Origin: Acidocella sp.
GTDB lineage: Bacteria > Pseudomonadota > Alphaproteobacteria > Acetobacterales > Acetobacteraceae
Direction of reading: 5' to 3'
DNA: 64,000 nt
Assembly: GCF_027352905.1 (NCBI RefSeq)
Contig: NZ_DAIEIF010000028.1
Span: 1-64,000 of the forward strand
Shown here: positions 1 to 64,000 of the stretch, piece by piece
Layout of the letters: each line of letters opens with the position of its first letter
Position numbering within the stretch: position 1 is the stretch's first letter
The notes under the pieces: generated by a model
Database searches by the model: none
The model's input: only the letters and a program-made list of their open reading frames with translations
Told to the model about the DNA's origin: nothing
Position numbers and translations under genes: made by a program

Positions 1-1
1 A

Positions 2-238
2 CTGAACGGCGCCGCCGCCATCATCCTCGACCCGCCCTTCACCGGCGCGGGCCCGCAAATCCGTTTCATTATCAAATCAGATGTCAAGCGCCTGATCTAT
101 ATCAGCTGCAACCCCGACGCGCTCAGCACCGACGCCGCCCAGCTCCACCACGCCGGCTTCGCCCTCCTCCACGCCACCCCGATCGACCAGTTTTTATATT
201 CGGATAATCTGGAAAGCGTGGTGGTGTTCGAGCGGTGA
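2..238 (+). CDS. RlmD/TrmA-family RNA (uracil-C5) methyltransferase, C-terminal fragment
   Basis: The last 78 codons of a gene that enters from the left edge. The fragment carries ILDPPFTGAG (class I methyltransferase motif IV, usually DPPRxG), then YISCNPDAL, whose Cys is the family's catalytic nucleophile, and ends with LESVVVFE, whose Glu corresponds to the general base near the C-terminus. These three motifs in this order and spacing are diagnostic of the RumA/RlmD/TrmA family, which makes m5U in 23S rRNA or tRNA using SAM. Which RNA is modified cannot be decided from this part. Phe instead of Arg in motif IV is slightly unusual. The GC-rich composition stops right after the stop codon. 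Confidence 0.85.
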   Translation: MNGAAAIILDPPFTGAGPQIRFIIKSDVKRLIYISCNPDALSTDAAQLHHAGFALLHATPIDQFLYSDNLESVVVFER

Positions 239-324
239 TTTACCCAGAAAATAGAGCCCCAGTACTGCAAATACCCGGCAATCGTTTTATTTACATTCTA
301 AATAAAAATTTTTCATTTCAAATA

Positions 325-340
325 TGACATGACCATGTCA
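325..340. promoter_or_regulatory. Perfect 7-bp inverted repeat in AT-rich spacer
   Basis: TGACATG-AC-CATGTCA lies in the AT-rich spacer between the methyltransferase and the 3' end of the fucosyltransferase-like gene. It could be a short hairpin or a protein site. There is no T-tract on the gene's strand, so it is not a convincing terminator. The rest of 239-355 shows nothing recognisable. Confidence 0.3.
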
Positions 341-355
341 CGTCATATAGAAGCG

Positions 356-1207
356 TTATAGTGAGTAATACGGGCGACCTCCAAAAATTGCCGCTTGCTT
401 CGGAAAAGATGAATTTTTTGTTCCAAAAACATTTTTACATTTTGCTAAAAAAAGAAATTGAACAAAAGAAAATTCTACCGGAGACAATATTTTTGTCAAG
501 CCGTCTATATTTAACGGACAATTCGATTTAGTTCTTATCTTTTCCAAATACTCACTATCGTCACTAAAAATAATTTTCGGGCCATTCAATAGGCTAATTT
601 TTTCACACATTTTCTCAACACTAATATCTGCTTCCGGGTAATATTTCATTAAATTTCCCCGTCTAATTGAAACACCATTTTCGATAACAGGCAGGCTTTC
701 TAGCATTTCTTTCCATCGTCCCGCCGGTTGAAAATTTTCTTGATAAATTTGGCTCATCAACATCTCTTGAAAAGACTCCATATGAGGTAGCCGTAACTCC
801 AACGAAGTTTCTACCAAAATTATATCTGCAGAACTTGAAGCGATCTCAGAAGCATCTTGAAACGGTTCTGCTCGCTTACTTTTTATTCTATGATCGAAAA
901 TTAAATGACTTTGAGCCGTCGACTGCTCCTTATACCAACCATCATCCGGCATCCATTCAGTAAAACACACATCAACATGTGTCCCCTCAAACAAAGGAAT
1001 TTTAATGTCAAAAAAATGAGTAGGATCCGTTTCCTTCATGTAATTAACATGATCAACAATGCTTAAAGCCGAATCCTTAATCCAAAAATGATAAACTTCT
1101 CGGCCAGTCAGAAGCCCCAATAGCTTCGCAGAACAAAGAGCTCTCAGCCTATTGCCAAATCCCGCCTGAGGAGAAATAATCAATTTCTTTTTACTCATTT
1201 CAGTCAT
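356..1207 (-). CDS. Fucosyltransferase-like glycosyltransferase on an AT-rich island
   Basis: 283 aa. The N-terminus has GFGNRLRAL (residues 16-24), resembling the glycine-rich G-x-GN-x-x-x motif of GDP-fucose-using enzymes. Later come VSIRRGN, an FSDD acidic motif and a C-terminal FGTKNSSFPKQAA stretch, in the order seen in the GT11/GT23/GT65 fucosyltransferase superfamily. No membrane segment or signal peptide is visible, so a cytoplasmic enzyme decorating a surface polysaccharide is the likely role; donor and acceptor are unknown. Base composition is strikingly AT-rich (the 60 bases at 421-480 contain only 14 G/C) against a very GC-rich surround, so the gene was probably acquired by transfer. 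Family call is moderate. Confidence 0.6.
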   Translation of the reverse strand: MTEMSKKKLIISPQAGFGNRLRALCSAKLLGLLTGREVYHFWIKDSALSIVDHVNYMKETDPTHFFDIKIPLFEGTHVDVCFTEWMPDDGWYKEQSTAQSHLIFDHRIKSKRAEPFQDASEIASSSADIILVETSLELRLPHMESFQEMLMSQIYQENFQPAGRWKEMLESLPVIENGVSIRRGNLMKYYPEADISVEKMCEKISLLNGPKIIFSDDSEYLEKIRTKSNCPLNIDGLTKILSPVEFSFVQFLFLAKCKNVFGTKNSSFPKQAAIFGGRPYYSL

Positions 1208-1234
1208 CCGATGCTCAGCTTATTTTTACGGAGT

Positions 1235-1372
1235 TCAGAGAAAAAATTTCTCAAAAACGTCTTTTTTAAACGCAACACAGACACCGTCTCTCACCTCCAA
1301 AATATGGCTCAAATTTATTTTTCTTGCCCCACACGAATCAAGAAACCCTAAGTTATTTTGTTGTTTTACAAA
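1235..1372 (-). pseudogene. 3' remnant of an unidentified gene on the AT-rich island
   Basis: On the minus strand an open frame of about 45 codons runs from the composition boundary near 1372 to a stop at 1235, encoding a plausible protein tail (NNLGFLDSCGARKINLSHIL, then residues rich in Val, Lys and Phe). Open reading continues rightwards only as low-complexity Arg-rich shadow inside the rhodanese gene. I read it as the C-terminal end of a gene truncated when the island joined the GC-rich chromosome. I do not recognise the family. Confidence 0.35.
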
Positions 1373-1373
1373 A

Positions 1374-1784
1374 CTATCCCTGCTTCCAGGGCAGCCCCTC
1401 AACCTTCCAGCCCGCCACCGTGCCGCGGTGCCCCCTCGCGTCCAGCGGCCCCTCGAATCCGTCCTTGATGTTATAAACCTGCCGATATCCGGCCGCCCGG
1501 GCCACCAGCGCCGCCGCCTTCGAGCGCACACCCGACCGGCAGAGAAAATAAACCTTGGCGCCAACCCCAATATGCGCGGCCTTCAGCCCGTCCACAAATT
1601 CCGGGTTCTCCGTCACCGTCACCGGCCCCGCCCAGGAAATCAGCACCGGCTGCTTGCCCGCCTCGCCCAGTTCCGGCACGCCGACAAAATTCCACTCCGC
1701 CTGGGTGCGCACATCCACCAGCACGGCGTCGGGGTCGCTCATCAGCGCCTCCCACACATCCCGCGGCATGACGTCTTCAATCAT
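1374..1784 (-). CDS. Rhodanese-like domain protein
   Basis: 136 aa single rhodanese domain. The active-site loop FLCRSGVRS carries the persulfide-forming Cys, and the N-terminal VLVDVRTQAEW motif is the other hallmark. The start at 1784 is chosen because GGAGGG stands 4 nt before the ATG; a longer start at 1838 is possible but would abut the divergent cysteine synthase start. Known role of the family: transfer of sulfane sulfur to thiophilic acceptors. Divergent arrangement with a cysteine synthase (52 bp between start codons) fits sulfur metabolism, but the acceptor is unknown. It ends exactly where the AT-rich island begins. Confidence 0.85.
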   Translation of the reverse strand: MIEDVMPRDVWEALMSDPDAVLVDVRTQAEWNFVGVPELGEAGKQPVLISWAGPVTVTENPEFVDGLKAAHIGVGAKVYFLCRSGVRSKAAALVARAAGYRQVYNIKDGFEGPLDARGHRGTVAGWKVEGLPWKQG

Positions 1785-1836
1785 CGGGCCCTCCGTCGTA
1801 TAGAGTTTGGCACAAACATAGCGAGGATGAACGCTC

Positions 1837-2823
1837 ATGGGAACAGCAGTGGCGGACGGTCTGGTTGGCGCGATCGGTAACACCCCGCTCATCCGCCTCA
1901 AACGGGCCTCGGCGGCCACCGGGTGCGAGATTCTGGCCAAGGCCGAATTCTGCTCCCCCGGCGGCTCGGTCAAAGACCGCGCGGCCCTCGCCATCATCCA
2001 AGATGCCGAGGCGCGCGGCCTGCTCTCGCCTGGCGGCACCATCGTCGAGGGCACGGCGGGCAATACCGGCATCGGCCTCACCTTGGTCGCCAATGCGCGG
2101 GGCTATAAAAGCATCATCGTCATGCCCGAAACCCAAAGCCGCGAGAAGATCGACTTCCTGCGCATGATCGGCGCCGATCTCCGCCTCGTGCCCGCCAAGC
2201 CTTTCAAGGATCCAGGCAATTACGTGCATGTTTCGCGCGCCCTGGCCGAGGAGCAAGGCGCGCTCTGGGCCAACCAGTTCGATAATCTGGCCAACCGCGA
2301 AGGCCACCGCCGCACCACCGGCCCCGAAATCTGGGCTCAGACCGGCGGCAAGATCGATGCCTTCACCTGCGCCTGCGGCACCGGCGGCACGCTGGCCGGT
2401 GTCTCGTTCGCGCTCAAAGAACACAACCCCCATATCAAAATCGTGCTGGCCGATCCTGAAGGTTCCGGGCTTTACGGGTGGGTGAAGCACAACGACCTCA
2501 CCGTCACCGGCTCCTCCATCACCGAAGGCATCGGCCAGTCGCGCGTGCCCGGCAATCTCGATGGCGCCCCGATCGACGACGCCGTGAAAATCCCCGATCC
2601 CGAAGCCCTCGAACAGATTTTCGACCTGATGATTCATGAAGGTTTGAGCATCGGCGGTTCGGCGGGCATCAATGTCGCCGCCGCCATCCGCGTCGCGCGC
2701 GATCTGGGGCCGGGCCACACCGTGGTCACCATGCTCTGCGATTCCGGCGCGCGTTATCAAAGCAAATTATTCAACCCCGACTTCCTGAAATCGAAAAACC
2801 TGCCGGTGCCGTCATGGATGTAA
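1837..2823 (+). CDS. cysK: Cysteine synthase (O-acetylserine sulfhydrylase type)
   Basis: 328 aa fold-type II PLP enzyme. IGNTPLIRL sits near the N-terminus and SPGGSVKDR carries the PLP-binding Lys. The substrate loop reads GTAGNTG (often TSGNTG) and the phosphate loop is CGTGGT. The C-terminal segment GARYQSKLFN is typical of proteobacterial CysK. The family forms L-cysteine from O-acetylserine and sulfide in the cytoplasm. The stop codon region overlaps the start of the amidase gene by 10 bp, suggesting translational coupling. A cystathionine beta-synthase-like activity cannot be excluded by sequence alone. Confidence 0.88.
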   Translation: MGTAVADGLVGAIGNTPLIRLKRASAATGCEILAKAEFCSPGGSVKDRAALAIIQDAEARGLLSPGGTIVEGTAGNTGIGLTLVANARGYKSIIVMPETQSREKIDFLRMIGADLRLVPAKPFKDPGNYVHVSRALAEEQGALWANQFDNLANREGHRRTTGPEIWAQTGGKIDAFTCACGTGGTLAGVSFALKEHNPHIKIVLADPEGSGLYGWVKHNDLTVTGSSITEGIGQSRVPGNLDGAPIDDAVKIPDPEALEQIFDLMIHEGLSIGGSAGINVAAAIRVARDLGPGHTVVTMLCDSGARYQSKLFNPDFLKSKNLPVPSWM

Positions 2824-4181
2824 GCGAACCCGCCCTGCTCGACGCCACCGAGCTGCTGAGCGCCTACCAAACCCGCGCGCTCACCCCGCTCGCGGCCTTG
2901 CAGGCGGTGATGGAGCGCATCGCCCGCCGCAACCCCGAAATCAACGCCTTCTCGGTCATGAACCCCGAGGCGCTCGATGCCGCGCGCGCCAGCACCGCGC
3001 GCTGGGCGCAGGGCACGCCGTGCGGCCCGATTGACGGCGTGCCTGTCACAATCAAGGATTTTCTCGACGTCAAAACCCTGCCCACGCGGCGCGGCAGCAA
3101 GGCCACCAGCGCCGCCCCCGCCCCCCATGATGCCCCGGTGGTCGAGTTTCTGCGCGCCGCCGGGGCGGTCATCATCGGCAAAACCACCGCTCCCGAATTT
3201 GGCTGGAAAATCGCCGGAGATTCGCCCCTCACCGGCGTCACCCGCAACCCGTGGGACAAATCGCGCGACACGGGCGGCTCATCTTCGGGGGCGGCGGCGG
3301 CGGCGGCGGCGTTTTTCGGCCCGCTCCATGTCGGCACCGATGCTTATGGCAGCATCAGACTTCCCGCCGCCTGGTGCGGGGTGGTGGGGGTGAAGCCAAG
3401 TTTCGGCCTCACGCCGCAATGGCCGCTCGGCGCCTTCGGCCATGTCGGCGCCGCTGGGCCAATCGCGCGGACTGTCAAAGATGCCGCTTTGCTGCTGGGA
3501 AGTTTGGCGGGCTATCACAAAGCCGATCCGTTCTCCCTCGATCTGCCCCGGCGCGATTACACCGCCACCCTCGAAGATGGTGTAGCGGGGCTCAAGATCG
3601 GCATTCTGCGCACGCCCGGTTTCGCCGCCCCGGCCGATGACGAACAATGGCAGGTGCTCGACCAGGCGCGCCAACTGCTCGAACAGCAAGGCGCCATCAT
3701 CAGCGATGTCACCCTCCCCCTCCCCGATGTTTCGCGCCTGCTGGTCACGCTCTGGGGCATCGCCCAGGCCCGCCAGCTGGCGCTCATCACCCCCGAAAAA
3801 CACCCCGAACTCGACCCGCTCTTTGTCGAAACCGCCAGGAAATTCCAGAATGTTTCGGGGCTTGACCTGCTCGATGCGGAAGCAAGGCGGCTGCGCGCCG
3901 CGCATGACATGGCGGCGCTCGGGCATGATGCCCTGCTCTGCCCCGCCGTGCCCCACGCCGCGCCGCTGGCCCAGGCCCTGCTCGAAGACCCGCCGCACGC
4001 CCTGGTGCACAACTGGGCGCCCTGGAGCTTTTTGTTCAACCTCACCCGCCAACCCGCCCTCACCCTGCCGGTTGGTGTGAACACAAACAATCTGCCGCTC
4101 GCCGTGCAAATCGCCGCGCCGCTCTACCGCGACGATCTGGCGCTCAAAATCGCCCGCGCCATCGAGCGCGCGCTGGGCTGA
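2814..4181 (+). CDS. Amidase (amidase-signature family)
   Basis: 455 aa serine amidase. The Ser-cisSer-Lys machinery is visible: VTIKDF supplies the Lys, and TGGSSSGAAAA lies in the Gly/Ser-rich signature (usual form GGSSGG). It is followed by the signature continuation GTDAYGSIRLPA and CGVVGVKPSFG. The length matches stand-alone amidases. It is not clearly GatA: no gatB or gatC is adjacent, and GatA's GGSIRQPA is altered here to AYGSIRLPA. The start overlaps the cysK stop, so the two are probably co-transcribed. The substrate is unknown; release of ammonia and an acid from an amide is the family reaction. Confidence 0.85.
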   Translation: MDVSEPALLDATELLSAYQTRALTPLAALQAVMERIARRNPEINAFSVMNPEALDAARASTARWAQGTPCGPIDGVPVTIKDFLDVKTLPTRRGSKATSAAPAPHDAPVVEFLRAAGAVIIGKTTAPEFGWKIAGDSPLTGVTRNPWDKSRDTGGSSSGAAAAAAAFFGPLHVGTDAYGSIRLPAAWCGVVGVKPSFGLTPQWPLGAFGHVGAAGPIARTVKDAALLLGSLAGYHKADPFSLDLPRRDYTATLEDGVAGLKIGILRTPGFAAPADDEQWQVLDQARQLLEQQGAIISDVTLPLPDVSRLLVTLWGIAQARQLALITPEKHPELDPLFVETARKFQNVSGLDLLDAEARRLRAAHDMAALGHDALLCPAVPHAAPLAQALLEDPPHALVHNWAPWSFLFNLTRQPALTLPVGVNTNNLPLAVQIAAPLYRDDLALKIARAIERALG

Positions 4182-4201
4182 CCCGCGCATAACATCACGC
4201 C

Positions 4202-4238
4202 CCCACACAAACCCACATTTTTTGTGGTTTTGTGTGGG
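4202..4238. terminator. Convergent hairpin between amidase and CNNM-family gene
   Basis: A 15-bp stem with about one mismatch (arms 4202-4216 and 4224-4238, built on CCCACACAAA / TTTTGTGTGGG) with a T-rich 7-nt loop sits between two convergent genes. There is no long T-tract after either arm, so it may act as a weak bidirectional terminator or a transcript-end stabiliser. Confidence 0.6.
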
Positions 4239-4264
4239 TTTGGCGCCCAATTGGCGTGGGCGGG

Positions 4265-5557
4265 CTATTCGCCCGTGTCGCGCGCCACTTTCACCCGCTC
4301 CACCCGCCGCCCATCCATCGAGAGCACCTCGAATTTCCAGCCGCCGAAGATCAGCGCATCGCCCCGGCGCGCCGGGCGCAGCAGCAGGGCGAGCAGCAGC
4401 CCGCCCAGCGTGTGGTAGGTGCCCTCGGAGGGGAGGTCTGGCAGATGCAGCCGGGCCTTGATTTCATCGATGGGGGTGAGCCCGTCCAGCTCATAGCTCG
4501 AATCGGTGTCGGGTTCGGGGGCATGGGCCGGGGGGCCCTGGGCCTCGGCATCGCCGACGATCGCCTCGAGCACATCGGCGGCGGTGATGATGCCCTCGAA
4601 GCTGCCATATTCGTCGAGCACCAGGGCAAGGCCCAGCGGGTCGGCCTTCAGCCGCTCCAGGGCTTCCAGGGCGGTCACCGAATCGGGCAGGGCGATGGGC
4701 TGGCGGATGGCGCTGGCCAGGCTGACATCGCGGCCATCAAGCACGCGGTCGAGCACATCCTTGGTCAAAACGATGCCGGTGACGTTATCGACCGTGCGGT
4801 CGCAGACCACGAAGCGCGAATGGGGGGCGGTGCGCAGGCGGGCGATGATGTCGGCGCGCGGCGCGGTGCGGTCGATCCAGACGATCTCGGTGCGCGGGGT
4901 CATGATGGCGCGCACCGGCTTGTCGGCCAGGCGCAGCACGCGCTCGATGATGTCGCGCTCCTCCGTCTCCAGCACACCGGTTTCGGCGCCTTCCACCAGC
5001 ATCGCCTTCAACTCCTCTTCGGAAACGCCGCGCCGGTCCTCCTGCTCCGGGCCGAAGAGGCGCAGCACGAGATAGGTGGTTTTGCGCAACAGCCATATGG
5101 CCGGAGCGGCGATTTTGGCGAGCAGCGAAATCGGCCCGGCCGCCACGACGGCCAGCCGCTCCGGATGGCGCAGGGCGAGCTGCTTGGGCACCAGCTCGCC
5201 AAAGACAAGAGTGAGATAGGTGATGACGATGACGGTGAGAATGACGCCCAGCGGGCCGGCATAAGGCTGGATGTAGGGGAGTTTTTCCAGCGGTCTTTGC
5301 AGCCGCTCGCCCAGCTGATCGCCGCCGAACACGCCGGTGAGAATGCCGATGAGAGTGATGCCGAACTGGGTGGTGGGCAGGAAACTTTCAGGGTCGTCCG
5401 CCAGCATGCGCGCCTGGGTGGCGCCCCGCACGCCCTGGCGTTCCATCAGGGTCAGCATCGCCCGGCGGGAGGAGACGAGCGCCAGCTCCGCCAGGGAGAA
5501 GGCGCCATTGAGCAGCACGAGAAGGGCGAGGATGAGAAGCTGCAACACCAAAGGCAT
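4265..5557 (-). CDS. HlyC/CorC-family (CNNM-type) membrane protein: DUF21, two CBS domains, CorC_HlyC domain
   Basis: 430 aa. Residues about 1-190 are the DUF21/CNNM membrane domain: a first helix at 5-25, a second hydrophobic segment around PLGVILTVIVITYLTLVFGE, and the conserved FGELVPKQLAL motif. Residues about 200-330 hold a CBS pair (IMTPRTEIVWID and LVLDEYGSFEGIIT), and the C-terminal 85 residues form the FAD-like CorC_HlyC domain. Family members such as YtfL/PaeA, TlyC and CNNM are linked to divalent-cation or polyamine efflux; the older 'hemolysin' label is not informative. It stands alone, with an AT-rich spacer upstream that probably holds its promoter. Confidence 0.85.
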   Translation of the reverse strand: MPLVLQLLILALLVLLNGAFSLAELALVSSRRAMLTLMERQGVRGATQARMLADDPESFLPTTQFGITLIGILTGVFGGDQLGERLQRPLEKLPYIQPYAGPLGVILTVIVITYLTLVFGELVPKQLALRHPERLAVVAAGPISLLAKIAAPAIWLLRKTTYLVLRLFGPEQEDRRGVSEEELKAMLVEGAETGVLETEERDIIERVLRLADKPVRAIMTPRTEIVWIDRTAPRADIIARLRTAPHSRFVVCDRTVDNVTGIVLTKDVLDRVLDGRDVSLASAIRQPIALPDSVTALEALERLKADPLGLALVLDEYGSFEGIITAADVLEAIVGDAEAQGPPAHAPEPDTDSSYELDGLTPIDEIKARLHLPDLPSEGTYHTLGGLLLALLLRPARRGDALIFGGWKFEVLSMDGRRVERVKVARDTGE

Positions 5558-5757
5558 GATGAACCTTGTAGCTGGATTTGCGGCGGGGAGCGATTGCCGT
5601 GACGGGGAGCGGCTTGGCTCAATTGTGAAATGAAGCCAACAAGGGAAATAATTGATAAATTTGGAAACACAACCGATCTGACCGCGTTAAGAGTTACAAC
5701 ATTAAAATTTGTTTGCCTTAGTTGGGCCACAATCGCGCCCATACGCCGCCGTACTGA

Positions 5758-8511
5758 ATGCCGATGTTGAGGCTCGACCGGGGCTTGTCCCGGGCCAGCT
5801 CGGACTTCGCCATGACGTACCAGTCGCATATCCATCGCCAGGACGCTTTGATTTCCACCCGCAAGACCCGCCGGGGCTGGGCCTCGCCCGGCTCCTGGGC
5901 CGCCGCCTTGGGCGTGGGCGCGGTGGCGCTCGGCCTATGGGCCGGATTCAACCGTCCGGCGACGGATATTCCCGCCTATAAAGGCGATATTGGCGGTTTC
6001 GCCTTCTCGCCCTTCCATAAGGGTGAAAGCCCGGAAACCGGCGACTACCCCACCCCGGCCCAGATCAAAGCAGACCTCGCCCAGGTGGCCAAATACACCC
6101 ATAACATCCGCACCTATACGGTGGAGGGCGATCTTGGCCAGATTCCCGCCCTGGCCGAGGGGCTGGGGCTGAATGTCACCCTCGGCGCGTGGCTGGACCG
6201 TCACCCGGACGCCAACGCCAGGGAACTCGCCAGCGTCATCCAGATCGCCAACGCCAATCCCGATGTGAAACAGGTGATGGTGGGCAATGAGAGCGTGCTG
6301 CGCGGCGACCTGACCGTGCCGGAGCTGGTGGCCGACATCCGCGCCGTGCAGAAACAGGTGCACGTGCCGGTCTCCACCGCCGAGCCCTGGCATGTCTGGC
6401 TCAAACATCCCGAACTCGCCAACTCGGTTGATTTCATCACCGTGCATCTGCTGCCCTATTGGGAGGGCGTGCCGGAGAAAATCGCCGTGCAGGACGCGAT
6501 GCACCGCTACGAGCAGGTGCATGCGCGCTACCCTGATAAAAAGATCGTCATCGGCGAGATCGGCTGGCCCTCGGATGGCATCGATATTGGCGCCGCCCGC
6601 GCCAACACCATCAACCAGGCCCGCTTTCTGCGCGATTTCTTCAATCTGGCGCAGCAAAAGCATCTCGATTATTTCGTGATGGAAGCATTCGACCAGCCCT
6701 GGAAAACAAGTTTCGAGGGCCGCGCCGCCGGCTATTGGGGCATGTTCACGCTCGGCCGCCACGAGAAATGGTCGCTGACCGGCCCGGTCGAGAATCACCC
6801 GGAATGGAAATTCTATGCGCTGGGCGCGGCGCTGATGAGCCTGCTCGCCACCATGGCGCTGCTCTCCCGCCGCCCGGATATCCGCCTGCCCGGCAAGCTG
6901 CTCTTCGCCGTGCTGGTGGAGGGGTTCACCACGGCGCTGGCGATGCTGCTGATGAATATGGGCCAGACCTATCTCTCCTTGGCCGCCGCCGCCGTGTGGG
7001 GCGCGCTGGCGCTGGGGCAGGGGCTCCTGCTCTTCCTGCTCATCGCGGATAGTTTCGATCTGATGGAGACCGTGTTCGGCCGCGTCGTGCGCCGGCATTA
7101 CGAGCCGATGCCCGCGCCTCATGGCACCCCGCTGCCCAAGGTCTCCCTGCATCTGCCGATCTGCAACGAGCCGCCGGAGATGGTGAAGCAGACGTTGAAC
7201 AGCCTGGCCGCGCTGGATTACGAGCGGTTCGAGGTGCTGGTGATCGACAACAACACCACCGACCCGCGCGTATGGGAGCCGGTGGCCGAGCATTGCGCCC
7301 GGCTGGGGCCGAAATTCCGCTTCTTCACCCTGGGCAAATATCAGGGATACAAGGCGGGGGCGCTAAACTTCGCGCTGCGCGAGACCGCCGCCGACGCGCA
7401 GATCATCGGCGTGATCGACTCCGATTATCTGGTCGAGCCCGATTGGCTGCGCTCGATGGCGCCGGCCTTCGCCGACCCGGCGGTGGGCTTCACCCAGTCC
7501 CCCCAGGACTACCGGGATAACGATGGCTCGCTGTTCAAGCGGATGATGTTTTGGGAGTATGCGGGCTTCTTCCATGCCGGCATGGTGACGCGCAACGAGC
7601 GCAACGCCATCATCCAGCATGGCACGATGACGCTGATCCGCAAACAGGCCCTGCTGAACGAGAATGGCTGGGCGGAATGGTGCATCACCGAGGACAGCCA
7701 GCTTGGCCTGCGCCTGTTCCGCGCCGGGTATGAGGCGGTCTATTCCAAGAAGAGTTTCGGCAAGGGCGTGATGCCGGATGACTATAATGCTTTCCGCAAG
7801 CAGCGTTACCGCTGGGCCTATGGCGCCATGCGCATCGTTCGCGCCAATGCGGGCCCGCTCTTCAACCCTTTCAACAAGGAGCTGACGGCGGGCCAGCGCT
7901 GGCATTTCATCACTGGCTGGCTGCCCTGGTTTGGCGATGCGTTGGGGCTGGTCTTCCTCGCCATGGGGCTGGCCTGGTCGGCGGGGCTGATCTTCGACCC
8001 GGTGCGGTTCGAATTCCCCATCGCCCTGTTCATGCTGCCCTCCATCGGCCTGTTCCTGTTCAAGATCGCGCAGATCCTTGCCCTCTATAAGAGCCGGGTG
8101 CCCTGCGGGTTCATGGACCGTCTGGGCGCGGCGGTGGCGGGGCTGGCGCTGTCCCATTCCATCGGCAAGGCGGTATGGAAGGGGCTGTTCTCCAATAAAC
8201 TGCCCTTCCTGCGCACGCCGAAAATGGAGGATGCCCCGGCGCTGGTGCAGGGGCTGGTGATGGCCCGCGAGGAGCTGGTGATCCTGGTGCTCACCTGGGC
8301 GGCGGCGCTGGCGGTGGGGTTTGGCCATCATTGGGCGACGCTGGAGACACGGCTTTGGGTGGCGGTGCTGTTCACCCAATCCATGCCGTATCTGGCTTCC
8401 GTGGGGGTCTCCATTCTAGCCGCGCTGCCCGCCAAGATGGTCAAGCCCGTCGCGCTGCCGGCTCTCCGGCCCGTGCCTGCCGCGCTGCTGCATCCGGCCG
8501 CCGGGGATTAA
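5758..8511 (+). CDS. Bifunctional GH17 - GT2 beta-glucan synthase (NdvB-like)
   Basis: About 900 aa. After a short cytoplasmic tail comes a membrane anchor (around residues 45-65), then a periplasmic GH17-like domain (about 75-350, with MVGNESVLRG and VIGEIGWPSDG containing the two Glu expected of this clan). A membrane segment follows, then a family-2 glycosyltransferase (VSLHLPICNEPPEMV, an IGVIDSDYLVE DxD site, TEDSQLGLRL, and QRYRWAYGAMR matching Q/RxxRW), and four to five C-terminal helices. The P. aeruginosa NdvB enzyme for cyclic beta-1,3-glucan has this fusion. Inferred role: synthesis of a periplasmic beta-glucan with GH17-mediated cyclisation or branching. A second ATG at 5812 may be the real start, since neither has a clear ribosome site. 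Confidence 0.85.
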   Translation: MPMLRLDRGLSRASSDFAMTYQSHIHRQDALISTRKTRRGWASPGSWAAALGVGAVALGLWAGFNRPATDIPAYKGDIGGFAFSPFHKGESPETGDYPTPAQIKADLAQVAKYTHNIRTYTVEGDLGQIPALAEGLGLNVTLGAWLDRHPDANARELASVIQIANANPDVKQVMVGNESVLRGDLTVPELVADIRAVQKQVHVPVSTAEPWHVWLKHPELANSVDFITVHLLPYWEGVPEKIAVQDAMHRYEQVHARYPDKKIVIGEIGWPSDGIDIGAARANTINQARFLRDFFNLAQQKHLDYFVMEAFDQPWKTSFEGRAAGYWGMFTLGRHEKWSLTGPVENHPEWKFYALGAALMSLLATMALLSRRPDIRLPGKLLFAVLVEGFTTALAMLLMNMGQTYLSLAAAAVWGALALGQGLLLFLLIADSFDLMETVFGRVVRRHYEPMPAPHGTPLPKVSLHLPICNEPPEMVKQTLNSLAALDYERFEVLVIDNNTTDPRVWEPVAEHCARLGPKFRFFTLGKYQGYKAGALNFALRETAADAQIIGVIDSDYLVEPDWLRSMAPAFADPAVGFTQSPQDYRDNDGSLFKRMMFWEYAGFFHAGMVTRNERNAIIQHGTMTLIRKQALLNENGWAEWCITEDSQLGLRLFRAGYEAVYSKKSFGKGVMPDDYNAFRKQRYRWAYGAMRIVRANAGPLFNPFNKELTAGQRWHFITGWLPWFGDALGLVFLAMGLAWSAGLIFDPVRFEFPIALFMLPSIGLFLFKIAQILALYKSRVPCGFMDRLGAAVAGLALSHSIGKAVWKGLFSNKLPFLRTPKMEDAPALVQGLVMAREELVILVLTWAAALAVGFGHHWATLETRLWVAVLFTQSMPYLASVGVSILAALPAKMVKPVALPALRPVPAALLHPAAGD

Positions 8512-8542
8512 AATCCTGGAGCCAGGAGCGATTCGTCAACGC

Positions 8543-8567
8543 GCGGGGGCTTTTCAACCGCCCCCGC
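8543..8567 (+). terminator. GC-rich hairpin after the glucan synthase gene
   Basis: GCGGGGGC / GCCCCCGC, a perfect 8-bp stem with a 9-nt loop starting TTTT. It stands 32 bp after the stop of the GH17-GT2 gene and before tRNA-Lys. There is no T-tract after the stem, so efficiency as an intrinsic terminator is uncertain. A second, imperfect hairpin (8580-8607) lies directly before the tRNA. Confidence 0.4.
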
Positions 8568-8608
8568 AGCCGGTATAGAGGCCGCCGTCTGGCATGGCCA
8601 GGCGGCGA

Positions 8609-8684
8609 GGGTGCATAGCTCAGTTGGTAGAGCAGCTGACTCTTAATCAGTAGGTCCAAGGTTCGAATCCTTGTGCACCCACCA
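8609..8684 (+). tRNA. tRNA-Lys (anticodon CTT)
   Basis: 76 nt cloverleaf. The 7-bp acceptor stem GGGTGCA / TGCACCC is perfect, with discriminator A and an encoded CCA end. The D-arm contains AGTTGGTAGA. The anticodon arm is GCTGA-CTCTTAA-TCAGT with anticodon CTT, reading AAG. The T-arm contains GGTTCGAATCC. It lies immediately upstream of the decayed phosphonate locus. I looked for a duplicated 3' tRNA end (attachment-site scar) downstream and saw none. Confidence 0.97.
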
Positions 8685-8827
8685 TCAAGCTTTCAAATTC
8701 CCACACATCAGGAAACCTCACCCGGTTTCAGAGCTGGCCCAGGCGGCGGAGGTGGACACCACGACCCGCACGGGCCGCATGACCCCTGCTGCAAGCCCGA
8801 AACCTGCGGAGGCGGTTTGGCGCCATC

Positions 8828-9263
8828 ATGGCGCTGGACGATGTGTCCCCTCTCCTTGCGCCGCCATGAGATCCTCCCATCGTGGGCGAGAGCGGCTCGG
8901 GAAAATCGACATTGTTGGACGTTCTCTCCGGCCGCATGGAAGCGGAGTCCGGCGAGGTTCTCACGCCAGGCGCTGCGGCTTTCCGTGACGGCGGGGGGCA
9001 ATATCGGCGAGCGGCTCATGGCAGCGGGCAACCGCCATTATGGACATATCCGCGCGACCGCCACCCATTGGCTCCACGCGGTGGAAATTGACCCGTCCCG
9101 CATCGATGACTACCCTCTGTATTTTTCGGGTGGCATGATGCAGCGTTTCCTGCGCGCCATGCCCCGCGGCGCGGCGCTGGTGGGGATTTTTCATGATAAG
9201 TTCGTCCGTGACGCGGCCCCGGACCGGGAACGATGCCTGGAACCGTTGAAAGAGGATGCATGA
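8828..9263 (+). pseudogene. Degraded phnK-phnL fusion remnant (C-P lyase ABC-type subunits)
   Basis: Pieces of one ABC-type ATPase appear in different frames: MALDDVS at 8828, LSLRRHEIL shortly after, then VGESGSGKSTLLDVLSGR (Walker A) in another frame, then GGNIGERLMAAGNRHYGHI through FSGGMMQR in a third. The order and sequence match PhnK. A one-base deletion explains the shift just before the Walker A, and at least one more indel follows it. After SGGMMQR the frame runs straight into RGAALVGIFHDKFVRD, which matches the C-terminus of PhnL, so Walker B of PhnK and most of PhnL have been deleted. The tail still ends in an ATGA overlap with phnM, as in an intact phnL-phnM junction. No function is expected. 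Confidence 0.75.
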
Positions 9264-10378
9264 CGAGTTTTGCCAATGCCCGTCTCGTTCTGCCGGAGGA
9301 GATCCGTGAAGGCGGCCTGACGGTCGAGAACGGGGTTATCACCCAGCTGGAGGCCGCTGACGGTCATGATTGCGAAGGCGATCTCCTCATGCCGGGAATG
9401 ATCGACCTGCATACGGATAATCTTGAACGCCAGGCCCAGCCGCGCTCCAGCGCGCGCTGGCCGTCCCGCTCCGCGCTTTTGATCCATGACGCGCAATGCG
9501 TGGCGGCGGGTATCACCACCGTGTTCGACGCTCTCTGTCTCGGCGATATCGGCTTCGAGAAAGAGCGCAACCAGACTTTCCACGATGGCTATAGGGATCT
9601 GAGCGAAATGCAGCCCAGCGGCGCGCTGAAGGCCGAGCATTTCCTGCATCTGCGTTGTGAACTGCCGGCGGCTGAGATGGCCGCCATGCTGGCGGATGTG
9701 ATCGGCCATCCGCTGGTCAGGCTGATTTCCATCATGGATCACAGCCCCGGCATTGGCGGCCAATACAAGGATGCGGCGCGTTACCGGCGCATGCGCGCGG
9801 CCGAAGGGTTTGGCGAGGACGAGATCGAGACCATGATTCTTGAGCTGACCGCTTCCCGCCAGGCCTATTACCATTCCAACCGCGACTTCGTATTGGCGCG
9901 GGCGAGTGCGCATGGCGTCCCCATCGCCTCGCATGACGACCATAGCGAGACTGATATTCTCCGCAACGAGGCGGATGGCATCTCCATCGCGGAATTTCCC
10001 GTCTCGCTCGCCGCGGCGCGGGAAGCCAAATTACGGGGCATGCGCGTGATCGCGGGCGCTCCGAACATCGTCCGGGGAGGCTCGCATTCCGGCAATGTCG
10101 CGGTGATGGATCTGGTGCGCGAGAGGCTTTTGGATGCCCTGGCTTCGGATTATGTGCCCGCCTCGATGCTGGAGGCCGCCATGAGCATCGCGACGCAAGG
10201 ATGCATGTCTCTGCCGGGCGCGCTGGCGTTGGTGACCTCCGGGCCGGCCGATATCGCCAGGTTGCATGACCGGGGGCGCCTCGTCCCCGGCCAGCGGGGA
10301 GATCTGGTGCAGCTGCGGATGTATGAGGGGTTTCCCGTCATTCGCTCCGTCTGGCGGGAAGGAGTCCGGATCGGCTGA
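9260..10378 (+). CDS. phnM: PhnM, alpha-D-ribose 1-methylphosphonate 5-triphosphate diphosphatase
   Basis: 372 aa amidohydrolase-fold protein, close to the usual PhnM length (about 380). Metal-site motif DLHTDNLERQ lies near residue 45, ASHDDHSETD in the middle and APNIVRGGSHSGN later, all characteristic of PhnM. The start at 9260 is preceded by AGAGG and overlaps the phnL remnant's stop. The enzyme removes pyrophosphate from the triphosphate intermediate of the carbon-phosphorus lyase pathway. The frame is intact, but the neighbouring phnK/phnL are destroyed and phnG-J are absent from this window. It is therefore either a relic or serves genes elsewhere. Confidence 0.88.
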   Translation: MTSFANARLVLPEEIREGGLTVENGVITQLEAADGHDCEGDLLMPGMIDLHTDNLERQAQPRSSARWPSRSALLIHDAQCVAAGITTVFDALCLGDIGFEKERNQTFHDGYRDLSEMQPSGALKAEHFLHLRCELPAAEMAAMLADVIGHPLVRLISIMDHSPGIGGQYKDAARYRRMRAAEGFGEDEIETMILELTASRQAYYHSNRDFVLARASAHGVPIASHDDHSETDILRNEADGISIAEFPVSLAAAREAKLRGMRVIAGAPNIVRGGSHSGNVAVMDLVRERLLDALASDYVPASMLEAAMSIATQGCMSLPGALALVTSGPADIARLHDRGRLVPGQRGDLVQLRMYEGFPVIRSVWREGVRIG

Positions 10379-10386
10379 GTTCGCAT

Positions 10387-10424
10387 GACCGGGCCTTCTA
10401 GACTGGAAATAAGCCCGGTCTTCT
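10387..10424 (+). terminator. Hairpin after phnM
   Basis: GACCGGGC and GCCCGGTC form a perfect 8-bp stem (10387-10394 with 10413-10420) around an 18-nt loop, followed by TTCT. It stands 8 bp after the phnM stop, so a terminator role is likely though the U-run is poor. Confidence 0.5.
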
Positions 10425-10426
10425 AA

Positions 10427-10651
10427 CGTGCAGTCATCATGGCTGGCCATGGGGATACCCGCCTCGCGCGCCGCCGCCGCCAGGCGCCGTTGCGCCGCTT
10501 CCATCGCCGCCTGGGGGATGTTGGCGGCGCGGCGGGCATCCGCGCAAAACGCCTCGTGGCTTTGGCCGGAACGTTCGGCGAATTTCGCCGCTGCCGCCGG
10601 GTTCGCCAGCTTTTTCAAAATGCTCGGCGTATGGTGCCGAAATCGCCTCAT
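10427..10651 (-). pseudogene. Fragment of a second PhnM-like gene, inverted
   Basis: On the minus strand about 75 codons align by eye with the middle of PhnM. The pattern runs KFAERSGQSHEAF, then a helix ending REAGIPMASHDDCTLED, parallel to HGVPIASHDDHSETD in the intact phnM upstream. Nothing of the N-terminal metal site or of the C-terminal third is present, and the frame runs on into a shadow of phnM. It differs clearly from the adjacent phnM, so it is a fragment of a diverged paralogue rather than a recent duplication. Confidence 0.6.
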
Positions 10652-10713
10652 TTCAATCCGGCGATGTCAGCGCTTTCTGCGCCCGCCATCATCCCGGCGC
10701 GGGCTGCGCCTCT

Positions 10714-10783
10714 TAAAGCATTTCCATTCACTCGGTTGATCGAAAACGCTCTAACGTTTTGTCTGGGCGAGCATGTTGTTCTC
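10714..10783. repeat. Dispersed palindromic repeat, copy 1 (partial)
   Basis: Contains AAAGCATTTCCATTCACTCG, then GATCGAAAACGCTCTAACG, then GGCGAGCATGTTGTTCTC. It shares the first hairpin and middle section with copies at 25897 and 55077 but lacks the second hairpin. It lies at the 3' end of sufE, beside the phnM fragment. Confidence 0.65.
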
Positions 10784-10787
10784 ACGC

Positions 10788-11222
10788 TCAGGCGGTTTGC
10801 GCCATCGCATGGATGCGCTCCACCATCGCCGCCACGCCATTGCCCCGGTTGGTCGAGAGCGCCCCGATGAGGCCGAGATCATGAAGAAATTTCGGCGGGG
10901 TGGCGAGAATCTCCGCGCGGCCGCGGCCCGAATAGACACGCAGCACCAGCGCCACCAGCCCGGAGACGATGGCGGCGTCCGATGCGCCGGTGAGCCAGAG
11001 CTTGCCATCCCGCTCCTCCGCCGCCAGCCAGACCTGTGATTGGCAGCCGCGCACCCGGTGCGCCTCGTCCTGCCATGCGGCGGGGTAGGGAGGCAGGGTC
11101 CGCCCTTGTTCGATGATGAATTCGTAGCGGTCCATCCAGTCATCGAACAAGGCGAGCTCCTCCCCGATGGCGGCGATGGCCTCCGCCGCGCTCGTCTCGC
11201 GCGGTATGTAGAATTCCGTCAT
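10788..11222 (-). CDS. sufE: SufE-like sulfur acceptor
   Basis: 144 aa, the size of SufE. The sulfur-accepting Cys60 lies in RVRGCQSQVWL, the family's invariant motif. SufE takes persulfide sulfur from SufS and passes it to the SufBCD scaffold for Fe-S assembly in the cytoplasm. No other suf gene is in the window. Its start overlaps the stop of the upstream corA by 4 bp (ATGA), so the two are probably co-transcribed. Confidence 0.93.
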   Translation of the reverse strand: MTEFYIPRETSAAEAIAAIGEELALFDDWMDRYEFIIEQGRTLPPYPAAWQDEAHRVRGCQSQVWLAAEERDGKLWLTGASDAAIVSGLVALVLRVYSGRGRAEILATPPKFLHDLGLIGALSTNRGNGVAAMVERIHAMAQTA

Positions 11223-12181
11223 ATCCAGCCTCTTTTGCGGAACCAGAGCAGCGGGGCGATGGCCGATACGACCATCACGCCCCAGGCATAGGCATAGCCA
11301 AATTTCCAGCTCAACTCGGGGATATTCTTGAAGTTCATTCCGTAAATTCCTGCGATCAGCGTCGGCGGTATGCCGACGATGGACACGACGGTGAGAACCT
11401 TGATGAGGCTGTTCTGCGCGATATTGATAAGTCCCAGCGTCGTATCCAGCAGAAACTGCACCTTATCCGTGAGGTGGGTGGAGAACTCGTTCAGCGAGGA
11501 CACGTCCTTCTGAATGGATTTAAGCCGCTCGCGCACCGTTTTCGGCATCCATTCGACGGCGCTGATCGCATAAGGCGCGATGCGGGCGACGCCGAGCTGC
11601 GAATCGCGAAGATAGGAGATCGTATCGTAATCCTGCCCCAGCTTCACGAGCAGCGCCTGCAATTCACGCTCCGCGTTGCGGGCCCCGTTGCGGCTGCCGA
11701 ACCGGTGGTGAAAAATCCGGTGGCTCAATTCGTCCAGCTCCTCGCGCAGCCGTTCCAGCGCGTCCGCCAGCCGGTCGACAATCCCCTCCAACAGTCCCGA
11801 AAAAATATCCGCGCTGGCGAGCTGGCCCTCGGGCGGAGCGGAAGCGGAGAATTGGGTGAACAGCGTGCTGGGGGCGAAGCGTATGGTCACGAGATATTTG
11901 GGGGAGAGGACGAAACCGCATACCCCGTCCTCGACGCTATCCGGGAGGCGCACCACCACCGGCAGGGAAAGAGTGAGGATATCGCCCTTCACGGAGAGGC
12001 GCGAGGAGGTTTCGATCTCCGCCAGCTCCGCGTGATGGGGCAGGGGAAAGCCGGTGATGCGGGTGACGAGGGCATATTCCTCGGGCGCTGGCGTCTCGAG
12101 GTCGAACCAGATCGCCTCGCTCGCCTTCTCGGGGGGGAGGCAGTGCAGATGCCCATCTTGGCAGGCATAGGCTTTTAGCAT
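11219..12181 (-). CDS. CorA/ZntB-family divalent cation transporter
   Basis: 320 aa. A long acidic and helical cytoplasmic domain (1-255) precedes two C-terminal membrane helices. The signature GMN sits at residues 281-283 (IYGMNFKNIPEL) and the protein ends in basic FRKRGWI, as in CorA. The loop after GMN is FKNIPEL rather than the classic MPEL, which makes Mg2+ versus Zn2+ or Co2+ selectivity uncertain. Family members are pentameric inner-membrane channels. It is translationally coupled to sufE downstream. Confidence 0.88.
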   Translation of the reverse strand: MLKAYACQDGHLHCLPPEKASEAIWFDLETPAPEEYALVTRITGFPLPHHAELAEIETSSRLSVKGDILTLSLPVVVRLPDSVEDGVCGFVLSPKYLVTIRFAPSTLFTQFSASAPPEGQLASADIFSGLLEGIVDRLADALERLREELDELSHRIFHHRFGSRNGARNAERELQALLVKLGQDYDTISYLRDSQLGVARIAPYAISAVEWMPKTVRERLKSIQKDVSSLNEFSTHLTDKVQFLLDTTLGLINIAQNSLIKVLTVVSIVGIPPTLIAGIYGMNFKNIPELSWKFGYAYAWGVMVVSAIAPLLWFRKRGWI

Positions 12182-12244
12182 TTCCGCTCCCCTCCGTCCG
12201 GGCCAGCCATATCAGCGGCGCGGGCGCGGGCCAAGCCGGGCGGC

Positions 12245-13330
12245 TCAGCCCGGCCCCAGCAGGCGGCCGAGCACGCGGGCGGTGTAATCCACCACCGGGA
12301 TGATGCGGCCGTAATTGATACGGGTCGGGCCGATCACGCCGATGGCGCCGACGATCCGGTCCTGGGCGTTGCGCGCGGGGGCGACGATCATCGAGATGCC
12401 GGCGGTGCCGAACAGCCCGGATTCCGCGCCGATGAAAATTCGCACCCCGTCGGATTCCTCGGCGAGTTCGAGCAGTTTGAGCAGGGTTTCCTCGGTCTCC
12501 AGCCGCTTGAACAGCGCCTGGATCGCGCTCAGCTTCTCCAGCTGGTCGATATCCTCCAGCAGCCGCCCTTGCCCCCGCAAGATCAGCGAGCTGGAGCGGC
12601 CCTCCCCCCGTCCGGCATGGCCCCAGGTGGCGAGCCCGGCCTCGACCACGGCGCTGGTCAGCTCGTCCAGGGCCGAGCGGTCGGCGGCGAGCTCCGCGCT
12701 TACGCGGCGGCGCAATTCCGCCAGGGTTTGGCCGGAGAGCCGGGCATTGAGGAAATTACTGGCCTGTTGCAGGGCGCTGGGCGGCAGGCCGGGCGGGGTT
12801 TCGATGATGCGGTTTTCCACCTGCCCGTCCGCGGCCACCAGCACCACCAGCGCCCGGCCGGGGGAAAGCGGCACGAATTCCACATGCTTCACCGGCCCGT
12901 CGCCCTTGGGCGCCAGCACCAGCCCGGCGGCGGCGGAAAGGCCGGAAAGCAGGGAGGAGGCTTCCGTCAGGGTTTCCTGCAGGGAGCGCCCGGCGCGGGC
13001 CAAGGCCAGGTTGATGTTGAGCCGCTCCTCCTCCGATAATTCGCCAAATTGCAGCAGCCCGTCGACAAAAAGGCGCAGGCCGCGCTCCGTCGGCAGCCGC
13101 CCGGCGGAGGTATGGGGTGAAAACAGCAGCCCGGCCTCGGTCAGATCCGCCATCACGTTGCGGATGGTGGCGGGGGAGAGTTTTTGCGGCAGCAGGCGGG
13201 AGAGCGTCCGGCTGCCCACCGGCTCGCCGGTTTCCACATATTGCTCCACGATCTCGCGCAGCACGGCGGCGGAGCGGATATCGAGCCCCGGCGGCAGGCG
13301 CTGGGGCGCGGATTTCGGTCTATGGTCCAT
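12245..13330 (-). CDS. hrcA: HrcA, heat-inducible transcription repressor
   Basis: 361 aa. The N-terminal winged helix includes LREIVEQYVETGEPVGSRTL and SPATIRNVMADL, both near-universal in HrcA. The C-terminal half carries the GAF-like region ending IGVIGPTRINYGRIIPVVDY. HrcA binds CIRCE elements to repress groESL and related heat-shock genes, and its folding depends on GroEL. The start at 13330 (ATG) is preferred over an upstream GTG at 13354. It is divergent from rph, an arrangement common in alphaproteobacteria. No CIRCE element is visible in the short shared promoter region. Confidence 0.93.
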   Translation of the reverse strand: MDHRPKSAPQRLPPGLDIRSAAVLREIVEQYVETGEPVGSRTLSRLLPQKLSPATIRNVMADLTEAGLLFSPHTSAGRLPTERGLRLFVDGLLQFGELSEEERLNINLALARAGRSLQETLTEASSLLSGLSAAAGLVLAPKGDGPVKHVEFVPLSPGRALVVLVAADGQVENRIIETPPGLPPSALQQASNFLNARLSGQTLAELRRRVSAELAADRSALDELTSAVVEAGLATWGHAGRGEGRSSSLILRGQGRLLEDIDQLEKLSAIQALFKRLETEETLLKLLELAEESDGVRIFIGAESGLFGTAGISMIVAPARNAQDRIVGAIGVIGPTRINYGRIIPVVDYTARVLGRLLGPG

Positions 13331-13381
13331 TTGGCGTTGCTCGGATAATAGCACCTCAAACAGGTATTGGAGTATATAAGT

Positions 13382-14095
13382 ATGCGGCCCTCAGGCAGAG
13401 AATTCAACGCGCTGCGCCCGGTTTCCATCGAGACCGGCATTTCCCGCCATGCCGAGGGCTCGGCGATCATCCGTATGGGCGATACCGAGGTGCTGTGCAC
13501 CGCCAGCGTGGAGGGCAAGGTGCCGCCCTTCATGCGCGGCCAGGGCGAGGGTTGGGTGACGGCGGAATACGGCATGCTGCCCCGCGCCACCCATACGCGC
13601 GGCGACCGTGAGGCGGCGCGCGGCAAGCAATCCGGCCGCACCCAGGAGATTCAGCGTCTCATCGGCCGCAGCCTGCGCGCGGTGGTGGACCGCAAGGCGA
13701 TGGGCGAGATCACCATCACCCTGGATTGTGACGTGCTGAACGCCGATGGCGGCACGCGCTGCGCCTCCATCACCGGCGCCTATGTCGCCCTGGCCCTCGC
13801 CTTCCGCAAGCTGCGCGCGGCGAATGTCATCAAGGCGATGCCGCTGAGCGGCCAGGTGGCGGCGGTCTCCTGCGGCATCTTTCAGGGCCAGCCCGTCCTC
13901 GACCTCGATTATGCCGAGGATTCCGCCGCCGATGCCGACGCGAATTTCATCCTCACGCAAAGCGGGGGTATCGTCGAAATCCAGGCGACGGCGGAAAAAT
14001 CCACCTTCGACGAGGCTGCCTTCAACGCCCTGCTCGGCCTGGCGCGCAAGGGCGTCGCGGAATTGTTCGCCGCCCAGAAAAAGGCGCTGGGTTGA
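13382..14095 (+). CDS. rph: Ribonuclease PH
   Basis: 237 aa, normal length. MRPSGRE at the start, [20 protein letters not shown], and [19 protein letters not shown] are canonical RNase PH motifs. [15 protein letters not shown] holds the phosphate- and RNA-binding residues. It trims tRNA 3' ends phosphorolytically. The ATG at 13382 has GGAG about 11 nt upstream; a TTG in the same frame at 13367 is rejected. It is followed after 10 bp by ispD. Confidence 0.95.
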
Positions 14096-14105
14096 GCGCG
14101 GCGGC

Positions 14106-14786
14106 GTGAATATTGGCTTGATCGTCGCGGCGGGGCGCGGCTACCGGCTGGGCGGGCCGCTGCCCAAGCAATATCTGCCGCTGGCGGGCCGGCCCGTCCT
14201 TCGCCATACCATCGCGGCCCTCACCCGCCACCCGGCCATCGGCGCGGTGCAAGTGCTGATCCATCCCGATGACCAGGCGCTCTACGCGGAGGCCGCCGCC
14301 GGGTTGGAGAAGCTGCTGCCGGTCCGCTTCGGCGGCGCGGAGCGCCAGGATTCGGTGCGGTTGGGGCTGGAGGCCATCGCGGCGCTGCAGCCGCAGGCGG
14401 TGCTGATCCATGACGCCGTTCGCCCCTTCATCGCGCCCGAGACCATTTCCGCCGTGCTGGCGGCGCTGGCGCGCGGACCCGCCGCCATCGTGGGCGTGCC
14501 ACTGGCCGATACGCTGAAGCGGGTGGAGAACGGCGCGGTGACCGGCACGGTGAGCCGGGCCGGGCTGTGGCGGGCGCAAACCCCGCAAGGCTTCCGCTTC
14601 GCGGAGATTTTGCGGGCGCACCGCCACGCGGCGGCCAGCGCTCCGGCCATCCAATTCACCGATGACGCGATGGTGGCCGAACATGCCGGGTTGCGGGTGG
14701 AGATGGTGGCGGGCTCGGAGGATAATTTCAAAATCACCACCGCCGCTGATCTGGCCCGGGCGGAGGCGATGCTGCTGCAAGACTGA
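14106..14786 (+). CDS. ispD: IspD, 2-C-methyl-D-erythritol 4-phosphate cytidylyltransferase
   Basis: 226 aa with a GTG start. Nucleotide-binding AAGRGYRLGGPLPKQYLPL (Gly-rich loop plus Lys), IHDAVRPF, and FTDDAMVAE are IspD motifs. The enzyme makes CDP-ME in the MEP isoprenoid pathway. In many alphaproteobacteria ispD is fused to ispF, but here it is a single-domain protein and no ispF follows. No strong ribosome site precedes the GTG, so translation probably depends on coupling with rph 10 bp upstream. Confidence 0.92.
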   Translation: MNIGLIVAAGRGYRLGGPLPKQYLPLAGRPVLRHTIAALTRHPAIGAVQVLIHPDDQALYAEAAAGLEKLLPVRFGGAERQDSVRLGLEAIAALQPQAVLIHDAVRPFIAPETISAVLAALARGPAAIVGVPLADTLKRVENGAVTGTVSRAGLWRAQTPQGFRFAEILRAHRHAAASAPAIQFTDDAMVAEHAGLRVEMVAGSEDNFKITTAADLARAEAMLLQD

Positions 14787-14802
14787 ACCGGAGACATTGC
14801 CC

Positions 14803-15519
14803 ATGCTGTCCATGCTGCCCAGGCCCGCCGCTCTCGCCCTCATCATCTCGGTATTCGCCTCGCCCGCCGCCGCCCAGACGGTGCTGACCCTCGGCGCGGA
14901 GGGCACCGCCCTGGCCACGCCGGACGAGGCGGTGGCGCAATTCCTCGTCCAGGCGGAGAGGCCGGATGCCGCCAGCGCCCAGGCGGCGGTGAACCAGGCC
15001 GTCAGCGAGGCCATCGCCGCGGCGCGGTCCGTGCCCGGCGTGGTGGTCACCACCGGCGGCTATGATAGTTTTTCCTCCCGCGCGGATAACGGAGCCAAGC
15101 CGCAATTCACGGCGCAGCAAAACCTGACCCTCACCCAGCCCGCAACGGAAGGCGTGCCCGGCCCCGCCTTCGCCGCTCTCCTGGGCCGGCTGCAGGCGGC
15201 GGGCTTGCTGCTCAACGGCCTGCGGGGCGATCTCTCTCCGGCCGGGCGGGTGCGGGCGCGCGACGAGGCGATAAAGGACGCGCTGGCGCAATTGCGGGCG
15301 GAGGCCGGGGTGGTGGCCGAGGCTCTGCACAAGCCGGTCACTGCCCTCAAGACGCTGACGGTGAACGCCGATGGCGGCGGCCCCCCGCCCATGCCGATGA
15401 TGAAGGCGCTCGCCGCCGCGCCCGCGCCGCAATCGGCGCCGGATCAGATCACGATCACCGCCAGTGTCAGCGCCGAGATCGTGCTGGGCGGGACGCAAAA
15501 ACAGCAAGGCGGGACATAA
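14803..15519 (+). CDS. SIMPL-domain (DUF541) exported protein
   Basis: 238 aa. A Sec signal peptide (about residues 1-24, ending SPAAAQ) is followed by a SIMPL/DUF541 domain recognisable by its start (LTLGAEGTALATPDEAVAQF), the central DLSP and the C-terminal ITITASVSAEIVL strand. Members are periplasmic proteins of poorly defined function (for example YggE in oxidative stress and BP26 in Brucella). GGAG precedes the ATG by about 10 nt. It follows ispD closely and ends before a hairpin. Confidence 0.8.
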   Translation: MLSMLPRPAALALIISVFASPAAAQTVLTLGAEGTALATPDEAVAQFLVQAERPDAASAQAAVNQAVSEAIAAARSVPGVVVTTGGYDSFSSRADNGAKPQFTAQQNLTLTQPATEGVPGPAFAALLGRLQAAGLLLNGLRGDLSPAGRVRARDEAIKDALAQLRAEAGVVAEALHKPVTALKTLTVNADGGGPPPMPMMKALAAAPAPQSAPDQITITASVSAEIVLGGTQKQQGGT

Positions 15520-15521
15520 AA

Positions 15522-15545
15522 ATGGCCGGGACATTGCCCGGCCAT
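15522..15545. terminator. Convergent hairpin between SIMPL gene and cyd operon
   Basis: ATGGCCGGG-ACATTG-CCCGGCCAT, a perfect 9-bp stem beginning 2 bp after the SIMPL stop and ending 25 bp before the end of the last cyd ORF on the other strand. It is preceded by AAAA, which reads as UUUU after the stem on the minus strand, so it fits best as terminator of the cyd transcript. Confidence 0.6.
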
Positions 15546-15570
15546 TGACGTTAGAACGCCCGCTCGCGCC

Positions 15571-15669
15571 TCAGGGAAACCGCTTCCGCGTGTAAACATA
15601 GGCGAGGTAGCAGAGCCCCAGATAGAGGAAGGGGATGAAGAAAATCAGACTTTCCAGTTCCGCCGGCAT
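15571..15669 (-). CDS. 32-aa membrane ORF at the end of the cyd operon
   Basis: ATG start overlaps the cydX stop by one base (TGATG) and the frame runs 32 codons to TGA. The peptide has one hydrophobic helix (residues about 8-26, LIFFIPFLYLGLCYLAYVY) with acidic N-terminus (PAELES) and basic C-terminus (TRKRF), giving a clear single-pass, positive-inside topology. Bacterial bd oxidases carry small single-helix subunits (CydX, and CydH/Y in E. coli); this ORF's place directly after cydX suggests an additional small subunit or assembly factor. It does not resemble E. coli CydH by eye. Existence is supported by coupling, topology and a hairpin 26 bp beyond its stop. Confidence 0.65.
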   Translation of the reverse strand: MPAELESLIFFIPFLYLGLCYLAYVYTRKRFP

Positions 15670-15860
15670 CAGACCTCTCCATTTCCGTTCTGGCGCTGAT
15701 TGTCGAGCATGATCGCGCCGCACGCGGCGATCAGCACGATCATCACCGTGCCCACCATCCAGGCGAAGTACCAGGGGCCGTAATCCCCGGCCACCACCGC
15801 CAGCAGCAGCGCCAGGCAGAGCACGAGAAACAGGCCGATAAAGGTGAAAGTTTTACCCAT
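15669..15860 (-). CDS. cydX: CydX-like small subunit of cytochrome bd oxidase
   Basis: 63 aa. The second half has the CydX/YbgT signature GPWYFAWMVGTVMIVLIAACG. An additional N-terminal helix (about residues 5-25) makes it longer than the 37-aa E. coli protein. It starts 12 bp after cydB. CydX binds CydA and stabilises the haem groups. The two-helix form is unusual and could reflect fusion of a small upstream helix. Confidence 0.8.
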   Translation of the reverse strand: MGKTFTFIGLFLVLCLALLLAVVAGDYGPWYFAWMVGTVMIVLIAACGAIMLDNQRQNGNGEV

Positions 15861-15872
15861 TTGCGTGGCTCC

Positions 15873-17012
15873 TTAATAGCCGTGATCGTCGTGGGTCACG
15901 TAATCCATCTTCACCTTGCCGCGCATCACATAGAAGCACCATGAGGTGTAGCAGATGATGATGGGCGTGAAGACCAGGGCGAAGAGCAGCATCCAGCCGA
16001 GATTATAGGCGCTGCCCGAAGCGTTCCAGACCGTGAGGCTCTGGCTGGGATTGGTGGTGGAGGGCATGAGGAAGGGGAACATGGAGGCGCCGGTGGTGAA
16101 AATCGCCCCCACCCAGCCGATCGCGCCCAGCCACCAGGCGATCACCGGTTTGCGCGCCGCGTTCATCAGCACCGCGCCCAGCATGCCGACCACGCCGAGG
16201 AGCGGCAATGCCCAGAGCAGGGGGTAGGCGGCGTAATTATGCATCCAGGCTCCCACCACCGGCGCGACGCTCTGGCCGGTGAGGGGGGTGGCCGGCGCGC
16301 CGGGATTCACCGGCGCGGTCATGGCGAAGCCTTTGAGATGCGCGACCCAGAAGCCGCCGACGATGAACAGCGCCACGCCAATGATGCCGCCCCAGATGGC
16401 GGCGGCGCGGGCGCGGCTGAAAATCGGCTCCTCGCCGCGCAGCATCAGCATGGTGCCGCCCTGCTGGATGGAGAGCGCCAGCGACATCACCCCGCACAAC
16501 AGGGCGAAGGGGTTTAGCAGATAGAAGATGAACGATTCATCCTGATAATATTGCCCGGTCCAGTCGTAATGATAGCCGACCCCCTGCATGACATTGCCGA
16601 AGGCGGCGCCATAGACGATCATCGGCAGCGCGCCCGAGATCAGGAAGGCCCAGTCCCAGGTGGCGCGCCATTTGCCCGTCTCCACCTTCGAGCGGTACTC
16701 GAAGGCCACGGGGCGCATGATCATGCTGAACAGCAGCAGGATCATCACCACGTAAAAGACCGAGAAGGAGGTGGCGTAGAGGGTGGGGAAGGCGGCGAAG
16801 ATCGCGCCGCCGCCCAGGATGAACCACACCTGGTTACCGTCCCAATGCGGGCCGATGATGTTGAGCGCGACGCGGCGCTCGGCATCGGTCTTGCCGACAA
16901 AGCGCAGCAAGGTGCCCACTCCCATATCCATCCCCACCATCACGGCGAGGCCGGAGAGCAGCACACCGAGCAGCACCGCCCAGACGAGTTTCAGAATTAC
17001 ATAAACTTCCAT
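15873..17012 (-). CDS. cydB: Cytochrome bd ubiquinol oxidase subunit II
   Basis: 379 aa with eight to nine membrane helices. VGMDMGVGTLLRFV, PHWDGNQVWFILGGGA (conserved GNQVW motif) and SMFPFLMPSTTNPSQSLTVWNAS are hallmark CydB segments. CydB pairs with CydA in the quinol oxidase that reduces oxygen to water with high affinity or cyanide resistance. It lies 15 bp after cydA. Confidence 0.95.
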   Translation of the reverse strand: MEVYVILKLVWAVLLGVLLSGLAVMVGMDMGVGTLLRFVGKTDAERRVALNIIGPHWDGNQVWFILGGGAIFAAFPTLYATSFSVFYVVMILLLFSMIMRPVAFEYRSKVETGKWRATWDWAFLISGALPMIVYGAAFGNVMQGVGYHYDWTGQYYQDESFIFYLLNPFALLCGVMSLALSIQQGGTMLMLRGEEPIFSRARAAAIWGGIIGVALFIVGGFWVAHLKGFAMTAPVNPGAPATPLTGQSVAPVVGAWMHNYAAYPLLWALPLLGVVGMLGAVLMNAARKPVIAWWLGAIGWVGAIFTTGASMFPFLMPSTTNPSQSLTVWNASGSAYNLGWMLLFALVFTPIIICYTSWCFYVMRGKVKMDYVTHDDHGY

Positions 17013-17027
17013 AGGACGGGGCTCCTA

Positions 17028-18635
17028 TCACTCGGCCGGGGCGAACATCGGCGACGGGCTCGATTCCGGCGCGCCGGTTAAATGCGGCTGCGGCCCGAGG
17101 CGGGCATATTTAAACATCAGGTACAGCTCCGCGGCGATGAAGGCGCTGTAGAGCACCGCGAAACCGATGAGGGAGAAGATCATATAGCCGAGATTATGGC
17201 TGGAGGCCGCCTGGAAGGTCGGCAGCCAGCCAAACACCGACCAGGGCTGGCGCCCGGCCTCGGCGGTGATCCAGCCGAACTCGCAAGCGAGAATCGGCAG
17301 CGGGATGGACCAGACGCAGAGCTTGAGCAGGAAAGGATGCCGCTCGAGCTGGTTTTTCAGGCTGTAATAGGCCGCGAAGGAGAACAGCCCGACGAAGAAG
17401 AAGCCCAGCGCCATCATGAGGCGGAAGGACCAGAAGGTGACGAAGACATTGGGCAGCGTGTCCTTCTCCGCCTGGGCGAGCACCGCGTCCTGGTTGGCCG
17501 GGGTGATCTGGCCGAGATCCTGGTTGGGCGCGTAGCGCTGGGCGAGGAAGCCGTAGCCCATATCGCTTTCATGCGCTTTGAAGGACGCCAGCGCCTGGGG
17601 GTCGTGCGTCTGGCCATAGGCCTTCAGCGCGTCGAGCGCCTGGATGCCGCTCTGAATCCGCGGCCCCACCTGTTTCTCCAGCGTAATCAGCCCGGGAATG
17701 CTGGTGTTGAAGGAATGGGCGATCAGCGGGTCCAGCACATAGGGCACCCCGATCTCGAAATGGTTGGCCTGGGCCTGCTGGTCCGGCAGGGCGAAGAGCA
17801 GCCAGGCGGCGGCGCCGGCGGGGCCGTTCGCGTCGCTATCCTGCCATAGCCCCTCGACCGCCGCGATCTTGGTGGGCTGGACGAGATAATCGAGCCTGCC
17901 CAGCGCGTCGCCCAGAGTCACGACCGCCAGCGAGGAGATCACCCCGAACAGCGCCGCCATGCGGAAGGAGCGCGCGGCGAATTCCCGGTGCTGCTTGCGC
18001 AGGATGTAAAAGGCGGAGATGCCCATGACGAACAGCGCGCCGGTGACGAAGCCCGCGATTGAGGTATGGACGAATTTCGCCTGCGCGTCCTCGCTGAACA
18101 CGAGGTTGAGGAAGGAGTTGAATTCCAGCCGCATCGTGTCCGGGTTGAAGGAGGCGCCCTTCGGGCTCTGCATGAAGCCGTTGGCGATGAGAATCCATAA
18201 AGCGGAGAGGTTGGAGCCGAGCGCGGTCAGCCAGGTCACGGCCAGATGGCCGGGGCGGGACAGCCGGTCCCAGCCGAAGAACATCAGGCCGATGAAGGTG
18301 GATTCCATGAAGAAGGCCATCAGACCCTCGATGGCGAGCGGCGTGCCGAACACGTCCCCGACGAAATGCGAGTACATGGACCAATTGGTGCCGAACTCGA
18401 ATTCCATGGTGAGGCCGGTGGCGACGCCGATGGCGAAGTTGATGGCGAAGAGCTTGCCCCAGAACTGGGTCATCTCCTTGTAGATCTGCCGGCCGGTGAT
18501 GACATAGACCGTCTCCATCGCCGCCAGCAGGAAGGTCATGCCGAGCGTCAACGGCACGAACAGGAAGTGGTAGAGGGCCGTCAACGCGAATTGCAGACGC
18601 GACAGATCGACGACACTCGGATCGATTAACGGCAT
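17028..18635 (-). CDS. cydA: Cytochrome bd ubiquinol oxidase subunit I
   Basis: 535 aa. Haem ligands are in place: His23 (LYHFLF; E. coli His19), His190 (KFVHTSIAGF; His186) and Met407 (FWSFRLMMALG; Met393). Glu103 and Glu111 of the proton path are present (AIEGLMAFFMES). The Q-loop has Lys256 and Glu261 (PTKIAAVEG) and GRQPW. The start at 18635 has GGAGAG 9 nt upstream. It oxidises quinol on the periplasmic side and carries haems b558, b595 and d. It is probably regulated by an FNR/FixK-type protein through the box 75 bp upstream. Confidence 0.96.
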   Translation of the reverse strand: MPLIDPSVVDLSRLQFALTALYHFLFVPLTLGMTFLLAAMETVYVITGRQIYKEMTQFWGKLFAINFAIGVATGLTMEFEFGTNWSMYSHFVGDVFGTPLAIEGLMAFFMESTFIGLMFFGWDRLSRPGHLAVTWLTALGSNLSALWILIANGFMQSPKGASFNPDTMRLEFNSFLNLVFSEDAQAKFVHTSIAGFVTGALFVMGISAFYILRKQHREFAARSFRMAALFGVISSLAVVTLGDALGRLDYLVQPTKIAAVEGLWQDSDANGPAGAAAWLLFALPDQQAQANHFEIGVPYVLDPLIAHSFNTSIPGLITLEKQVGPRIQSGIQALDALKAYGQTHDPQALASFKAHESDMGYGFLAQRYAPNQDLGQITPANQDAVLAQAEKDTLPNVFVTFWSFRLMMALGFFFVGLFSFAAYYSLKNQLERHPFLLKLCVWSIPLPILACEFGWITAEAGRQPWSVFGWLPTFQAASSHNLGYMIFSLIGFAVLYSAFIAAELYLMFKYARLGPQPHLTGAPESSPSPMFAPAE

Positions 18636-18709
18636 GACCGCTCTCTCCAGTTTTGTGAAAGCCTTGTAACCAAACAGCGCCGGTATAGGGATTAACGTCA
18701 ATAAGCGGG

Positions 18710-18723
18710 TTGATCTCGATCAA
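18710..18723 (-). promoter_or_regulatory. FNR/ANR/FixK-type box upstream of cydA
   Basis: TTGATCTCGATCAA is a perfect match to the dyad consensus TTGAT-N4-ATCAA. It lies 75 bp before the cydA start, between cydDC and cydABX. Known: Crp/FNR-family oxygen regulators use this site. Inferred: low-oxygen control of the oxidase. Distance to the transcription start is unknown, so activation versus repression cannot be decided. Confidence 0.85.
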
Positions 18724-18792
18724 ATTCCGCCCGGTGCGTCCGGCATATACGGGCATGGGTTATTTCCGCGCCCTGGGGCCAGGATGGCCCAA

Positions 18793-20472
18793 TCAGCGCC
18801 GCCGTGTGGCCCGGCCGTCCCGCAGGGTGTAAACCTCGTCCATCAGCGCCAGCCCGGCGGGGCGGTGGGATATATAGAGCACGGTCCGCCCGGCCAGCAC
18901 CGGGAGGAGGTCGCGGAGAAAGGCCCGCTCGGTCTCATAGTCCAACCCTTCGGTCGGCTCGTCCAGAATCAGCCAGGGGGCGGGTTTCAGCACCGCCCGC
19001 GCCAGTGCCACCCGCCGCGCCTGGCCGCCAGAGAGTCTGGCCCCTCCCTCGCCGGCGAGGCTGTCCAGCCCCTGGGGCAGGGAGCGCACGAATCCCGCCA
19101 GCTGGGCCACCTCCAGCGCGTGCCAGAGCGCCGCCTCATCCGCCCTGGCATTGGCCAGCAGCAGGTTATCGCGGATGGTGGTATGGAAGATATGGCTGCG
19201 CTGGGAGATGACCGTGACATGCCGGGCGATGTCGGCGCTGCCATAGGCGCGCAGATCATGGCCGCCGAAGCGCGCCGTGCCCTCCTGGAACTCATGGAAG
19301 CGCAAGATGAGGTTGATCAGCGTGGACTTCCCCGCGCCGGAAGCGCCGGCGATGCCGAGGCGCCGCCCCTCCGGCACTGAGAGGCTGAGGCCGTTCAGCG
19401 CCGGGGGCGCGCCCGGGGCGTAGCGCAGGGTGACGGCGTTGAGCTCCAGCCCGTAGCCGCGCGGCTCCGGGGCGGGAAGGGCAGGCGGGGCCACGGGCGG
19501 GGGCGTATCCGCCAAAGCGAAGATCCGCCGCGCCGCCGCCTTGATCTGGCCGAGATATTGCAGCGCGCCGGGCAAAGGCGCCGTCGCCTCGAAGGCGGCC
19601 ATCGCCCCCAGCACCAGCATCGGCACATTGGCGGCACCTATGCCGCCCTCCTCGAACCGCCTGGCGCCGCAAAGCAGCACCGCCAGCAGCGTCACATTGG
19701 CGGCGAGGCCGGAAAGGGCGAGGCCCAGCCCCGCCACCCAGCCCATCCGCGCCTGGGCCGCGGCCAGCTCGTCATTGAGGGCCGCGGCGCGCGCCTGCAT
19801 CTGCGGCGCGGCGCCAAACACCAGCAATTCGCCCAGGCCTTGCAGCGCCTCGACATATTCGGCGCGCAGCCGGGCGGTGAGGCGGTTGATCTCCGCCCCC
19901 GGCCGGGCGCCGAGCCGGGCCGTGAGCAGGGGCGTCAGCATCCCGTTCAGCGCCAGGCCGAGGATGAGCGCCAGCGCCGCCGGCCAGGAGAAGAAAGCGA
20001 AGAACGCCGCCATCACCAGCCCGGCGGCGAACGCGGTGAGCACCGGCACGAAGACCCGCAGATAGAAAAGGTTGAGCGTGTCGATATCGGAGACGATGCG
20101 GCCGAGAAGATCGGCGGCGCGCTCGGCCTGCAGCGCCGCCGGGGCCAGCGGTTCCAGCCGCGTGTAAAACCACACCCGCAGATCCGCGAGCAGGCGGAAG
20201 GTGGCCTCATGCGTCACCAGCCGCTCGGCATAGCGCGAGCCGACGCGCAGCGTGGCGAAGAACCGCACCATGGCCGAGGGGGTGAAGAAATTGAAGGCGT
20301 TCTGCGCCGCGTAACCGGCGAGTCCGGCCAGGGCGGTCGCCGCCAGGAACCAGCCGGAAATGGCGAGCAGGCCGAAATTCGCCAGCACGGTGAGGGTGGC
20401 GAGGCCGAGCCCCGCCAGCATCCAGCCGCGCCGGGGGGCGAGCAGGCGGACCAGCCGCCAGATATCAGACAT
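18793..20472 (-). CDS. cydC: CydC, ABC exporter subunit for thiols/haem needed for cytochrome bd assembly
   Basis: 559 aa half-transporter: six-helix membrane domain (1-320) and ATPase domain (Walker A GASGAGKST, signature LSGGQARRVALARA, Walker B WLILDEPTEGLD). CydDC exports glutathione and cysteine and binds haem, which is required for bd oxidase maturation. The start at 20472 overlaps the cydD stop by 8 bp. It is separated from cydA by the FNR-box spacer. Confidence 0.92.
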   Translation of the reverse strand: MSDIWRLVRLLAPRRGWMLAGLGLATLTVLANFGLLAISGWFLAATALAGLAGYAAQNAFNFFTPSAMVRFFATLRVGSRYAERLVTHEATFRLLADLRVWFYTRLEPLAPAALQAERAADLLGRIVSDIDTLNLFYLRVFVPVLTAFAAGLVMAAFFAFFSWPAALALILGLALNGMLTPLLTARLGARPGAEINRLTARLRAEYVEALQGLGELLVFGAAPQMQARAAALNDELAAAQARMGWVAGLGLALSGLAANVTLLAVLLCGARRFEEGGIGAANVPMLVLGAMAAFEATAPLPGALQYLGQIKAAARRIFALADTPPPVAPPALPAPEPRGYGLELNAVTLRYAPGAPPALNGLSLSVPEGRRLGIAGASGAGKSTLINLILRFHEFQEGTARFGGHDLRAYGSADIARHVTVISQRSHIFHTTIRDNLLLANARADEAALWHALEVAQLAGFVRSLPQGLDSLAGEGGARLSGGQARRVALARAVLKPAPWLILDEPTEGLDYETERAFLRDLLPVLAGRTVLYISHRPAGLALMDEVYTLRDGRATRRR

Positions 20473-22186
20473 TCGCCGCTTCCCCCGCCCGGGCCAGCTC
20501 CCGGTAGGGGCCGGCGACCGCCAGCAATTCGGCATGGGTGCCGCTCTGCATGAGCCGCCCCGCCTCCAGCACCAGAATCTGGTCGGCGCGCTCGGCCACG
20601 GCGAGACGGTGGGCGATGATGATGGTGGTGCAGCCCTCGTTGAGGGCGGTCAGCGCGTCCAGCACCGCCGCCTCGGTCTGCGGGTCCAGGCTGGCGGTGG
20701 CTTCGTCCATGATCAGCACCCGCGCGTGGCGGGCATAGGCGCGGGCGAGGGCGAGGCGCTGGATCTCACCGCCGGAGAAATTGCCGCCGCCCTCGCCCAC
20801 CGGGGTGGCGAAGCGGCCGGGCAGGGCCTCGATGAAATTATAGGCCTGCGCCCGCGTCGCCGCCGCCCGCAGCCGGGCGAAATCCACCTGCGGCAGGCCG
20901 AGGGCGATGTTCTCCTCGACACTGCCCGGGAACAGGCGCGGCGTTTGCGGCACCCAGGCCAGCGCCCGCCACCAGCTCTCCGGAGCAATCTCCGCGAGAT
21001 CCTGGCCGTTGACGAGAATATGCCCGGCGGTGGGGCGGAGAAAGCCGAGCAGCAGGCGGGCGAGGGTGGTCTTGCCCGCCCCCGAGGCGCCGACGATAAC
21101 CGTGAGCTTGCCCGCCGGGAACTTGGCCGAGACATCCTCCAGCACCTTCCGCCCCTCATAGGCGAAGCTGAGCTGCGCGCAGACGATCTCGATGCCCGCC
21201 GCCGCCGCCAGCTCCGCCGTGCCGCGCGGCGGCGCCGGCGCGTCGAGTACCGCGAAAATCTGCCGCGCGGCGGCGATGGTGCTCATCCGCGCATGGTAAT
21301 GCACGGCCAGCCCGCGCAGCGGCACGAAATATTCCGGCGCCAGCAGCAGCACGAGAAAGGCGGGATAGAAGCCGAAATGCCCATGGATCAGCCGCGCCCC
21401 GAACAGCACCGCCACCAGGGCGATGGCGAGAGAGGCGAAAAATTCCAGCACGGCGCTGGTGAGAAAGGCGATGCGCAGCCCCTCCATGGTGGTGCGCCGG
21501 TACTCATCCGAGATGCGGGCGATGATGCGGATCTCGTCCCGCGCCCGCCCGAACAGCTTGAGCGTGGTCAGCCCTTGCAGCACGTCGAGGAAATGCGCGC
21601 CGAGGCGCAGCAGCTTGTCCCATTGGCGCTGGTTGGCGGCCTCCGCCCGGTAGCCGACCAGCACCATGAAGAAGGGGATGAGCGGTCCGGCGAGCAGAAG
21701 TACGGTAAAGCTGATCCAGTCGAGCGGCAGCACCACCGCGAGGATGGCGAGCGGCACCGCCACGCAGAGGGCCATTTGCGGCAGATAGCGGGAAAAATAG
21801 GGGTCGAGCGCCTCCACCCCGTCGAGCAGGGTGGCGGCCGTCTCGGCGCTGGCGGCCTCGGCGGCGGGGCCGCGCGCGAAAAGCCTGGCCAGCAGGGCGG
21901 CGCGCAGCCCGGATTTGATGGCGAGGCAGGCGCGGCTGGCCAGAGCCTCCGCCGCGTGGCTGAGCCCGGCGCGGAGGAGGAACAGCGCCGCCAGCCCGGC
22001 GATGAGCGGCATGAGCGGCGGCAGGAGGATATGGCGGAAGGAGATGGCCTCCACCAGCCGGGCCAGGATCACCGCCTGGCCGATGACAGCCCAGGCGGAG
22101 ACGAGGCCGAGCGCGATGCTGCCATAAAGCGCGCCGCGGGCGCGCCGCCCTTCGCGCATCAGGCGCGGATCGATCCTCTCGCTCAT
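20465..22186 (-). CDS. cydD: CydD, ABC exporter subunit for thiols/haem
   Basis: 573 aa half-transporter with N-terminal helices (first at about residues 20-45), Walker A GASGAGKTTLARLLLG, signature FSGGEIQRLALARA and Walker B LIMDEATASLD. It heads the cydDC-cydABX gene set on the minus strand. The partner order and the directly following bd oxidase genes support CydD over a generic ABC exporter. Confidence 0.92.
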   Translation of the reverse strand: MSERIDPRLMREGRRARGALYGSIALGLVSAWAVIGQAVILARLVEAISFRHILLPPLMPLIAGLAALFLLRAGLSHAAEALASRACLAIKSGLRAALLARLFARGPAAEAASAETAATLLDGVEALDPYFSRYLPQMALCVAVPLAILAVVLPLDWISFTVLLLAGPLIPFFMVLVGYRAEAANQRQWDKLLRLGAHFLDVLQGLTTLKLFGRARDEIRIIARISDEYRRTTMEGLRIAFLTSAVLEFFASLAIALVAVLFGARLIHGHFGFYPAFLVLLLAPEYFVPLRGLAVHYHARMSTIAAARQIFAVLDAPAPPRGTAELAAAAGIEIVCAQLSFAYEGRKVLEDVSAKFPAGKLTVIVGASGAGKTTLARLLLGFLRPTAGHILVNGQDLAEIAPESWWRALAWVPQTPRLFPGSVEENIALGLPQVDFARLRAAATRAQAYNFIEALPGRFATPVGEGGGNFSGGEIQRLALARAYARHARVLIMDEATASLDPQTEAAVLDALTALNEGCTTIIIAHRLAVAERADQILVLEAGRLMQSGTHAELLAVAGPYRELARAGEAANV

Positions 22187-22262
22187 GCCGCGCAGCTAAC
22201 CCGCGCCTCACGCCCTGCCAAGAGGGGCCGGCCGCGCCCCACCGCCGAAACCCCGGCGCCTC

Positions 22263-23420
22263 TCAGCGTTGGGAAAAGCGCCGTCCCACCAACTCACTGG
22301 TGATATTGACCTTTTGCAGGTCGATATGGCCGCCGCCAATGCCCCAGAGCCAGGCATCGCGCATTTTCTGCTCCATCGGGTAGGCGGTGGAATAGCCGCA
22401 GGCTCCCATGACCTGCGCGCCATGCGTGACCACCCGGCGCACCGCCTCATTGGCGAAGCATTTCGCCAGGCTGGTATCGAGCAGGGAGGGCAGGCCGTCC
22501 TCGGCGTTCTGGGCCGCCCGGTGGATGAGCAGGCGCGACGCCTCGACATCCATCTTCATTTCCGCCAGCCGTAGCTGCACCGCCTGAAAATCGACGAGGG
22601 GCTTGCCGAACTGGGTCCGCTCCTGGGTATAGCGGAGCGCCACCTCGAGCGCGCTGGCGGCGATGCCGAGCGAGCAGGTCGCATTGCCCAGCCGCTCCAT
22701 ATTGAAGGAGCGCATGAGATTTTTCAGCCCGCCCGCCGGTACGATGATATTCTCCACCGGCACTTCCACATCGTCCAGATAGATCTCGGCATTGTGGAAC
22801 CCCCGGGCGCCCATGAATTGCTCGGGCTTGCCGAAGGACACGCCCGGGGTATCCTTCTCGAAATACACCGCCCCGACGCCCGCCGCGCCCGGCTTGTCGG
22901 CCAGGCGGCAATAAAGAACATAACCCTGGGCGTGGCCGGCGCCGCTGCACCAGCGCTTGACCCCGTTGATGATAATGCGCCCGTCCTTGATGACGGCGCG
23001 GGTGGTGAGGTCGGTCATCGCGGTACCGACATCCGGTTCCGACATCGAGACCGAGACCATCATCTCGCCCGCGCAGACCTTCGGCAATACCTGTTTTTTG
23101 AGCCATTCCGGGGCGAAGTAGAGAAGGGTCTGGGCCGGGCCGCAATTGGCTTCGAATACCGGAAAGGCGACCGCCGCCGAGATTTTCGCGAATTCCTCCA
23201 GCACGAGGAGGGCGTCGAGTTTTCCCGCGCCGACCCCGCCATATTCCTCGGGAATGTTGACGCCGAGGAAGCCGAGTTCGCCCATGCGCCGCCGCACGTC
23301 ATCGGGCACGGGCTCGCTGGTGCGCTCGCAATGGCGCGCGACCTCCGGCAATTCCTCCTGGGCGAACCGGCGGGCCGAAAGCTGGAATTCCTGCTGGCGC
23401 GCGTTGAGCTGGAAATCCAT
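22263..23420 (-). CDS. Acyl-CoA dehydrogenase
   Basis: 385 aa flavoprotein of the normal family length. MDFQLNARQQEFQLSARRFA begins the N-terminal helical domain. The FAD/substrate segment MVSVSMSEPDVGTAMTDLTT and the C-terminal VMGACGYSTAYPMEQKMRDA segment, where the catalytic Glu sits in short-chain enzymes, are present. The start at 23420 lies 2 bp after the SDR stop, so it is the last gene of an ALDH-SDR-ACAD operon. The set suggests oxidation of an alcohol or aldehyde-derived carboxylic acid, but the substrate is unknown. Confidence 0.88.
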   Translation of the reverse strand: MDFQLNARQQEFQLSARRFAQEELPEVARHCERTSEPVPDDVRRRMGELGFLGVNIPEEYGGVGAGKLDALLVLEEFAKISAAVAFPVFEANCGPAQTLLYFAPEWLKKQVLPKVCAGEMMVSVSMSEPDVGTAMTDLTTRAVIKDGRIIINGVKRWCSGAGHAQGYVLYCRLADKPGAAGVGAVYFEKDTPGVSFGKPEQFMGARGFHNAEIYLDDVEVPVENIIVPAGGLKNLMRSFNMERLGNATCSLGIAASALEVALRYTQERTQFGKPLVDFQAVQLRLAEMKMDVEASRLLIHRAAQNAEDGLPSLLDTSLAKCFANEAVRRVVTHGAQVMGACGYSTAYPMEQKMRDAWLWGIGGGHIDLQKVNITSELVGRRFSQR

Positions 23421-23422
23421 TC

Positions 23423-24193
23423 TCAGGTGACCGTGAAGCCACCATCCACCGGCAGCGAAACGCCCGTGATCGCCGCGGCGTCGTCCGAGCACAGGAACAA
23501 CGCCGCCCGCGCGATCTCGTCTGCTCCTATGAACCGTCCCATGGGCACGCGGGAAAGAAAGGCCTTCTCCAAATCCTCGGGCGCGATCACATCCGGGTTG
23601 CGCCCCACGAAGGCGGGCCAAAGCGGCGTCTGCACCGGCCCCGGACAAATGGAATTGGCGCGGATATTGTGCTTGCCATAGGCGAGGGCGATGCACTCGG
23701 CCAGCATGCGCAGGCCGATCTTGGCGATGGAATAGCTGGGCGAGGCGGGGGAGGGCTTGATGCCCGAGCCGGAACTGGTGAACAAAATGCTGCCGCCGCC
23801 ATTTTTCTTCATATGGGGCAGCACATGCTTGGCGCCGAAGAACCCGCCCTTCACATGGGTGGCGATTTGGCGGTCGAACTCCTCCTCGCTGGTCTGTTCG
23901 ATGGCGCCCGCCCCGGCGATGCCGGCGTTATGCCAGAAAATGTCTATCTTGCCGAACGCCTTGATCGCCTCGCCGGCCACCTTCTTCATCGCCGCCTCGC
24001 TGCCGGTATCCGCCTGCACGAAAACCGCCTCACCCCGGGAGGCGATGTCCCGCGCGACCGCCTTGCCATTGGCCTCATTGAAATCGACGACGACGATCTT
24101 GGCGCCTTCATTGGCGAACAGCTCCGCCGCCGCCTTGCCGATGCCGGAACCGGAGCCGGTGATGATGGCCACCTTGCCTTGTAATTTTCCCAT
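23423..24193 (-). CDS. Short-chain dehydrogenase/reductase
   Basis: 256 aa classical SDR. Cofactor motif TGSGSGIG (12-19), Asp37 after the second strand favouring NAD+, HNAGIAG (88-94), and catalytic Ser140/141, Tyr154 and Lys158 (SYSIAK). The C-terminal GVSLPVDGGFTVT is typical. It lies between an aldehyde dehydrogenase and an acyl-CoA dehydrogenase on one strand. The substrate is unknown. Confidence 0.9.
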   Translation of the reverse strand: MGKLQGKVAIITGSGSGIGKAAAELFANEGAKIVVVDFNEANGKAVARDIASRGEAVFVQADTGSEAAMKKVAGEAIKAFGKIDIFWHNAGIAGAGAIEQTSEEEFDRQIATHVKGGFFGAKHVLPHMKKNGGGSILFTSSGSGIKPSPASPSYSIAKIGLRMLAECIALAYGKHNIRANSICPGPVQTPLWPAFVGRNPDVIAPEDLEKAFLSRVPMGRFIGADEIARAALFLCSDDAAAITGVSLPVDGGFTVT

Positions 24194-24274
24194 GACGATG
24201 TCCTTCCTGACGGTTGTTCTGAACCAGAAACAGAACGCCGCAGGCCACGCTCGCCACGCGGCGTTCCGCGCCCC

Positions 24275-25759
24275 TCAAGCGTAGGGATAAGGATATTTGC
24301 CGCTGAGGCTGATCATGGTCACTCTGGGCTCGGTATATTCCTGCAATGCCTCCGGACCATTCTCGCGGCCGATGCCGCTCAGCTTGAAACCGCCATAGGG
24401 CAGGCGCGGATCGAGGATGCGGAACGTGTTCACCCAGACCGTGCCGGTTTTGATCGCGCTGGACACGCGGTGGGCGCGGCCGAGATCGCGGGTCCACAGC
24501 CCGGCGGTCAATCCGTATTCGGTGCCGTTCGCGATCTCGATGGCTTCCTCCTCCTCATCGAAGGGGATCATCGCGACGACGGGGCCAAAAATTTCCTCCT
24601 GGGCGATGCGCATGTCATTCCTGACATTGGCGAAGACCGTGGGCGTGACGAAATACCCGTTCTCGAGCCCGGGCTCGGTCAGGCGGCGCCCGCCGGTCAC
24701 CAGCTCCGCCCCCTCCGCGCGGCCGATCTCGATATAGCGCAGCGTTTTTTCCAGCTGGGCGCGGTGGGTTTGCGGCCCGATATGGGTGGTGGGCTCGTGC
24801 GGGTTGCCCACGCGCAGCTTCTCGGCGCGCTGGCGCACCTCCTCCACCATCCGGTCATAGAGCTTGCGCTGGACGAGAATGCGCGAGCCGAGCGTGCAGC
24901 TCTGCCCGCAGGCCATGAACCCGGCATGGGATACCGCGTTGGTGGCCTGCTCGATATCGGCGTCATCGAAGACGATATGCGGCGCCTTGCCGCCGCACTC
25001 GAACGATACGCGTTTGAGGTTCGCCGCGCCGGCGCGCATGATGTCCTGGGCGATGCGGTGGTCGCCGGTGAAGGCCAGCTTGTCCACGCCGGGATGCGCC
25101 GCGAGATGCGCCCCCGCCACCGCGCCGTAACCCGGCACCACGTTGACCACGCCTTTGGGGAATCCGGCCTGCTCGATCAGCTTCGCGAATTCATACATGG
25201 TGACCGGCGTATGCTCGGCCGACTTGACGACCATGGTGCAACCCGCGGCGAGGGCGGGGGCCAGCTTCATCGTCGTCACCAATGTCGGCGCGTTCCACGG
25301 CACGATGGCGCCAACGACGCCGATCGGCACGCGCGTCGTATAGGCGACCGTATCCTGGTTCATCGGGATCATACGGCCTTCGATCTTGTCGGCCATGCCG
25401 GCGAAATAATAATACCACTGCGCCTCGATCGCGATATTGGCGCTGGTTTCGCGCAAGGGGCGGCCGTTATCGTAAGTTTCGAGCTTGGCGATACGGGGGG
25501 CGTTCTCCTCCACCAGCGCGGCGAGTTTGCGCAAGAGCGCCGCGCGCTCCGTCGGCGCCATGCGCCCCCAGGGGCCTTTCAACGCGGCATTGGCGGCGTC
25601 TACCGCGCGGTCGATGTCGCGCTTGCCGCCGAACGCGGTCATCGCCCAGGGCGCGCCGGTGGTCGGGTCGATCGAGGCGGCTTGTTCACCATCGAGGGGA
25701 TCTACCCACTCGCCTCCGATGAACAGCTTGTCCTGAACGTAAGCAAATGGCTGGTCCAT
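24275..25759 (-). CDS. NAD(P)-dependent aldehyde dehydrogenase
   Basis: 494 aa. Catalytic Cys288 in GQSCTLGSR and general-base Glu254 in FECGGKAP. PWNAPTLVTTMKLAPALAAG forms the cofactor site and EEIFGPVV is typical. The usual ELGGK is altered to ECGGK, putting a second Cys next to the catalytic Glu. AGAGGA stands 8 nt before the ATG. It opens the ALDH-SDR-ACAD cluster; the 297-bp spacer upstream holds its promoter and repeat copy 2. Confidence 0.9.
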   Translation of the reverse strand: MDQPFAYVQDKLFIGGEWVDPLDGEQAASIDPTTGAPWAMTAFGGKRDIDRAVDAANAALKGPWGRMAPTERAALLRKLAALVEENAPRIAKLETYDNGRPLRETSANIAIEAQWYYYFAGMADKIEGRMIPMNQDTVAYTTRVPIGVVGAIVPWNAPTLVTTMKLAPALAAGCTMVVKSAEHTPVTMYEFAKLIEQAGFPKGVVNVVPGYGAVAGAHLAAHPGVDKLAFTGDHRIAQDIMRAGAANLKRVSFECGGKAPHIVFDDADIEQATNAVSHAGFMACGQSCTLGSRILVQRKLYDRMVEEVRQRAEKLRVGNPHEPTTHIGPQTHRAQLEKTLRYIEIGRAEGAELVTGGRRLTEPGLENGYFVTPTVFANVRNDMRIAQEEIFGPVVAMIPFDEEEEAIEIANGTEYGLTAGLWTRDLGRAHRVSSAIKTGTVWVNTFRILDPRLPYGGFKLSGIGRENGPEALQEYTEPRVTMISLSGKYPYPYA

Positions 25760-25896
25760 TGGGCGTATCCTCTACACTCGGGGCGGCTCCCGCCTTCCGG
25801 CGGCGCCGTTTATTTTTGGACGGATGCGCCTATTCACCAACCTTCGCAAAAATCTGTCAAGGCGAATCCTTGTATTTCTGATATGTTCGCCTGCTC

Positions 25897-26003
25897 GAGA
25901 ATTTTCCATTCACTTCGGGTCATGGAAAACGTTCTAACAATTTCTCCGGCGAGCAACTTTATCCGATTAAATGAAAATCCATTTGACCGGATGTCGCTCC
26001 AGC
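25897..26003. repeat. Dispersed palindromic repeat, copy 2
   Basis: About 107 bp with two inverted-repeat units. GAATTTTCC...GGAAAACGTTC forms the first. After a spacer with GGCGAGCAACTTTATCCGAT comes the second, with AAATGAAAATCCATTTGA at its centre. The end GGATGTCGCTCCAG is shared with copy 3. It sits in the spacer between the aldehyde dehydrogenase promoter region and the lactonase-like gene. No ORF is supported in 25760-26056. Confidence 0.75.
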
Positions 26004-26056
26004 TCGGGACGCCGGGCGCGGCGAGCGATGCGCCAGCGCGCCGGCCCCGGATGTTT

Positions 26057-26935
26057 TTATTTCACCAGGCTTTTTTCTCCGTCCGCCAGCGCTATTTCCG
26101 TGATGCGCAGGTCATGCTTGGTTTGGCGCGAGGGGAAACGGTCTTTCAACCCTTCCTCATGGATCGGTATGACCCGCCGGCTTTCGTGCCCAACCCGGCC
26201 GAGCATCTCATGGGTGGTGAAGACAAGATTGGCCTGACTGCCGGCGGCAAGCCCGACCGGCACGTAATACGGATCATCCGGCGTGCCGCCATCGAGATTT
26301 TCGAACTGGTAGACGAGATCGCCCGCGAACACCCAGGCATCCGCGCTCTGCCGCTTGCCGTCATTGCGAATGACGATGTACTGGCTGGCGGGGGTGTGCG
26401 TTTCATAGGCTGGATGAAGATCGATACCGGGAAACACGTCTTCCATCGGCCCCTTGACCAATACCAGCCGGCCCTGCTTCGCCAGGTCGACGGCGCGCAT
26501 GATATCGCCCGGATCGGTCGCGCCCATCAGCCAGCGGAATTGGCGGGGCAGCGCCATATAGGAAACCCAGGTGGTGATTTCCTTTTCCTGCACGTAGAAT
26601 GTCGCGTTGGGGAACAGCGCGATGCCGCCCATATGGTCGAAATGCGCATGGGTGATGATGCAATCCGTCACATCCTCGGGGCGGATTCCGCATTCCCCCA
26701 GCACCTCGTCCGGGCCGTGCCAGTTGCTGCTGCCGAAAGCGGTATGAAAATACGCGCCGTAATCAACGTTGTTATATCCCACATCGAGCAGGATGGTGCG
26801 GCCTTTTCCTTTCAGCAGGACATAGCAATAGGGCAGTTTGGATGTGCCCTTGTTATGGGCGCCATACACCACAGCGCTGCGCGGCATCTGGGTGATTTGG
26901 GAATATTCCAGAACCCATATCGAATAATCGGTCAT
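26057..26935 (-). CDS. Metallo-beta-lactamase-fold hydrolase, N-acyl-homoserine-lactonase-like
   Basis: 292 aa. The dinuclear metal motif is THAHFDHMGG. A downstream His (THTPASQYIV region) and Asp (FAGDLVYQFEN) complete the site, and HEEGLKDRFP is near the end. Overall layout and length resemble the AiiA/AttM type of lactonases. It is cytoplasmic: no signal peptide. GAGG lies 10 nt before the ATG. Activity on homoserine lactones is not proven by sequence; its place beside a ureide-degradation cluster could equally mean a cyclic-amide or lactone metabolite. Confidence 0.75.
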   Translation of the reverse strand: MTDYSIWVLEYSQITQMPRSAVVYGAHNKGTSKLPYCYVLLKGKGRTILLDVGYNNVDYGAYFHTAFGSSNWHGPDEVLGECGIRPEDVTDCIITHAHFDHMGGIALFPNATFYVQEKEITTWVSYMALPRQFRWLMGATDPGDIMRAVDLAKQGRLVLVKGPMEDVFPGIDLHPAYETHTPASQYIVIRNDGKRQSADAWVFAGDLVYQFENLDGGTPDDPYYVPVGLAAGSQANLVFTTHEMLGRVGHESRRVIPIHEEGLKDRFPSRQTKHDLRITEIALADGEKSLVK

Positions 26936-27010
26936 GCGCCTATTTCCTCACTTTGTTTTGTTTGCGAATTTCTTAGATCGTTCAAAAACCTGCCCCGGTA
27001 TTCCCAACCG

Positions 27011-27589
27011 TCAATTGTCACGCGCCAGGGCGTTGCGGTGCACGGCGCAACAAGCGCCGGAGAATTGCACCATCTCGAAACCGGGCAGCGCGGCGGCGGC
27101 ATGGTGCATCTCCCGCCAGCCGGATTTGAGTTGTGCCAGCGCCAGATCGCGCCGGGCCGGGTCGCGGCACTGCCGCGCATCGCTCAGCTTGCCGAGAACC
27201 GCTTCGATCGCGGCTTCCGCGCGCCGGAGATGATGGTGATGATGGGCGGCCCGCGGCGTGGCGCGCACGGAACGGATCGTTTCCGCGGCCTCCGCGAAAG
27301 ATCTGCGCGCCGCGGCGAGCAGGGGGTGATCCGGCCCCTCCGCCTCTCCGCCCGTCTCGGCTAGGATGAACCACGCCGCGATCTGCGCGCCCGCATGGTG
27401 CAGCGTATCGAAGGCCGGACGAATTTCCAGCACATAATTGACGGTCGGCCCGTCCGGCGGCGATTTTACCTCGGGAGACACCTCCCCGCACAGCAATGCG
27501 CTCGCGGAGGCGGCCTCGGCCTCGGCCGTGGTCAGCGTCTGGAAGCGCATGGCGTCACGTCCACTCGAATTCGAGCCTTGGTGCTCCAT
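27011..27589 (-). CDS. Unrecognised helical, histidine-rich protein in the ureide cluster
   Basis: 192 aa (179 if the ATG at 27550 is used; neither has a strong ribosome site). I recognise no family. It is predicted largely helical and soluble, with clustered histidines: LHHAGAQIAAWF, a run of five His around residue 118, and WREMHHAAAALPGFEMV, followed by ACCAVHR. Such spacing could bind metal or haem, but this is speculation. It lies between puuE and the lactonase-like gene on the same strand. A perfect 12-bp palindrome (CTCGAATTCGAG, 27564-27575) lies between the two possible starts. Confidence 0.6.
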   Translation of the reverse strand: MEHQGSNSSGRDAMRFQTLTTAEAEAASASALLCGEVSPEVKSPPDGPTVNYVLEIRPAFDTLHHAGAQIAAWFILAETGGEAEGPDHPLLAAARRSFAEAAETIRSVRATPRAAHHHHHLRRAEAAIEAVLGKLSDARQCRDPARRDLALAQLKSGWREMHHAAAALPGFEMVQFSGACCAVHRNALARDN

Positions 27590-27700
27590 GTTTCCGGGGC
27601 TGGAATCATCTCATCATTCGGCGTTTCACCGCTCCCTTGAGTTTTTGGCTTGCTCAAGCCTATCGTCATCCGGCCATCGAGGTCAATCTCGTTCCGGCTT

Positions 27701-28642
27701 TTATTTCGCCGGCGGTGGCATTTGTCGCATCCAGGCGCGGGCGATGTCGATGCGCCGCGCCACCCAGACATCCGGCAGCCCCGCCACGTGGTCCAGCAGC
27801 CGGCGCAGCGCGCCGATACGTGCCGGGCGGCCGATGATCCGGCAATGCAGTCCGACAGAGAGCAGTTTCGGGCACGCGGCACCCTCCGCCCGCAACGCCT
27901 CGATCGCGTCGCGCACATAGCGGAAGAAATGCCCGCCGGTATTGAATCCCTGCACGGCGGTAAAGCGCATGTCATTGGTGTCGAGCGTATAGGGCAGAAT
28001 GAGCTGCGGGCGGCCCCAGCTGGGATCGTAATACGGCAGATCATCCGCATATGAATCGGAATCGTAGAGAAACCCGCCATCCTCCGCCACCAGCCGGGCG
28101 GTGTTGGGGCTGGTGCGGCCGGTGTACCAGCCGAGCGGTCTTTGCCCGGTGAGGGTGGTGATGATCTCGATGGCGCGCTGCATATGCTCGCGCTCCACCG
28201 CCTCCGGCACGTATTGGTAATTGACCCAGCGATAGCCATGGCTGGCGATCTCCCAGCCCGAATTCAACATCGCCTCCACCGCCGCCGGGTTGCGCTGCAT
28301 CGCCATCGCCACGCCGAAAACGGTGAGCGGCAGCCCCCGTTCCGCGAATAGCGCCCGTACCCGCCAGAACCCCGCCCGCGCGCCGTAATCGTAGAGGCTT
28401 TCCATGGAATGGTGGCGCAGTCCGGACACCGGCGCGGCATTCACGATCTCGGAGAGGAACGTCTCCGCCCCGCTATCGCCATGCAGAATGGAATTCTCCG
28501 CCCCTTCCTCGTAATTGAGCACGAAGCTGAGCGCGAGCCGCGCCCCGCCCGGCCAGGAGATCACCGGCGGCCGCCCGGCATAGCCGGCAAGGTCGCGAGG
28601 ATAGGCGGGGGTGTTAGCCGCCGCGATAGGTGGTGTAGCCAT
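27701..28642 (-). CDS. puuE: PuuE-type allantoinase (polysaccharide-deacetylase fold)
   Basis: 313 aa. YPRDLAGYAGRPPVISWPGG near the start, LNYEEGAEN, SHGYRWVNYQYV and WYTGRTSPNTARLV are characteristic of cofactor-independent allantoinases of the PuuE family, which open the hydantoin ring of (S)-allantoin to allantoate. Its start overlaps uraH by 29 bp. The order uraD-uraH-puuE on one strand is a classic urate-degradation module. Confidence 0.9.
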   Translation of the reverse strand: MATPPIAAANTPAYPRDLAGYAGRPPVISWPGGARLALSFVLNYEEGAENSILHGDSGAETFLSEIVNAAPVSGLRHHSMESLYDYGARAGFWRVRALFAERGLPLTVFGVAMAMQRNPAAVEAMLNSGWEIASHGYRWVNYQYVPEAVEREHMQRAIEIITTLTGQRPLGWYTGRTSPNTARLVAEDGGFLYDSDSYADDLPYYDPSWGRPQLILPYTLDTNDMRFTAVQGFNTGGHFFRYVRDAIEALRAEGAACPKLLSVGLHCRIIGRPARIGALRRLLDHVAGLPDVWVARRIDIARAWMRQMPPPAK

Positions 28643-28922
28643 ACGCGCTCAGAATCAACGGAACATGATAGTGCCGCTCCGGCTCATGCACCAGGATGCG
28701 CACGGGGATGATGTCGTAGAACTCCGCCGCCCGCCGGTAGGCCGCCGCGTGGAAGCGCAATTCATACACCCCCGCCACCAGCGTCTCCGCCAGCGTGGCG
28801 CGGCCGCCCGCATCCAACGTAGCGGTGAGATGCTGCCCGCCCGGCGCGCGCAGCTCCACCTCCATTCCCGCCGCGCCGCCGCCCTTCACGATATCCAGCA
28901 CATGGGTGGTGATCCCCCTCAT
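28614..28922 (-). CDS. uraH: 5-hydroxyisourate hydrolase
   Basis: 102 aa transthyretin-like protein. ITTHVLDIVKGGGAAGMEVEL at the N-terminus (with catalytic His), FHAAAYRR... and the C-terminal YGYTTYRGG, where the family consensus is YRGS. It hydrolyses 5-hydroxyisourate from uricase to OHCU. ATGA overlap with uraD upstream and overlap with puuE downstream indicate one transcript. Confidence 0.92.
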   Translation of the reverse strand: MRGITTHVLDIVKGGGAAGMEVELRAPGGQHLTATLDAGGRATLAETLVAGVYELRFHAAAYRRAAEFYDIIPVRILVHEPERHYHVPLILSAYGYTTYRGG

Positions 28923-29398
28923 GGCGCCATATCCTCCAAACGTAGCCAGACGATCCCGGCGATCTCCCGCAGCGCCTGGGATTTTTCCGCCTCCGGTTCG
29001 TTTTGCAGCCGCCGCGCGAAGCTGTCCAGAATCGCCGCCTTGTTCTTCTGCCGGCGGACGCAGATGATGAAGGGGAAGCCGAATTTCTCCCTATAGGCGG
29101 TGTTCAGCGCCATGAAGCGGTCATGCTCTTCCGGGCTCAGCGCGCGTAGCCCGGCGCCCTCCTGTTCGCTGGCGGAGGCGGCGGTGAGCGGCGCTTGCCC
29201 GGCGCCAAGTTCCGGGTGGGCGCGGATCAGCGCCAGCTGCTCCGCCGGGGTGGCGTCCTCCACCACCCGCATCAGCGCCGCGTGCAGCGCCGCCTTGTCC
29301 GGAAACGGCGCGGCGGCGAAGGCGCGCTCCACCACCCAGGGGGAATGCTCGAACAGGCTAAGAAACGGGGCCGCTTCAGTAATCAAGCCGGACTCCAT
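28919..29398 (-). CDS. uraD: OHCU decarboxylase
   Basis: 159 aa. IRAHPELG carries the catalytic His, and TAYREKFGFPFIICVRRQ is the invariant family segment. It decarboxylates 2-oxo-4-hydroxy-4-carboxy-5-ureidoimidazoline to (S)-allantoin. First gene of uraD-uraH-puuE; the promoter probably lies in the 96-bp divergent spacer shared with the M20 peptidase gene. Confidence 0.92.
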   Translation of the reverse strand: MESGLITEAAPFLSLFEHSPWVVERAFAAAPFPDKAALHAALMRVVEDATPAEQLALIRAHPELGAGQAPLTAASASEQEGAGLRALSPEEHDRFMALNTAYREKFGFPFIICVRRQKNKAAILDSFARRLQNEPEAEKSQALREIAGIVWLRLEDMAP

Positions 29399-29494
29399 GC
29401 ATTCAACCAGAGCGCGGCCTCATACTGGCCCGCGCCGCGCCGCCGCGCAACGGTTCTTCCGGCCTCACCGAAAAGCGGCTAGCCTGGAGAGGAG

Positions 29495-30712
29495 ATGACC
29501 CACCTCGTTGAACTCGTGGATGCCCACGCCGCCACCCAGGCGGAGTTTCTCGCCCGGCTGGTGCGCCAGCCCTCCGACAATCCTCCGGGCGATTGCGCTC
29601 CCCATGCCCGGCTGGCGGCGGACCTGCTGGAGGAGCTCGGCTTCAAGGTCGAGCGGCATAGCGTGCCGGAGCCGCTCGTGCGCATGCATGGCATGGTCAG
29701 CTGCGTCAATCTCATCATCCGCCACGGCTTCGGCCCCGGCCCCACCATCGCCCTCAGCGCCCATGGCGATGTGGTTCCCCCCGGCGAGGGCTGGACCGCC
29801 GACCCCTATGGCGCGGAAATCCGCGAGGGCTGGATGTATGGGCGCGGCGCGGCGGTTTCGAAATGCGACATCTCCACCTACGCCTTTGCCCTGCGCGCCT
29901 TGCGCGAGAGCCGGCTGCCCCTGCGCGGCACGGTCGAGATTCATGTCACTCACGACGAGGAGACGGGCGGGGCGATCGGTCCCGCCTGGCTGCTGGCGCA
30001 AGGGCTGACCAAGCCGGATTACGCCATCGCCCCCGGCTTCTCCTATAGCGTGGTCACCGCCCATAATGGCTGCCTGCATCTGGAGGTGACGCTGCTGGGC
30101 CGCTCCGCCCATGCCGCCCGGCCGGAAACCGGGATCGACGCGCTGGAAGCCGCGGCCATCGTGCTGAGCGCGCTTTACGCGGAGCGGGCGCGTCTTGGCA
30201 CCCATGTCTCGCGCTTTCCCGGCATTGGCGCGCCCGGCCTCACGGTCGGGCTCATCGCGGGCGGCATCAACACCAACGTGGTGCCAGACAAGGTGACGCT
30301 GCGGCTGGACCGGCGCCTCACCCCGGAGGAGGACCCGGCGGCGGTGGAGGAGGGGCTGCGCGAACTCATCACCCGCGCCGCTTCCATGGTGGCGGGGGCG
30401 CGCGCGGAAATCCGCCAGGTTCTTTTCGCCCAGCCGCTCACCCCTTTGCCCGGCGCGGAGAGGCTGGCGGCGGCACTCGCCCGCCGCGCCAGCGAGGTGT
30501 TCGGCGAGCGCATCGGCACCGCCGGCGTGCCGCTTTACACCGATGCCCGCCATTACGCCGCCGCCGGCATTCCCACCGTGCTTTACGGCGCCGGGCCGCG
30601 CAGCCTGGAGGAGGCCAATGCCCACCGCGCCGATGAGCGCCTGCCCCTCGCCGACCTCAACCGGGCGACGCAAGTGGTGGCGCTGGCCTTGGCGGATCTC
30701 CTGGCCGGCTGA
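29495..30712 (+). CDS. M20-family metallopeptidase/deacylase
   Basis: 405 aa. Metal and catalytic motifs of the ArgE/DapE/CPG2 fold are visible: SAHGDVVP, YGRGAAVSKCD, and THDEETGG with the catalytic Glu. The dimerisation domain (residues about 185-300) and C-terminal His region are complete. The Asp-Met-Lys-Gly stretch of typical members (GRGxxDMKGG) is changed to AAVSKCD. Divergent from uraD and convergent with allC, so it may act on a ureido or N-carbamoyl compound, but the substrate is unknown. Confidence 0.82.
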   Translation: MTHLVELVDAHAATQAEFLARLVRQPSDNPPGDCAPHARLAADLLEELGFKVERHSVPEPLVRMHGMVSCVNLIIRHGFGPGPTIALSAHGDVVPPGEGWTADPYGAEIREGWMYGRGAAVSKCDISTYAFALRALRESRLPLRGTVEIHVTHDEETGGAIGPAWLLAQGLTKPDYAIAPGFSYSVVTAHNGCLHLEVTLLGRSAHAARPETGIDALEAAAIVLSALYAERARLGTHVSRFPGIGAPGLTVGLIAGGINTNVVPDKVTLRLDRRLTPEEDPAAVEEGLRELITRAASMVAGARAEIRQVLFAQPLTPLPGAERLAAALARRASEVFGERIGTAGVPLYTDARHYAAAGIPTVLYGAGPRSLEEANAHRADERLPLADLNRATQVVALALADLLAG

Positions 30713-30723
30713 AGCGGTTCCAT

Positions 30724-31962
30724 TCACCGCCGCTCCAGGCGGCCGAGGAAATCCAGCATCACCCGCGCGGCCATTTCCGCATCCGCGGCGCTCACGGATT
30801 CGGCGGGGTTGTGACTCACCCCGGCGCGGCAGCGGATGAACAGCATCGCCACGGGGCAGAGCGCCGCCAGGCTCATCGCGTCATGCCCGGCGCCGGAGGC
30901 GAGGCGGAAGGGGTGCAGCCCCAGCCCGGCGATGGCCTCCGCCAGCAGGCTCTGCGCGGCGGCATCGCACAGGCAGGGGGCGAGGCGCTGCACCAGCCTG
31001 ACCTCCTGGGCGATTCCCCGCCGCGCGCATAATTCCGCCAGCCCGGCGCGGAACTCCGCCTCCGCCCGGTCCCGCGCCTCGGCCAGCGGCGCGCGCAGAT
31101 CCACGGAGAATTGGCAATGTCCAGGAATCACATTGCCCATGCCCGGCTCGACGGTGAGCGCGCCCACCGTGCCGGTGATCCCCGCGGCGGCGGCGATGCG
31201 CTCCACCAGCAGCACCGCTTCCGCCGCCGCGGCCAAGGCGTCCCGGCGCAGAGGCATGGGCGTGGTGCCCGCATGGTTGGCCATGCCCGCCAGGCGGACG
31301 GCGAGGCGCGTCTGCGCGGCGATGCCGGTGACGATTCCAACCGGCAGGCCCTCCGCCTCCAGCACCGGCCCCTGCTCGATATGCGGCTCGAGATAAAGAA
31401 ACACATCCTTCCGCGCCGGCGCGGCTTGCAGCGCCGCCGGGTCCAGCCCGAAGCCGCGCAGCGCCGCCGCCATCGTCACCCCCGCCTCATCCACGAGGCC
31501 GGCGGGATCGGCGGCGAGCGTGCCGGCGAGATAGCGGCTGCCGGTCATGGAGGCATGGAAGCGCGACCCCTCCTCATCCCCGAAGGCCAGCACCTCGATG
31601 GCGAAGGGCAGGCGGCGGCCCTGCCGCGCCAGCTCCTCCACCACGCCCAGCCCCAGCATCACGCCGAGCGCGCCGTCATAGGCGCCGCCATCGCGCACCG
31701 AATCGATATGCGAGCCGATCAGCAGCGTCCGTCCGGGCTGCGTGCCCTCATAACGGCCGATCAGCGTGGCCGCCGGGTCCAGCCGCACCGCCATGCCCGC
31801 CGCCTCCATCCAGCCTTGCAGCGCCGCCAAAGCGGCGCGATGGGCCTGGGTGAGAAAGCGGCGGGTGAGCGCCCGCGGCTCCTCGCTGTAAGGCGGCCGT
31901 TTGAACAGGTCGCATCGGGAAAGGGCAATTTCGCCCAAGCTGGCGGGCGGAGCGTCCGGCAT
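30724..31962 (-). CDS. allC: Allantoate amidohydrolase / N-carbamoyl-amino-acid hydrolase family (AllC-like)
   Basis: 412 aa M20C enzyme. GSHIDSVRDGGAYDGALGV supplies the two metals, FGDEEGSRF holds the catalytic Glu, LEPHIEQGPVLE and ASGAGHDAMSLA complete the metal and substrate site. The neighbourhood (uraD, uraH, puuE) makes allantoate the likely substrate, giving ureidoglycine, CO2 and ammonia. By sequence alone, N-carbamoyl-L-amino-acid hydrolase or beta-ureidopropionase cannot be excluded. Confidence 0.82.
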   Translation of the reverse strand: MPDAPPASLGEIALSRCDLFKRPPYSEEPRALTRRFLTQAHRAALAALQGWMEAAGMAVRLDPAATLIGRYEGTQPGRTLLIGSHIDSVRDGGAYDGALGVMLGLGVVEELARQGRRLPFAIEVLAFGDEEGSRFHASMTGSRYLAGTLAADPAGLVDEAGVTMAAALRGFGLDPAALQAAPARKDVFLYLEPHIEQGPVLEAEGLPVGIVTGIAAQTRLAVRLAGMANHAGTTPMPLRRDALAAAAEAVLLVERIAAAAGITGTVGALTVEPGMGNVIPGHCQFSVDLRAPLAEARDRAEAEFRAGLAELCARRGIAQEVRLVQRLAPCLCDAAAQSLLAEAIAGLGLHPFRLASGAGHDAMSLAALCPVAMLFIRCRAGVSHNPAESVSAADAEMAARVMLDFLGRLERR

Positions 31963-31987
31963 GCCTAAAATCTAGCCGGATAAAGCG

Positions 31988-31999
31988 ATTGCCGGCAAT
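31988..31999. promoter_or_regulatory. Palindrome in the allC / flavoprotein divergent promoter
   Basis: ATTGCCGGCAAT, a perfect 12-bp palindrome centred between the two start codons (31962 on minus, 32033 on plus). It is a candidate operator for a shared regulator of the ureide genes, based on position and symmetry only. Confidence 0.3.
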
Positions 32000-32032
32000 G
32001 CGCCGCGCGGTTAGGCTTGGTTTTGAACCTTC

Positions 32033-33499
32033 ATGAAACTGGGGTTGCCGGACATGGATCATGCCAATCAGCCACGTGCCAATCAGCCGCTCGCTTCGGC
32101 GCTGGCGGCGCTCTCGGCGCGGGTGCGGCACGATCTCGAATGCCTCGACTACCCGGCCCGGCCCTGGGTCCGCCCGCATACCAGCCCGGAAGGCCATGTG
32201 CATGACGTGCTGATCATCGGCGGCGGGCAGAGCGGTCTCGCCTGCGCCTTCGCGCTGCTGCGCGAGAAGGTGGAAAACATCCTGGTCATCGACGAGAACC
32301 CGCCCGGCCAGGAGGGCCCCTGGGTCACTTATGCCCGCATGGTGACGCTACGCACGCCCAAGCATCTCACCAGCGTCGATCTCGGCATCCCCTCGCTCAC
32401 CTTCCGCGCCTGGTGGGAGGCGCAATACGGCCCGGAAGGCTGGAAGGCCCTGGGCAAGATCCCGCGCGGCGAGTGGATGCGCTACCTCGTCTGGTACCGC
32501 AAGACGCTCGGCCTGCCGGTGCGCAACGAGACCCGCGCCACCCTGATCGAGCCGGTGCGGCGCGGGCTGTTCCGGGTGCGGGCGGCGGGGCCGGGCGCGC
32601 CGGAGAGCGGGTTTTTCCTCGCCCGCAAGGTGGTGCTGGCCACCGGCATCCAGGGCGGGGGGGAGTGGCATACCCCGGATTTCATCAAGGCCCTGCCGAA
32701 ATCGCGCTACGCCCACACCGCCGAGGCGGTGGATTACGCCGCCCTGGCGGGACGTAAAATCGGCATTCTCGGCGGCGGGGCCTCGGCCTTCGACAACGCC
32801 CAATACGCGCTGGGCGCGGGGGCGGCGGCGGTGGATGTGTTCATCCGCCGCGCGGCGCTGCCGCGCGTCAATCCCATCCGCATCATGGAGTCGGCCGGGT
32901 TCCTTGGCCATTTCTCGGATCTTTCGGACGCCCAGCGCTATGACGGCATCTCCCATTTCCTCTCCTTCAACCAGCCCCCCACCAATGACACCTTCAGCCG
33001 CGCCGCCGCCTATCCCGGCTTTACCTTTCACCCCGGCGAACCCTGGCTCGCGGTGCGCGAGACGCCCGCCGGGGTGGAGGTGACGACGCCGAAAGGGGGT
33101 TACGTCTTCGATTTCCTCGTGCTGTCCACCGGGCTGCTCACCGATGCCCGGCTGCGCCCGGAACTCGCCCTTCTGGCCGGGGACATTGCCTGCTGGCGGG
33201 ACAAATACCAGCCGCCCAAGCCGAATCCGCTGGTGGATGACCATCCCTATCTCCAGCCGGATTTCGCCTTCACCCCCCGCAGCCCGGCGGCGGCGGCGCG
33301 GCTGCACGGCTTGTTCAATTTCAACTACGCCGCGCTGGCCAGCCTGGGACTTTCCGCCTCCGCCCTCTCGGGCATGAAATTCGCGGTGCCCAAACTCACC
33401 TACGGCATCGTCTCGCAGCTTTTCACGGATGACGCGGCGGAGATCCTCGCCGATTACAAAGCCTATGCGGAGGAGGAGTTCACCGGAACCTGGCCTTGA
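32033..33499 (+). CDS. FAD/NAD(P)-dependent oxidoreductase, flavin monooxygenase-like
   Basis: 488 aa (481 if the ATG at 32054, after CTGGGG, is the start). FAD-binding VLIIGGGQSGLACAFALL (GxGxxG), a second nucleotide-binding IGILGGGASAFDNAQYAL, and an ATG-like VVLATGIQGG motif give the two-Rossmann layout of flavin-containing monooxygenases. No signal peptide. Divergent from allC. The ureide pathway needs an enzyme to oxidise urate, and no uricase is in the window. Whether this flavoprotein does so is a guess; it does not resemble HpxO. It overlaps the TetR gene by 37 bp at the 3' end. Confidence 0.78.
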   Translation: MKLGLPDMDHANQPRANQPLASALAALSARVRHDLECLDYPARPWVRPHTSPEGHVHDVLIIGGGQSGLACAFALLREKVENILVIDENPPGQEGPWVTYARMVTLRTPKHLTSVDLGIPSLTFRAWWEAQYGPEGWKALGKIPRGEWMRYLVWYRKTLGLPVRNETRATLIEPVRRGLFRVRAAGPGAPESGFFLARKVVLATGIQGGGEWHTPDFIKALPKSRYAHTAEAVDYAALAGRKIGILGGGASAFDNAQYALGAGAAAVDVFIRRAALPRVNPIRIMESAGFLGHFSDLSDAQRYDGISHFLSFNQPPTNDTFSRAAAYPGFTFHPGEPWLAVRETPAGVEVTTPKGGYVFDFLVLSTGLLTDARLRPELALLAGDIACWRDKYQPPKPNPLVDDHPYLQPDFAFTPRSPAAAARLHGLFNFNYAALASLGLSASALSGMKFAVPKLTYGIVSQLFTDDAAEILADYKAYAEEEFTGTWP

Positions 33500-34149
33500 G
33501 GCGGGACGGCGAGCCCATGCAGAAACATCTGGATGCAGGCGTGGATATGCTCCACCCGCTCGGCGCCGGCGGGGTATTCCACCTCGCCCGTGCTTTTGAC
33601 GATGATGGCGCCATAAACCATGTCCATCAGGATATTGGCGGCGCGGCGCGGGTCGCAGGGCTTGAGCCGCCCCCTCGCGCTTTGCCGGGCGAGCCAGCCC
33701 GCGAGCTCCGCGCGCGAAACCTCCGCCCCGCATAGCCGCACCGCCTCCCGCAATTCCGGAAAATGTCCGCCCTCGGCCACCACCAGATGCAGCAGCCCGA
33801 GCCGGACGCGGTCCGCCTCCTCATCCAGCGAGGCCTGGAACATCCGCTCCAGCGCCGCGTCCAGCGGCAGCGTCTCGTCCACCGGAAAATTCAGCCATTT
33901 GGCCCGCGTCGCGGCGATGACTTCCTTGAACAGCCCGGGCTTGCCAGGAAACAGGCGGTAGAGGGTCTGCTTGGAGATCTTGCAGGCGGCGGCGATCTCG
34001 TCGGTGGTGGTGGCGCCATAACCCTTTTCGAGGAAAAGCTGGCAGGCCATTTCGACGATGGCGCGCCGCTGGGCCGCGTCCGGCCTGGTTTTCGGCCGTC
34101 CCCGGCAGCGCCCGGCATCGCCCATCCTCGCAGGAACCGTGGAATTCAT
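33463..34149 (-). CDS. TetR/AcrR-family repressor
   Basis: 228 aa. The N-terminal helix-turn-helix is AAQRRAIVEMACQLFLEKGY then TTTDEIAAACKISKQTLYRL, clearly TetR-like. The variable ligand-binding domain follows, ending with HACIQMFLHGLA. The basic extension CRGRPKTRPD precedes the domain. Start chosen at 34149 to leave the divergent promoter free; in-frame upstream starts exist. It is divergent from an RND efflux operon with a symmetric site between them, so it is the probable local repressor. Confidence 0.88.
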   Translation of the reverse strand: MNSTVPARMGDAGRCRGRPKTRPDAAQRRAIVEMACQLFLEKGYGATTTDEIAAACKISKQTLYRLFPGKPGLFKEVIAATRAKWLNFPVDETLPLDAALERMFQASLDEEADRVRLGLLHLVVAEGGHFPELREAVRLCGAEVSRAELAGWLARQSARGRLKPCDPRRAANILMDMVYGAIIVKSTGEVEYPAGAERVEHIHACIQMFLHGLAVPPQGQVPVNSSSA

Positions 34150-34193
34150 TTGAGTTTCGACCCCCGGTATGTCTGTTGCCCTGGACGCTCGGC

Positions 34194-34238
34194 TTGACAG
34201 CGCCATGAAGGCCATATTACCAGTACCAGGAAGTACTG
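34194..34238 (+). promoter_or_regulatory. Promoter and candidate TetR operator of the RND efflux operon
   Basis: TTGACA (34194-34199), a perfect -35 hexamer, is followed 15-17 nt later by TATTAC/TTACCA as a weak -10. Overlapping and following the -10 is CAGTAC-CAGGAA-GTACTG (34221-34238), a perfect 6-bp inverted repeat. This is the expected geometry for repression by the divergent TetR protein. The actual operator is not proven. Confidence 0.55.
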
Positions 34239-34340
34239 TAAATGTAACGGGGCTTATTTCGTTTGTCTGGCGCCTTGTTTGTGGCCACGGCCTGGCGTCT
34301 CTCTGCTGCTTTTCCATGAGGCTTCGGGTCTGAGGTGAAT

Positions 34341-35516
34341 ATGCCTGCGAACATGTCTTCCCGTCCGCGCGCGCGGCTGCCGGCGGCGGCGTCCCTGTTG
34401 ATTTTCGGCCTGATGTTGGCGGGGTGCGGAAAGAAGCCCGCCCCGCCGCCGCCGCCGCCGCAGGTGGGCGTGGTCACCCTCCACCCGCAGGCGGTGCAAC
34501 GCACCACCGATCTGCCGGGGCGGACCAGCTCCGTGATGATCGCCCAGATCATCCCGCAGGTGAGCGGCGTGATCCTCAAGCGCCTGTTCATCGAGGGTGG
34601 CGACGTGGAGGCCGGGCAGCAACTCTACCAGATCGACCCCGCCCCCTATCAGGCGACCTATGACAACGCGGTGGCGACCCTCAAGCGCTACCAGGCCCAA
34701 TTAACCGCCGACCGGGCGCAGGCGACCCGCTACAAACCCCTGGCGGCGGCGCAGGCGGTCAGCCAGCAGGATTACGATAACGCGGTGGCCGCGGTCGGCG
34801 AGGATGAGGCGGAGATCGCCTCCGCCAAGGCGCAGATCGAATCCGCGCGCATCAATTTGCAATACACCAAGGTCTACTCGCCCATTTCCGGCACCATCGG
34901 CGCTTCATCGGTCACCCCCGGCGCGCTGGTCACCGCCTATCAAACCACGCCGCTCGCCACCGTCACCACGCTCGATCCCATCTATGTCGATGTCAACGAA
35001 TCGACGACCGACTGGCTGCGGCTGAAACAGGAGGCGGCGGCCGGGCGGCTCGTGCTCGCCCCGGATGGCTCGGCCAAGGTGACGCTGACGCTGGAGGATG
35101 GCAGCACCTATCCGCTGGACGGGCGGATGCAATTCGCCGAGGTCAATGTGGATCAAACCACCGGCACGGTGCTGGTGCGGGCGCTCTTTCCCAACCCCCA
35201 GCATCTGCTTCTGCCGGGCATGTATGTTCATGCCAAGCTGGATGAAGGCACCGACAAGGCGGCCATCCTCGTCCCGCAGCAGGCCGTTTCCCGCAACACC
35301 CATGGGGATCCGGTGGTGCTGCTCGTCAACGCGCAGAACGTCGTCTCGCAAGTGGTGATCCAGACCGGGCAGAATGTCGGCAATTATTGGCTGGCGACGA
35401 GCGGTTTGAAGGATGGGGACCGGGTGGTGGTGGACGGGCAGCAGAACGCGACCGTCGGCAAGGCCGTGACGCCCGTGGACGAGACCGCCCAATTCGCTGC
35501 CAATCCCGCCGCCTGA
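34341..35516 (+). CDS. RND efflux periplasmic adaptor (membrane fusion lipoprotein)
   Basis: 391 aa. Lipoprotein signal with lipobox LAGC near residue 33, then a proline-rich linker, beta-barrel and biotinyl-lipoyl strands (VSGVILKRLFIEGGDVEAGQ) and a long alpha-hairpin (about 100-165), ending with VVVDGQQNATVGKAVTPV. It matches AcrA/MexA. TGAGG lies 5 nt before the ATG at 34341; the GTG two codons earlier is less likely. First gene of the operon. It would link the inner-membrane pump to the outer-membrane channel. Confidence 0.92.
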   Translation: MPANMSSRPRARLPAAASLLIFGLMLAGCGKKPAPPPPPPQVGVVTLHPQAVQRTTDLPGRTSSVMIAQIIPQVSGVILKRLFIEGGDVEAGQQLYQIDPAPYQATYDNAVATLKRYQAQLTADRAQATRYKPLAAAQAVSQQDYDNAVAAVGEDEAEIASAKAQIESARINLQYTKVYSPISGTIGASSVTPGALVTAYQTTPLATVTTLDPIYVDVNESTTDWLRLKQEAAAGRLVLAPDGSAKVTLTLEDGSTYPLDGRMQFAEVNVDQTTGTVLVRALFPNPQHLLLPGMYVHAKLDEGTDKAAILVPQQAVSRNTHGDPVVLLVNAQNVVSQVVIQTGQNVGNYWLATSGLKDGDRVVVDGQQNATVGKAVTPVDETAQFAANPAA

Positions 35517-35537
35517 GCCGCAAGCAGGAAGCCCGCC

Positions 35538-38500
35538 ATGTCACGCTTTTTCATAGATAGGCCGATTTTTGCCTGGGTGATGGCGCTGATCGTCATGATG
35601 GCGGGCGGCATCGAGATGCTGCAATTGCCCATCGCGCAATACCCCAGCATCGCCCCGCCCTCCGTCAGCATCACCGCCAACTATGCGGGAGCCTCGGCCA
35701 CGACGGTCGCCAATACGGTCATCCGCCCGATCCTGCAGCAGATGACCGGGCTGGACGGGCTGGAATACATGAACGCGACGGCGCAATCCACCGGCGCGGT
35801 GTCCATCCTGCTCACCTTCAAGCAAGGCACGGACCCCAACATCGCCCAGGTGCAGGTGCAGAACAAGCTCGCCGTGGCTGAGAGCACGCTGCCGACCGAG
35901 GTCACCCAGACGGGTGTGACGGTGCAGAAGGCGGAGAAGAACTACATGCTCTTCTTCGCTCTCGTCTCCAAGGATGGGCGGATGACGCGCGGCGATATCG
36001 CGGATTACATCGCCTCGAATATCGAGGCGCCGATCACCCGCGTGCCGGGCGTGGGCGATTACACGCTGTTCGGCTCCGAATACGCGATGCGCATCTGGCT
36101 CGACCCGGACAAGCTCTATAAATACAAGCTGACCGTCACCGATATCGCCAGCGCCATCGAGGCTCAGAATATCCAGGTTCCCTCCGGCGAGCTGGGCGGC
36201 TTGCCCTCGGTGAAGGGCCAGCGCCTGGACGCGCTGATCAACGGCCCGTCGGAATTCAGCGATCCCGAGCAGTTTCAGAACATTTTGCTCAAGGTCCAGA
36301 CCAGCGGCGCCCAGGTACGGCTGCGCGATGTCGCGAAGGTGGAGTTGGGGCCGCAGAGCTACGCCATCAGCTCTCTCTATAACGGCATGCCGGCGAGCGG
36401 CATGGGCCTCAAGCTCAGCCCCGGCGCCAACCAGCTCACCACCGAGAAGGCGGTGAAGACGGAGCTGAACACCCTGGCGCAGCGTCTCCCGCCAGGGCTG
36501 GAGCTCGTCTATCCCTACGACACCCAGCCTTATATCGTCCTCTCCCTCAAAGAGGTGGCGATCACCCTGCTGTAGGCGATCGCCCTCGTCTTCCTGGTGA
36601 TGCTGCTCTTTCTGCAGAATTTCCGCGCCACGCTCGTGCCGACCATCGCCGTGCCGATCGTCCTGCTCGGCACCTTCGCGGTGCTGGCCTTCATGGGCTA
36701 TTCGATCAACACGCTGACCATGCTGGCCATGGTGCTCGCGGTCGGGTTGCTGGTGGATGACGCCATCGTCGTGGTGGAAAACGTCGACCGGCTCATGCAC
36801 ACCAAAAACCTGCCGCCCAAGGAGGCCGCCCGGCAATCCATGGGCGAGATCTCGGGCGCTCTGGTCGGCATCGCCATGGTGCTGGCGGCCGTGTACATGC
36901 CGATGGCCTTTTTCAGCGGCTCCACCGGCGTCATCTACCGCCAGTTCTCCGTCACCATCATCTCCGCCATGGCGCTTTCGGTGCTCACCGCGCTCACCTT
37001 CACCCCCTCGCTCTGCGGATCATTGCTGCGGCCGCAAAAGCCGGGGGCGGGCACGCGCGGCTTCACCGGCTGGTTCAACCGCAATTTCGAGGCGACCCGC
37101 AATCATTACCTGCATGGCGTCGCGCGGATGACGAAGCGGCGGCGGCTGAGTATGGTGGCGCTGGTCTGCATCACCATCCTCATGGTGTTCCTGTTCACGC
37201 GCCTGCCAAAAGGCTTTCTGCCCGATGAGGATCAGGGATTGCTGCTCGGGCAGGTGAGCCTGCCGCCTGGCGCCACGGCCGAGGAGACCGAGGCGATGAA
37301 CGCCCAGGTGCGGCAATATCTCGAGCAAGCCGAAGGCAAGAACCTGAAATCGATGTTCACCGTCACCGGCTTCAGCTTTGCCGGTCAGGCCCAGAATCAG
37401 GGCTTTCTCGTCCTGCTCACCACCCCCTGGGACGAGCGGACCAAGGCCTCGCAGAGCGTCGCCGCCATCGCGGGGCGGGCCAACAGCCATTTTCTGGGCA
37501 ATCGCGGCGGCCAGGTCTTCATCGTCCAGCCGCCGCCGGTGCTGGAACTCGGCAACGCCACGGGCTTCGACATGGAGCTGATGAACACCGGCAATCTCAG
37601 CGACGCCGATTTCTATGCCGCCCGCAATCAATTCCTCAAACTCGCCGGAGCGGATAAGATGCTCGTGGCGGTGCGGCCGAACGGTCTGGGCGAGACGCCG
37701 CAATATGCTCTCGATGTGGATCGCGAGAAAGCCTCCGCGCTCGGGCTTGCCATCAATGACGTCAACACGACGATCCAGGGGGCGCTGGCCTCGATGTATG
37801 TCAATCAGTTCTTCCGTGATGGGCGCGTGAAGGATGTCTATCTCCAGGGCCAGCCGGATGCCCGCATGCAGCCGAGCGATCTGGAGAAATGGTATGTGCG
37901 CAACAACCAGAACCAGCTGGTGCCCTTCAGCGCCTTCACCTCGGGGCATTGGACCGTGGGGCCGCAATCCGTGGAAATTTATAACGGCATCAGATCCTAT
38001 GAATTATTGGGTCAGCCCGCCCCCGGCGTGAGCAGCGGCCAGGCGATGACCGAGGTGCAGAAACTCGTCTCCAAGCTGCCCAAGGGCGTCACCATGGAAT
38101 GGACCGGGCTTTCCTATGAGCAGGAGAAGGCCGGATCGCAGACCGGAGCGCTTTATACCATCTCCATCATCTTCATCCTGCTCTGCCTGGCCGCCCTTTA
38201 TGAAAGCTGGTCCATCCCGGCGGCCGTGATGCTGGTGGTGCCGCTCGGCATCATCGGCGCGGTCACCGCCAATTTGCTCCGCGGGATCGACAACGACGTC
38301 TATTTCCAGATCGGCCTGCTCACCACCATGGGCCTCTCGGTCAAGAACGCCATTCTCATCGTCGAATTCGCGCGCAATTTCTACGAACAAGGCGAGAGCC
38401 TGATAGATGCGGCGATGCATGCCGGGCGGGAGCGTCTGCGGCCGATTTTGATGACCTCCATCGCCTTCGTGCTCGGCACCTTGCCGCTGGCGGTGGCCTC

Positions 38501-38690
38501 CGGGGCGGGGGCGGGGGCGCGCCAGGCCATTGGCACCGCCGTGGTGGGCGGCATGGTCACCGCCACCGTGCTGGTCACCCTGTTCGTGCCGGTCTTCTTC
38601 GTCACGGTGCTCACCTTGGCCAAGGTCAAACGCCGCTCGGAAAAACTGGCGGAGGAAGCCGCCGCCGGGCAGGGGAACAGCCATGCGTAA
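35538..38690 (+). pseudogene. RND multidrug efflux pump (AcrB/MexB type), interrupted by an in-frame TAG
   Basis: Without the stop the frame would give 1050 aa, the normal AcrB length. Codon 346 (36573-36575) is TAG; both sides are in the same frame and otherwise intact. At this position AcrB has Glu346 (context LxEAIxLVFLVM), and GAG to TAG is one base change. Downstream, the proton-relay Asp407-Asp408 (GLLVDDAIVVVEN) and Lys (GLSVKNAILIVEFA) remain. A GTG-ATG pair at 36597 could restart translation but lacks a good ribosome site and would miss the first 353 residues. Recent nonsense mutation, sequencing error or amber readthrough are the options. Confidence 0.85.
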
Positions 38691-40164
38691 ATCGAGCCTG
38701 GCGGCCTGTCTCTCCCTCGTTCTCTCCCTGGTCCTGTTGTCCGGCTGCATGTTCATACCGGACTATCACCGGCCGGGCCTGCCGGTGGAGAACCAATATC
38801 CGGTGGCGGGCGGCGCTGGCCCCGCCGCGGCCGATATGGGCTGGAAGGTGTTTTTCGCCGATCCGGCGCTGCAGCAGCTCATCGCCTTCAGCCTCGCCAA
38901 TAACCGCAATCTGCGCATCTCGGCCCTCAACGTCCAATCCGCCGAGGCCCAGTACCGGGTGAGCCGCGCCAGCTTGTTCCCGACGCTGCAAGGGGTGGGC
39001 ACCGCGCTGGAGGAAGGCATTCCCGCCGACGCCAGCACCAGCAATCCGGCTGGCTCCGGTCAGGGCGTCACGCTGCATGAATACAGCCTTGGCGCGGAGG
39101 CTGTCTCCTGGGAGCTCGATCTCTTCGGCAAGATCCGCTCCCAGGCCGAGGCCGCGCGCCAGACCTATCTGAGCGATGCCGAGACGGCCCTCAGCGTGCA
39201 GATCGCGCTCGTCGCCCAGGTGGCGGCGGAGTACGACACCTGGCTCGCGGATCGCGAATCCCTGCAAATCGCCGAGAACACGGCCGCCACCAACCTGAAA
39301 AGCCTCCAGCTCACCCAGCTCGAGGCCCAGCACGGCACCGGCACGGCGCTGGACGTGGCGCAGTCACAGGTCAATTACGACACCGCCCGCGCCTATATCT
39401 CGCAATATCAGCGGATGGTGGCGCAGGATATGGATGAGATCGTGCTGCTGGCGGGGGCGCCGCTGCCGCCCGCCTTGGTCCAACAGATGCAGCAGGTGGC
39501 CGGGCTGTCCAACGAGCCGCCTTTGCCGGAGGTGCCCGCCGGCCTGCCCTCGGATCTGCTCACCCGCCGGCCGGATATCCGCGCCGCCGAGCACCAGCTC
39601 CTCGCCGCCAATGCCAATATCGGCGCGGCGCGGGCGGCCTTCTTCCCCTCCATCTCCCTCACCGCCAATGGCGGCGTGGCCAGCAACAGCCTCAGCAGCC
39701 TGTTCGATGGCGGGCAGGGCTCCTGGATGTTCGAGCCGCAGATCACCCTGCCGATTTTCACCGGCGGCGCCAATCTCGCCAATCTCGACCTCGCCAAGAT
39801 CGAGAAGCGGGTGCAGATCGCCAATTACGAGCAGACGATCCAATCGGCCTTTCACGATGTTTCGGACGCGCTGGCCGGGCGGACGACCTATTCCGCCCAG
39901 CTCCAGGCGCAGCAGGATCTGGTGGCGGCGGATCAACGCTATTATCAACTGGCCTCGATGCGCTTCAACACGGGCATCGACAATTATCTCAACGTGCTGA
40001 TCGCGCAGAACGCCCTGCTTAACGCGCGGCTCAACCTGGTGGCATTGCGATTGGCCCAGCAGCAGAACGAAATCACGCTGTACAAGGCGCTGGGCGGCGG
40101 CTGGGAGGCGGAGAACACGCCGGTGGCGGCGGCACAGCCCGCCGCGGCGCCGAAGCCCGATTAA
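38683..40164 (+). CDS. Outer-membrane efflux channel lipoprotein (OprM/NodT family)
   Basis: 493 aa. Lipobox LLSGC near residue 23, then two outer-membrane-factor repeats with typical features: WELDLFGKIRSQAEAARQTY, RRPDIRAAEHQLLAANANIGAARAAFFPSISL, and PIFTGG. The start overlaps the pump's stop by 8 bp, so expression is coupled to the pump, and the TAG in the pump gene may be polar on it. It completes the tripartite operon. Confidence 0.92.
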   Translation: MRKSSLAACLSLVLSLVLLSGCMFIPDYHRPGLPVENQYPVAGGAGPAAADMGWKVFFADPALQQLIAFSLANNRNLRISALNVQSAEAQYRVSRASLFPTLQGVGTALEEGIPADASTSNPAGSGQGVTLHEYSLGAEAVSWELDLFGKIRSQAEAARQTYLSDAETALSVQIALVAQVAAEYDTWLADRESLQIAENTAATNLKSLQLTQLEAQHGTGTALDVAQSQVNYDTARAYISQYQRMVAQDMDEIVLLAGAPLPPALVQQMQQVAGLSNEPPLPEVPAGLPSDLLTRRPDIRAAEHQLLAANANIGAARAAFFPSISLTANGGVASNSLSSLFDGGQGSWMFEPQITLPIFTGGANLANLDLAKIEKRVQIANYEQTIQSAFHDVSDALAGRTTYSAQLQAQQDLVAADQRYYQLASMRFNTGIDNYLNVLIAQNALLNARLNLVALRLAQQQNEITLYKALGGGWEAENTPVAAAQPAAAPKPD

Positions 40165-40177
40165 CCCGCCGCCGGGG

Positions 40178-40894
40178 CTGGAGCTGGAGGGCCTCACCCT
40201 TGGCTACCAGGGGCGGCCGCTCTTCGCGGGGCTGGATTTGCGGGTGGCGGCGGGGCGTTGCACCGCCCTGCTTGGCGCCAGCGGGGTGGGCAAGACCAGC
40301 CTGCTGCGGGTCATCGCCGGGCTGGCCGCGCCGGAGGCCGGGCGGGTCGCCGCCTCGGACGGGCTGCCCCTGCGCCAGCGCATCGCCTGGATGGGCCAGC
40401 AGGATCTCCTCTACCCCTGGCTTCGCGTCGTGGGAAACGTCACGCTGGGCAGCCGCCTGCGGGGTGAGAGGCCGGATACGCCCCGCGCCCTGGCCTTGCT
40501 GGAGGCGGTGGGGCTCGCGGGCCGGGCGCGAGCCCTCCCGCGCGAACTCTCCGGCGGCATGCGCCAGCGCGCCGCCCTGGCGCGGACCTTGTATGAGGAC
40601 CGGCCCATCGTGCTGATGGATGAGCCCTTCTCGGCCCTGGACGCGATCACCCGCGCCCGCATGCAGGAGCTCGCGGCCCGGCTGCTGGCGGGGCGGACCG
40701 TGCTGCTCATCACCCATGACCCGCTGGAGGCCTGCCGCCTCGCCCATGGCCTGCACGTGATGGCGGGCCAGCCCGCGCGGCTCGGCCCGCTCATCTCCGT
40801 GCCGGGCGCGCCGCCCCGCGCCGTGGATGACGAGGCGCTGCTGCACGCCCAGGCCGAGTTGATGCGCGCTCTGCTCGCCGGGGGCGGGGCGTGA
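40178..40894 (+). CDS. thiZ: ThiZ-like ABC transporter ATPase (pyrimidine/thiamine precursor import), non-canonical start
   Basis: Protein similarity begins at LELEGLTLGYQGRPLFAGL, upstream of the first ordinary start codon (TTG at 40238). In that frame there is no ATG or GTG; candidate starts are CTG at 40178 or ATT at 40160, which overlaps the previous gene's TAA. Walker A GASGVGKTSLL, Q-loop WMGQQDLLYPWL, signature LSGGMRQRAALARTL, Walker B VLMDEPFSALD. The MxQQDLLxPWL and THDPLEACRL segments match ThiZ proteins of the hydroxymethylpyrimidine importer ThiXYZ. It is coupled by GTGA to the permease gene. ThiY is absent here, so the substrate remains inferred. Confidence 0.72.
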   Translation: MELEGLTLGYQGRPLFAGLDLRVAAGRCTALLGASGVGKTSLLRVIAGLAAPEAGRVAASDGLPLRQRIAWMGQQDLLYPWLRVVGNVTLGSRLRGERPDTPRALALLEAVGLAGRARALPRELSGGMRQRAALARTLYEDRPIVLMDEPFSALDAITRARMQELAARLLAGRTVLLITHDPLEACRLAHGLHVMAGQPARLGPLISVPGAPPRAVDDEALLHAQAELMRALLAGGGA

Positions 40895-41637
40895 GCCGCA
40901 TCCTTCGCCCGCTCTACACGCTGGCGGGGCTGGTCCTGGCCTGGTGGCTGCTTGCCCGCTTCGCCGGGATTCCCGCTTTCCTGCTTCCCGGTCCGGGTGC
41001 GGTGGCGGCCACGCTGGTCACGCGCTGGGGGTTTCTCTGGGCCAACATGCTCGTCACGCTGGTGGAAATCGCGCTGGGCCTGGCGCTGGGCACGCTCGCC
41101 GGGGCGCTGCTCGCCCTGGTCATGGTCTATTCCCGCGGCTTGCAGCGCTGGGTGCTGCCGCTGCTGCTGCTGAGCCAGGCCGTGCCGGTATTCGCCCTGG
41201 CGCCGCTCCTGGTGCTGTGGCTGGGCTTCGGCCTCGCCTCCAAGGTGCTGATGACCATGCTCATCATCTTCTTCCCCGTCACCGCCGCGTTTTACGACGG
41301 GCTGCGCCGCACCGAGCCGGGCTGGCTCGACCTTGCCCGCACCATGGGCGCCTCCAGCCTCGCCCAGCTTCTCCATGTCCGGCTGATGGCGGCGCTGCCC
41401 GCCTTTGGGGCGGGGCTGCGCATCGCGGCGGCGGCGGCGCCCATCGGCGCCATCATCGGCGAGTGGGCGGGGGCCTCGGCCGGGCTGGGCTATGTGATGC
41501 TGAACGCCAATGCCCGGATGCAGACCGATCTGATGTTCGCGGCGCTGGCGCTGCTGGCCGCTCTCACCATTCTGCTCTGGGCGCTGGTGGATGGGCTGCT
41601 GCGCCGGCTGCTCCGCTGGGCGCCGGATAGCGGCTGA
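40891..41637 (+). CDS. thiX: ThiX-like ABC transporter permease
   Basis: 248 aa, six predicted helices. The permease EAA loop is DLARTMGASSLAQLLHVRLMAALPAF, as in the NitT/TauT/ThiX group (family BPD_transp_1). It starts with GTG overlapping the ATPase stop (GTGA). Paired with a ThiZ-like ATPase it probably imports a thiamine pyrimidine precursor; sulfonate or nitrate import is the alternative. No substrate-binding protein gene is next to it. Confidence 0.8.
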   Translation: MSRILRPLYTLAGLVLAWWLLARFAGIPAFLLPGPGAVAATLVTRWGFLWANMLVTLVEIALGLALGTLAGALLALVMVYSRGLQRWVLPLLLLSQAVPVFALAPLLVLWLGFGLASKVLMTMLIIFFPVTAAFYDGLRRTEPGWLDLARTMGASSLAQLLHVRLMAALPAFGAGLRIAAAAAPIGAIIGEWAGASAGLGYVMLNANARMQTDLMFAALALLAALTILLWALVDGLLRRLLRWAPDSG

Positions 41638-41643
41638 CCCGCC

Positions 41644-42234
41644 TCATTGCTGGCGCAGCAAAGCGGCCAGGGCGCCGGGCGGCAGGTTGAGCGGCATGAA
41701 ATTGGCGGGCGGGGTGAATTCATCCGCCGCCACCGGGCCGTAGCTCACCGAGGTGGCGGTGATGTCCGCGCCGCCATGCGCGTTCTGCCCGGCGAAGTGC
41801 AGGATCACCCCATCCGGCGTGATGCAGGCCCGGGCGGTGCCGTTCTTGTCCGTCACCTTGTAGTCCCGGCAGTCCAACCCGGCGTAATGCCCGGTGCCGA
41901 TGGGGGTGAAGCTGGCGTTATCCGCCTGGTAGAGCTGGGTGGTGAGGCTGGAGAAATCCGGCGCCTGGACGATGGCGTGCAGGGCGGGCACCACCACCTG
42001 GGCCTGCCCCTGGGGCAGGTTGGCGAGAACGTAAAGGCCGGTGACGCTATCCAGCCGCGCTTGCTGGCTGGCCGCGGCATAGCTCAGCCGGTAGGTTTGC
42101 GGCGGCTGGCCTGGGCTCGCCACGCTGTAATCCACCGAGACATCGCGCGTCGGCAGAAAGGCTGGCGCGGCAGCGGCCAGGGCGGGAGTGAGGGCGGCCA
42201 GCATGGCCAGGGCGGGGAGAAGCGGGCGTTTCAT
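41644..42234 (-). CDS. Exported protein of unknown function (DUF4412-like)
   Basis: 196 aa with a Sec signal peptide (residues about 1-22, ending LAAAA). The mature part is strand-rich; it has one Cys pair, in LDCRDYKV and RACITPDG, which could form a disulfide across a beta-hairpin, and ends [20 protein letters not shown]. The layout resembles DUF4412-type periplasmic proteins, but I am not certain. It overlaps aat by 4 bp (ATGA), so the two are co-transcribed. Confidence 0.65.
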
Positions 42235-42896
42235 GGAACCTCTTTTCGCATGGTCTCGAATTCACGCATCAGCGCCGCCGGGTCCGGCGCGGCGGGAAAG
42301 CGCGCCGGCTCTTCCAGCGCTTCCGCCAGCATGGTGTGGTAGGTGCCGCGCGGCACCTCCCGCGCGCCGAACCGGAGGAGATGGCCGGTGATGAATTGCG
42401 TGTCCAGCAGAGTATAGCCGCCCAGGCGCAGCCGCGCCACTAGATGCGCCAGCGCCACCTTGGAGGCGTCGGCGACGGTGGAGAACATGCTCTCGCCGAA
42501 AAACGCGCCGCCCAGCGCCACGCCGTACAGCCCGCCCACCAGCTCGCCCCCCAGCCAGCTTTCCACGCTATGGGCGAACCCCATCCGGTGCAGGTCGATG
42601 AAGAGCCGTTCGATCTCGCGGTTGATCCAGGTCTCCGGCCGGCCTTCCCGCGCGGCGGCGCAGCCGGTGATGGTGGCGGTGAAATCCTCATCCGCCGTCA
42701 CGGTGAAGCGCCCGGCGCGCAGCGTGCGCATCAGGCGGCGGGGGATATGGAAGCCGTTGAGCGGCAGCACGCCGCGCATGTCCGGGTCCAGCCAGTGCAG
42801 CGTGCTGCTCTCGCGCGATTCCGCCATGGGAAACAGGCCCAGCCGGTAGGCGCGCAGAAGCAGATCCGGAGTGAGGATGAAAGGCCGCGCGGACAT
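42231..42896 (-). CDS. aat: Leucyl/phenylalanyl-tRNA--protein transferase
   Basis: 221 aa. [52 protein letters not shown] (quoted in part) and [18 protein letters not shown] are canonical Aat motifs. The enzyme adds Leu or Phe to N-terminal Arg/Lys of proteins, marking them for ClpS-ClpAP degradation. Start at 42896, where alignment to the family begins. Confidence 0.93.
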
Positions 42897-42955
42897 GGGC
42901 CAAGTTTCGCACCCAAGCACGGGCTTTGCCAAGCCGCTCTTAGGGCGCGCCAAAA

Positions 42956-42978
42956 GCCCCGGAGCATGGCTCCGGGGC
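42956..42978 (-). terminator. Intrinsic terminator of the 70-aa gene
   Basis: GCCCCGGAGC-ATG-GCTCCGGGGC, a perfect 10-bp stem. On the minus strand it is followed by TTTTGG. It stands 30 bp beyond the stop of the small gene at 43008-43220 and before aat, so that small gene probably has its own short transcript. Confidence 0.8.
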
Positions 42979-43007
42979 TGGCACCTCCCTAAACTTGGCG
43001 CTTATTG

Positions 43008-43220
43008 TTAGCGGACGGTGGAGGACATGGCCCAGAAATGGCCATGAACCAGCCCGTCATCGTGGTCATTCTCCGCCGGCTGGCGGTCATAGGCGGGCTC
43101 TACCCGATGGCGCGTTGAGGAGGGCTGGGGCGCGCGGGAGCCGAAGCCGGCGTCACGCACGGCCGCGCCATTCCCGCCCAGGCCGTCAGGGGAGAAATTC
43201 GGGGTCGTCTGGATGCGCAT
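43008..43220 (-). CDS. Small 70-aa protein of unknown function
   Basis: AGGAG stands 8 nt before the ATG, and an intrinsic terminator follows, so this is a compact monocistronic gene. The peptide (MRIQTTPNFSPDGLGGNGAA, then an Arg/Pro/Ser-rich middle and acidic ENDHDDG near the end) has no membrane segment, signal peptide or Cys pair and looks disordered. I recognise no family. The region between it and the ScfR-type regulator (43221-43407) would hold both divergent promoters. Confidence 0.65.
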   Translation of the reverse strand: MRIQTTPNFSPDGLGGNGAAVRDAGFGSRAPQPSSTRHRVEPAYDRQPAENDHDDGLVHGHFWAMSSTVR

Positions 43221-43407
43221 GGTGACACTCCTATGGGAATAAAAACCGGGTCCTCCACGAGACGGCGGGGTTGGCATGGGGAGAAGGCCGCGCCGTGAAG
43301 GACTGAAGTGAAATTATTTACATCGCCCCCGATAATCCAGCGCGAAACCGCGAAGCCCGGCGAAATCTGTGGGTGACTTTACGGAAGATTTTTGCGATTT
43401 GTAAAAC

Positions 43408-44814
43408 ATGTCAAAAATCATGATCGGCAAGACCGTCCGGCGGCTGCGCATGGAACAGGGCTTCACCCAGCAAGGCTTCGCCCAGAAGCTGGGCATTTCA
43501 ACGTCTTATCTCAATCTCGTCGAGCACGACCAGCGCAACGTCACCGCCTCCCTGCTGTTCAAGCTGACGGAGGCGCTCAAGGTCGATCTCGCCGCCCTGT
43601 CCGGCACGCAGGAGCGCGAGTTCGAGGTCTCGCTGCGGGAGGTGTTCTCCGACCCGCAACTGGCCCTGGACCCGGTGCCGGAAAGCGAGATCCAGTCCTT
43701 GGCCGCCGCGCCGGGCGCGGCGCGCGCGGTTCTGGCCCTGCACCGGGCGCTGGCGGCGGCGCGGGAGGAGGGCTCGGGCGGCATCACCCTGCCCTCGGGG
43801 CGGCGGATTCTCGGCCCCAACGAGGAGGTGCGGGATTTTTTCCACGCCCATGAAAACCATTTCCCCGCGCTGGAGACGGCGGCCGAGGAGATCGGCAGAA
43901 CCCTGGACGTCGCCTCTTTCGGCTCCAGCCACGCCTTGGCCGAGCGTTTGCGCCGCCAGCACGGGCTGGTGGTGGCGGTGCGGCCCTTGCCGGGCGCGCT
44001 CAGGGTGTTCGACGCCGCCAACCGCCTCCTCACCCTCTCCGAGGATCTGCCGCGCGAGAGCCGCGGTTTCCAGATGGCCTTCCAGCTCGCCTTGCTGGAG
44101 GCGCGCGCCCCGGTGGAGGCCATCGTCAAGCGCGCCGAGCCCACCACCCAGGATGCCGGGGAATTGCTGCGCATCGGCCTGCTCAATTACATCGCCGCGG
44201 CGCTGATGATGCCCTACGAGCCCTATCTCAACGCCGCGCGCGAGCTGCGCTACGATGTGGAGGCGCTGGCGGCGCGCTTCGGCGTCTCCTATGAGCAAGC
44301 CTGCCAGCGCCTCTCCTCCATGCAGCGGCCGGGGGCGCGGGGCCTGCCCTTCTTCTTTCTCCGTGTCGATCCGGCGGGCAATGTCAGCAAGCGTTTCTCC
44401 GCCGCCGGCTTCCCCTTCATGCGCTATGGCGGCACCTGCCCGCGCTGGGTGCCCCATGCCGCCTTCGCCACGCCAGGGCTCATCCGCGTGCAGGTGGCCC
44501 AGCTTTCCGCCACCGAGACCTTTCTCTGCTTCGCCCGCGCCATCACCGGCCGCCCGGCCCGCTGGGGCGAGCCCGCGCCCGTCCATGTCATCGCCATGGG
44601 CTGCGACGTCTCCCACGCCCGCGAGATCGTCTATGGCGACGGGCTGGACCTGGAGCGCGCGGCGGTCGGCATCGGCCTTTCCTGCCGCCTGTGCGAGCGC
44701 CAGGAATGCCGCTCTCGCGCCTTCCCGCCCATCGCCCACCGGCTGGCGGTGAGCCCGGAGACCACCAATGCCAGCCCCTATAAATTCAAAACCCTGCCGG
44801 GAGAGAGGCGCTGA
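43408..44814 (+). CDS. XRE-family regulator of short-chain fatty-acid metabolism (ScfR/RamB type)
   Basis: 468 aa. An N-terminal helix-turn-helix (VRRLRMEQGFTQQGFAQKLG, then SYLNLVEHDQR) is followed by an ImmA/IrrE-like central domain (FQMAFQLALLEARAP) and a C-terminal domain with a Cys cluster SCRLCERQECRSRAFPP. This is the layout of RamB and of PccR/ScfR-type acyl-CoA-responsive regulators controlling propionyl-CoA or acetate genes. The last bases overlap the start of tlyA by 1 bp. A near-symmetric TTTTGC...GTAAAA just before its ATG (43387-43404) may be an autoregulatory site. Confidence 0.82.
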   Translation: MSKIMIGKTVRRLRMEQGFTQQGFAQKLGISTSYLNLVEHDQRNVTASLLFKLTEALKVDLAALSGTQEREFEVSLREVFSDPQLALDPVPESEIQSLAAAPGAARAVLALHRALAAAREEGSGGITLPSGRRILGPNEEVRDFFHAHENHFPALETAAEEIGRTLDVASFGSSHALAERLRRQHGLVVAVRPLPGALRVFDAANRLLTLSEDLPRESRGFQMAFQLALLEARAPVEAIVKRAEPTTQDAGELLRIGLLNYIAAALMMPYEPYLNAARELRYDVEALAARFGVSYEQACQRLSSMQRPGARGLPFFFLRVDPAGNVSKRFSAAGFPFMRYGGTCPRWVPHAAFATPGLIRVQVAQLSATETFLCFARAITGRPARWGEPAPVHVIAMGCDVSHAREIVYGDGLDLERAAVGIGLSCRLCERQECRSRAFPPIAHRLAVSPETTNASPYKFKTLPGERR

Positions 44815-45572
44815 TGCCCCGCCAGCGCGCGGATCAGGCGCTGGTGGCGCGCGGCCTGGCCGAATCCCGCGCCAAGGCGCAGGCGCTCATCATGGCCGGG
44901 CTGGTCTATTCCGGCACGGCGCGGGTGGCCAAGGCGGGCCAGCCGGTGGCGGAAGACGCGCCGCTGACGGTGAAGGGCCAGGAGCACCCCTGGGTCTCGC
45001 GCGGCGGCCTCAAGCTGGCCCACGGCCTCGCCCATTTCGGCCTCGACCCCGCCGGGCGGGTGGCGCTGGATATCGGCGCCTCCACTGGCGGCTTTACCGA
45101 TGTGCTGCTGAGCCACGGCGCGGCGCGGGTCTATGCGGTGGATGTCGGCCATGGTCAGCTGGCCTGGAAGCTGCGCGCCGACCCGCGCGTGGCGGTGCTG
45201 GAAAAGACCAATGCCCGCCATCTCACCCCGGAGCTGATCCCGGAGCCCATCGGCGCGCTGGTATGCGATGCCAGCTTCATCGGCCTGCGCACGGTGCTGC
45301 CCGCCGGGCTCGTGCTCTGCGCGCCGGGAGCCTTCGCGCTGGCGCTGATCAAGCCGCAATTCGAGGCCGGGCCGGAGCAGGTGGGCAGGGGCGGGGTGGT
45401 GCGCGACGCGGCGGTGCATGAGCAGGTCTGCGCGCGCATCGCGGATTGGTTCGCGGCCCAGCCCGGCTGGGAGGTGCTGGGCCTCACGCCGAGTCCCATC
45501 AAGGGCCCGGAGGGAAATGTCGAGTTTCTGATCGGGGCGCGGCGCTTGCCCTTAGCGGCTTCCGGGGTTTAA
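44814..45572 (+). CDS. tlyA: TlyA-family rRNA methyltransferase (S4 + FtsJ domains)
   Basis: 252 aa. An N-terminal S4 RNA-binding domain (QRADQALVARGLAESRAKAQ, then GLVYSGTARV) precedes an FtsJ/RrmJ Rossmann fold with the SAM site LDIGASTGGFTDVLL and motif IV VCDASFIGL. KPQFEAGPEQVGRGGVVRD is typical of TlyA. Family members 2'-O-methylate 16S and 23S rRNA; a haemolytic role is also reported. It overlaps the regulator gene by one base. Confidence 0.9.
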   Translation: MPRQRADQALVARGLAESRAKAQALIMAGLVYSGTARVAKAGQPVAEDAPLTVKGQEHPWVSRGGLKLAHGLAHFGLDPAGRVALDIGASTGGFTDVLLSHGAARVYAVDVGHGQLAWKLRADPRVAVLEKTNARHLTPELIPEPIGALVCDASFIGLRTVLPAGLVLCAPGAFALALIKPQFEAGPEQVGRGGVVRDAAVHEQVCARIADWFAAQPGWEVLGLTPSPIKGPEGNVEFLIGARRLPLAASGV

Positions 45573-45597
45573 CCCGGGCGCCACGCGGGGCCGCGGT

Positions 45598-46377
45598 TCA
45601 GCCTATGCCGCCCGCGCGCAGCACCCGTTTCAGCCCCTCCAGCACGTCTGGGCGCGCCCGGTGCTGCGGGTCGTGCCCCACCCCGGGCAGCGCCGTCACC
45701 TCCAGCCGCATGCGGCCATTGCCCACCAGCAGCCCGGCGCTGGCGCGCCAGCCATAATCGTCATCCTGGCCGAACAGCGCCGCCACCGGGCAGCCCACCT
45801 CCGCCACCTGCGCCGCCATCGACCATTGGGCGGCGGCTTCCTCGGCCCAGGGGTTGTACCAGGCCCAGAACATCGCATCGGTCTTGTCGCCATGGTGGCG
45901 CATCAGTTTTTCGCGCAGCCCGCGATGCTCGAAGGCGTCCCGCGCCCCGGCCATCGCCCGGATCATCGGCAAATCCACCGCCACGGTGGGCGAGCAGGCG
46001 CACACGCACCGCACCGTCTCCGGATGGGCGGCGGCGGCGAGAACGGCCATGGCCCCGCCATCGCTATGGCCGAACATCACCGCCTCGCCAATGCCGAAAT
46101 GGGCCAGCACCTCGCCCAGCACCGGGCCGGATTCCTCCATGCGGTAGGAGCGTTCGCGCTGTCCGGTGAACGCCTCCGAGCCGCCATAGCCCCAGCGGTC
46201 ATAGGAGAGCACGGCCAGCCCGGTCGTGGCGGCGATGCTCTCGGGCAGGTCCTTCCAGGTGCTGGTGCAATCCAGCCCGCCATGCATCATCACCACCACC
46301 GGCGCGCCGCCCTCCACGCGCCCCCACGTAAAGGCGGCGAGCTGGTGCCCGCCCGCCATGATCATATGCCGGTCCAT
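45598..46377 (-). CDS. Alpha/beta-hydrolase
   Basis: 259 aa. Oxyanion-hole VMMHGGLDC, nucleophile elbow GHSDGG (the Ser replaces the usual Gly-x-Ser-x-Gly variant GHSMGG), acidic residue in FGQDDDYGW and His in PGVGHDPQH give a complete triad. There is no signal peptide. The substrate is unknown. It is convergent with tlyA and lies 24 bp before the end of pckA. Confidence 0.85.
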   Translation of the reverse strand: MDRHMIMAGGHQLAAFTWGRVEGGAPVVVMMHGGLDCTSTWKDLPESIAATTGLAVLSYDRWGYGGSEAFTGQRERSYRMEESGPVLGEVLAHFGIGEAVMFGHSDGGAMAVLAAAAHPETVRCVCACSPTVAVDLPMIRAMAGARDAFEHRGLREKLMRHHGDKTDAMFWAWYNPWAEEAAAQWSMAAQVAEVGCPVAALFGQDDDYGWRASAGLLVGNGRMRLEVTALPGVGHDPQHRARPDVLEGLKRVLRAGGIG

Positions 46378-46401
46378 TTTCCCCTCCCAGGTCGCTTGTC
46401 T

Positions 46402-48009
46402 TTACGCCGCGGCCTTGATCGCCGCGGCCTTCACCTCGTCATCCACATGCTCGGCGAAGGTCTCGAAATTCTCGATGAACCGCCCCACCAGCCCCCTGGC
46501 CGCCTCGTCATAGGCCGCCTTGTCGGGCCAGGCGGCGCGGGGGTCCAGCACCTCGTCCGGCACGCCGCTCACCCGGGTGGGGATGGCGAGGCCGAAGAAC
46601 GGGTCGGTGCGGTACTCCGCCTTGTCCAGCTCGCCGGAGAAGGCGGCGCGCAGCAGCGCCCTGGTATGGGTGATGGACATGCGCCGCCCCACCCCATAGG
46701 CGCCGCCGGTCCAGCCGGTATTCACCAGCCAGCAATTGGCGCCATGCTCGCGGATGAGCTTTTGCAGCAGCTTGCCGTAAACCTGCGGGTGGCGGGGCAG
46801 AAAGGGCGAGCCGAAGCAGGTGGAGAAGGTCGCCTGCGGCTCGCTGCCCAGCCCCTTCTCCGTCCCCGCCACGCGGGCGGTATAGCCGGAGAGGAAATGG
46901 TACATCGCCTGCGCCGGGGTCAGGCGCGCGATGGGGGGCAGCACGCCGAAGGCGTCGGCGGTGAGCATGACGATGTTGCGCGGCTGCCCGCCCCGGCCGG
47001 AAAGCTCGACATTGGGGATGTATTCGACCGGGTAGCAGGCGCGGGTGTTCTCGGTATAGGTGCCGTCGGAGAGGTCGAGCACGCCGCGCGGGTCCGCCAC
47101 CACGTTCTCCAGCACCGTGCCGAAGCGGTGGGTCGCCGCCCAGATCTCCGGCTCGTTCGCCTCGCTGAGGTCGATGACCTTGGCGTAGCAGCCGCCCTCG
47201 AAATTGAACACGCTCTCCGCGCCCCAGCCATGCTCGTCATCGCCGATGAGCCGCCGCGCCGGGTCGGAGGAGAGGGTGGTCTTGCCGGTGCCGGAGAGGC
47301 CGAAGAACAGGGCGGTATCCCCCGCCTGGCCGATATTGGCCGAGCAATGCATGGGCAGCACGTTCTCGGGCGGCAGCAGCCAGTTCATCACGGTGAAGAT
47401 GGATTTCTTGATCTCGCCCGCATATTCCGTGCCGGCGATGACGATCAGCTTTTCCGCGAAGGAGAGGGCGATGGCGGTGCTCGACCTCACCCCGTCGATC
47501 TGCGGATCGGCCTCGAAATCCGGCGCGTGGAGAATGACGTAATCCGGCTCGAACCCGGCGAGATCCTCCTCCGCCGGGCGGATGAACATGTTGCGCGCGA
47601 AGAGGGCGTGCCACGCCCCGGTGGTGACCAGCCGCACCCGGATGCGGTGGGCGGGCTCCGCCCCGGCATATAGATCCTGGGTGAACAATTCCCGCCCTTG
47701 CAGATAGGCCTGCACCCGCGTCTTCAGGGTCTGGAATTTCTCGCGCGGCAGTTTCTGGTTGACCTTGCCCCACCATATCTCGGCCGTGGTCTCCGGCTCG
47801 TCGGCCACGAATTTATCCGCGACCGAGCGGCCGGTATGCACGCCGGTGCGGACGATGAGCGCGCCATCCGCGGAGAGCCGGCCCTCCTCCCGGCGCAGGG
47901 CGTGCTTCACCAGGGCCGGGGCGGAGAGATTGGCGTGCAAGGCGGCGGCGAGGCGCACCCCCGTCCCCTTGAGCGGAGCGGCGTCGCGGAGCGCGGGTTT
48001 TTCGGTCAT
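46402..48009 (-). CDS. pckA: Phosphoenolpyruvate carboxykinase (ATP)
   Basis: 535 aa. Kinase P-loop FFGLSGTGKTTLSSDP, metal-binding IGDDEHGW, NTGWTGGAYGVGRRMSI and RMSITHTRALL are invariant PckA motifs. It converts oxaloacetate and ATP to PEP for gluconeogenesis. The start at 48009 has AGAGGA 13 nt upstream. In alphaproteobacteria pckA is often next to chvI/chvG, as here (divergent). Confidence 0.95.
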   Translation of the reverse strand: MTEKPALRDAAPLKGTGVRLAAALHANLSAPALVKHALRREEGRLSADGALIVRTGVHTGRSVADKFVADEPETTAEIWWGKVNQKLPREKFQTLKTRVQAYLQGRELFTQDLYAGAEPAHRIRVRLVTTGAWHALFARNMFIRPAEEDLAGFEPDYVILHAPDFEADPQIDGVRSSTAIALSFAEKLIVIAGTEYAGEIKKSIFTVMNWLLPPENVLPMHCSANIGQAGDTALFFGLSGTGKTTLSSDPARRLIGDDEHGWGAESVFNFEGGCYAKVIDLSEANEPEIWAATHRFGTVLENVVADPRGVLDLSDGTYTENTRACYPVEYIPNVELSGRGGQPRNIVMLTADAFGVLPPIARLTPAQAMYHFLSGYTARVAGTEKGLGSEPQATFSTCFGSPFLPRHPQVYGKLLQKLIREHGANCWLVNTGWTGGAYGVGRRMSITHTRALLRAAFSGELDKAEYRTDPFFGLAIPTRVSGVPDEVLDPRAAWPDKAAYDEAARGLVGRFIENFETFAEHVDDEVKAAAIKAAA

Positions 48010-48195
48010 TGGCGGGGCGAGTCCTCTTCTATCACGTCGATATGAAACATTAATACGCACCGGCTGGGGGGTCTTTCAATCGCCGCGCGCGCCGCTTGGG
48101 CCAAATTCTCGCCGGGCTCTTGATTTGCCGCCATAATCCGGTCACTCCCTGGCGGCACAAGGCCACGAACCGCGTGAAGGACTGGGTCCGCCCCG

Positions 48196-48897
48196 ATGAA
48201 ACAGACGATCGCCCTGGTCGATGACGACCGCAACATTCTCACCTCGGTGCAGATGACGCTGGAGGCTGAGGGGTTCGCCGTCCGCACCTATACGGATGGC
48301 GAATCCGCCCTGCAGGGGCTGCTCGCCAAGCCCGCCGATCTCGCGGTGCTGGACATCAAGATGCCGCGCATGGACGGGATGGAGCTGCTGCAGAAGCTGA
48401 GGGCGCGCTCCGCCATGCCGGTGATCTTCCTCACCTCCAAGGATGACGAGCTGGACGAGCTGATGGGCCTGCGCCTCGGCGCGGACGACTATATCACCAA
48501 GCCTTTCAGCCAGCGCCTTTTGCTGGAGCGCATCCGGGCGCTGCTGCGCCGCAATGAGGCCAGCCGGGCCGAGGCCTCGGGCGCCGCTCCGGCCGCCGTG
48601 CTCACCCGGGGGGATCTGACGCTGGACGAGACCCGGCATCAATGCCTCTGGAAGGGCAAGGACATCCAGCTCACCGTCACCGAGTTCCTGCTGGTGAAGG
48701 CGCTGGCCCAGCGCCCGGGGATGGTGAAATCGCGCGACCAGCTCATCGACGCCGCCTATGGCGAGAACGTCTATGTGGACGACCGCACCATAGACAGCCA
48801 CGTCAAGCGCCTGCGCAAGAAATTCCGCAATGTGGATAGCGAGTTCGACCAGATCGAGACCCTCTACGGCATCGGCTACCGCTATAAGGACGCCTGA
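48196..48897 (+). CDS. chvI: ChvI-type response regulator
   Basis: 233 aa OmpR-class regulator. The receiver has acidic pocket ALVDDD, phosphoacceptor Asp53 ([11 protein letters not shown]), Thr (LTSKDD) and Lys (YITKPF). The winged-helix DNA-binding domain ends [20 protein letters not shown] and GIGYRYKD. It is highly similar in layout to ChvI, the acid- and envelope-responsive regulator of rhizobia and Brucella (BvrR). It is followed immediately by the kinase gene and is divergent from pckA, the typical alphaproteobacterial context. Confidence 0.93.
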
Positions 48898-48899
48898 AT

Positions 48900-50531
48900 C
48901 TGGCCCGTAAACCGCGCCTGTCGCGCCTGCTGCGCGACATTCTCCTCGTCAACCTGCTGCCGCTGGTGCTGATCTTCGCCGCCCTGCTCTATCTGGACCA
49001 GTACCAGCAGGGGCTGGTGGCGGCGGAGGTGTCGGCCCTGCGCGAGCAGGCGCGGATCTATGCCGGCGCCATCGCGGAGACGGCGGTGCAGGAGAATAAC
49101 GGCCAGCCCTCGCTGGATGCCGATCTGGCGCAGCCCTTGCTCTATTCCCTCACCGAGCCCACCCCCAACGCCCAGGCGATGATCTACGGCCAGGATGGCG
49201 AGCTCATCGCCAATTCACGCGTCCATCCCGGCCCGGGCGGGGCCATCGTCACCCAGCCTTTGGCGGCCCCGCCCAGCCCCGGCCTGTTCCCGCGCATCGT
49301 CAGCTTCATCTACGACCACCTCTTCGGCTCGGTGGTCGGCAGAAGCCAGCCCGCCCCGGCCGGCTCAGGGGCGGGGGAGGGGCCGGACACGCTGGGCTGG
49401 CAACCCGATGCCCGCACCGTCCTCCAGCTCACCTCCACCCCGCAAAGCGGCCAGGAAATCCCGCCTCTGATCCGCCGCGACCCCCATGGCGTGCTGCTCA
49501 TCACCGTGGCGGAGCCGATCCAGCGGGGCCAGCAGGTGCTCGGCACGGTGCTGCTGACGCGCGAGGCCTCGGAGGTGGACGCGGCGGTGCTGGCGGTGCG
49601 CGTCTCCATCCTCATCCTCTTCGCCCTTGCCCTGGCCCTCACCGTCATCGTCTCCTTCTACCTCGCCCGCACCATCGCCAGCCCGCTCTCGCGCCTGGCG
49701 GCGGCGGCGGAGCGCATGCGCGCCGGCCGGGCGGGGGCGCAGGCCCTGCCCGCCGCCATCACCGGCCGCAATGACGAGATCGGCACCCTCGCCCGCACGC
49801 TGGAGGGCACCGCCCAGGCGCTCTGGTCGCGCATGGACGCGATCGAGAAATTCGCCGCCGATGTCGCGCATGAGATCAAGAACCCGCTTTCCTCCATCCG
49901 CTCGGCGGTCGAGACCCTCTCGCGGGTGGAGGATCCGGCCCGCGCCTCGCGCCTGCTCGCCATCGTCACCCAGGACGTCGCCCGGCTGGACCGGCTGATC
50001 ACCGACATCTCGGATAGTTCGCGGCTCGATTCGGAGCTGTCCCGCAGCCGCTACGAGGTCGTGGACATGGCGCGGATGCTGGCCACCCTGGCCGAGATCC
50101 ACGACGCGACCCGCAAGGAGGGCGGCCCCTTTGTGGTTGTGGAGGCCCCCGCCTCCGGCCTGCTGGTGCGCGGCTCGGAGACGCGGCTGGTGCAGGTGCT
50201 GCGCAACCTCATCGGCAACGCCATCTCCTTCAGCCCGCCGGGCGGCAGGATCACCCTGCGCGGGCGGGAGACGGGCGGCGTCATCGAGCTCGCGGTGGAG
50301 GATGAGGGGCCGGGCATTCCCGAGGCCAAGCTCGAGTCCATCTTCGACCGTTTTTATTCCGAGCGGCCGGAGAGCGAGCAATTCGGCAGCCATTCCGGCC
50401 TCGGCCTCTCCATCTCGCGCCAGATCGTCGAGGCGCATCAGGGCCGGATCTCGGCCGAGAACCGCCGGGACGAGGCGGGGCGCGTCATCGGCGCCCGTTT
50501 CGTCATCCGCCTGCCCAAAGCCGGAGACTGA
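48900..50531 (+). CDS. chvG: ChvG-type sensor histidine kinase, non-canonical start
   Basis: Domains in order: first membrane helix LLVNLLPLVLIFAALLYL, periplasmic domain (about 180 residues), second helix (VRVSILILFALALALTVIVS), HAMP (ARTIASPLSRLAAAAERM), H-box DVAHEIKNPLSSIRSAVE, and ATPase domain with N-box LRNLIGNAISFS, DEGPGIP and GLGLSISRQIVEAHQG. The nearest ordinary start, GTG 48966, would cut the first helix in half. The frame opens only 12 bp upstream of CTG 48900 (stop at 48885), so CTG at 48894 or 48900 is the probable start. Partner of ChvI. Confidence 0.85.
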   Translation: MARKPRLSRLLRDILLVNLLPLVLIFAALLYLDQYQQGLVAAEVSALREQARIYAGAIAETAVQENNGQPSLDADLAQPLLYSLTEPTPNAQAMIYGQDGELIANSRVHPGPGGAIVTQPLAAPPSPGLFPRIVSFIYDHLFGSVVGRSQPAPAGSGAGEGPDTLGWQPDARTVLQLTSTPQSGQEIPPLIRRDPHGVLLITVAEPIQRGQQVLGTVLLTREASEVDAAVLAVRVSILILFALALALTVIVSFYLARTIASPLSRLAAAAERMRAGRAGAQALPAAITGRNDEIGTLARTLEGTAQALWSRMDAIEKFAADVAHEIKNPLSSIRSAVETLSRVEDPARASRLLAIVTQDVARLDRLITDISDSSRLDSELSRSRYEVVDMARMLATLAEIHDATRKEGGPFVVVEAPASGLLVRGSETRLVQVLRNLIGNAISFSPPGGRITLRGRETGGVIELAVEDEGPGIPEAKLESIFDRFYSERPESEQFGSHSGLGLSISRQIVEAHQGRISAENRRDEAGRVIGARFVIRLPKAGD

Positions 50532-50537
50532 ACTTCC

Positions 50538-51161
50538 ATGCTCACCGTCATCGACCACCCGCTGGTGCAACACAAGCTGACCCTGCTGCGCAAGAAGGAG
50601 ACCACCACCGGCGGATTCCGCCGCCTGGCGCGCGAGATTTCGCTGCTCCTCGCCTATGAGGTGCTGCGCGACCTGCCGCTGGAGCCGGTGATGATCGAAA
50701 CCCCGATGGAGGAGATGGAGGCGGTGCAGGTGCAGGGCAAGAAGCTCTGCTTCGTCTCCATCCTGCGCGCCGGGGCGGGGATTCTCGACGGCATGCTCGA
50801 CCTCGTGCCCGCGGCGCGGGTCGGGCATATCGGCATGTACCGCGACCCGGTGACGCATGAGCCGGTGGAATATTACTTCAAGGTGCCGGAGGCGCTGGAG
50901 GAGCGGCTCTGCGTGGTCGTGGACCCAATGCTCGCCACTGGCCATTCCGCCGCCGCCGCCGTCACCCGGCTCAAGCAGGCGGGGGCGAGGCAGATCAAAT
51001 TCGTCTGCCTGCTGGCCGCGCCGGAAGGGGTGGCCGCCTTCAACGCCGCGCATCCGGACGTGCCGGTCTTCACCGCCGCGCTCGACCGCCAGCTGGATGA
51101 GAACGCCTATATCCTGCCCGGCCTCGGCGATGCGGGAGACCGGCTCTTCGGCACCAAATGA
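50538..51161 (+). CDS. upp: Uracil phosphoribosyltransferase
   Basis: 207 aa. PRPP-binding [29 protein letters not shown] and [16 protein letters not shown] (uracil site) are diagnostic. It salvages uracil to UMP. It starts 6 bp after the kinase stop and overlaps nth by 4 bp, so it may be transcribed with chvIG. Confidence 0.94.
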
Positions 51162-51871
51162 GCCGCGAACCGGCGACCCCCGCCGCCTCGCCGCCCATGC
51201 GCAAGGCGGATATCCCCGCCTTCCTGCGCGCCATCGCCGCCGGCAACGAGACCCCGCGCACCGAGCTGGATTACGCCACGCCGTTTCAGCTGCTCGTCGC
51301 CGTGGTGCTCTCGGCCCAGACCACGGACCGGGCGGTGAACAAGGTCACCCCCGCCCTCTTCGCGGCGGCGCCGGACGCCAGGGCGATGGCGGCTTTGGGC
51401 GCGGAGGGCATCGGCGCGCTGATCAAGAGCATCGGCCTCTGGCAGGCCAAGGCGCGCAACGTGGCGGCGCTCTCCCGCCTGCTGGTGGAGCGCCATGGCG
51501 GCGAGGTGCCGGATAGCCGCGCCGCGCTGGAGGCGCTGCCCGGTGTCGGCCGCAAGACGGCAAATGTGGTGCTGAACGAGATTTTCGGCCAGGCCACCAT
51601 GGCGGTGGACACTCATATCTTCCGCCTCGGCAACCGCACCGGCATCGCCCCCGGCCCCACCCCGCGCGCGGTGGAGGAGGCGCTGCTCCGCCGCATCCCC
51701 CGGGACATGCTCAAGCCCGCCCATCTCTGGCTCATTCTGCATGGCCGCTATGTCTGCAAGGCGCGCCAGCCGGAATGCTGGCGCTGCCCCGGGGCGGCAT
51801 GGTGCACCTATCCGGGCAAAACCGCCGCGCCGGCGCTCACAAAGGCGCGCTCTCGCCCACATCCAGCGTGA
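51158..51871 (+). CDS. nth: Endonuclease III
   Basis: 237 aa. Helix-hairpin-helix [13 protein letters not shown] with catalytic Lys133, catalytic Asp151 in VDTHIFRL, and the [4Fe-4S] ligands Cys200, Cys207, Cys210 and Cys216 (spacing C-x6-C-x2-C-x5-C). It removes oxidised pyrimidines and cleaves abasic sites. The last 35 bp overlap the MBL-fold gene on the opposite strand. Confidence 0.95.
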
Positions 51872-52814
51872 AGAACGCCTCCGGCGCCAGCCCCGCCCGC
51901 TCCCGCGCCTGGGCCAGCTCCCGCTCCGGCGCGTCGATCGCCTCCTGGGTGAGCTGAAACGTGCCGAAATGCATGCCGATGGCCCGCCCGGCGTGCAGAT
52001 CCTGGAAGGCCCGCACCGCCTCGGCGGGGTCGGTATGCACGGTGGCCATCACCTCGCGCGGCTGATACGCGCCGATGGGCAGCAAGGCGAGATCTGGCGC
52101 GCCCAGCCGGTGGCGGATCTCGCTGAAGAATTTCGTGTAACCCGTGTCGCCTGCGTAATAAATCCTGCGGCCATGCCAGTTGAGCATGAACCCGGCCCAG
52201 AGCGTCTCGTTGCGGTCCCACAGCGTGCGCGCCGAGAAATGCCGGGCCGGGGTAGCGGTGACATGGGCGCCATGCAGGGTCACGCTCTCCCACCAATCCA
52301 GCTCCACCGCGCCGGCCAGGCCCTGGCGGGTGAGAAACCCGGCATTGCCCAGGGTGGTGATGAGCCGGGCCGCCGGGAAGCGCTGGCGCAGCCGTTTGAG
52401 CGAGGGCAAATCCATATGGTCGTAATGATTATGGGAGAGCAGGATGAGATCGACCGGCGGCAGCGCCGCGATGGCGAGTCCCGGCGCGCGTACCCGCGCC
52501 GGCCCCGCGAAGCGCACCGGCGAGCAGCGCTCGGAAAAAATCGGGTCGGTGAGCACGTTGAGCCCGCCGAGGCGGAGCAGAAACGTGTTATGGCCGATCC
52601 AGGTGACCGAGGGGCGGGCCGGGTCGGGCGGCGGGTAGGGGCGGTTTTCCACCCGGGCGGGCCAGCGCGCCCAGGCGGAGCGCCCGGACCGCCGCTCCCT
52701 TAGCATTTTCAGCATCCGCATCAGCCCGCCACGCGGGCTCATCTCCGGGTGGCGGGGCGGTTCGGGGTTGAAGAAGCGTTTGCCGTCGCAATGATCGGAG
52801 ACAGGATAAGCCAT
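51837..52814 (-). CDS. MBL-fold metal-dependent hydrolase (UlaG/NAPE-PLD-like)
   Basis: 325 aa. WIGHNTFLLRLGGLNVLTDPI then LSHNHYDHMDLPS (HxHxDH), TPARHFSARTLWDRN and YYAGDTGYTKFF supply metal ligands in the order found in the YcbX/UlaG and NAPE-PLD-like groups. A start at 52814 (MAYPVSD) is chosen, since the longer frame reads through the trxB promoter. Physiological substrate unknown. Confidence 0.85.
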   Translation of the reverse strand: MAYPVSDHCDGKRFFNPEPPRHPEMSPRGGLMRMLKMLRERRSGRSAWARWPARVENRPYPPPDPARPSVTWIGHNTFLLRLGGLNVLTDPIFSERCSPVRFAGPARVRAPGLAIAALPPVDLILLSHNHYDHMDLPSLKRLRQRFPAARLITTLGNAGFLTRQGLAGAVELDWWESVTLHGAHVTATPARHFSARTLWDRNETLWAGFMLNWHGRRIYYAGDTGYTKFFSEIRHRLGAPDLALLPIGAYQPREVMATVHTDPAEAVRAFQDLHAGRAIGMHFGTFQLTQEAIDAPERELAQARERAGLAPEAFFTLDVGESAPL

Positions 52815-52868
52815 AGGCGGGATATGGGAGCGGCGAAACCGTGCCAAAGGCCCGGCAGGGGAGTCTTG

Positions 52869-52887
52869 ATACAAGGGAGTCTTGTAT
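52869..52887. promoter_or_regulatory. Inverted repeat in the trxB / MBL divergent promoter
   Basis: ATACAAG-GGAGT-CTTGTAT, a perfect 7-bp inverted repeat, is embedded in a direct repeat GGGAGTCTTG (52859-52868 and 52875-52884). It lies 55-73 bp before the trxB start. A redox regulator such as a LysR-type protein (perhaps the neighbouring LsrB homologue) could bind, but this is inference. Confidence 0.45.
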
Positions 52888-52941
52888 AGGTGCGGGATGA
52901 ACAGATATGTAATCTCGGCATAATGATGAGACGAAATTTCG

Positions 52942-53907
52942 ATGGCTGAGACGAGAAAAACCCGGGTGTTGATCATCGGCGCGGGCCCGGCGGGCTACAC
53001 CGCGGCCATCTATGCCGCCCGGGCCAATCTCGCCCCGGTGCTCATCGCCGGGCTGCAACCGGGCGGCCAGCTCACCATCACCACGGATGTCGAGAATTAT
53101 CCCGGTTTCGCCGCTCCCATCCAGGGTCCCTGGCTGATGGAGCAGATGGCCAAACAGGCCGAGCATGTCGGCACCGAGATCATCTACGATCTGGTCACGG
53201 GCGTGGATTTCTCCGCCCGGCCCTTCAAGGCCCGCACGGATGGCGGGCTGGTTTTCGCGGCGGAGAGCGTCATCATCGCCACCGGCGCGCAGGCGCGCTG
53301 GCTCGGCCTGCCCTCGGAGCGCAAATTCATGGGCGCCGGCGTCTCGGCCTGCGCCACTTGCGACGGGTTTTTCTTCCGCGGCAAGGAGGTGGCGGTGATC
53401 GGCGGCGGCAACACGGCGGTGGAGGAGGCGCTCTACCTCACCCATCATGCCCGCCACGTCACCCTCATTCACCGGCGGGATACGCTGCGCGCCGAGCGCA
53501 TCCTCCAGCAGCGCCTGTTCGAGAATCCAAAAATCTCGATCGTCTGGGATCACACGGTCGAGGATATTCTGGGCGGCGGCACGCCGGAGGCGGTCACCGG
53601 GCTGCGCCTCAAGCACACCGTCACCGGCGAGACGCGGGACATGGCGGCGCAGGGCGTGTTCATCGCCATCGGCCATTCTCCCAGCACCGCCCTCTTCACC
53701 GGCCAGCTGCAAATGGACGCGGAGGGCTATGTCGTCACCCGGCCGGGGACGACCGAAACCTCCGTGCCGGGCGTCTTCGCCGCCGGCGACGTGCAGGACA
53801 AGGTTTTCCGCCAGGCCGTCACCGCCGCGGGCACGGGCTGCATGGCCGCGCTCGAGGCGGAAAAATTCCTCGATCATCTTCCCCTGCACGTCAACGAGGC
53901 TGCATAA
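52942..53907 (+). CDS. trxB: Thioredoxin reductase
   Basis: 321 aa. FAD motif IIGAGPAGYTAAIYAAR, active-site pair Cys137/Cys140 in ACATCDGFFF, NADPH motif VIGGGNTAVEEALYL and C-terminal GVFAAGDVQDKVFRQAVTAA. It transfers electrons from NADPH to thioredoxin. It is followed after 3 bp by a LysR regulator gene, the arrangement seen around lsrB in rhizobia. Confidence 0.96.
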   Translation: MAETRKTRVLIIGAGPAGYTAAIYAARANLAPVLIAGLQPGGQLTITTDVENYPGFAAPIQGPWLMEQMAKQAEHVGTEIIYDLVTGVDFSARPFKARTDGGLVFAAESVIIATGAQARWLGLPSERKFMGAGVSACATCDGFFFRGKEVAVIGGGNTAVEEALYLTHHARHVTLIHRRDTLRAERILQQRLFENPKISIVWDHTVEDILGGGTPEAVTGLRLKHTVTGETRDMAAQGVFIAIGHSPSTALFTGQLQMDAEGYVVTRPGTTETSVPGVFAAGDVQDKVFRQAVTAAGTGCMAALEAEKFLDHLPLHVNEAA

Positions 53908-53910
53908 ATC

Positions 53911-54822
53911 ATGGCCGGACAAAAAATGGATTGGGACAAGCTTCGGGTCTTCCACGCGGTGGCCGAGGCGGGCAGCTTCACCCATGCGGGGGATGTGCTC
54001 AATCTCAGCCAATCCGCCGTCTCGCGGCAGATCTCCGCGCTGGAGGAGGCGCTTGGCGTGCCGCTCTTCCACCGCCACGCGCGCGGGCTGATCCTCACCG
54101 AGCAGGGCGAGACGCTCTACCGCACGGTGCGCGACGTTTTCGCCAAGCTGGCGATGACCGAGGCGATGCTCGCCGAAAGCAAGGAAAAACCCGCCGGCCG
54201 CCTCAAGGTGACCACCACCCATAGTTTCGGCGTGGTCTGGCTGGCGCCCCGGCTGAAAACCTTCCTCAACCAATATCCCGAGGTTTCAATCTCGCTGCTG
54301 TTGGACGATACCGATCTCGACCTCGCGATGCGTGAGGCGGATGTCGCCATCCGCATGCATCCGCCCCGCCAGCCCGATCTCGTGCAGCGCCACCTCGCGG
54401 AGATCCGCATGCAGATCTGGGCCTCGGAGGAGTATGCGCAGGCTCATGGCCTGCCGCAGACGCCGGATGATCTGGACAATCACAAGCTCATCCTCTTCGG
54501 CGACCGCAAGCCGCCAGTGCCGGATGTCAACTGGCTGGGCGAGCTCGGCCGCAAGGATGGCACGGCGCGGCGGGGCATGCTGGAGGTGAACTCCCTCCAG
54601 GCGATGCTGACCTGCATCCGCAGCGGCCTGGGCATCGGCACGGTGCCCGATTACCTGCTCACCGACACGGCCGGGCTGGTCCCGGTGCTGCCCGATGTCA
54701 AAAAACCCACGGTGGATATGTATTTCGTCTACCCGGAAGAGTTGCGAAACTCCAAACGCATCTCCGTCTTCCGTGACTTTTTGGTGAATTCCATTGCTGA
54801 ACGCAACGGGATAAGGCCATGA
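53911..54822 (+). CDS. lsrB: LsrB/VtlR-type LysR regulator
   Basis: 303 aa. N-terminal helix-turn-helix AGSFTHAGDVLNLSQSAVSR, QISALEEALGVPLFHRH, then an effector domain (THSFGVVWLAPRLKTFLNQY) with VNSLQAMLTCIRSGLGIGTV. No Cys like those reported in redox-sensing LsrB variants is certain beyond Cys in LTCIRS. Known for the family: LsrB/VtlR control oxidative-stress and symbiosis or virulence genes, and VtlR/LsrB activate AbcR-class small RNAs in rhizobia and Brucella. Being coupled to trxB and followed by a candidate sRNA supports the call. Confidence 0.85.
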   Translation: MAGQKMDWDKLRVFHAVAEAGSFTHAGDVLNLSQSAVSRQISALEEALGVPLFHRHARGLILTEQGETLYRTVRDVFAKLAMTEAMLAESKEKPAGRLKVTTTHSFGVVWLAPRLKTFLNQYPEVSISLLLDDTDLDLAMREADVAIRMHPPRQPDLVQRHLAEIRMQIWASEEYAQAHGLPQTPDDLDNHKLILFGDRKPPVPDVNWLGELGRKDGTARRGMLEVNSLQAMLTCIRSGLGIGTVPDYLLTDTAGLVPVLPDVKKPTVDMYFVYPEELRNSKRISVFRDFLVNSIAERNGIRP

Positions 54823-54923
54823 AATGGCTGATTTCCTCGATTTTTTCCGGCCTCTGGAACAAAGAGTTACAGAAAATCAACTACATTAAGATTTTAACAC
54901 TTAAAAAATCCGGGGATGTGTCC

Positions 54924-54929
54924 TATATA
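54924..54929 (+). promoter_or_regulatory. Candidate -10 of the sRNA gene
   Basis: TATATA stands 7-12 bp before the start of the first conserved hairpin, in an AT-rich stretch (54880-54935) after the GC-rich lsrB gene. No good -35 hexamer is at 17 bp, which would fit dependence on an activator. Position and composition only. Confidence 0.4.
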
Positions 54930-54930
54930 C

Positions 54931-55039
54931 AACATATCCGGTTCGAGAGAACTGGATGGGACTTCGGTCCCACGTCTCCCAGACGTGAAGCCTCCCTGTT
55001 GACTTGACCCGCTGGCCATGGGCTGGCGGGTCTTTTTTT
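54931..55039 (+). ncRNA. Candidate small regulatory RNA downstream of lsrB (AbcR-like?)
   Basis: Four perfect or near-perfect stem-loops follow one another: ATCCGGTTC-GAGA-GAACTGGAT (54936-54957, GNRA loop, one G-U), GGGAC-TTCG-GTCCC (54958-54971, UUCG loop), ACGTCT-CCC-AGACGT (54972-54986), then a single-stranded GAAGCCTCCCTGTTGACT containing CCTCCC (anti-Shine-Dalgarno), and the terminator at 55006-55039. No ORF fits. The loop CCC and the CCTCCC stretch could pair with ribosome sites, as in AbcR and other alphaproteobacterial sRNAs. An LsrB/VtlR-type gene lies directly upstream, and VtlR/LsrB control AbcR RNAs elsewhere. Identity as AbcR is inference; the structured RNA itself is strongly supported. 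Confidence 0.75.
55006..55039 (+). terminator. Strong intrinsic terminator of the candidate sRNA
   Basis: GACCCGCTGGCC-ATG-GGCTGGCGGGTC makes a 12-bp stem (including two G-U pairs) directly followed by seven T (55033-55039). This is the best intrinsic terminator in the window and marks the 3' end of the RNA. Confidence 0.95.
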
Positions 55040-55076
55040 GCCGGGTCCGGGCTTCCGGCGCCGGGCGATATCCGTT

Positions 55077-55179
55077 AGAGCGTTCTCATTCCCTTCGGTT
55101 CATGGAAACGCTCTGACGATGATCTGGACCAGCAACTTTCTCTATCAAATGAGTCCATTTGATGGGATGCCGCTCCAGC
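55077..55179. repeat. Dispersed palindromic repeat, copy 3
   Basis: AGAGCGTTCTCATTCCCTTC and CATGGAAACGCTCTGACG form the first hairpin (AGAGCGTTTC-like arms). The second part has CAGCAACTTTCTCTATCAAAT, then GAGTCCATTTGATGGGATG, ending CCGCTCCAG. It closely follows copy 2 over about 100 bp. It lies between the sRNA terminator and bioF. Confidence 0.75.
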
Positions 55180-55217
55180 CATGTCCCCGCCCGCCACGTT
55201 GACGCCGAGAAGATCAT

Positions 55218-56357
55218 TTGCGCTCGCTCGATCAATTCGCCCAAGCCAAGCTCGCCCGCCTGGAGGCCGGCAGCCTGCGCCGCCAGTTGGTGGAAACAAC
55301 GCGGGGTGAGGGGGCGTGGGTGGAGCGGAACGGCCAGCGCCTGCTCTCTTTCTCCTGCAACGATTATCTCAACCTCTCCCGGCATCCCGCCGTCATCGCT
55401 GCGGCGCTGGAGGCGACGCGCCGGCATGGCGTCGGCGCGGGGGCCTCGCGGCTCATCACCGGCAATCATCCGCTGCTGGCGGAGCTGGAGGCGCGGCTGG
55501 CCCGGCTCAAGGGCAGCGCGGCGTGCTGCCTGTTCGGCTCCGGTTATCTCGCCAATGCCGGGCTCATCCCGGCGCTGATGGGGGAGGGCGATCTCATTCT
55601 CCTGGATGAGCTCGCCCATTCCTGCCTATGGGCCGGCGCGCGCCTCTCCGGCGCGCGGGTGGAGGTCTTCCGCCATAACGACGTGGCGCAGGCCGCCTCC
55701 CTGCTGGCGGCGCGGCGCCCGCCGCGGGGCCGGGCGATGATCGCCACGGATGGCGTGTTCTCCATGGATGGCGATCTCGCTCCCCTCGACGCCCTGGCCG
55801 ATGTGGCGGAGGCGCATGAAGCCTGGCTGCTCTCGGACGACGCCCATGGCATCGGCGTGCTCAATGACGGGCATGGCACGGCCCATCCCCGCGTCCCCCT
55901 GCAAATGGGCACGCTCTCCAAGGCGGTGGGCGGCTATGGCGGTTATGTCTGCGCCTCCGCCCCGGTGGTCGAGCTGTTGCGCAACCGGGCGCGCAGTTTC
56001 GTCTATTCCACCGGCCTGCCGCCGGGTGTGGCCGCCGCCGCCATCGCCGCGCTGGATGTCATCGAGCGCGACCCGGCCTATGCCGCCCTGCCGCTGGCCA
56101 AGGCGCGCGCCTTCACCGTGGCGGCGGGGCTGCCCCTGGCGCAAAGCCCCATCGTGCCGCTGGTGCTGGGCGAGGCCGCGGCGGCGCTCGCCGCCTCGCG
56201 CGCTCTGGAGGCGGAGGGCTTTCTCGTCACCGCCATCCGTCCGCCCACCGTGCCGCCGGGCACGGCCCGGCTGCGCTTCGCCTTCTCGGCCTTGCAGCCA
56301 GATGAGGAGATCGCGCGCCTCGCCGCCCTGGTCCGGCGCCTGCCGGCTCAGCCGTAA
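55218..56357 (+). CDS. bioF: 8-amino-7-oxononanoate synthase
   Basis: 379 aa PLP enzyme of the alpha-oxoamine synthase group. SFSCNDYLNLSRHP, GVGAGASRLITGNH, DDAHGIGVL and PLP-Lys in TLSKAVGGYGGYV are typical. The start is TTG at 55218 after GAGAAG. It condenses pimeloyl-ACP or -CoA with alanine for biotin synthesis. No other bio gene is near, and repeat copy 3 stands directly upstream. A 2-amino-3-ketobutyrate ligase role is less likely on motif grounds. It overlaps the following gene on the opposite strand by 10 bp. Confidence 0.85.
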   Translation: MRSLDQFAQAKLARLEAGSLRRQLVETTRGEGAWVERNGQRLLSFSCNDYLNLSRHPAVIAAALEATRRHGVGAGASRLITGNHPLLAELEARLARLKGSAACCLFGSGYLANAGLIPALMGEGDLILLDELAHSCLWAGARLSGARVEVFRHNDVAQAASLLAARRPPRGRAMIATDGVFSMDGDLAPLDALADVAEAHEAWLLSDDAHGIGVLNDGHGTAHPRVPLQMGTLSKAVGGYGGYVCASAPVVELLRNRARSFVYSTGLPPGVAAAAIAALDVIERDPAYAALPLAKARAFTVAAGLPLAQSPIVPLVLGEAAAALAASRALEAEGFLVTAIRPPTVPPGTARLRFAFSALQPDEEIARLAALVRRLPAQP

Positions 56358-57598
56358 ACCTTCAAATAGCCCGCGACCATCTCCGCCAGGCTGGGCGGCG
56401 GGGCGATGCCGGCGGCCAGCCGCTCCCACAGCCCCTCCTCCGTCGCGGCGCGGCGCATCGCCTCCGCCAGGGCGCGGGCATCCCCGAGGGGAAAGAGCAG
56501 CCCGTCCCCGCCATCGGTGACGCGCTCAGCCAGCCCGCCCACATCGGAGGCGATGACCGGCCTGCCGCAAGCCCAGGCCTCGGAGAGAACCAGGCAGAAA
56601 ATTTCCCACCAGAGGGAGGGCACCACCACCCAATCCACCCGCGCCATCCGCGCCGCCACCTGGCCCGGATGGTAGCCGCCATTGAAGCGCACCCGCCGCT
56701 CGGCGGGGGGCAGCTCCGCCTCCCCGGCCTGGAATTGCTCGATCCGCGCCCGGATCTCGGGCGAGGCGAAGTGGATGTTCTCGCCATTCACCTCCACCGA
56801 GAAATCGGTGAACCCCTCGGCGCGCAGCAGCGCAACCGCCTCCAGCAGAACGGACAACCCCTTCACGTCGATGAGTTGCCCAAAGAAACCGAAGCGGTTG
56901 CGCCTGGCCGGGGCGGCGGGTTGCGCCTTGAGCGAGGGCAGGCGCAACCCGTTGGGCACATGCGTGATCTTCTCCGCCGGCAGCCCCCATTTTTCATAGG
57001 TGGCGGCCATGAACCGCCCCGGCACGGTGAAGCGGTCCACCGCCGCGAGATGGGATTTCATCCATTGCGCGCGCAGGAAAAAATGCTCGGGCGGGTGCTG
57101 GGGCAGGCATTGATGGCAGCGCACCGGCGTGGCCCTCTCGCACAGCGCGCCATCGGGCGGGCGCACCATATGGCCCTGGGCCGCGCAGACGACGAGGAAC
57201 TCATGGGCCGTGAAAACGATGCGCGCCGCGGGGCAGACCCGCCGCGCCAGCGAGAGATAATCGATGCCATAGGTCATGAAATGGTGGAAATGCACCACAT
57301 CGGGCCGGATGCGCTCCAGGAATTCGGCGAAGGCCTGGGCCTGGAGCGGCAAGGGCAGTTTCTGCCAGACGTAATCGTAATCATGGGAGAGAAAAAGGAA
57401 CTCGTTCTCCCGCCCGTCGAAGCCGGTGATGCGCGCGCCGCTCTTGAACAGGGCCGGGCTGTTATGGTCGGCCGAGCAGAGCAGCACCGGCTCCACCCCC
57501 GGCGTCTCCCGCAACCCCTGGAACAATTCATGGGCCACTTGCTGGGAGCCGCCGCGCACCAGCTCCGGATGGTACATGGCGATGATGAGGACCTTCAC
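56348..57598 (-). CDS. GT4-family glycosyltransferase
   Basis: 416 aa GT-B fold. N-terminal acceptor domain (MYHPELVRGGSQQVAHELF, HFHHFMTYGIDYLSL) and C-terminal donor domain with FGFFGQLIDVKGLSVLLEAV, then VPSLWWEIFCLVLSEAWACGRPVIASDVGG, whose EX7E-like Glu pair is the donor site. A Cys-rich loop (VRCHQCLPQHPP) may bind zinc. It probably acts in surface polysaccharide or glycan assembly with the neighbouring GT2. Start overlaps the GT2 stop by 4 bp. Confidence 0.85.
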   Translation of the reverse strand: MKVLIIAMYHPELVRGGSQQVAHELFQGLRETPGVEPVLLCSADHNSPALFKSGARITGFDGRENEFLFLSHDYDYVWQKLPLPLQAQAFAEFLERIRPDVVHFHHFMTYGIDYLSLARRVCPAARIVFTAHEFLVVCAAQGHMVRPPDGALCERATPVRCHQCLPQHPPEHFFLRAQWMKSHLAAVDRFTVPGRFMAATYEKWGLPAEKITHVPNGLRLPSLKAQPAAPARRNRFGFFGQLIDVKGLSVLLEAVALLRAEGFTDFSVEVNGENIHFASPEIRARIEQFQAGEAELPPAERRVRFNGGYHPGQVAARMARVDWVVVPSLWWEIFCLVLSEAWACGRPVIASDVGGLAERVTDGGDGLLFPLGDARALAEAMRRAATEEGLWERLAAGIAPPPSLAEMVAGYLKVYG

Positions 57599-59235
57599 GC
57601 CGCCGCCTCGCTCAAGGCGGGGTGGGCGGCTTGCGGCCCCAGCAGCCCGGCGCGCAGCGTCTGCAGCCAGCTTTGGGTGAACAGCCAGCGGTTGACCGCC
57701 GCGGCGCCCTCATGCACCGGCAGGCGCGCGCCGCCCTTGCCCTCCAGATGCCAGAGATGCAGGTCGTGCAGCCAGGCGGGCCGGCCGGCCTCCAGGCTGC
57801 GCAGGCAGAGATCGGCATCCTCGTAATGTCCGAAAACATAGCTCTCGGAGAAGCCCTCCAGCCTCTCGAACCAGCCGCGCGCGGCCGAGATGAAGGCGCC
57901 GCTCACCGCCGGCACCGGGCGCGGGCGCAACAGCGCGGCGTCATCCGGCGGCGCGCCCTTGCCGTAATGCTCGACGCGCAGCAGGGTGACATCCTCGCCC
58001 TGGCCGAGCATGAAGCCGGGGGCGGTATCGGCCTCGAAATACATGCCCGCATGCATCAGCGAGCCGTCATCGTAATAGAGCGCCGCGCCGAACAGATCCG
58101 TTCGCGCCGCCGGCCCCGCCGCGGCCAAAGCGAGATGGCGGCGGGCGAAATCCGGCTCCTTGGGGAAGACGTCCGGATTGACGAAGACGAGGCGGGAGGC
58201 GCGCGCCTGGGCCGCGCCGAGATTATTGGCGGCGGCGAAGCCGGCATTGGCGCCGAGCAGGATCAGCGTGATGTCCAGCCCATGCGCGCGATGGGCGATG
58301 GCGGCGTCCTTGAGCAGTGTCTCCGCCAGGCTTGCGCTGTTACAGACATAGACATATTCATACTCCTCCGCCCCCGGCTGGCGGGCGAAGAGCGCCTGTT
58401 GCAGCCGCAGATATTCCGGCCGCCCATAGAGGCAGACGATGATCGAGGCGAGCGGCCGCCGCCCCGGCTGGTGGAAACGCTCGATGAAGGGGGCGCTCAC
58501 CGCCCGGCGGGTCAGCATGGCGCTGAACTCCACCAGCTGCGGGCCGATGGCGGCGGCGATGACGGCGGGGGCGTTGAAATAGGCGGGGCCGGGATAATGG
58601 GCGGTGGCGAGCTGCTGGAAGGCGAGGAAGCGCAATTCCAGATCCTCCACCGTCTCGATGGCGACGATCAGGCTGAGTTCCGCCCCGGATTTCATCCGCA
58701 TCACCACGTTGCACTTGCCGGCCCCCAGATGCTGCCCGGCATGGATGAACCCCCAGAAGCCGAGCGCGTGGGGCAGGTGCGGCTTCACCACCTCCTCGGC
58801 GTCCGGGCGGCGGGTGCGGGCGAGCGCGGCGGCGGAGAAGGCGGTGGACCAGCCCGGCACGTAGAGTTCCAGCGCGTCGAGCCGGTCCAGCGCGTCATGC
58901 ACCCAGCCGGTGACGTAGAGCCCGCCGGAGGGGGAGAGCTTGATCGCGTCCACCGCGCCCTGGGGCGGGTGTGGCGCTTCCTCGGCCTGGCCGGGCCGGG
59001 CGGTGATGAGGATCTTGTCGCGGGGCAGGCCGGCCGGCGCGGCGGCCAGACGCCCCTCCGCCTTGCCGTAAAGCTCGTAATGCTCGCGCCCGGAGCGGAA
59101 TTTGCCCTCCGCCACCGCGATCAGCACATCCGGGTTGAGGCGCAGATAGGTCTGCTCGTCGAAAGCGCCCTCGGGCGCGGCCAGGGGCTGCACCCGCGCC
59201 GGGCCCGCCTTGGCCGATTTCGCCGGGGCCCGCAA
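57595..59235 (-). CDS. GT2-type glycosyltransferase with N-terminal repeat-like domain
   Basis: 546 aa, TTG start. An N-terminal YLRLNPDV...SGREHYELYGKAEGR motif (about 30-60), common in long polysaccharide glycosyltransferases, a central beta-rich region with GYVTGWVHDALD-like sequence, and a GT-A domain (SIIVCLYGRPEYLRLQQ, VFVNPDVFP as DxD, GHYEDADLCLRSLEAGR). It is followed by the GT4 gene (ATGA overlap). Pathway unknown; surface glycan or O-antigen-type assembly is plausible. Confidence 0.8.
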   Translation of the reverse strand: MRAPAKSAKAGPARVQPLAAPEGAFDEQTYLRLNPDVLIAVAEGKFRSGREHYELYGKAEGRLAAAPAGLPRDKILITARPGQAEEAPHPPQGAVDAIKLSPSGGLYVTGWVHDALDRLDALELYVPGWSTAFSAAALARTRRPDAEEVVKPHLPHALGFWGFIHAGQHLGAGKCNVVMRMKSGAELSLIVAIETVEDLELRFLAFQQLATAHYPGPAYFNAPAVIAAAIGPQLVEFSAMLTRRAVSAPFIERFHQPGRRPLASIIVCLYGRPEYLRLQQALFARQPGAEEYEYVYVCNSASLAETLLKDAAIAHRAHGLDITLILLGANAGFAAANNLGAAQARASRLVFVNPDVFPKEPDFARRHLALAAAGPAARTDLFGAALYYDDGSLMHAGMYFEADTAPGFMLGQGEDVTLLRVEHYGKGAPPDDAALLRPRPVPAVSGAFISAARGWFERLEGFSESYVFGHYEDADLCLRSLEAGRPAWLHDLHLWHLEGKGGARLPVHEGAAAVNRWLFTQSWLQTLRAGLLGPQAAHPALSEAAA

Positions 59236-59241
59236 TGCCGG

Positions 59242-59682
59242 TCAGCCCTTGTCCCGGGGGCGTTTGACCTCGTTGAGGAAGCCGCCTAGCTCCCCCGCCT
59301 GGGTGAAGGTGAAGGAGCAGGGCAGAATGCTGCCGCGCTCGATGGGGAAGAGAAGGCCGCCAAGCACGAGGTGGAGACCATCCGGGGACAAGGTGACCGT
59401 CTTGCCGGCGGGGATGGTGAGATGGTCGAGCGGCTTGCCGTCCTTGTCCACCAGCGTGGTCGTGCCCGCGGCGGGGCAGTTCCAGCCGGTCAGCGTGTCA
59501 TCGGTGGGGCCATCGTTATGGATTTGCAGGAACCCCTCCGTCACGCTCTGCTTGGTGTTGGCCTGCCAGACCGAGCCATGATCGAGCCGGAGATTCATCG
59601 CCGGCACCAGCGAGCCGGCGGCGGCGGGCAGGGTGGCGGCGACGAGCGCGGCCGCGGCCAGGAGCAGGTCACGGAGCTTCAT
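59242..59682 (-). CDS. Exported PCu(A)C-like protein with degenerate metal site
   Basis: 146 aa. Signal peptide (about 1-25, ending PAAAG), then a PCu(A)C (DUF461) fold: GFLQIHNDGPTDDTLTGWNC, IPAGKTVTLSPDGLHLVLGG and FTFTQAGEL at the end. Usual Cu(I) ligands are His and Met in HEM...MRPV and HLM; here the first His/Met pair is lost, and HLM reads HLV. Start at 59682 is chosen by the ATGA overlap with the GST gene; 59691 is also possible. Copper delivery is doubtful; two Cys in NCPAAG and LPCSF may form a disulfide. Confidence 0.7.
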   Translation of the reverse strand: MKLRDLLLAAAALVAATLPAAAGSLVPAMNLRLDHGSVWQANTKQSVTEGFLQIHNDGPTDDTLTGWNCPAAGTTTLVDKDGKPLDHLTIPAGKTVTLSPDGLHLVLGGLLFPIERGSILPCSFTFTQAGELGGFLNEVKRPRDKG

Positions 59683-60323
59683 GCGAGGCATTCAAATTTT
59701 TCCATTCGCCAGGATGACGGTTCTTTTGCCGCGAATTCATACCATTCCGCAACCAGCGGATGCGCCCGCACCGCCGCGCAATATTCCCGGCTGGCGGCGG
59801 AGAGCGGCGGCGCGTAGGTGAGCAGCCGCGCCACCACCGGCGCGTACATGGCATCCGCCGCGTTGAACGCCGCGCCGAACAGAAACGGCCCGCCGGCGCC
59901 GAACCCGGCCCGCGTCTCCGTCCAGATCTCCTCGATGCGGGCGAGATCGGCGAGGCTCTCCGGCGTCTGGCCGAGACCGGCGTAATCCGGGCGGCCGAGA
60001 TTCATCGGCATCGCCTGGCGCAGCCCCCGGAACCCGGCATGCATCTCGGCGGCGATGGACCGCGCCCAGGCCTTGGCCGGGCGGGAGGCGGGCCAGAGGG
60101 CGGGGTTGAGATCCGCGCAATATTCGGCGATGGCGAGGCTCTCCCACACCCGCGCCCCCTCATGCTCCAGATAGGGCACCAGACCGCTGGGCGAGACGGA
60201 CTTTGCCTCGCCCAAGGGGCGGAATAACGTCTCGGCGGCGAGCCCGGCGAGGCGCACGAGCAGCCAGCCGCGCATCGACCACGAGGAATAGCGGGCGGTG
60301 CCGAGATAAAGCCGTGCCGTCAT
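59679..60323 (-). CDS. Glutathione S-transferase family protein
   Basis: 214 aa. N-terminal thioredoxin-like domain with a YSSWSMRGWLLVRL helix start and PSGLVPYLEHEGARVWESLAIAEY (cis-Pro and glutathione-binding ESLAI). The C-terminal all-helical domain follows. The catalytic Ser/Cys/Tyr is probably Ser in SSWSMR. No substrate evident. First gene of a run GST, PCuAC-like, GT2 and GT4. Confidence 0.85.
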   Translation of the reverse strand: MTARLYLGTARYSSWSMRGWLLVRLAGLAAETLFRPLGEAKSVSPSGLVPYLEHEGARVWESLAIAEYCADLNPALWPASRPAKAWARSIAAEMHAGFRGLRQAMPMNLGRPDYAGLGQTPESLADLARIEEIWTETRAGFGAGGPFLFGAAFNAADAMYAPVVARLLTYAPPLSAASREYCAAVRAHPLVAEWYEFAAKEPSSWRMEKFECLA

Positions 60324-60341
60324 GCGGTGCCTCCTGCCCCT

Positions 60342-60363
60342 GTCTATAGCGCGTCTATAGCGC
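60342..60363. repeat. Tandem 11-bp duplication
   Basis: GTCTATAGCGC occurs twice in a row in the spacer between the divergent GST-family gene and folP. Two copies only; likely replication slippage or two operator half-sites. Confidence 0.5.
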
Positions 60364-60394
60364 GGCGGGCGGCGCGCGTGATAGGGCGGGCGGC

Positions 60395-61237
60395 ATGAAT
60401 CCGCGGGTGACCGAATGGGCGGGGCTCGCCCTCGACCGCAAGCTGGTGATGGGAATCCTCAACGTCACGCCGGATTCCTTCTCCGATGGCGGCGCGCATG
60501 ACAGCCTGGAGGCCGCCATCGCCGCCGGGCGGCGCATGCTGGCGGCGGGGGCCGACATCATCGACATTGGCGGGGAGAGCACCCGCCCCGGCGCCGCGCC
60601 GGTGACGCCGGAGGCGGAGATGGCGCGGGTGCTGCCGGTGGTGCGGGCGCTGGCGCGGGCGGGCGCGGTGATCTCGCTCGACACCCGCCACGCCGCCACC
60701 ATGGCGGCGGGGCTGGAGGCCGGGGCGCGGATCGTCAACGACATTTCCGCCCTCCGCCACGACCCGGATGCGGCGAGGGTGGTGGCGCGGGCGGGCTGCC
60801 CGGTGGTGCTGATGCATATGCGCGGCACCCCGGCGACGATGAACGCCCAGGCGGTCTATGCGGAGGTGGCGGCGGAGGTGATCGCCGAATTGCGGGCGGC
60901 GCGGGACGCGGCGCTGGCGGCGGGGGTGGAGGCGCGCCAGATCTGCCTCGACCCCGGCATCGGCTTCGCCAAGCAGGGCGGGCAGAACCTGGAATTGCTG
61001 CGCGCCACCCCCCGCCTGGCCGCGCTCGGGCACCCGCTGCTCATCGGCCTCTCCCGTAAGCGCTTTCTGGGCGGCGTCTCCGGCCAGGACGAGGCGGCGC
61101 GGCGCGACCCGGAGAGCCTCGCCGCCGGACTCTATGCCCTGGAACGCGGCGCGCATATACTGCGCGTGCACGATGTGGCGGGCACCTGCCAGGCCCTGCG
61201 CGTCTGGCGCCGGCTGAATGAGAGAGATGATGGATAG
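60395..61237 (+). CDS. folP: Dihydropteroate synthase
   Basis: 280 aa TIM barrel. [45 protein letters not shown] and [10 protein letters not shown] are the canonical loops. It condenses p-aminobenzoate with DHPPP for folate synthesis and is the sulfonamide target. It overlaps glmM by 8 bp; folP-glmM is a widespread pairing. Confidence 0.95.
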
Positions 61238-62597
61238 CACACCGAAGCGCCGCCTGTTCGGCACCGATGGGATTCGCGGCACCGCCAACCAGGCGCCGAT
61301 GACGCCGGAAATGGCGCTCAAGCTCGGCCAGGCGGCGGGGCTGATGTTCCGGCGCGGCCAGCACCGCCACCGCGTGATCATCGGCAAGGATACGCGGCTC
61401 TCCGGCTATATGCTGGAGCCGGCGCTGACGGCGGGGTTCATCTCGGCGGGGATGAACGTGACCCTGGCCGGGCCGCTGCCCACCCCGGCCATCGCCATGC
61501 TCACCCGCTCCCTGCGGCTCGATCTCGGGGTGATGATCTCCGCCTCCCACAACCCGTTCGAGGATAACGGCATCAAGCTGTTCGGCCCGGACGGGGCCAA
61601 GCTCTCCGACGAGGCGGAGGCGCAGATCGAGGCGCTGATGGACCAGGATCTCGCGGCGCGGCTGGCGGCCCCCGCGCAGCTGGGCCGCGCCGCCCGGCTG
61701 GTGGACGCCGCCGGGCGCTATATCGAGGCGGCGAAATTCTGCCTGCCGCGCGGGCTGCGGCTGGATGGGCTGCGCATCGTGGTGGATTGCGCCCATGGCG
61801 CCGCCTACAAGGTCGCCCCCGCCGCCTTGTTCGAGCTGGGGGCGGAGGTGATTCCCCTCGGCGTCAACCCGGACGGGTTCAACATCAACCGCGATTCCGG
61901 CTCCACCGCGCCGCAGGCGCTCTCCGCCGCCGTGCTGGAGCATGGGGCGGATCTCGGCATCGCCCTGGATGGCGACGCCGACCGGGTGATCCTCGCCGAT
62001 GAGCGGGGCGAGATCATCGATGGCGACCAGATTCTCGGGCTGATCGCCCGCGACATGGCCGCCTGCGGCCATTTGCGGGGCGGCGGCATCGCCGCCACGG
62101 TGATGAGCAATCTCGGGCTGGAGCGGTTTCTCGCCGGGCTCGGCCTGAGCCTCGTCCGCACCAAGGTGGGGGACCGCTACGTGGCGGAGGCGATGCGCGC
62201 CCATGGCCTCAATCTCGGCGGCGAGCAATCCGGCCATGTCATCCTCTCCGATTTCGCCACCACCGGGGATGGGCTGGTGGCGGCGCTGCAAGTGCTCTCC
62301 GTGCTGGTGCGCTCCCGCAAGCGGGCCTCGGAGGCGTGCCGCGTCTTCACCCCGCTGCCGCAGCTTTTGCGCAATGTCCGTTACCGGGGCGTCTCGCCGC
62401 TCGGCCTGCCGCATATCCAGGGGGCGATCGCCACCGCCACCGCCCGGCTGGGCGGGGGCGGGCGGGTGCTGATCCGCGCCTCCGGCACCGAGCCGCTGAT
62501 CCGGGTGATGGCCGAGGGCGAGGACCCGGCGCTGATCGGCGAGATCGTCACCGGGCTATGCGCCGAGATCGCCGCCGCCACGGCGGCGGCGGAATGA
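61230..62597 (+). CDS. glmM: Phosphoglucosamine mutase
   Basis: 455 aa. [12 protein letters not shown] at the start, phosphoserine Ser106 in [12 protein letters not shown], metal-binding DGDADR and C-terminal [15 protein letters not shown]. It converts glucosamine-6-P to glucosamine-1-P for peptidoglycan and lipopolysaccharide. Two in-frame ATG (61218, 61227) precede; 61230 aligns best with the family. Stop overlaps thiD by 4 bp. Confidence 0.95.
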
Positions 62598-63385
62598 TCG
62601 CGCGCGTTCTCACCATCGCGGGCTCCGATAGCAGCGGCGGCGCGGGGATCGAGGCCGATCTCAAGACGATCACCGCCCTGGGCGGCTATGGCTGCACCGC
62701 CATCACCGCGCTCACCGCCCAGAACACGCTGGGGGTGGAGGCGGTGCATGCGGTGCCGCCGGATTTCGTGGCGCGCTGCATCCGCGCCGTGGTCGGCGAT
62801 ATCGGCGTGGACGCCGTCAAGCTCGGCATGCTGGCCAATGAGGGGATCATCCGCGCCGCCGCCGCCGAGCTGCCGGCGGGCGTGCCGGTGGTGCTGGACC
62901 CGGTGATGGTCGCGACCTCCGGCGCGGTGCTGCTGGCGGAAGGGGCGGCGCGGGCGCTGGCGGAGCTTCTGCTTCCCCGCGCCACGCTCATCACCCCCAA
63001 CCTGCCCGAGGCCGCCAAGCTCACCGGCCTGCCGGTGGAGAGCGAGGCGCAGCGCCTCGCCGCCGGGCAGCGGCTGTTGGAGATGGGGGCGCGGGCCGTC
63101 CTGCTGAAGGGCGGGCATGGCGAGGGGCCGGATCTCACGGATTTGCTGATCACCCCGGCGGGGGTGACGCGCCTCACTTTGCCGCGCATCGCCACCCGCC
63201 ATACCCATGGCACGGGCTGCACCATGGCCTCCGCCATCGCCACCCTGCTGGCGCAGGGGATGGCGCTGGAGCCGGCGCTGCGCCGCGCCCGCGCCTATTT
63301 GCAAGCCGCCATCGCCACCGCCCCCGGGCTGGGCGCGGGGCACGGGCCGGTGAACCATCTGGCCTGGGCCGGGAGGCTAGATTGA
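62594..63385 (+). CDS. thiD: Hydroxymethylpyrimidine/phosphomethylpyrimidine kinase
   Basis: 263 aa. [19 protein letters not shown] at the N-terminus, [15 protein letters not shown], and anion-hole [12 protein letters not shown] near the end. It phosphorylates HMP twice in thiamine synthesis. It follows glmM (ATGA). The ThiZ/ThiX-like importer parts elsewhere in the window would feed this enzyme. Confidence 0.95.
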
Positions 63386-63404
63386 AATTGCTCGCTAAAA
63401 CACT

Positions 63405-63999
63405 CTAAACGCTGGCGCTCAGGGCCGCGCGCAGATCGGTCTTCAGGATTTTGCCGTAGCCGTTCTTGGGCAGCTCGGGCAGGAAGAGGTAGCGCTTGGG
63501 CCGCTTGAAGGCGGCGATGCGCTCCCGGCACCAGGCGCTGAGCTCCGCCTCCGCCGCGCTGCGCCCCGGGGCGAGGACGACGCAGGCCACCACCTGCTCG
63601 CCCCATTCCGGTTCCGGCTCGCCGATCACCGCCACCTCGAACACCGCGGGGTGGAGCAACAGCGCCTCCTCCACCTCGCGCGGGTAGATATTGGTGCCGC
63701 CGGAGATGATGACATCCTTGGAACGGTCGGTGAGGTAGAGAAACCCGTCCTCGTCGATATGGCCGAGATCGCCGGTATGCAGCCAGCCGCCGCGCAGGGT
63801 CTCGGCGGTCGCCTCCGGCTTGCGCCAGTAGCCGGACATGACCGAGGGGCCGCGCACGCAGATCTCGCCGGTCTCGCCCGGGGGGAGCGGCGCGTCATCC
63901 GGCCCCAGCACCGCGAGGGTGACGCAACCCGCCGCGTAGCCCACCGAGTTGCGGCGGGCGCGCCAGTCTGGATGGGTCTGGTCCGCGACGAGGGCGCGG
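63405..63999 (-). CDS. AMP-forming acyl-CoA synthetase, C-terminal part
   Basis: The gene enters from the right edge; about 198 codons and the stop at 63405 are visible. GETGEICVRGPSVMSGYW, GGWLHTGDLG, DRSKDVIISGGTNIYPREVEE and the C-terminal Lys-containing motif NGYGKILKTDLR are the adenylate-forming enzyme's A5 to A10 motifs. It activates a carboxylic acid with ATP and CoA. Substrate undetermined without the N-terminal two thirds. Confidence 0.9.
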   Translation of the reverse strand, partial: RALVADQTHPDWRARRNSVGYAAGCVTLAVLGPDDAPLPPGETGEICVRGPSVMSGYWRKPEATAETLRGGWLHTGDLGHIDEDGFLYLTDRSKDVIISGGTNIYPREVEEALLLHPAVFEVAVIGEPEPEWGEQVVACVVLAPGRSAAEAELSAWCRERIAAFKRPKRYLFLPELPKNGYGKILKTDLRAALSASV

Positions 64000-64000
64000 G

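Follow-up and report, generated by a model that had tools for sequence, protein, structure and literature searches.

The AbcR small RNAs (sRNAs) have mostly been studied in rhizobia, Agrobacterium and Brucella, and LsrB is known as a redox-responsive regulator in rhizobia. In Sinorhizobium meliloti, the order of the locus is trxB, lsrB, two ar15 RNAs and arsR, a place of AbcR 3′ of trxB-lsrB and ahead of arsR that is also described in the literature (PMC3712013). A second rhizobial genome likewise carries trxB, lsrB and two ar15 RNAs. Removal of the LsrB motif GCAT-N3-TG-N3-T of S. meliloti abcR1 lowers promoter activity more than 22-fold, and binding of LsrB to this motif was seen by gel shift (PMC8844928); the same element has been proposed for VtlR (PMC7486931). 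In Brucella, AbcR carries the motif M1 (CUCCCA) in one of its loops and a second one, M2 (GUUCCC), in the stretch between hairpins (PMC5461406). Two further sRNAs are relevant here. SorX is an RNase E-processed 3′-UTR sRNA of RSP_0847 in Rhodobacter, and acts as a repressor of potA, which belongs to a polyamine ABC transporter (PMC9438474). suhB/MmgR takes part in the control of polyhydroxybutyrate (PMC8844928).

The window analyzed here, i.e., the whole stretch of 64,000 nt of Acidocella DNA, carries on its (+) strand trxB, lsrB and a predicted sRNA, in this order. The first gene of the locus, trxB (52942–53907, +), codes for a thioredoxin reductase (TIGR01292, 411.6 bits, above the cut-off) and is followed by an lsrB/vtlR-type LysR regulator gene (53911–54822, +; Pfam HTH_1 and LysR_substrate), an order that is the same in relatives and in S. 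meliloti. The helix-turn-helix (HTH) of the window LsrB is nearly identical to that of LsrB orthologues encoded beside AbcR, through to rhizobia, and the protein shares 48% identity with the regulator of one rhizobial trxB-lsrB-AbcR locus. The predicted sRNA gene (54935–55039, +; ~105 nt) lies in the non-coding gap directly 3′ of trxB-lsrB, and its 5′ end is probably near 54935. Hence it adjoins an lsrB/vtlR gene that is itself 3′ of trxB, as AbcR/ar15 does. An earlier note on this DNA had placed an sRNA gene with an anti-Shine-Dalgarno (anti-SD) sequence beside lsrB, a proposal that gains support from the rhizobial AbcR1 and AbcR2, which occupy the same place.

The RNA drawn in that note, with three hairpins closed by GNRA, UUCG and CCC loops, a CCTCCC stretch and a seven-T terminator, is present in full. 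A 5′ hairpin with a GAGA (GNRA) loop (54936–54957, +), predicted from sequence and fold, forms a lineage-variable domain, the number and sequence of 5′ hairpins varying among relatives. It is followed by the hairpin GGGAC-UUCG-GUCCC (54958–54971, +) and by the core hairpin ACGUCU-CCC-AGACGU (54972–54986, +), whose loop region contains CUCCCA, the M1 motif of Brucella AbcR. The second motif is CCUCCCUGUU instead of GUUCCC; this single-stranded sequence (54991–55000, +; CCTCCC at 54991–54996) is the proposed seed for pairing with ribosome-binding sites (RBS). Finally, an intrinsic terminator (55006–55039, +) combines a 12-bp stem (55006–55032) and seven T (55033–55039). The RNA is indeed highly structured: its minimum free energy (MFE) is −53.8 kcal/mol versus −34.4 ± 3.6 for shuffled sequences (z −5.46), and none of 200 shuffles was as stable. 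In the MFE fold of the window, GGGA is paired with the CUCCC stretch. This fold was set aside as the functional one, and the UUCG hairpin originally drawn was preferred, because compensatory changes preserve GGGNC-UUCG-GNCCC in relatives (stem variants GGGUC/GACCC, GGGAC/GUCCC, GGAUC/GAUCC and GGUUC/GAACC); a UUCG hairpin of at least 5 bp occurs in 75% of 154 distinct loci versus 19% after shuffling. The alternative pairing of GGGA, the 5′ arm of the UUCG hairpin, with CUCCC of the seed (54958–54996) may act as a self-masking switch.

The core hairpin and the seed are both part of an invariant 27-nt core, GUCUCCCAGACGUGAAGCCUCCCUGUU (54974–55000, +). Among 60 class-wide lsrB loci, which represent almost 60 alphaproteobacterial families, 34 have this core 3′ of lsrB with no more than three substitutions, and 23 of these have it without any change. 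In the majority of the families covered, it lies ~200 nt 3′ of lsrB (median of 211 nt over all loci). In an alignment of 57 diverse sequences (A1), CCUCCCUGUU is nearly invariant, and the core hairpin is paired in 96.8% of cells with few changes. The terminator helix, which was entered by hand in A1 (RNAalifold recovered the core hairpin only), shows two-sided changes at all eight of its eight pairs, a score reached by none of 500 shuffles; the 72% paired in this helix is a lower bound, because some A1 sequences are out of register there. Compensatory changes, whose lack the earlier note had taken as a refutation, are found in the UUCG hairpin and the terminator helix, and the proposal therefore stands on this point. 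An invariant, partly unpaired core between covarying hairpins thus follows the pattern of a base-pairing sRNA.

A covariance model (R1) was built from A1, a model from homologous loci being what the earlier note had suggested. R1 gives the window sRNA 75.4 bits (E 1.4e-22, whole-genome search) and has matches in 208 of 387 Alphaproteobacteria genomes (E ≤ 0.001), whereas in a sample of the phylum the matches outside this class were five weak ones (E 1e-4 to 1e-3). Within the window's genus, 34 of 37 genomes have a match to the sRNA. Conservation of the core family is far beyond chance, the 27-nt core being almost unchanged across about half of the sampled Alphaproteobacteria. Carriers among the matches listed include Azospirillum, Roseomonas, Reyranella, Thalassospira, Kiloniella, Inquilinus, Magnetovibrio, Caedibacter and others, and lsrB is upstream at 87 of 120 core sites among the matches listed in named genomes, with 12 more sites too close to a contig end for a decision. 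At E ≤ 1e-10, both the RNA and LsrB are found in 162 of the 387 genomes, the RNA only in 12, LsrB only in 75 and neither in 138, which amounts to an odds ratio of 25 by a statistic that ignores kinship.

Several genomes harbor multiple copies, among which G239, G400, G049 and G013 have two to six R1 matches each; no lsrB was detected in G049, G239 and G400, and copies away from lsrB resemble AbcR duplicates. The core RNA, which the tested rhizobial genomes lack, is present on a metagenome-assembled contig labelled Rhizobium sp. Q54 (L162), a label that may be wrong. Two loci without the core (L086 and L096) carry, ~150–400 nt 3′ of lsrB, an LsrB palindrome (e.g., GCTATGC-N7-GCATGG) that is followed by a longer stretch rich in C (CTCCCC, CTCCTCCCC) and then by a terminator; this may be yet another RNA at the lsrB locus. 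At L069 (positions 1313–1408), a long near-perfect inverted repeat 3′ of the sRNA led to spurious Rfam matches to microRNA precursors.

Ahead of the sRNA, CTTAAA (54900–54905) and CTATAT (54923–54928), separated by 17 nt, form a promoter-like region (54900–54928, +) that resembles the alphaproteobacterial promoter CTTGAC-N17-CTATAT (PMC8844928). The promoter had been described as −35-less, which is doubtful since CTTAAA stands at the right distance and is conserved in the genus. The upstream elements conserved in the genus are cTTAAa and TGTGGC.TATATACAACA, and both promoter boxes are conserved. The second element, around the −10 box (54918–54934), contains a loose inverted repeat TTGT...ACAA and may be the site of another regulator.

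An LsrB-type palindrome, YATGC-N7-GCATR, precedes the RNA at 89 of 117 loci outside the window's genus (76%, versus 1.4% in shuffled sequences), with a spacer of 7 nt in 88 of these 89. The same arrangement, GCGATGC-N7-GCATGGCTG, lies upstream of S. meliloti abcR1 and includes the GCAT-N3-TG-N3-T element. The palindrome can persist at copies of the RNA that are not beside lsrB (L158 and L186). It was found at none of 33 loci of the window's genus, nor near the RNA in the window. Judging from these sites, control of the RNA by LsrB is well supported for the family, but lacks support in the lineage to which the window belongs. Two perfect palindromes at other places of this genome were judged to be background. 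One is within a long reading frame that looks by eye like a dihydrouridine synthase; the other, GCTATGC-N7-GCATGGC, occurs in the gap behind a phasin-like frame (L267 position 253; G000 contig C13) and could be due to chance.

The seed CCUCCCUGUU is complementary to AACAGGGAGG. In the same 67 RNA-bearing genomes, AACAGGGAGG-N3-9-ATG occurs at 169 sites versus 100 for the control ACAAGGGAGG, which has an equal composition and the same AGGGAGG. With at most 30 loci taken per search, 30 sites were sampled, one per genome, and start codons were set by the pattern rather than by annotation. At 22 of these sites an ORF of 80 aa or more begins, and 13 of the 22 ORFs code for substrate-binding proteins: DctP (L276, L288, L290, L299, L300 and L305), Peripla_BP_6 (L280 and L287), SBP_bac_8 (L292 and L294), OpuAC (L293), SBP_bac_5 (L298) and TctC (L302). 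Three more of the 22 code for an OprB porin, a TonB-dependent receptor and a citrate transporter. The control was followed by binding proteins in none of 25 ORFs (24 scanned, the remaining one starting like RecA; Fisher p 3.5e-6). In 25 RNA-less genomes, 28 ORFs followed AACAGGGAGG; three of them code for binding proteins, and each of the three belongs to the rhizobial family f156. Rhizobial genomes without R1 and with AbcR or relatives show these three genes among 7 ORFs, and RNA-less non-rhizobial genomes show none among 21 (13/22 versus 0/21, p 1.4e-5). Binding-protein genes might favor such leaders for another reason. No ATG start of the ACAGGGAGG type, the nine-base complement, was found in the window's genome; across its genus, the nine-base search mostly returned non-genes, and none of the ten ORFs that were scanned codes for a binding protein.

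Taken together, we regard it as likely that the RNA is an lsrB-locus anti-SD sRNA, AbcR-like in its action, that would silence uptake genes via their RBS. LsrB would activate transcription of this trans-acting sRNA of ~105 nt, which would probably be assisted by Hfq (an hfq gene is present) and would expose a C-rich anti-SD sequence, namely CUCCCA at a hairpin loop and, above all, the unpaired CCUCCCUGUU. The latter would pair with AACAGGGAGG-type RBS of mRNAs encoding periplasmic substrate-binding proteins of the TRAP, ABC and tripartite tricarboxylate classes, resulting in a lower nutrient uptake. Sequence comparison supports the structure, its deep conservation, the linkage to lsrB, the operator in most lineages and the enrichment of binding proteins at seed-complementary starts; we infer transcription, activation by LsrB, use of Hfq, repression and any role in the window's organism. 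The view that the RNA is this lineage's counterpart of AbcR thus stood as regards the locus, the LsrB boxes at most homologues and the predicted transporter targets; in the window's genus, given the missing box, control by LsrB is unproven. That the RNA of this genus was rewired, being constitutive or under another regulator and having different targets while keeping its core, is a serious possibility that falls just short of an even chance. The operator is absent at the 33 loci of the genus despite an unchanged LsrB HTH, and the 9-nt complement marks no binding-protein starts among the genus ORFs examined; yet the pattern test counts exact matches only and was run on small, partly incomplete genomes, and LsrB may bind a degenerate site. 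Regulation and targets may therefore have changed in this genus, with the core retained.

How does the predicted sRNA of this locus relate to described RNA families? Rfam 15 at gathering score returned only a tRNA within the window, and no family accepts the sRNA. The search with the AbcR (alpha-r15) model that the earlier note had called for gave no match: ar15 (RF02345, gathering 40 bits) did not hit 54820–55120 even at E ≤ 10, nor the whole genome, although it gave 110 and 107 bits in S. meliloti and 127 bits in G407 as positive controls. Reciprocally, R1 found no match at the AbcR loci. Membership in ar15/AbcR is hence rejected by covariance-model scores in both directions, the motifs agreeing in part, and the sRNA is, as far as these models tell, an RNA family distinct from AbcR and not listed in Rfam. 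A search of open-access full text retrieved no sRNA paper containing the core sequence, which is also absent from the main text of a study on Azospirillum brasilense sRNAs (PMC7685610).

The RNA could still be a true AbcR orthologue diverged past recognition, i.e., both would go back to a single lsrB-linked RNA, the 5′ part and seed of which took a different course in rhizobia, a reading that agrees with ours on function, differs on ancestry and strikes us as somewhat doubtful but far from improbable. It would account for the same locus, the same type of operator and the common architecture, with CUCCCAG at a hairpin loop, an unpaired second C-rich motif and a terminator. However, ar15 misses the window and R1 misses the AbcR loci, C-rich motifs arise easily, and no intermediates toward AbcR were seen, since ar15 matched none of 144 genomes of the class (one sample). 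A common ancestor of the new RNA and AbcR is plausible because locus, operator and loop motif are shared. We tentatively propose, with slightly more reserve than conviction, that much of the class Alphaproteobacteria inherited from its ancestors a module of LsrB and an sRNA that restrains nutrient uptake, with the core family as its dominant RNA and AbcR as a derived rhizobial version.

The best sub-threshold Rfam match is SorX (RF02784), with 26.9 bits for the window against a cut-off of 46.6, and up to 44.1 bits in twenty relatives, still below gathering; suhB/MmgR (RF00519) gives 26.4 bits against 41 (36 bits in the best relative) and SorY (RF02651) 20.7 against 111. Given that SorX is an RNase E-processed 3′-UTR sRNA, the RNA might lack its own promoter and mainly be derived from the 3′ UTR of the trxB-lsrB mRNA, in the way that RSP_0847 gives rise to SorX in Rhodobacter. 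Read-through from lsrB is likely because no terminator stands in between. Nonetheless, such an origin is improbable, as the genus-conserved −35/−10-like elements point to an own promoter, and as elsewhere the operator lies upstream of the RNA and is kept at L158 and L186 without an adjoining lsrB. That the RNA amounts to no more than a terminator plus residual structure at the end of the lsrB transcript, and does not act in trans, is very improbable: it does hold the sole terminator detected from lsrB to 55250, but this explains neither the invariant 27-nt core, nor the copies away from lsrB, nor the matched target set.

In Rhodospirillales-like lineages, among them Azospirillum, Thalassospira, Reyranella and Roseomonas, a different and far more widespread RNA seems to fill the slot of AbcR. 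The present analysis supplies a covariance model that is ready for use, names an operator and offers a few targets that can be tested, and the replacement or rebuilding of an sRNA at a fixed regulatory locus becomes a directly testable question.

Compared with known systems, the new RNA is closest to AbcR1 and AbcR2 of Sinorhizobium, Agrobacterium and Brucella, with which it shares a locus directly 3′ of trxB-lsrB, an operator of the LsrB/VtlR type (in the new family, this holds for most lineages), a pair of C-rich anti-SD motifs, of which CUCCCA(G) stands at a hairpin loop and the other is unpaired, a terminator, and mRNAs of transporter binding proteins as targets, which are predicted in the case of the new RNA. 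It differs from them in sequence as a whole, by its second seed, CCUCCCUGUU instead of UUCCCCUC, by its 5′ and 3′ hairpins, by its usually single copy at the locus where AbcR is in tandem, and by the operator missing in the window's genus. SorY resembles the new RNA by CCUCCCUGUUGGACUU ahead of a terminator, and reportedly affects a metabolite transporter (Adnan et al. 2015, as cited in PMC8625941). The likeness to suhB/MmgR, which shares an Rfam clan with ar15, consists of a hairpin, CUCCCU...GACUU and a terminator. Finally, SorX of Rhodobacter sphaeroides has a hairpin, then CUCCCUGUUG, then a terminator, but the 3′ UTR that gives rise to it belongs to an ompR-type gene and not to the lsrB locus, whereas the gene upstream of the window RNA codes for a LysR regulator.
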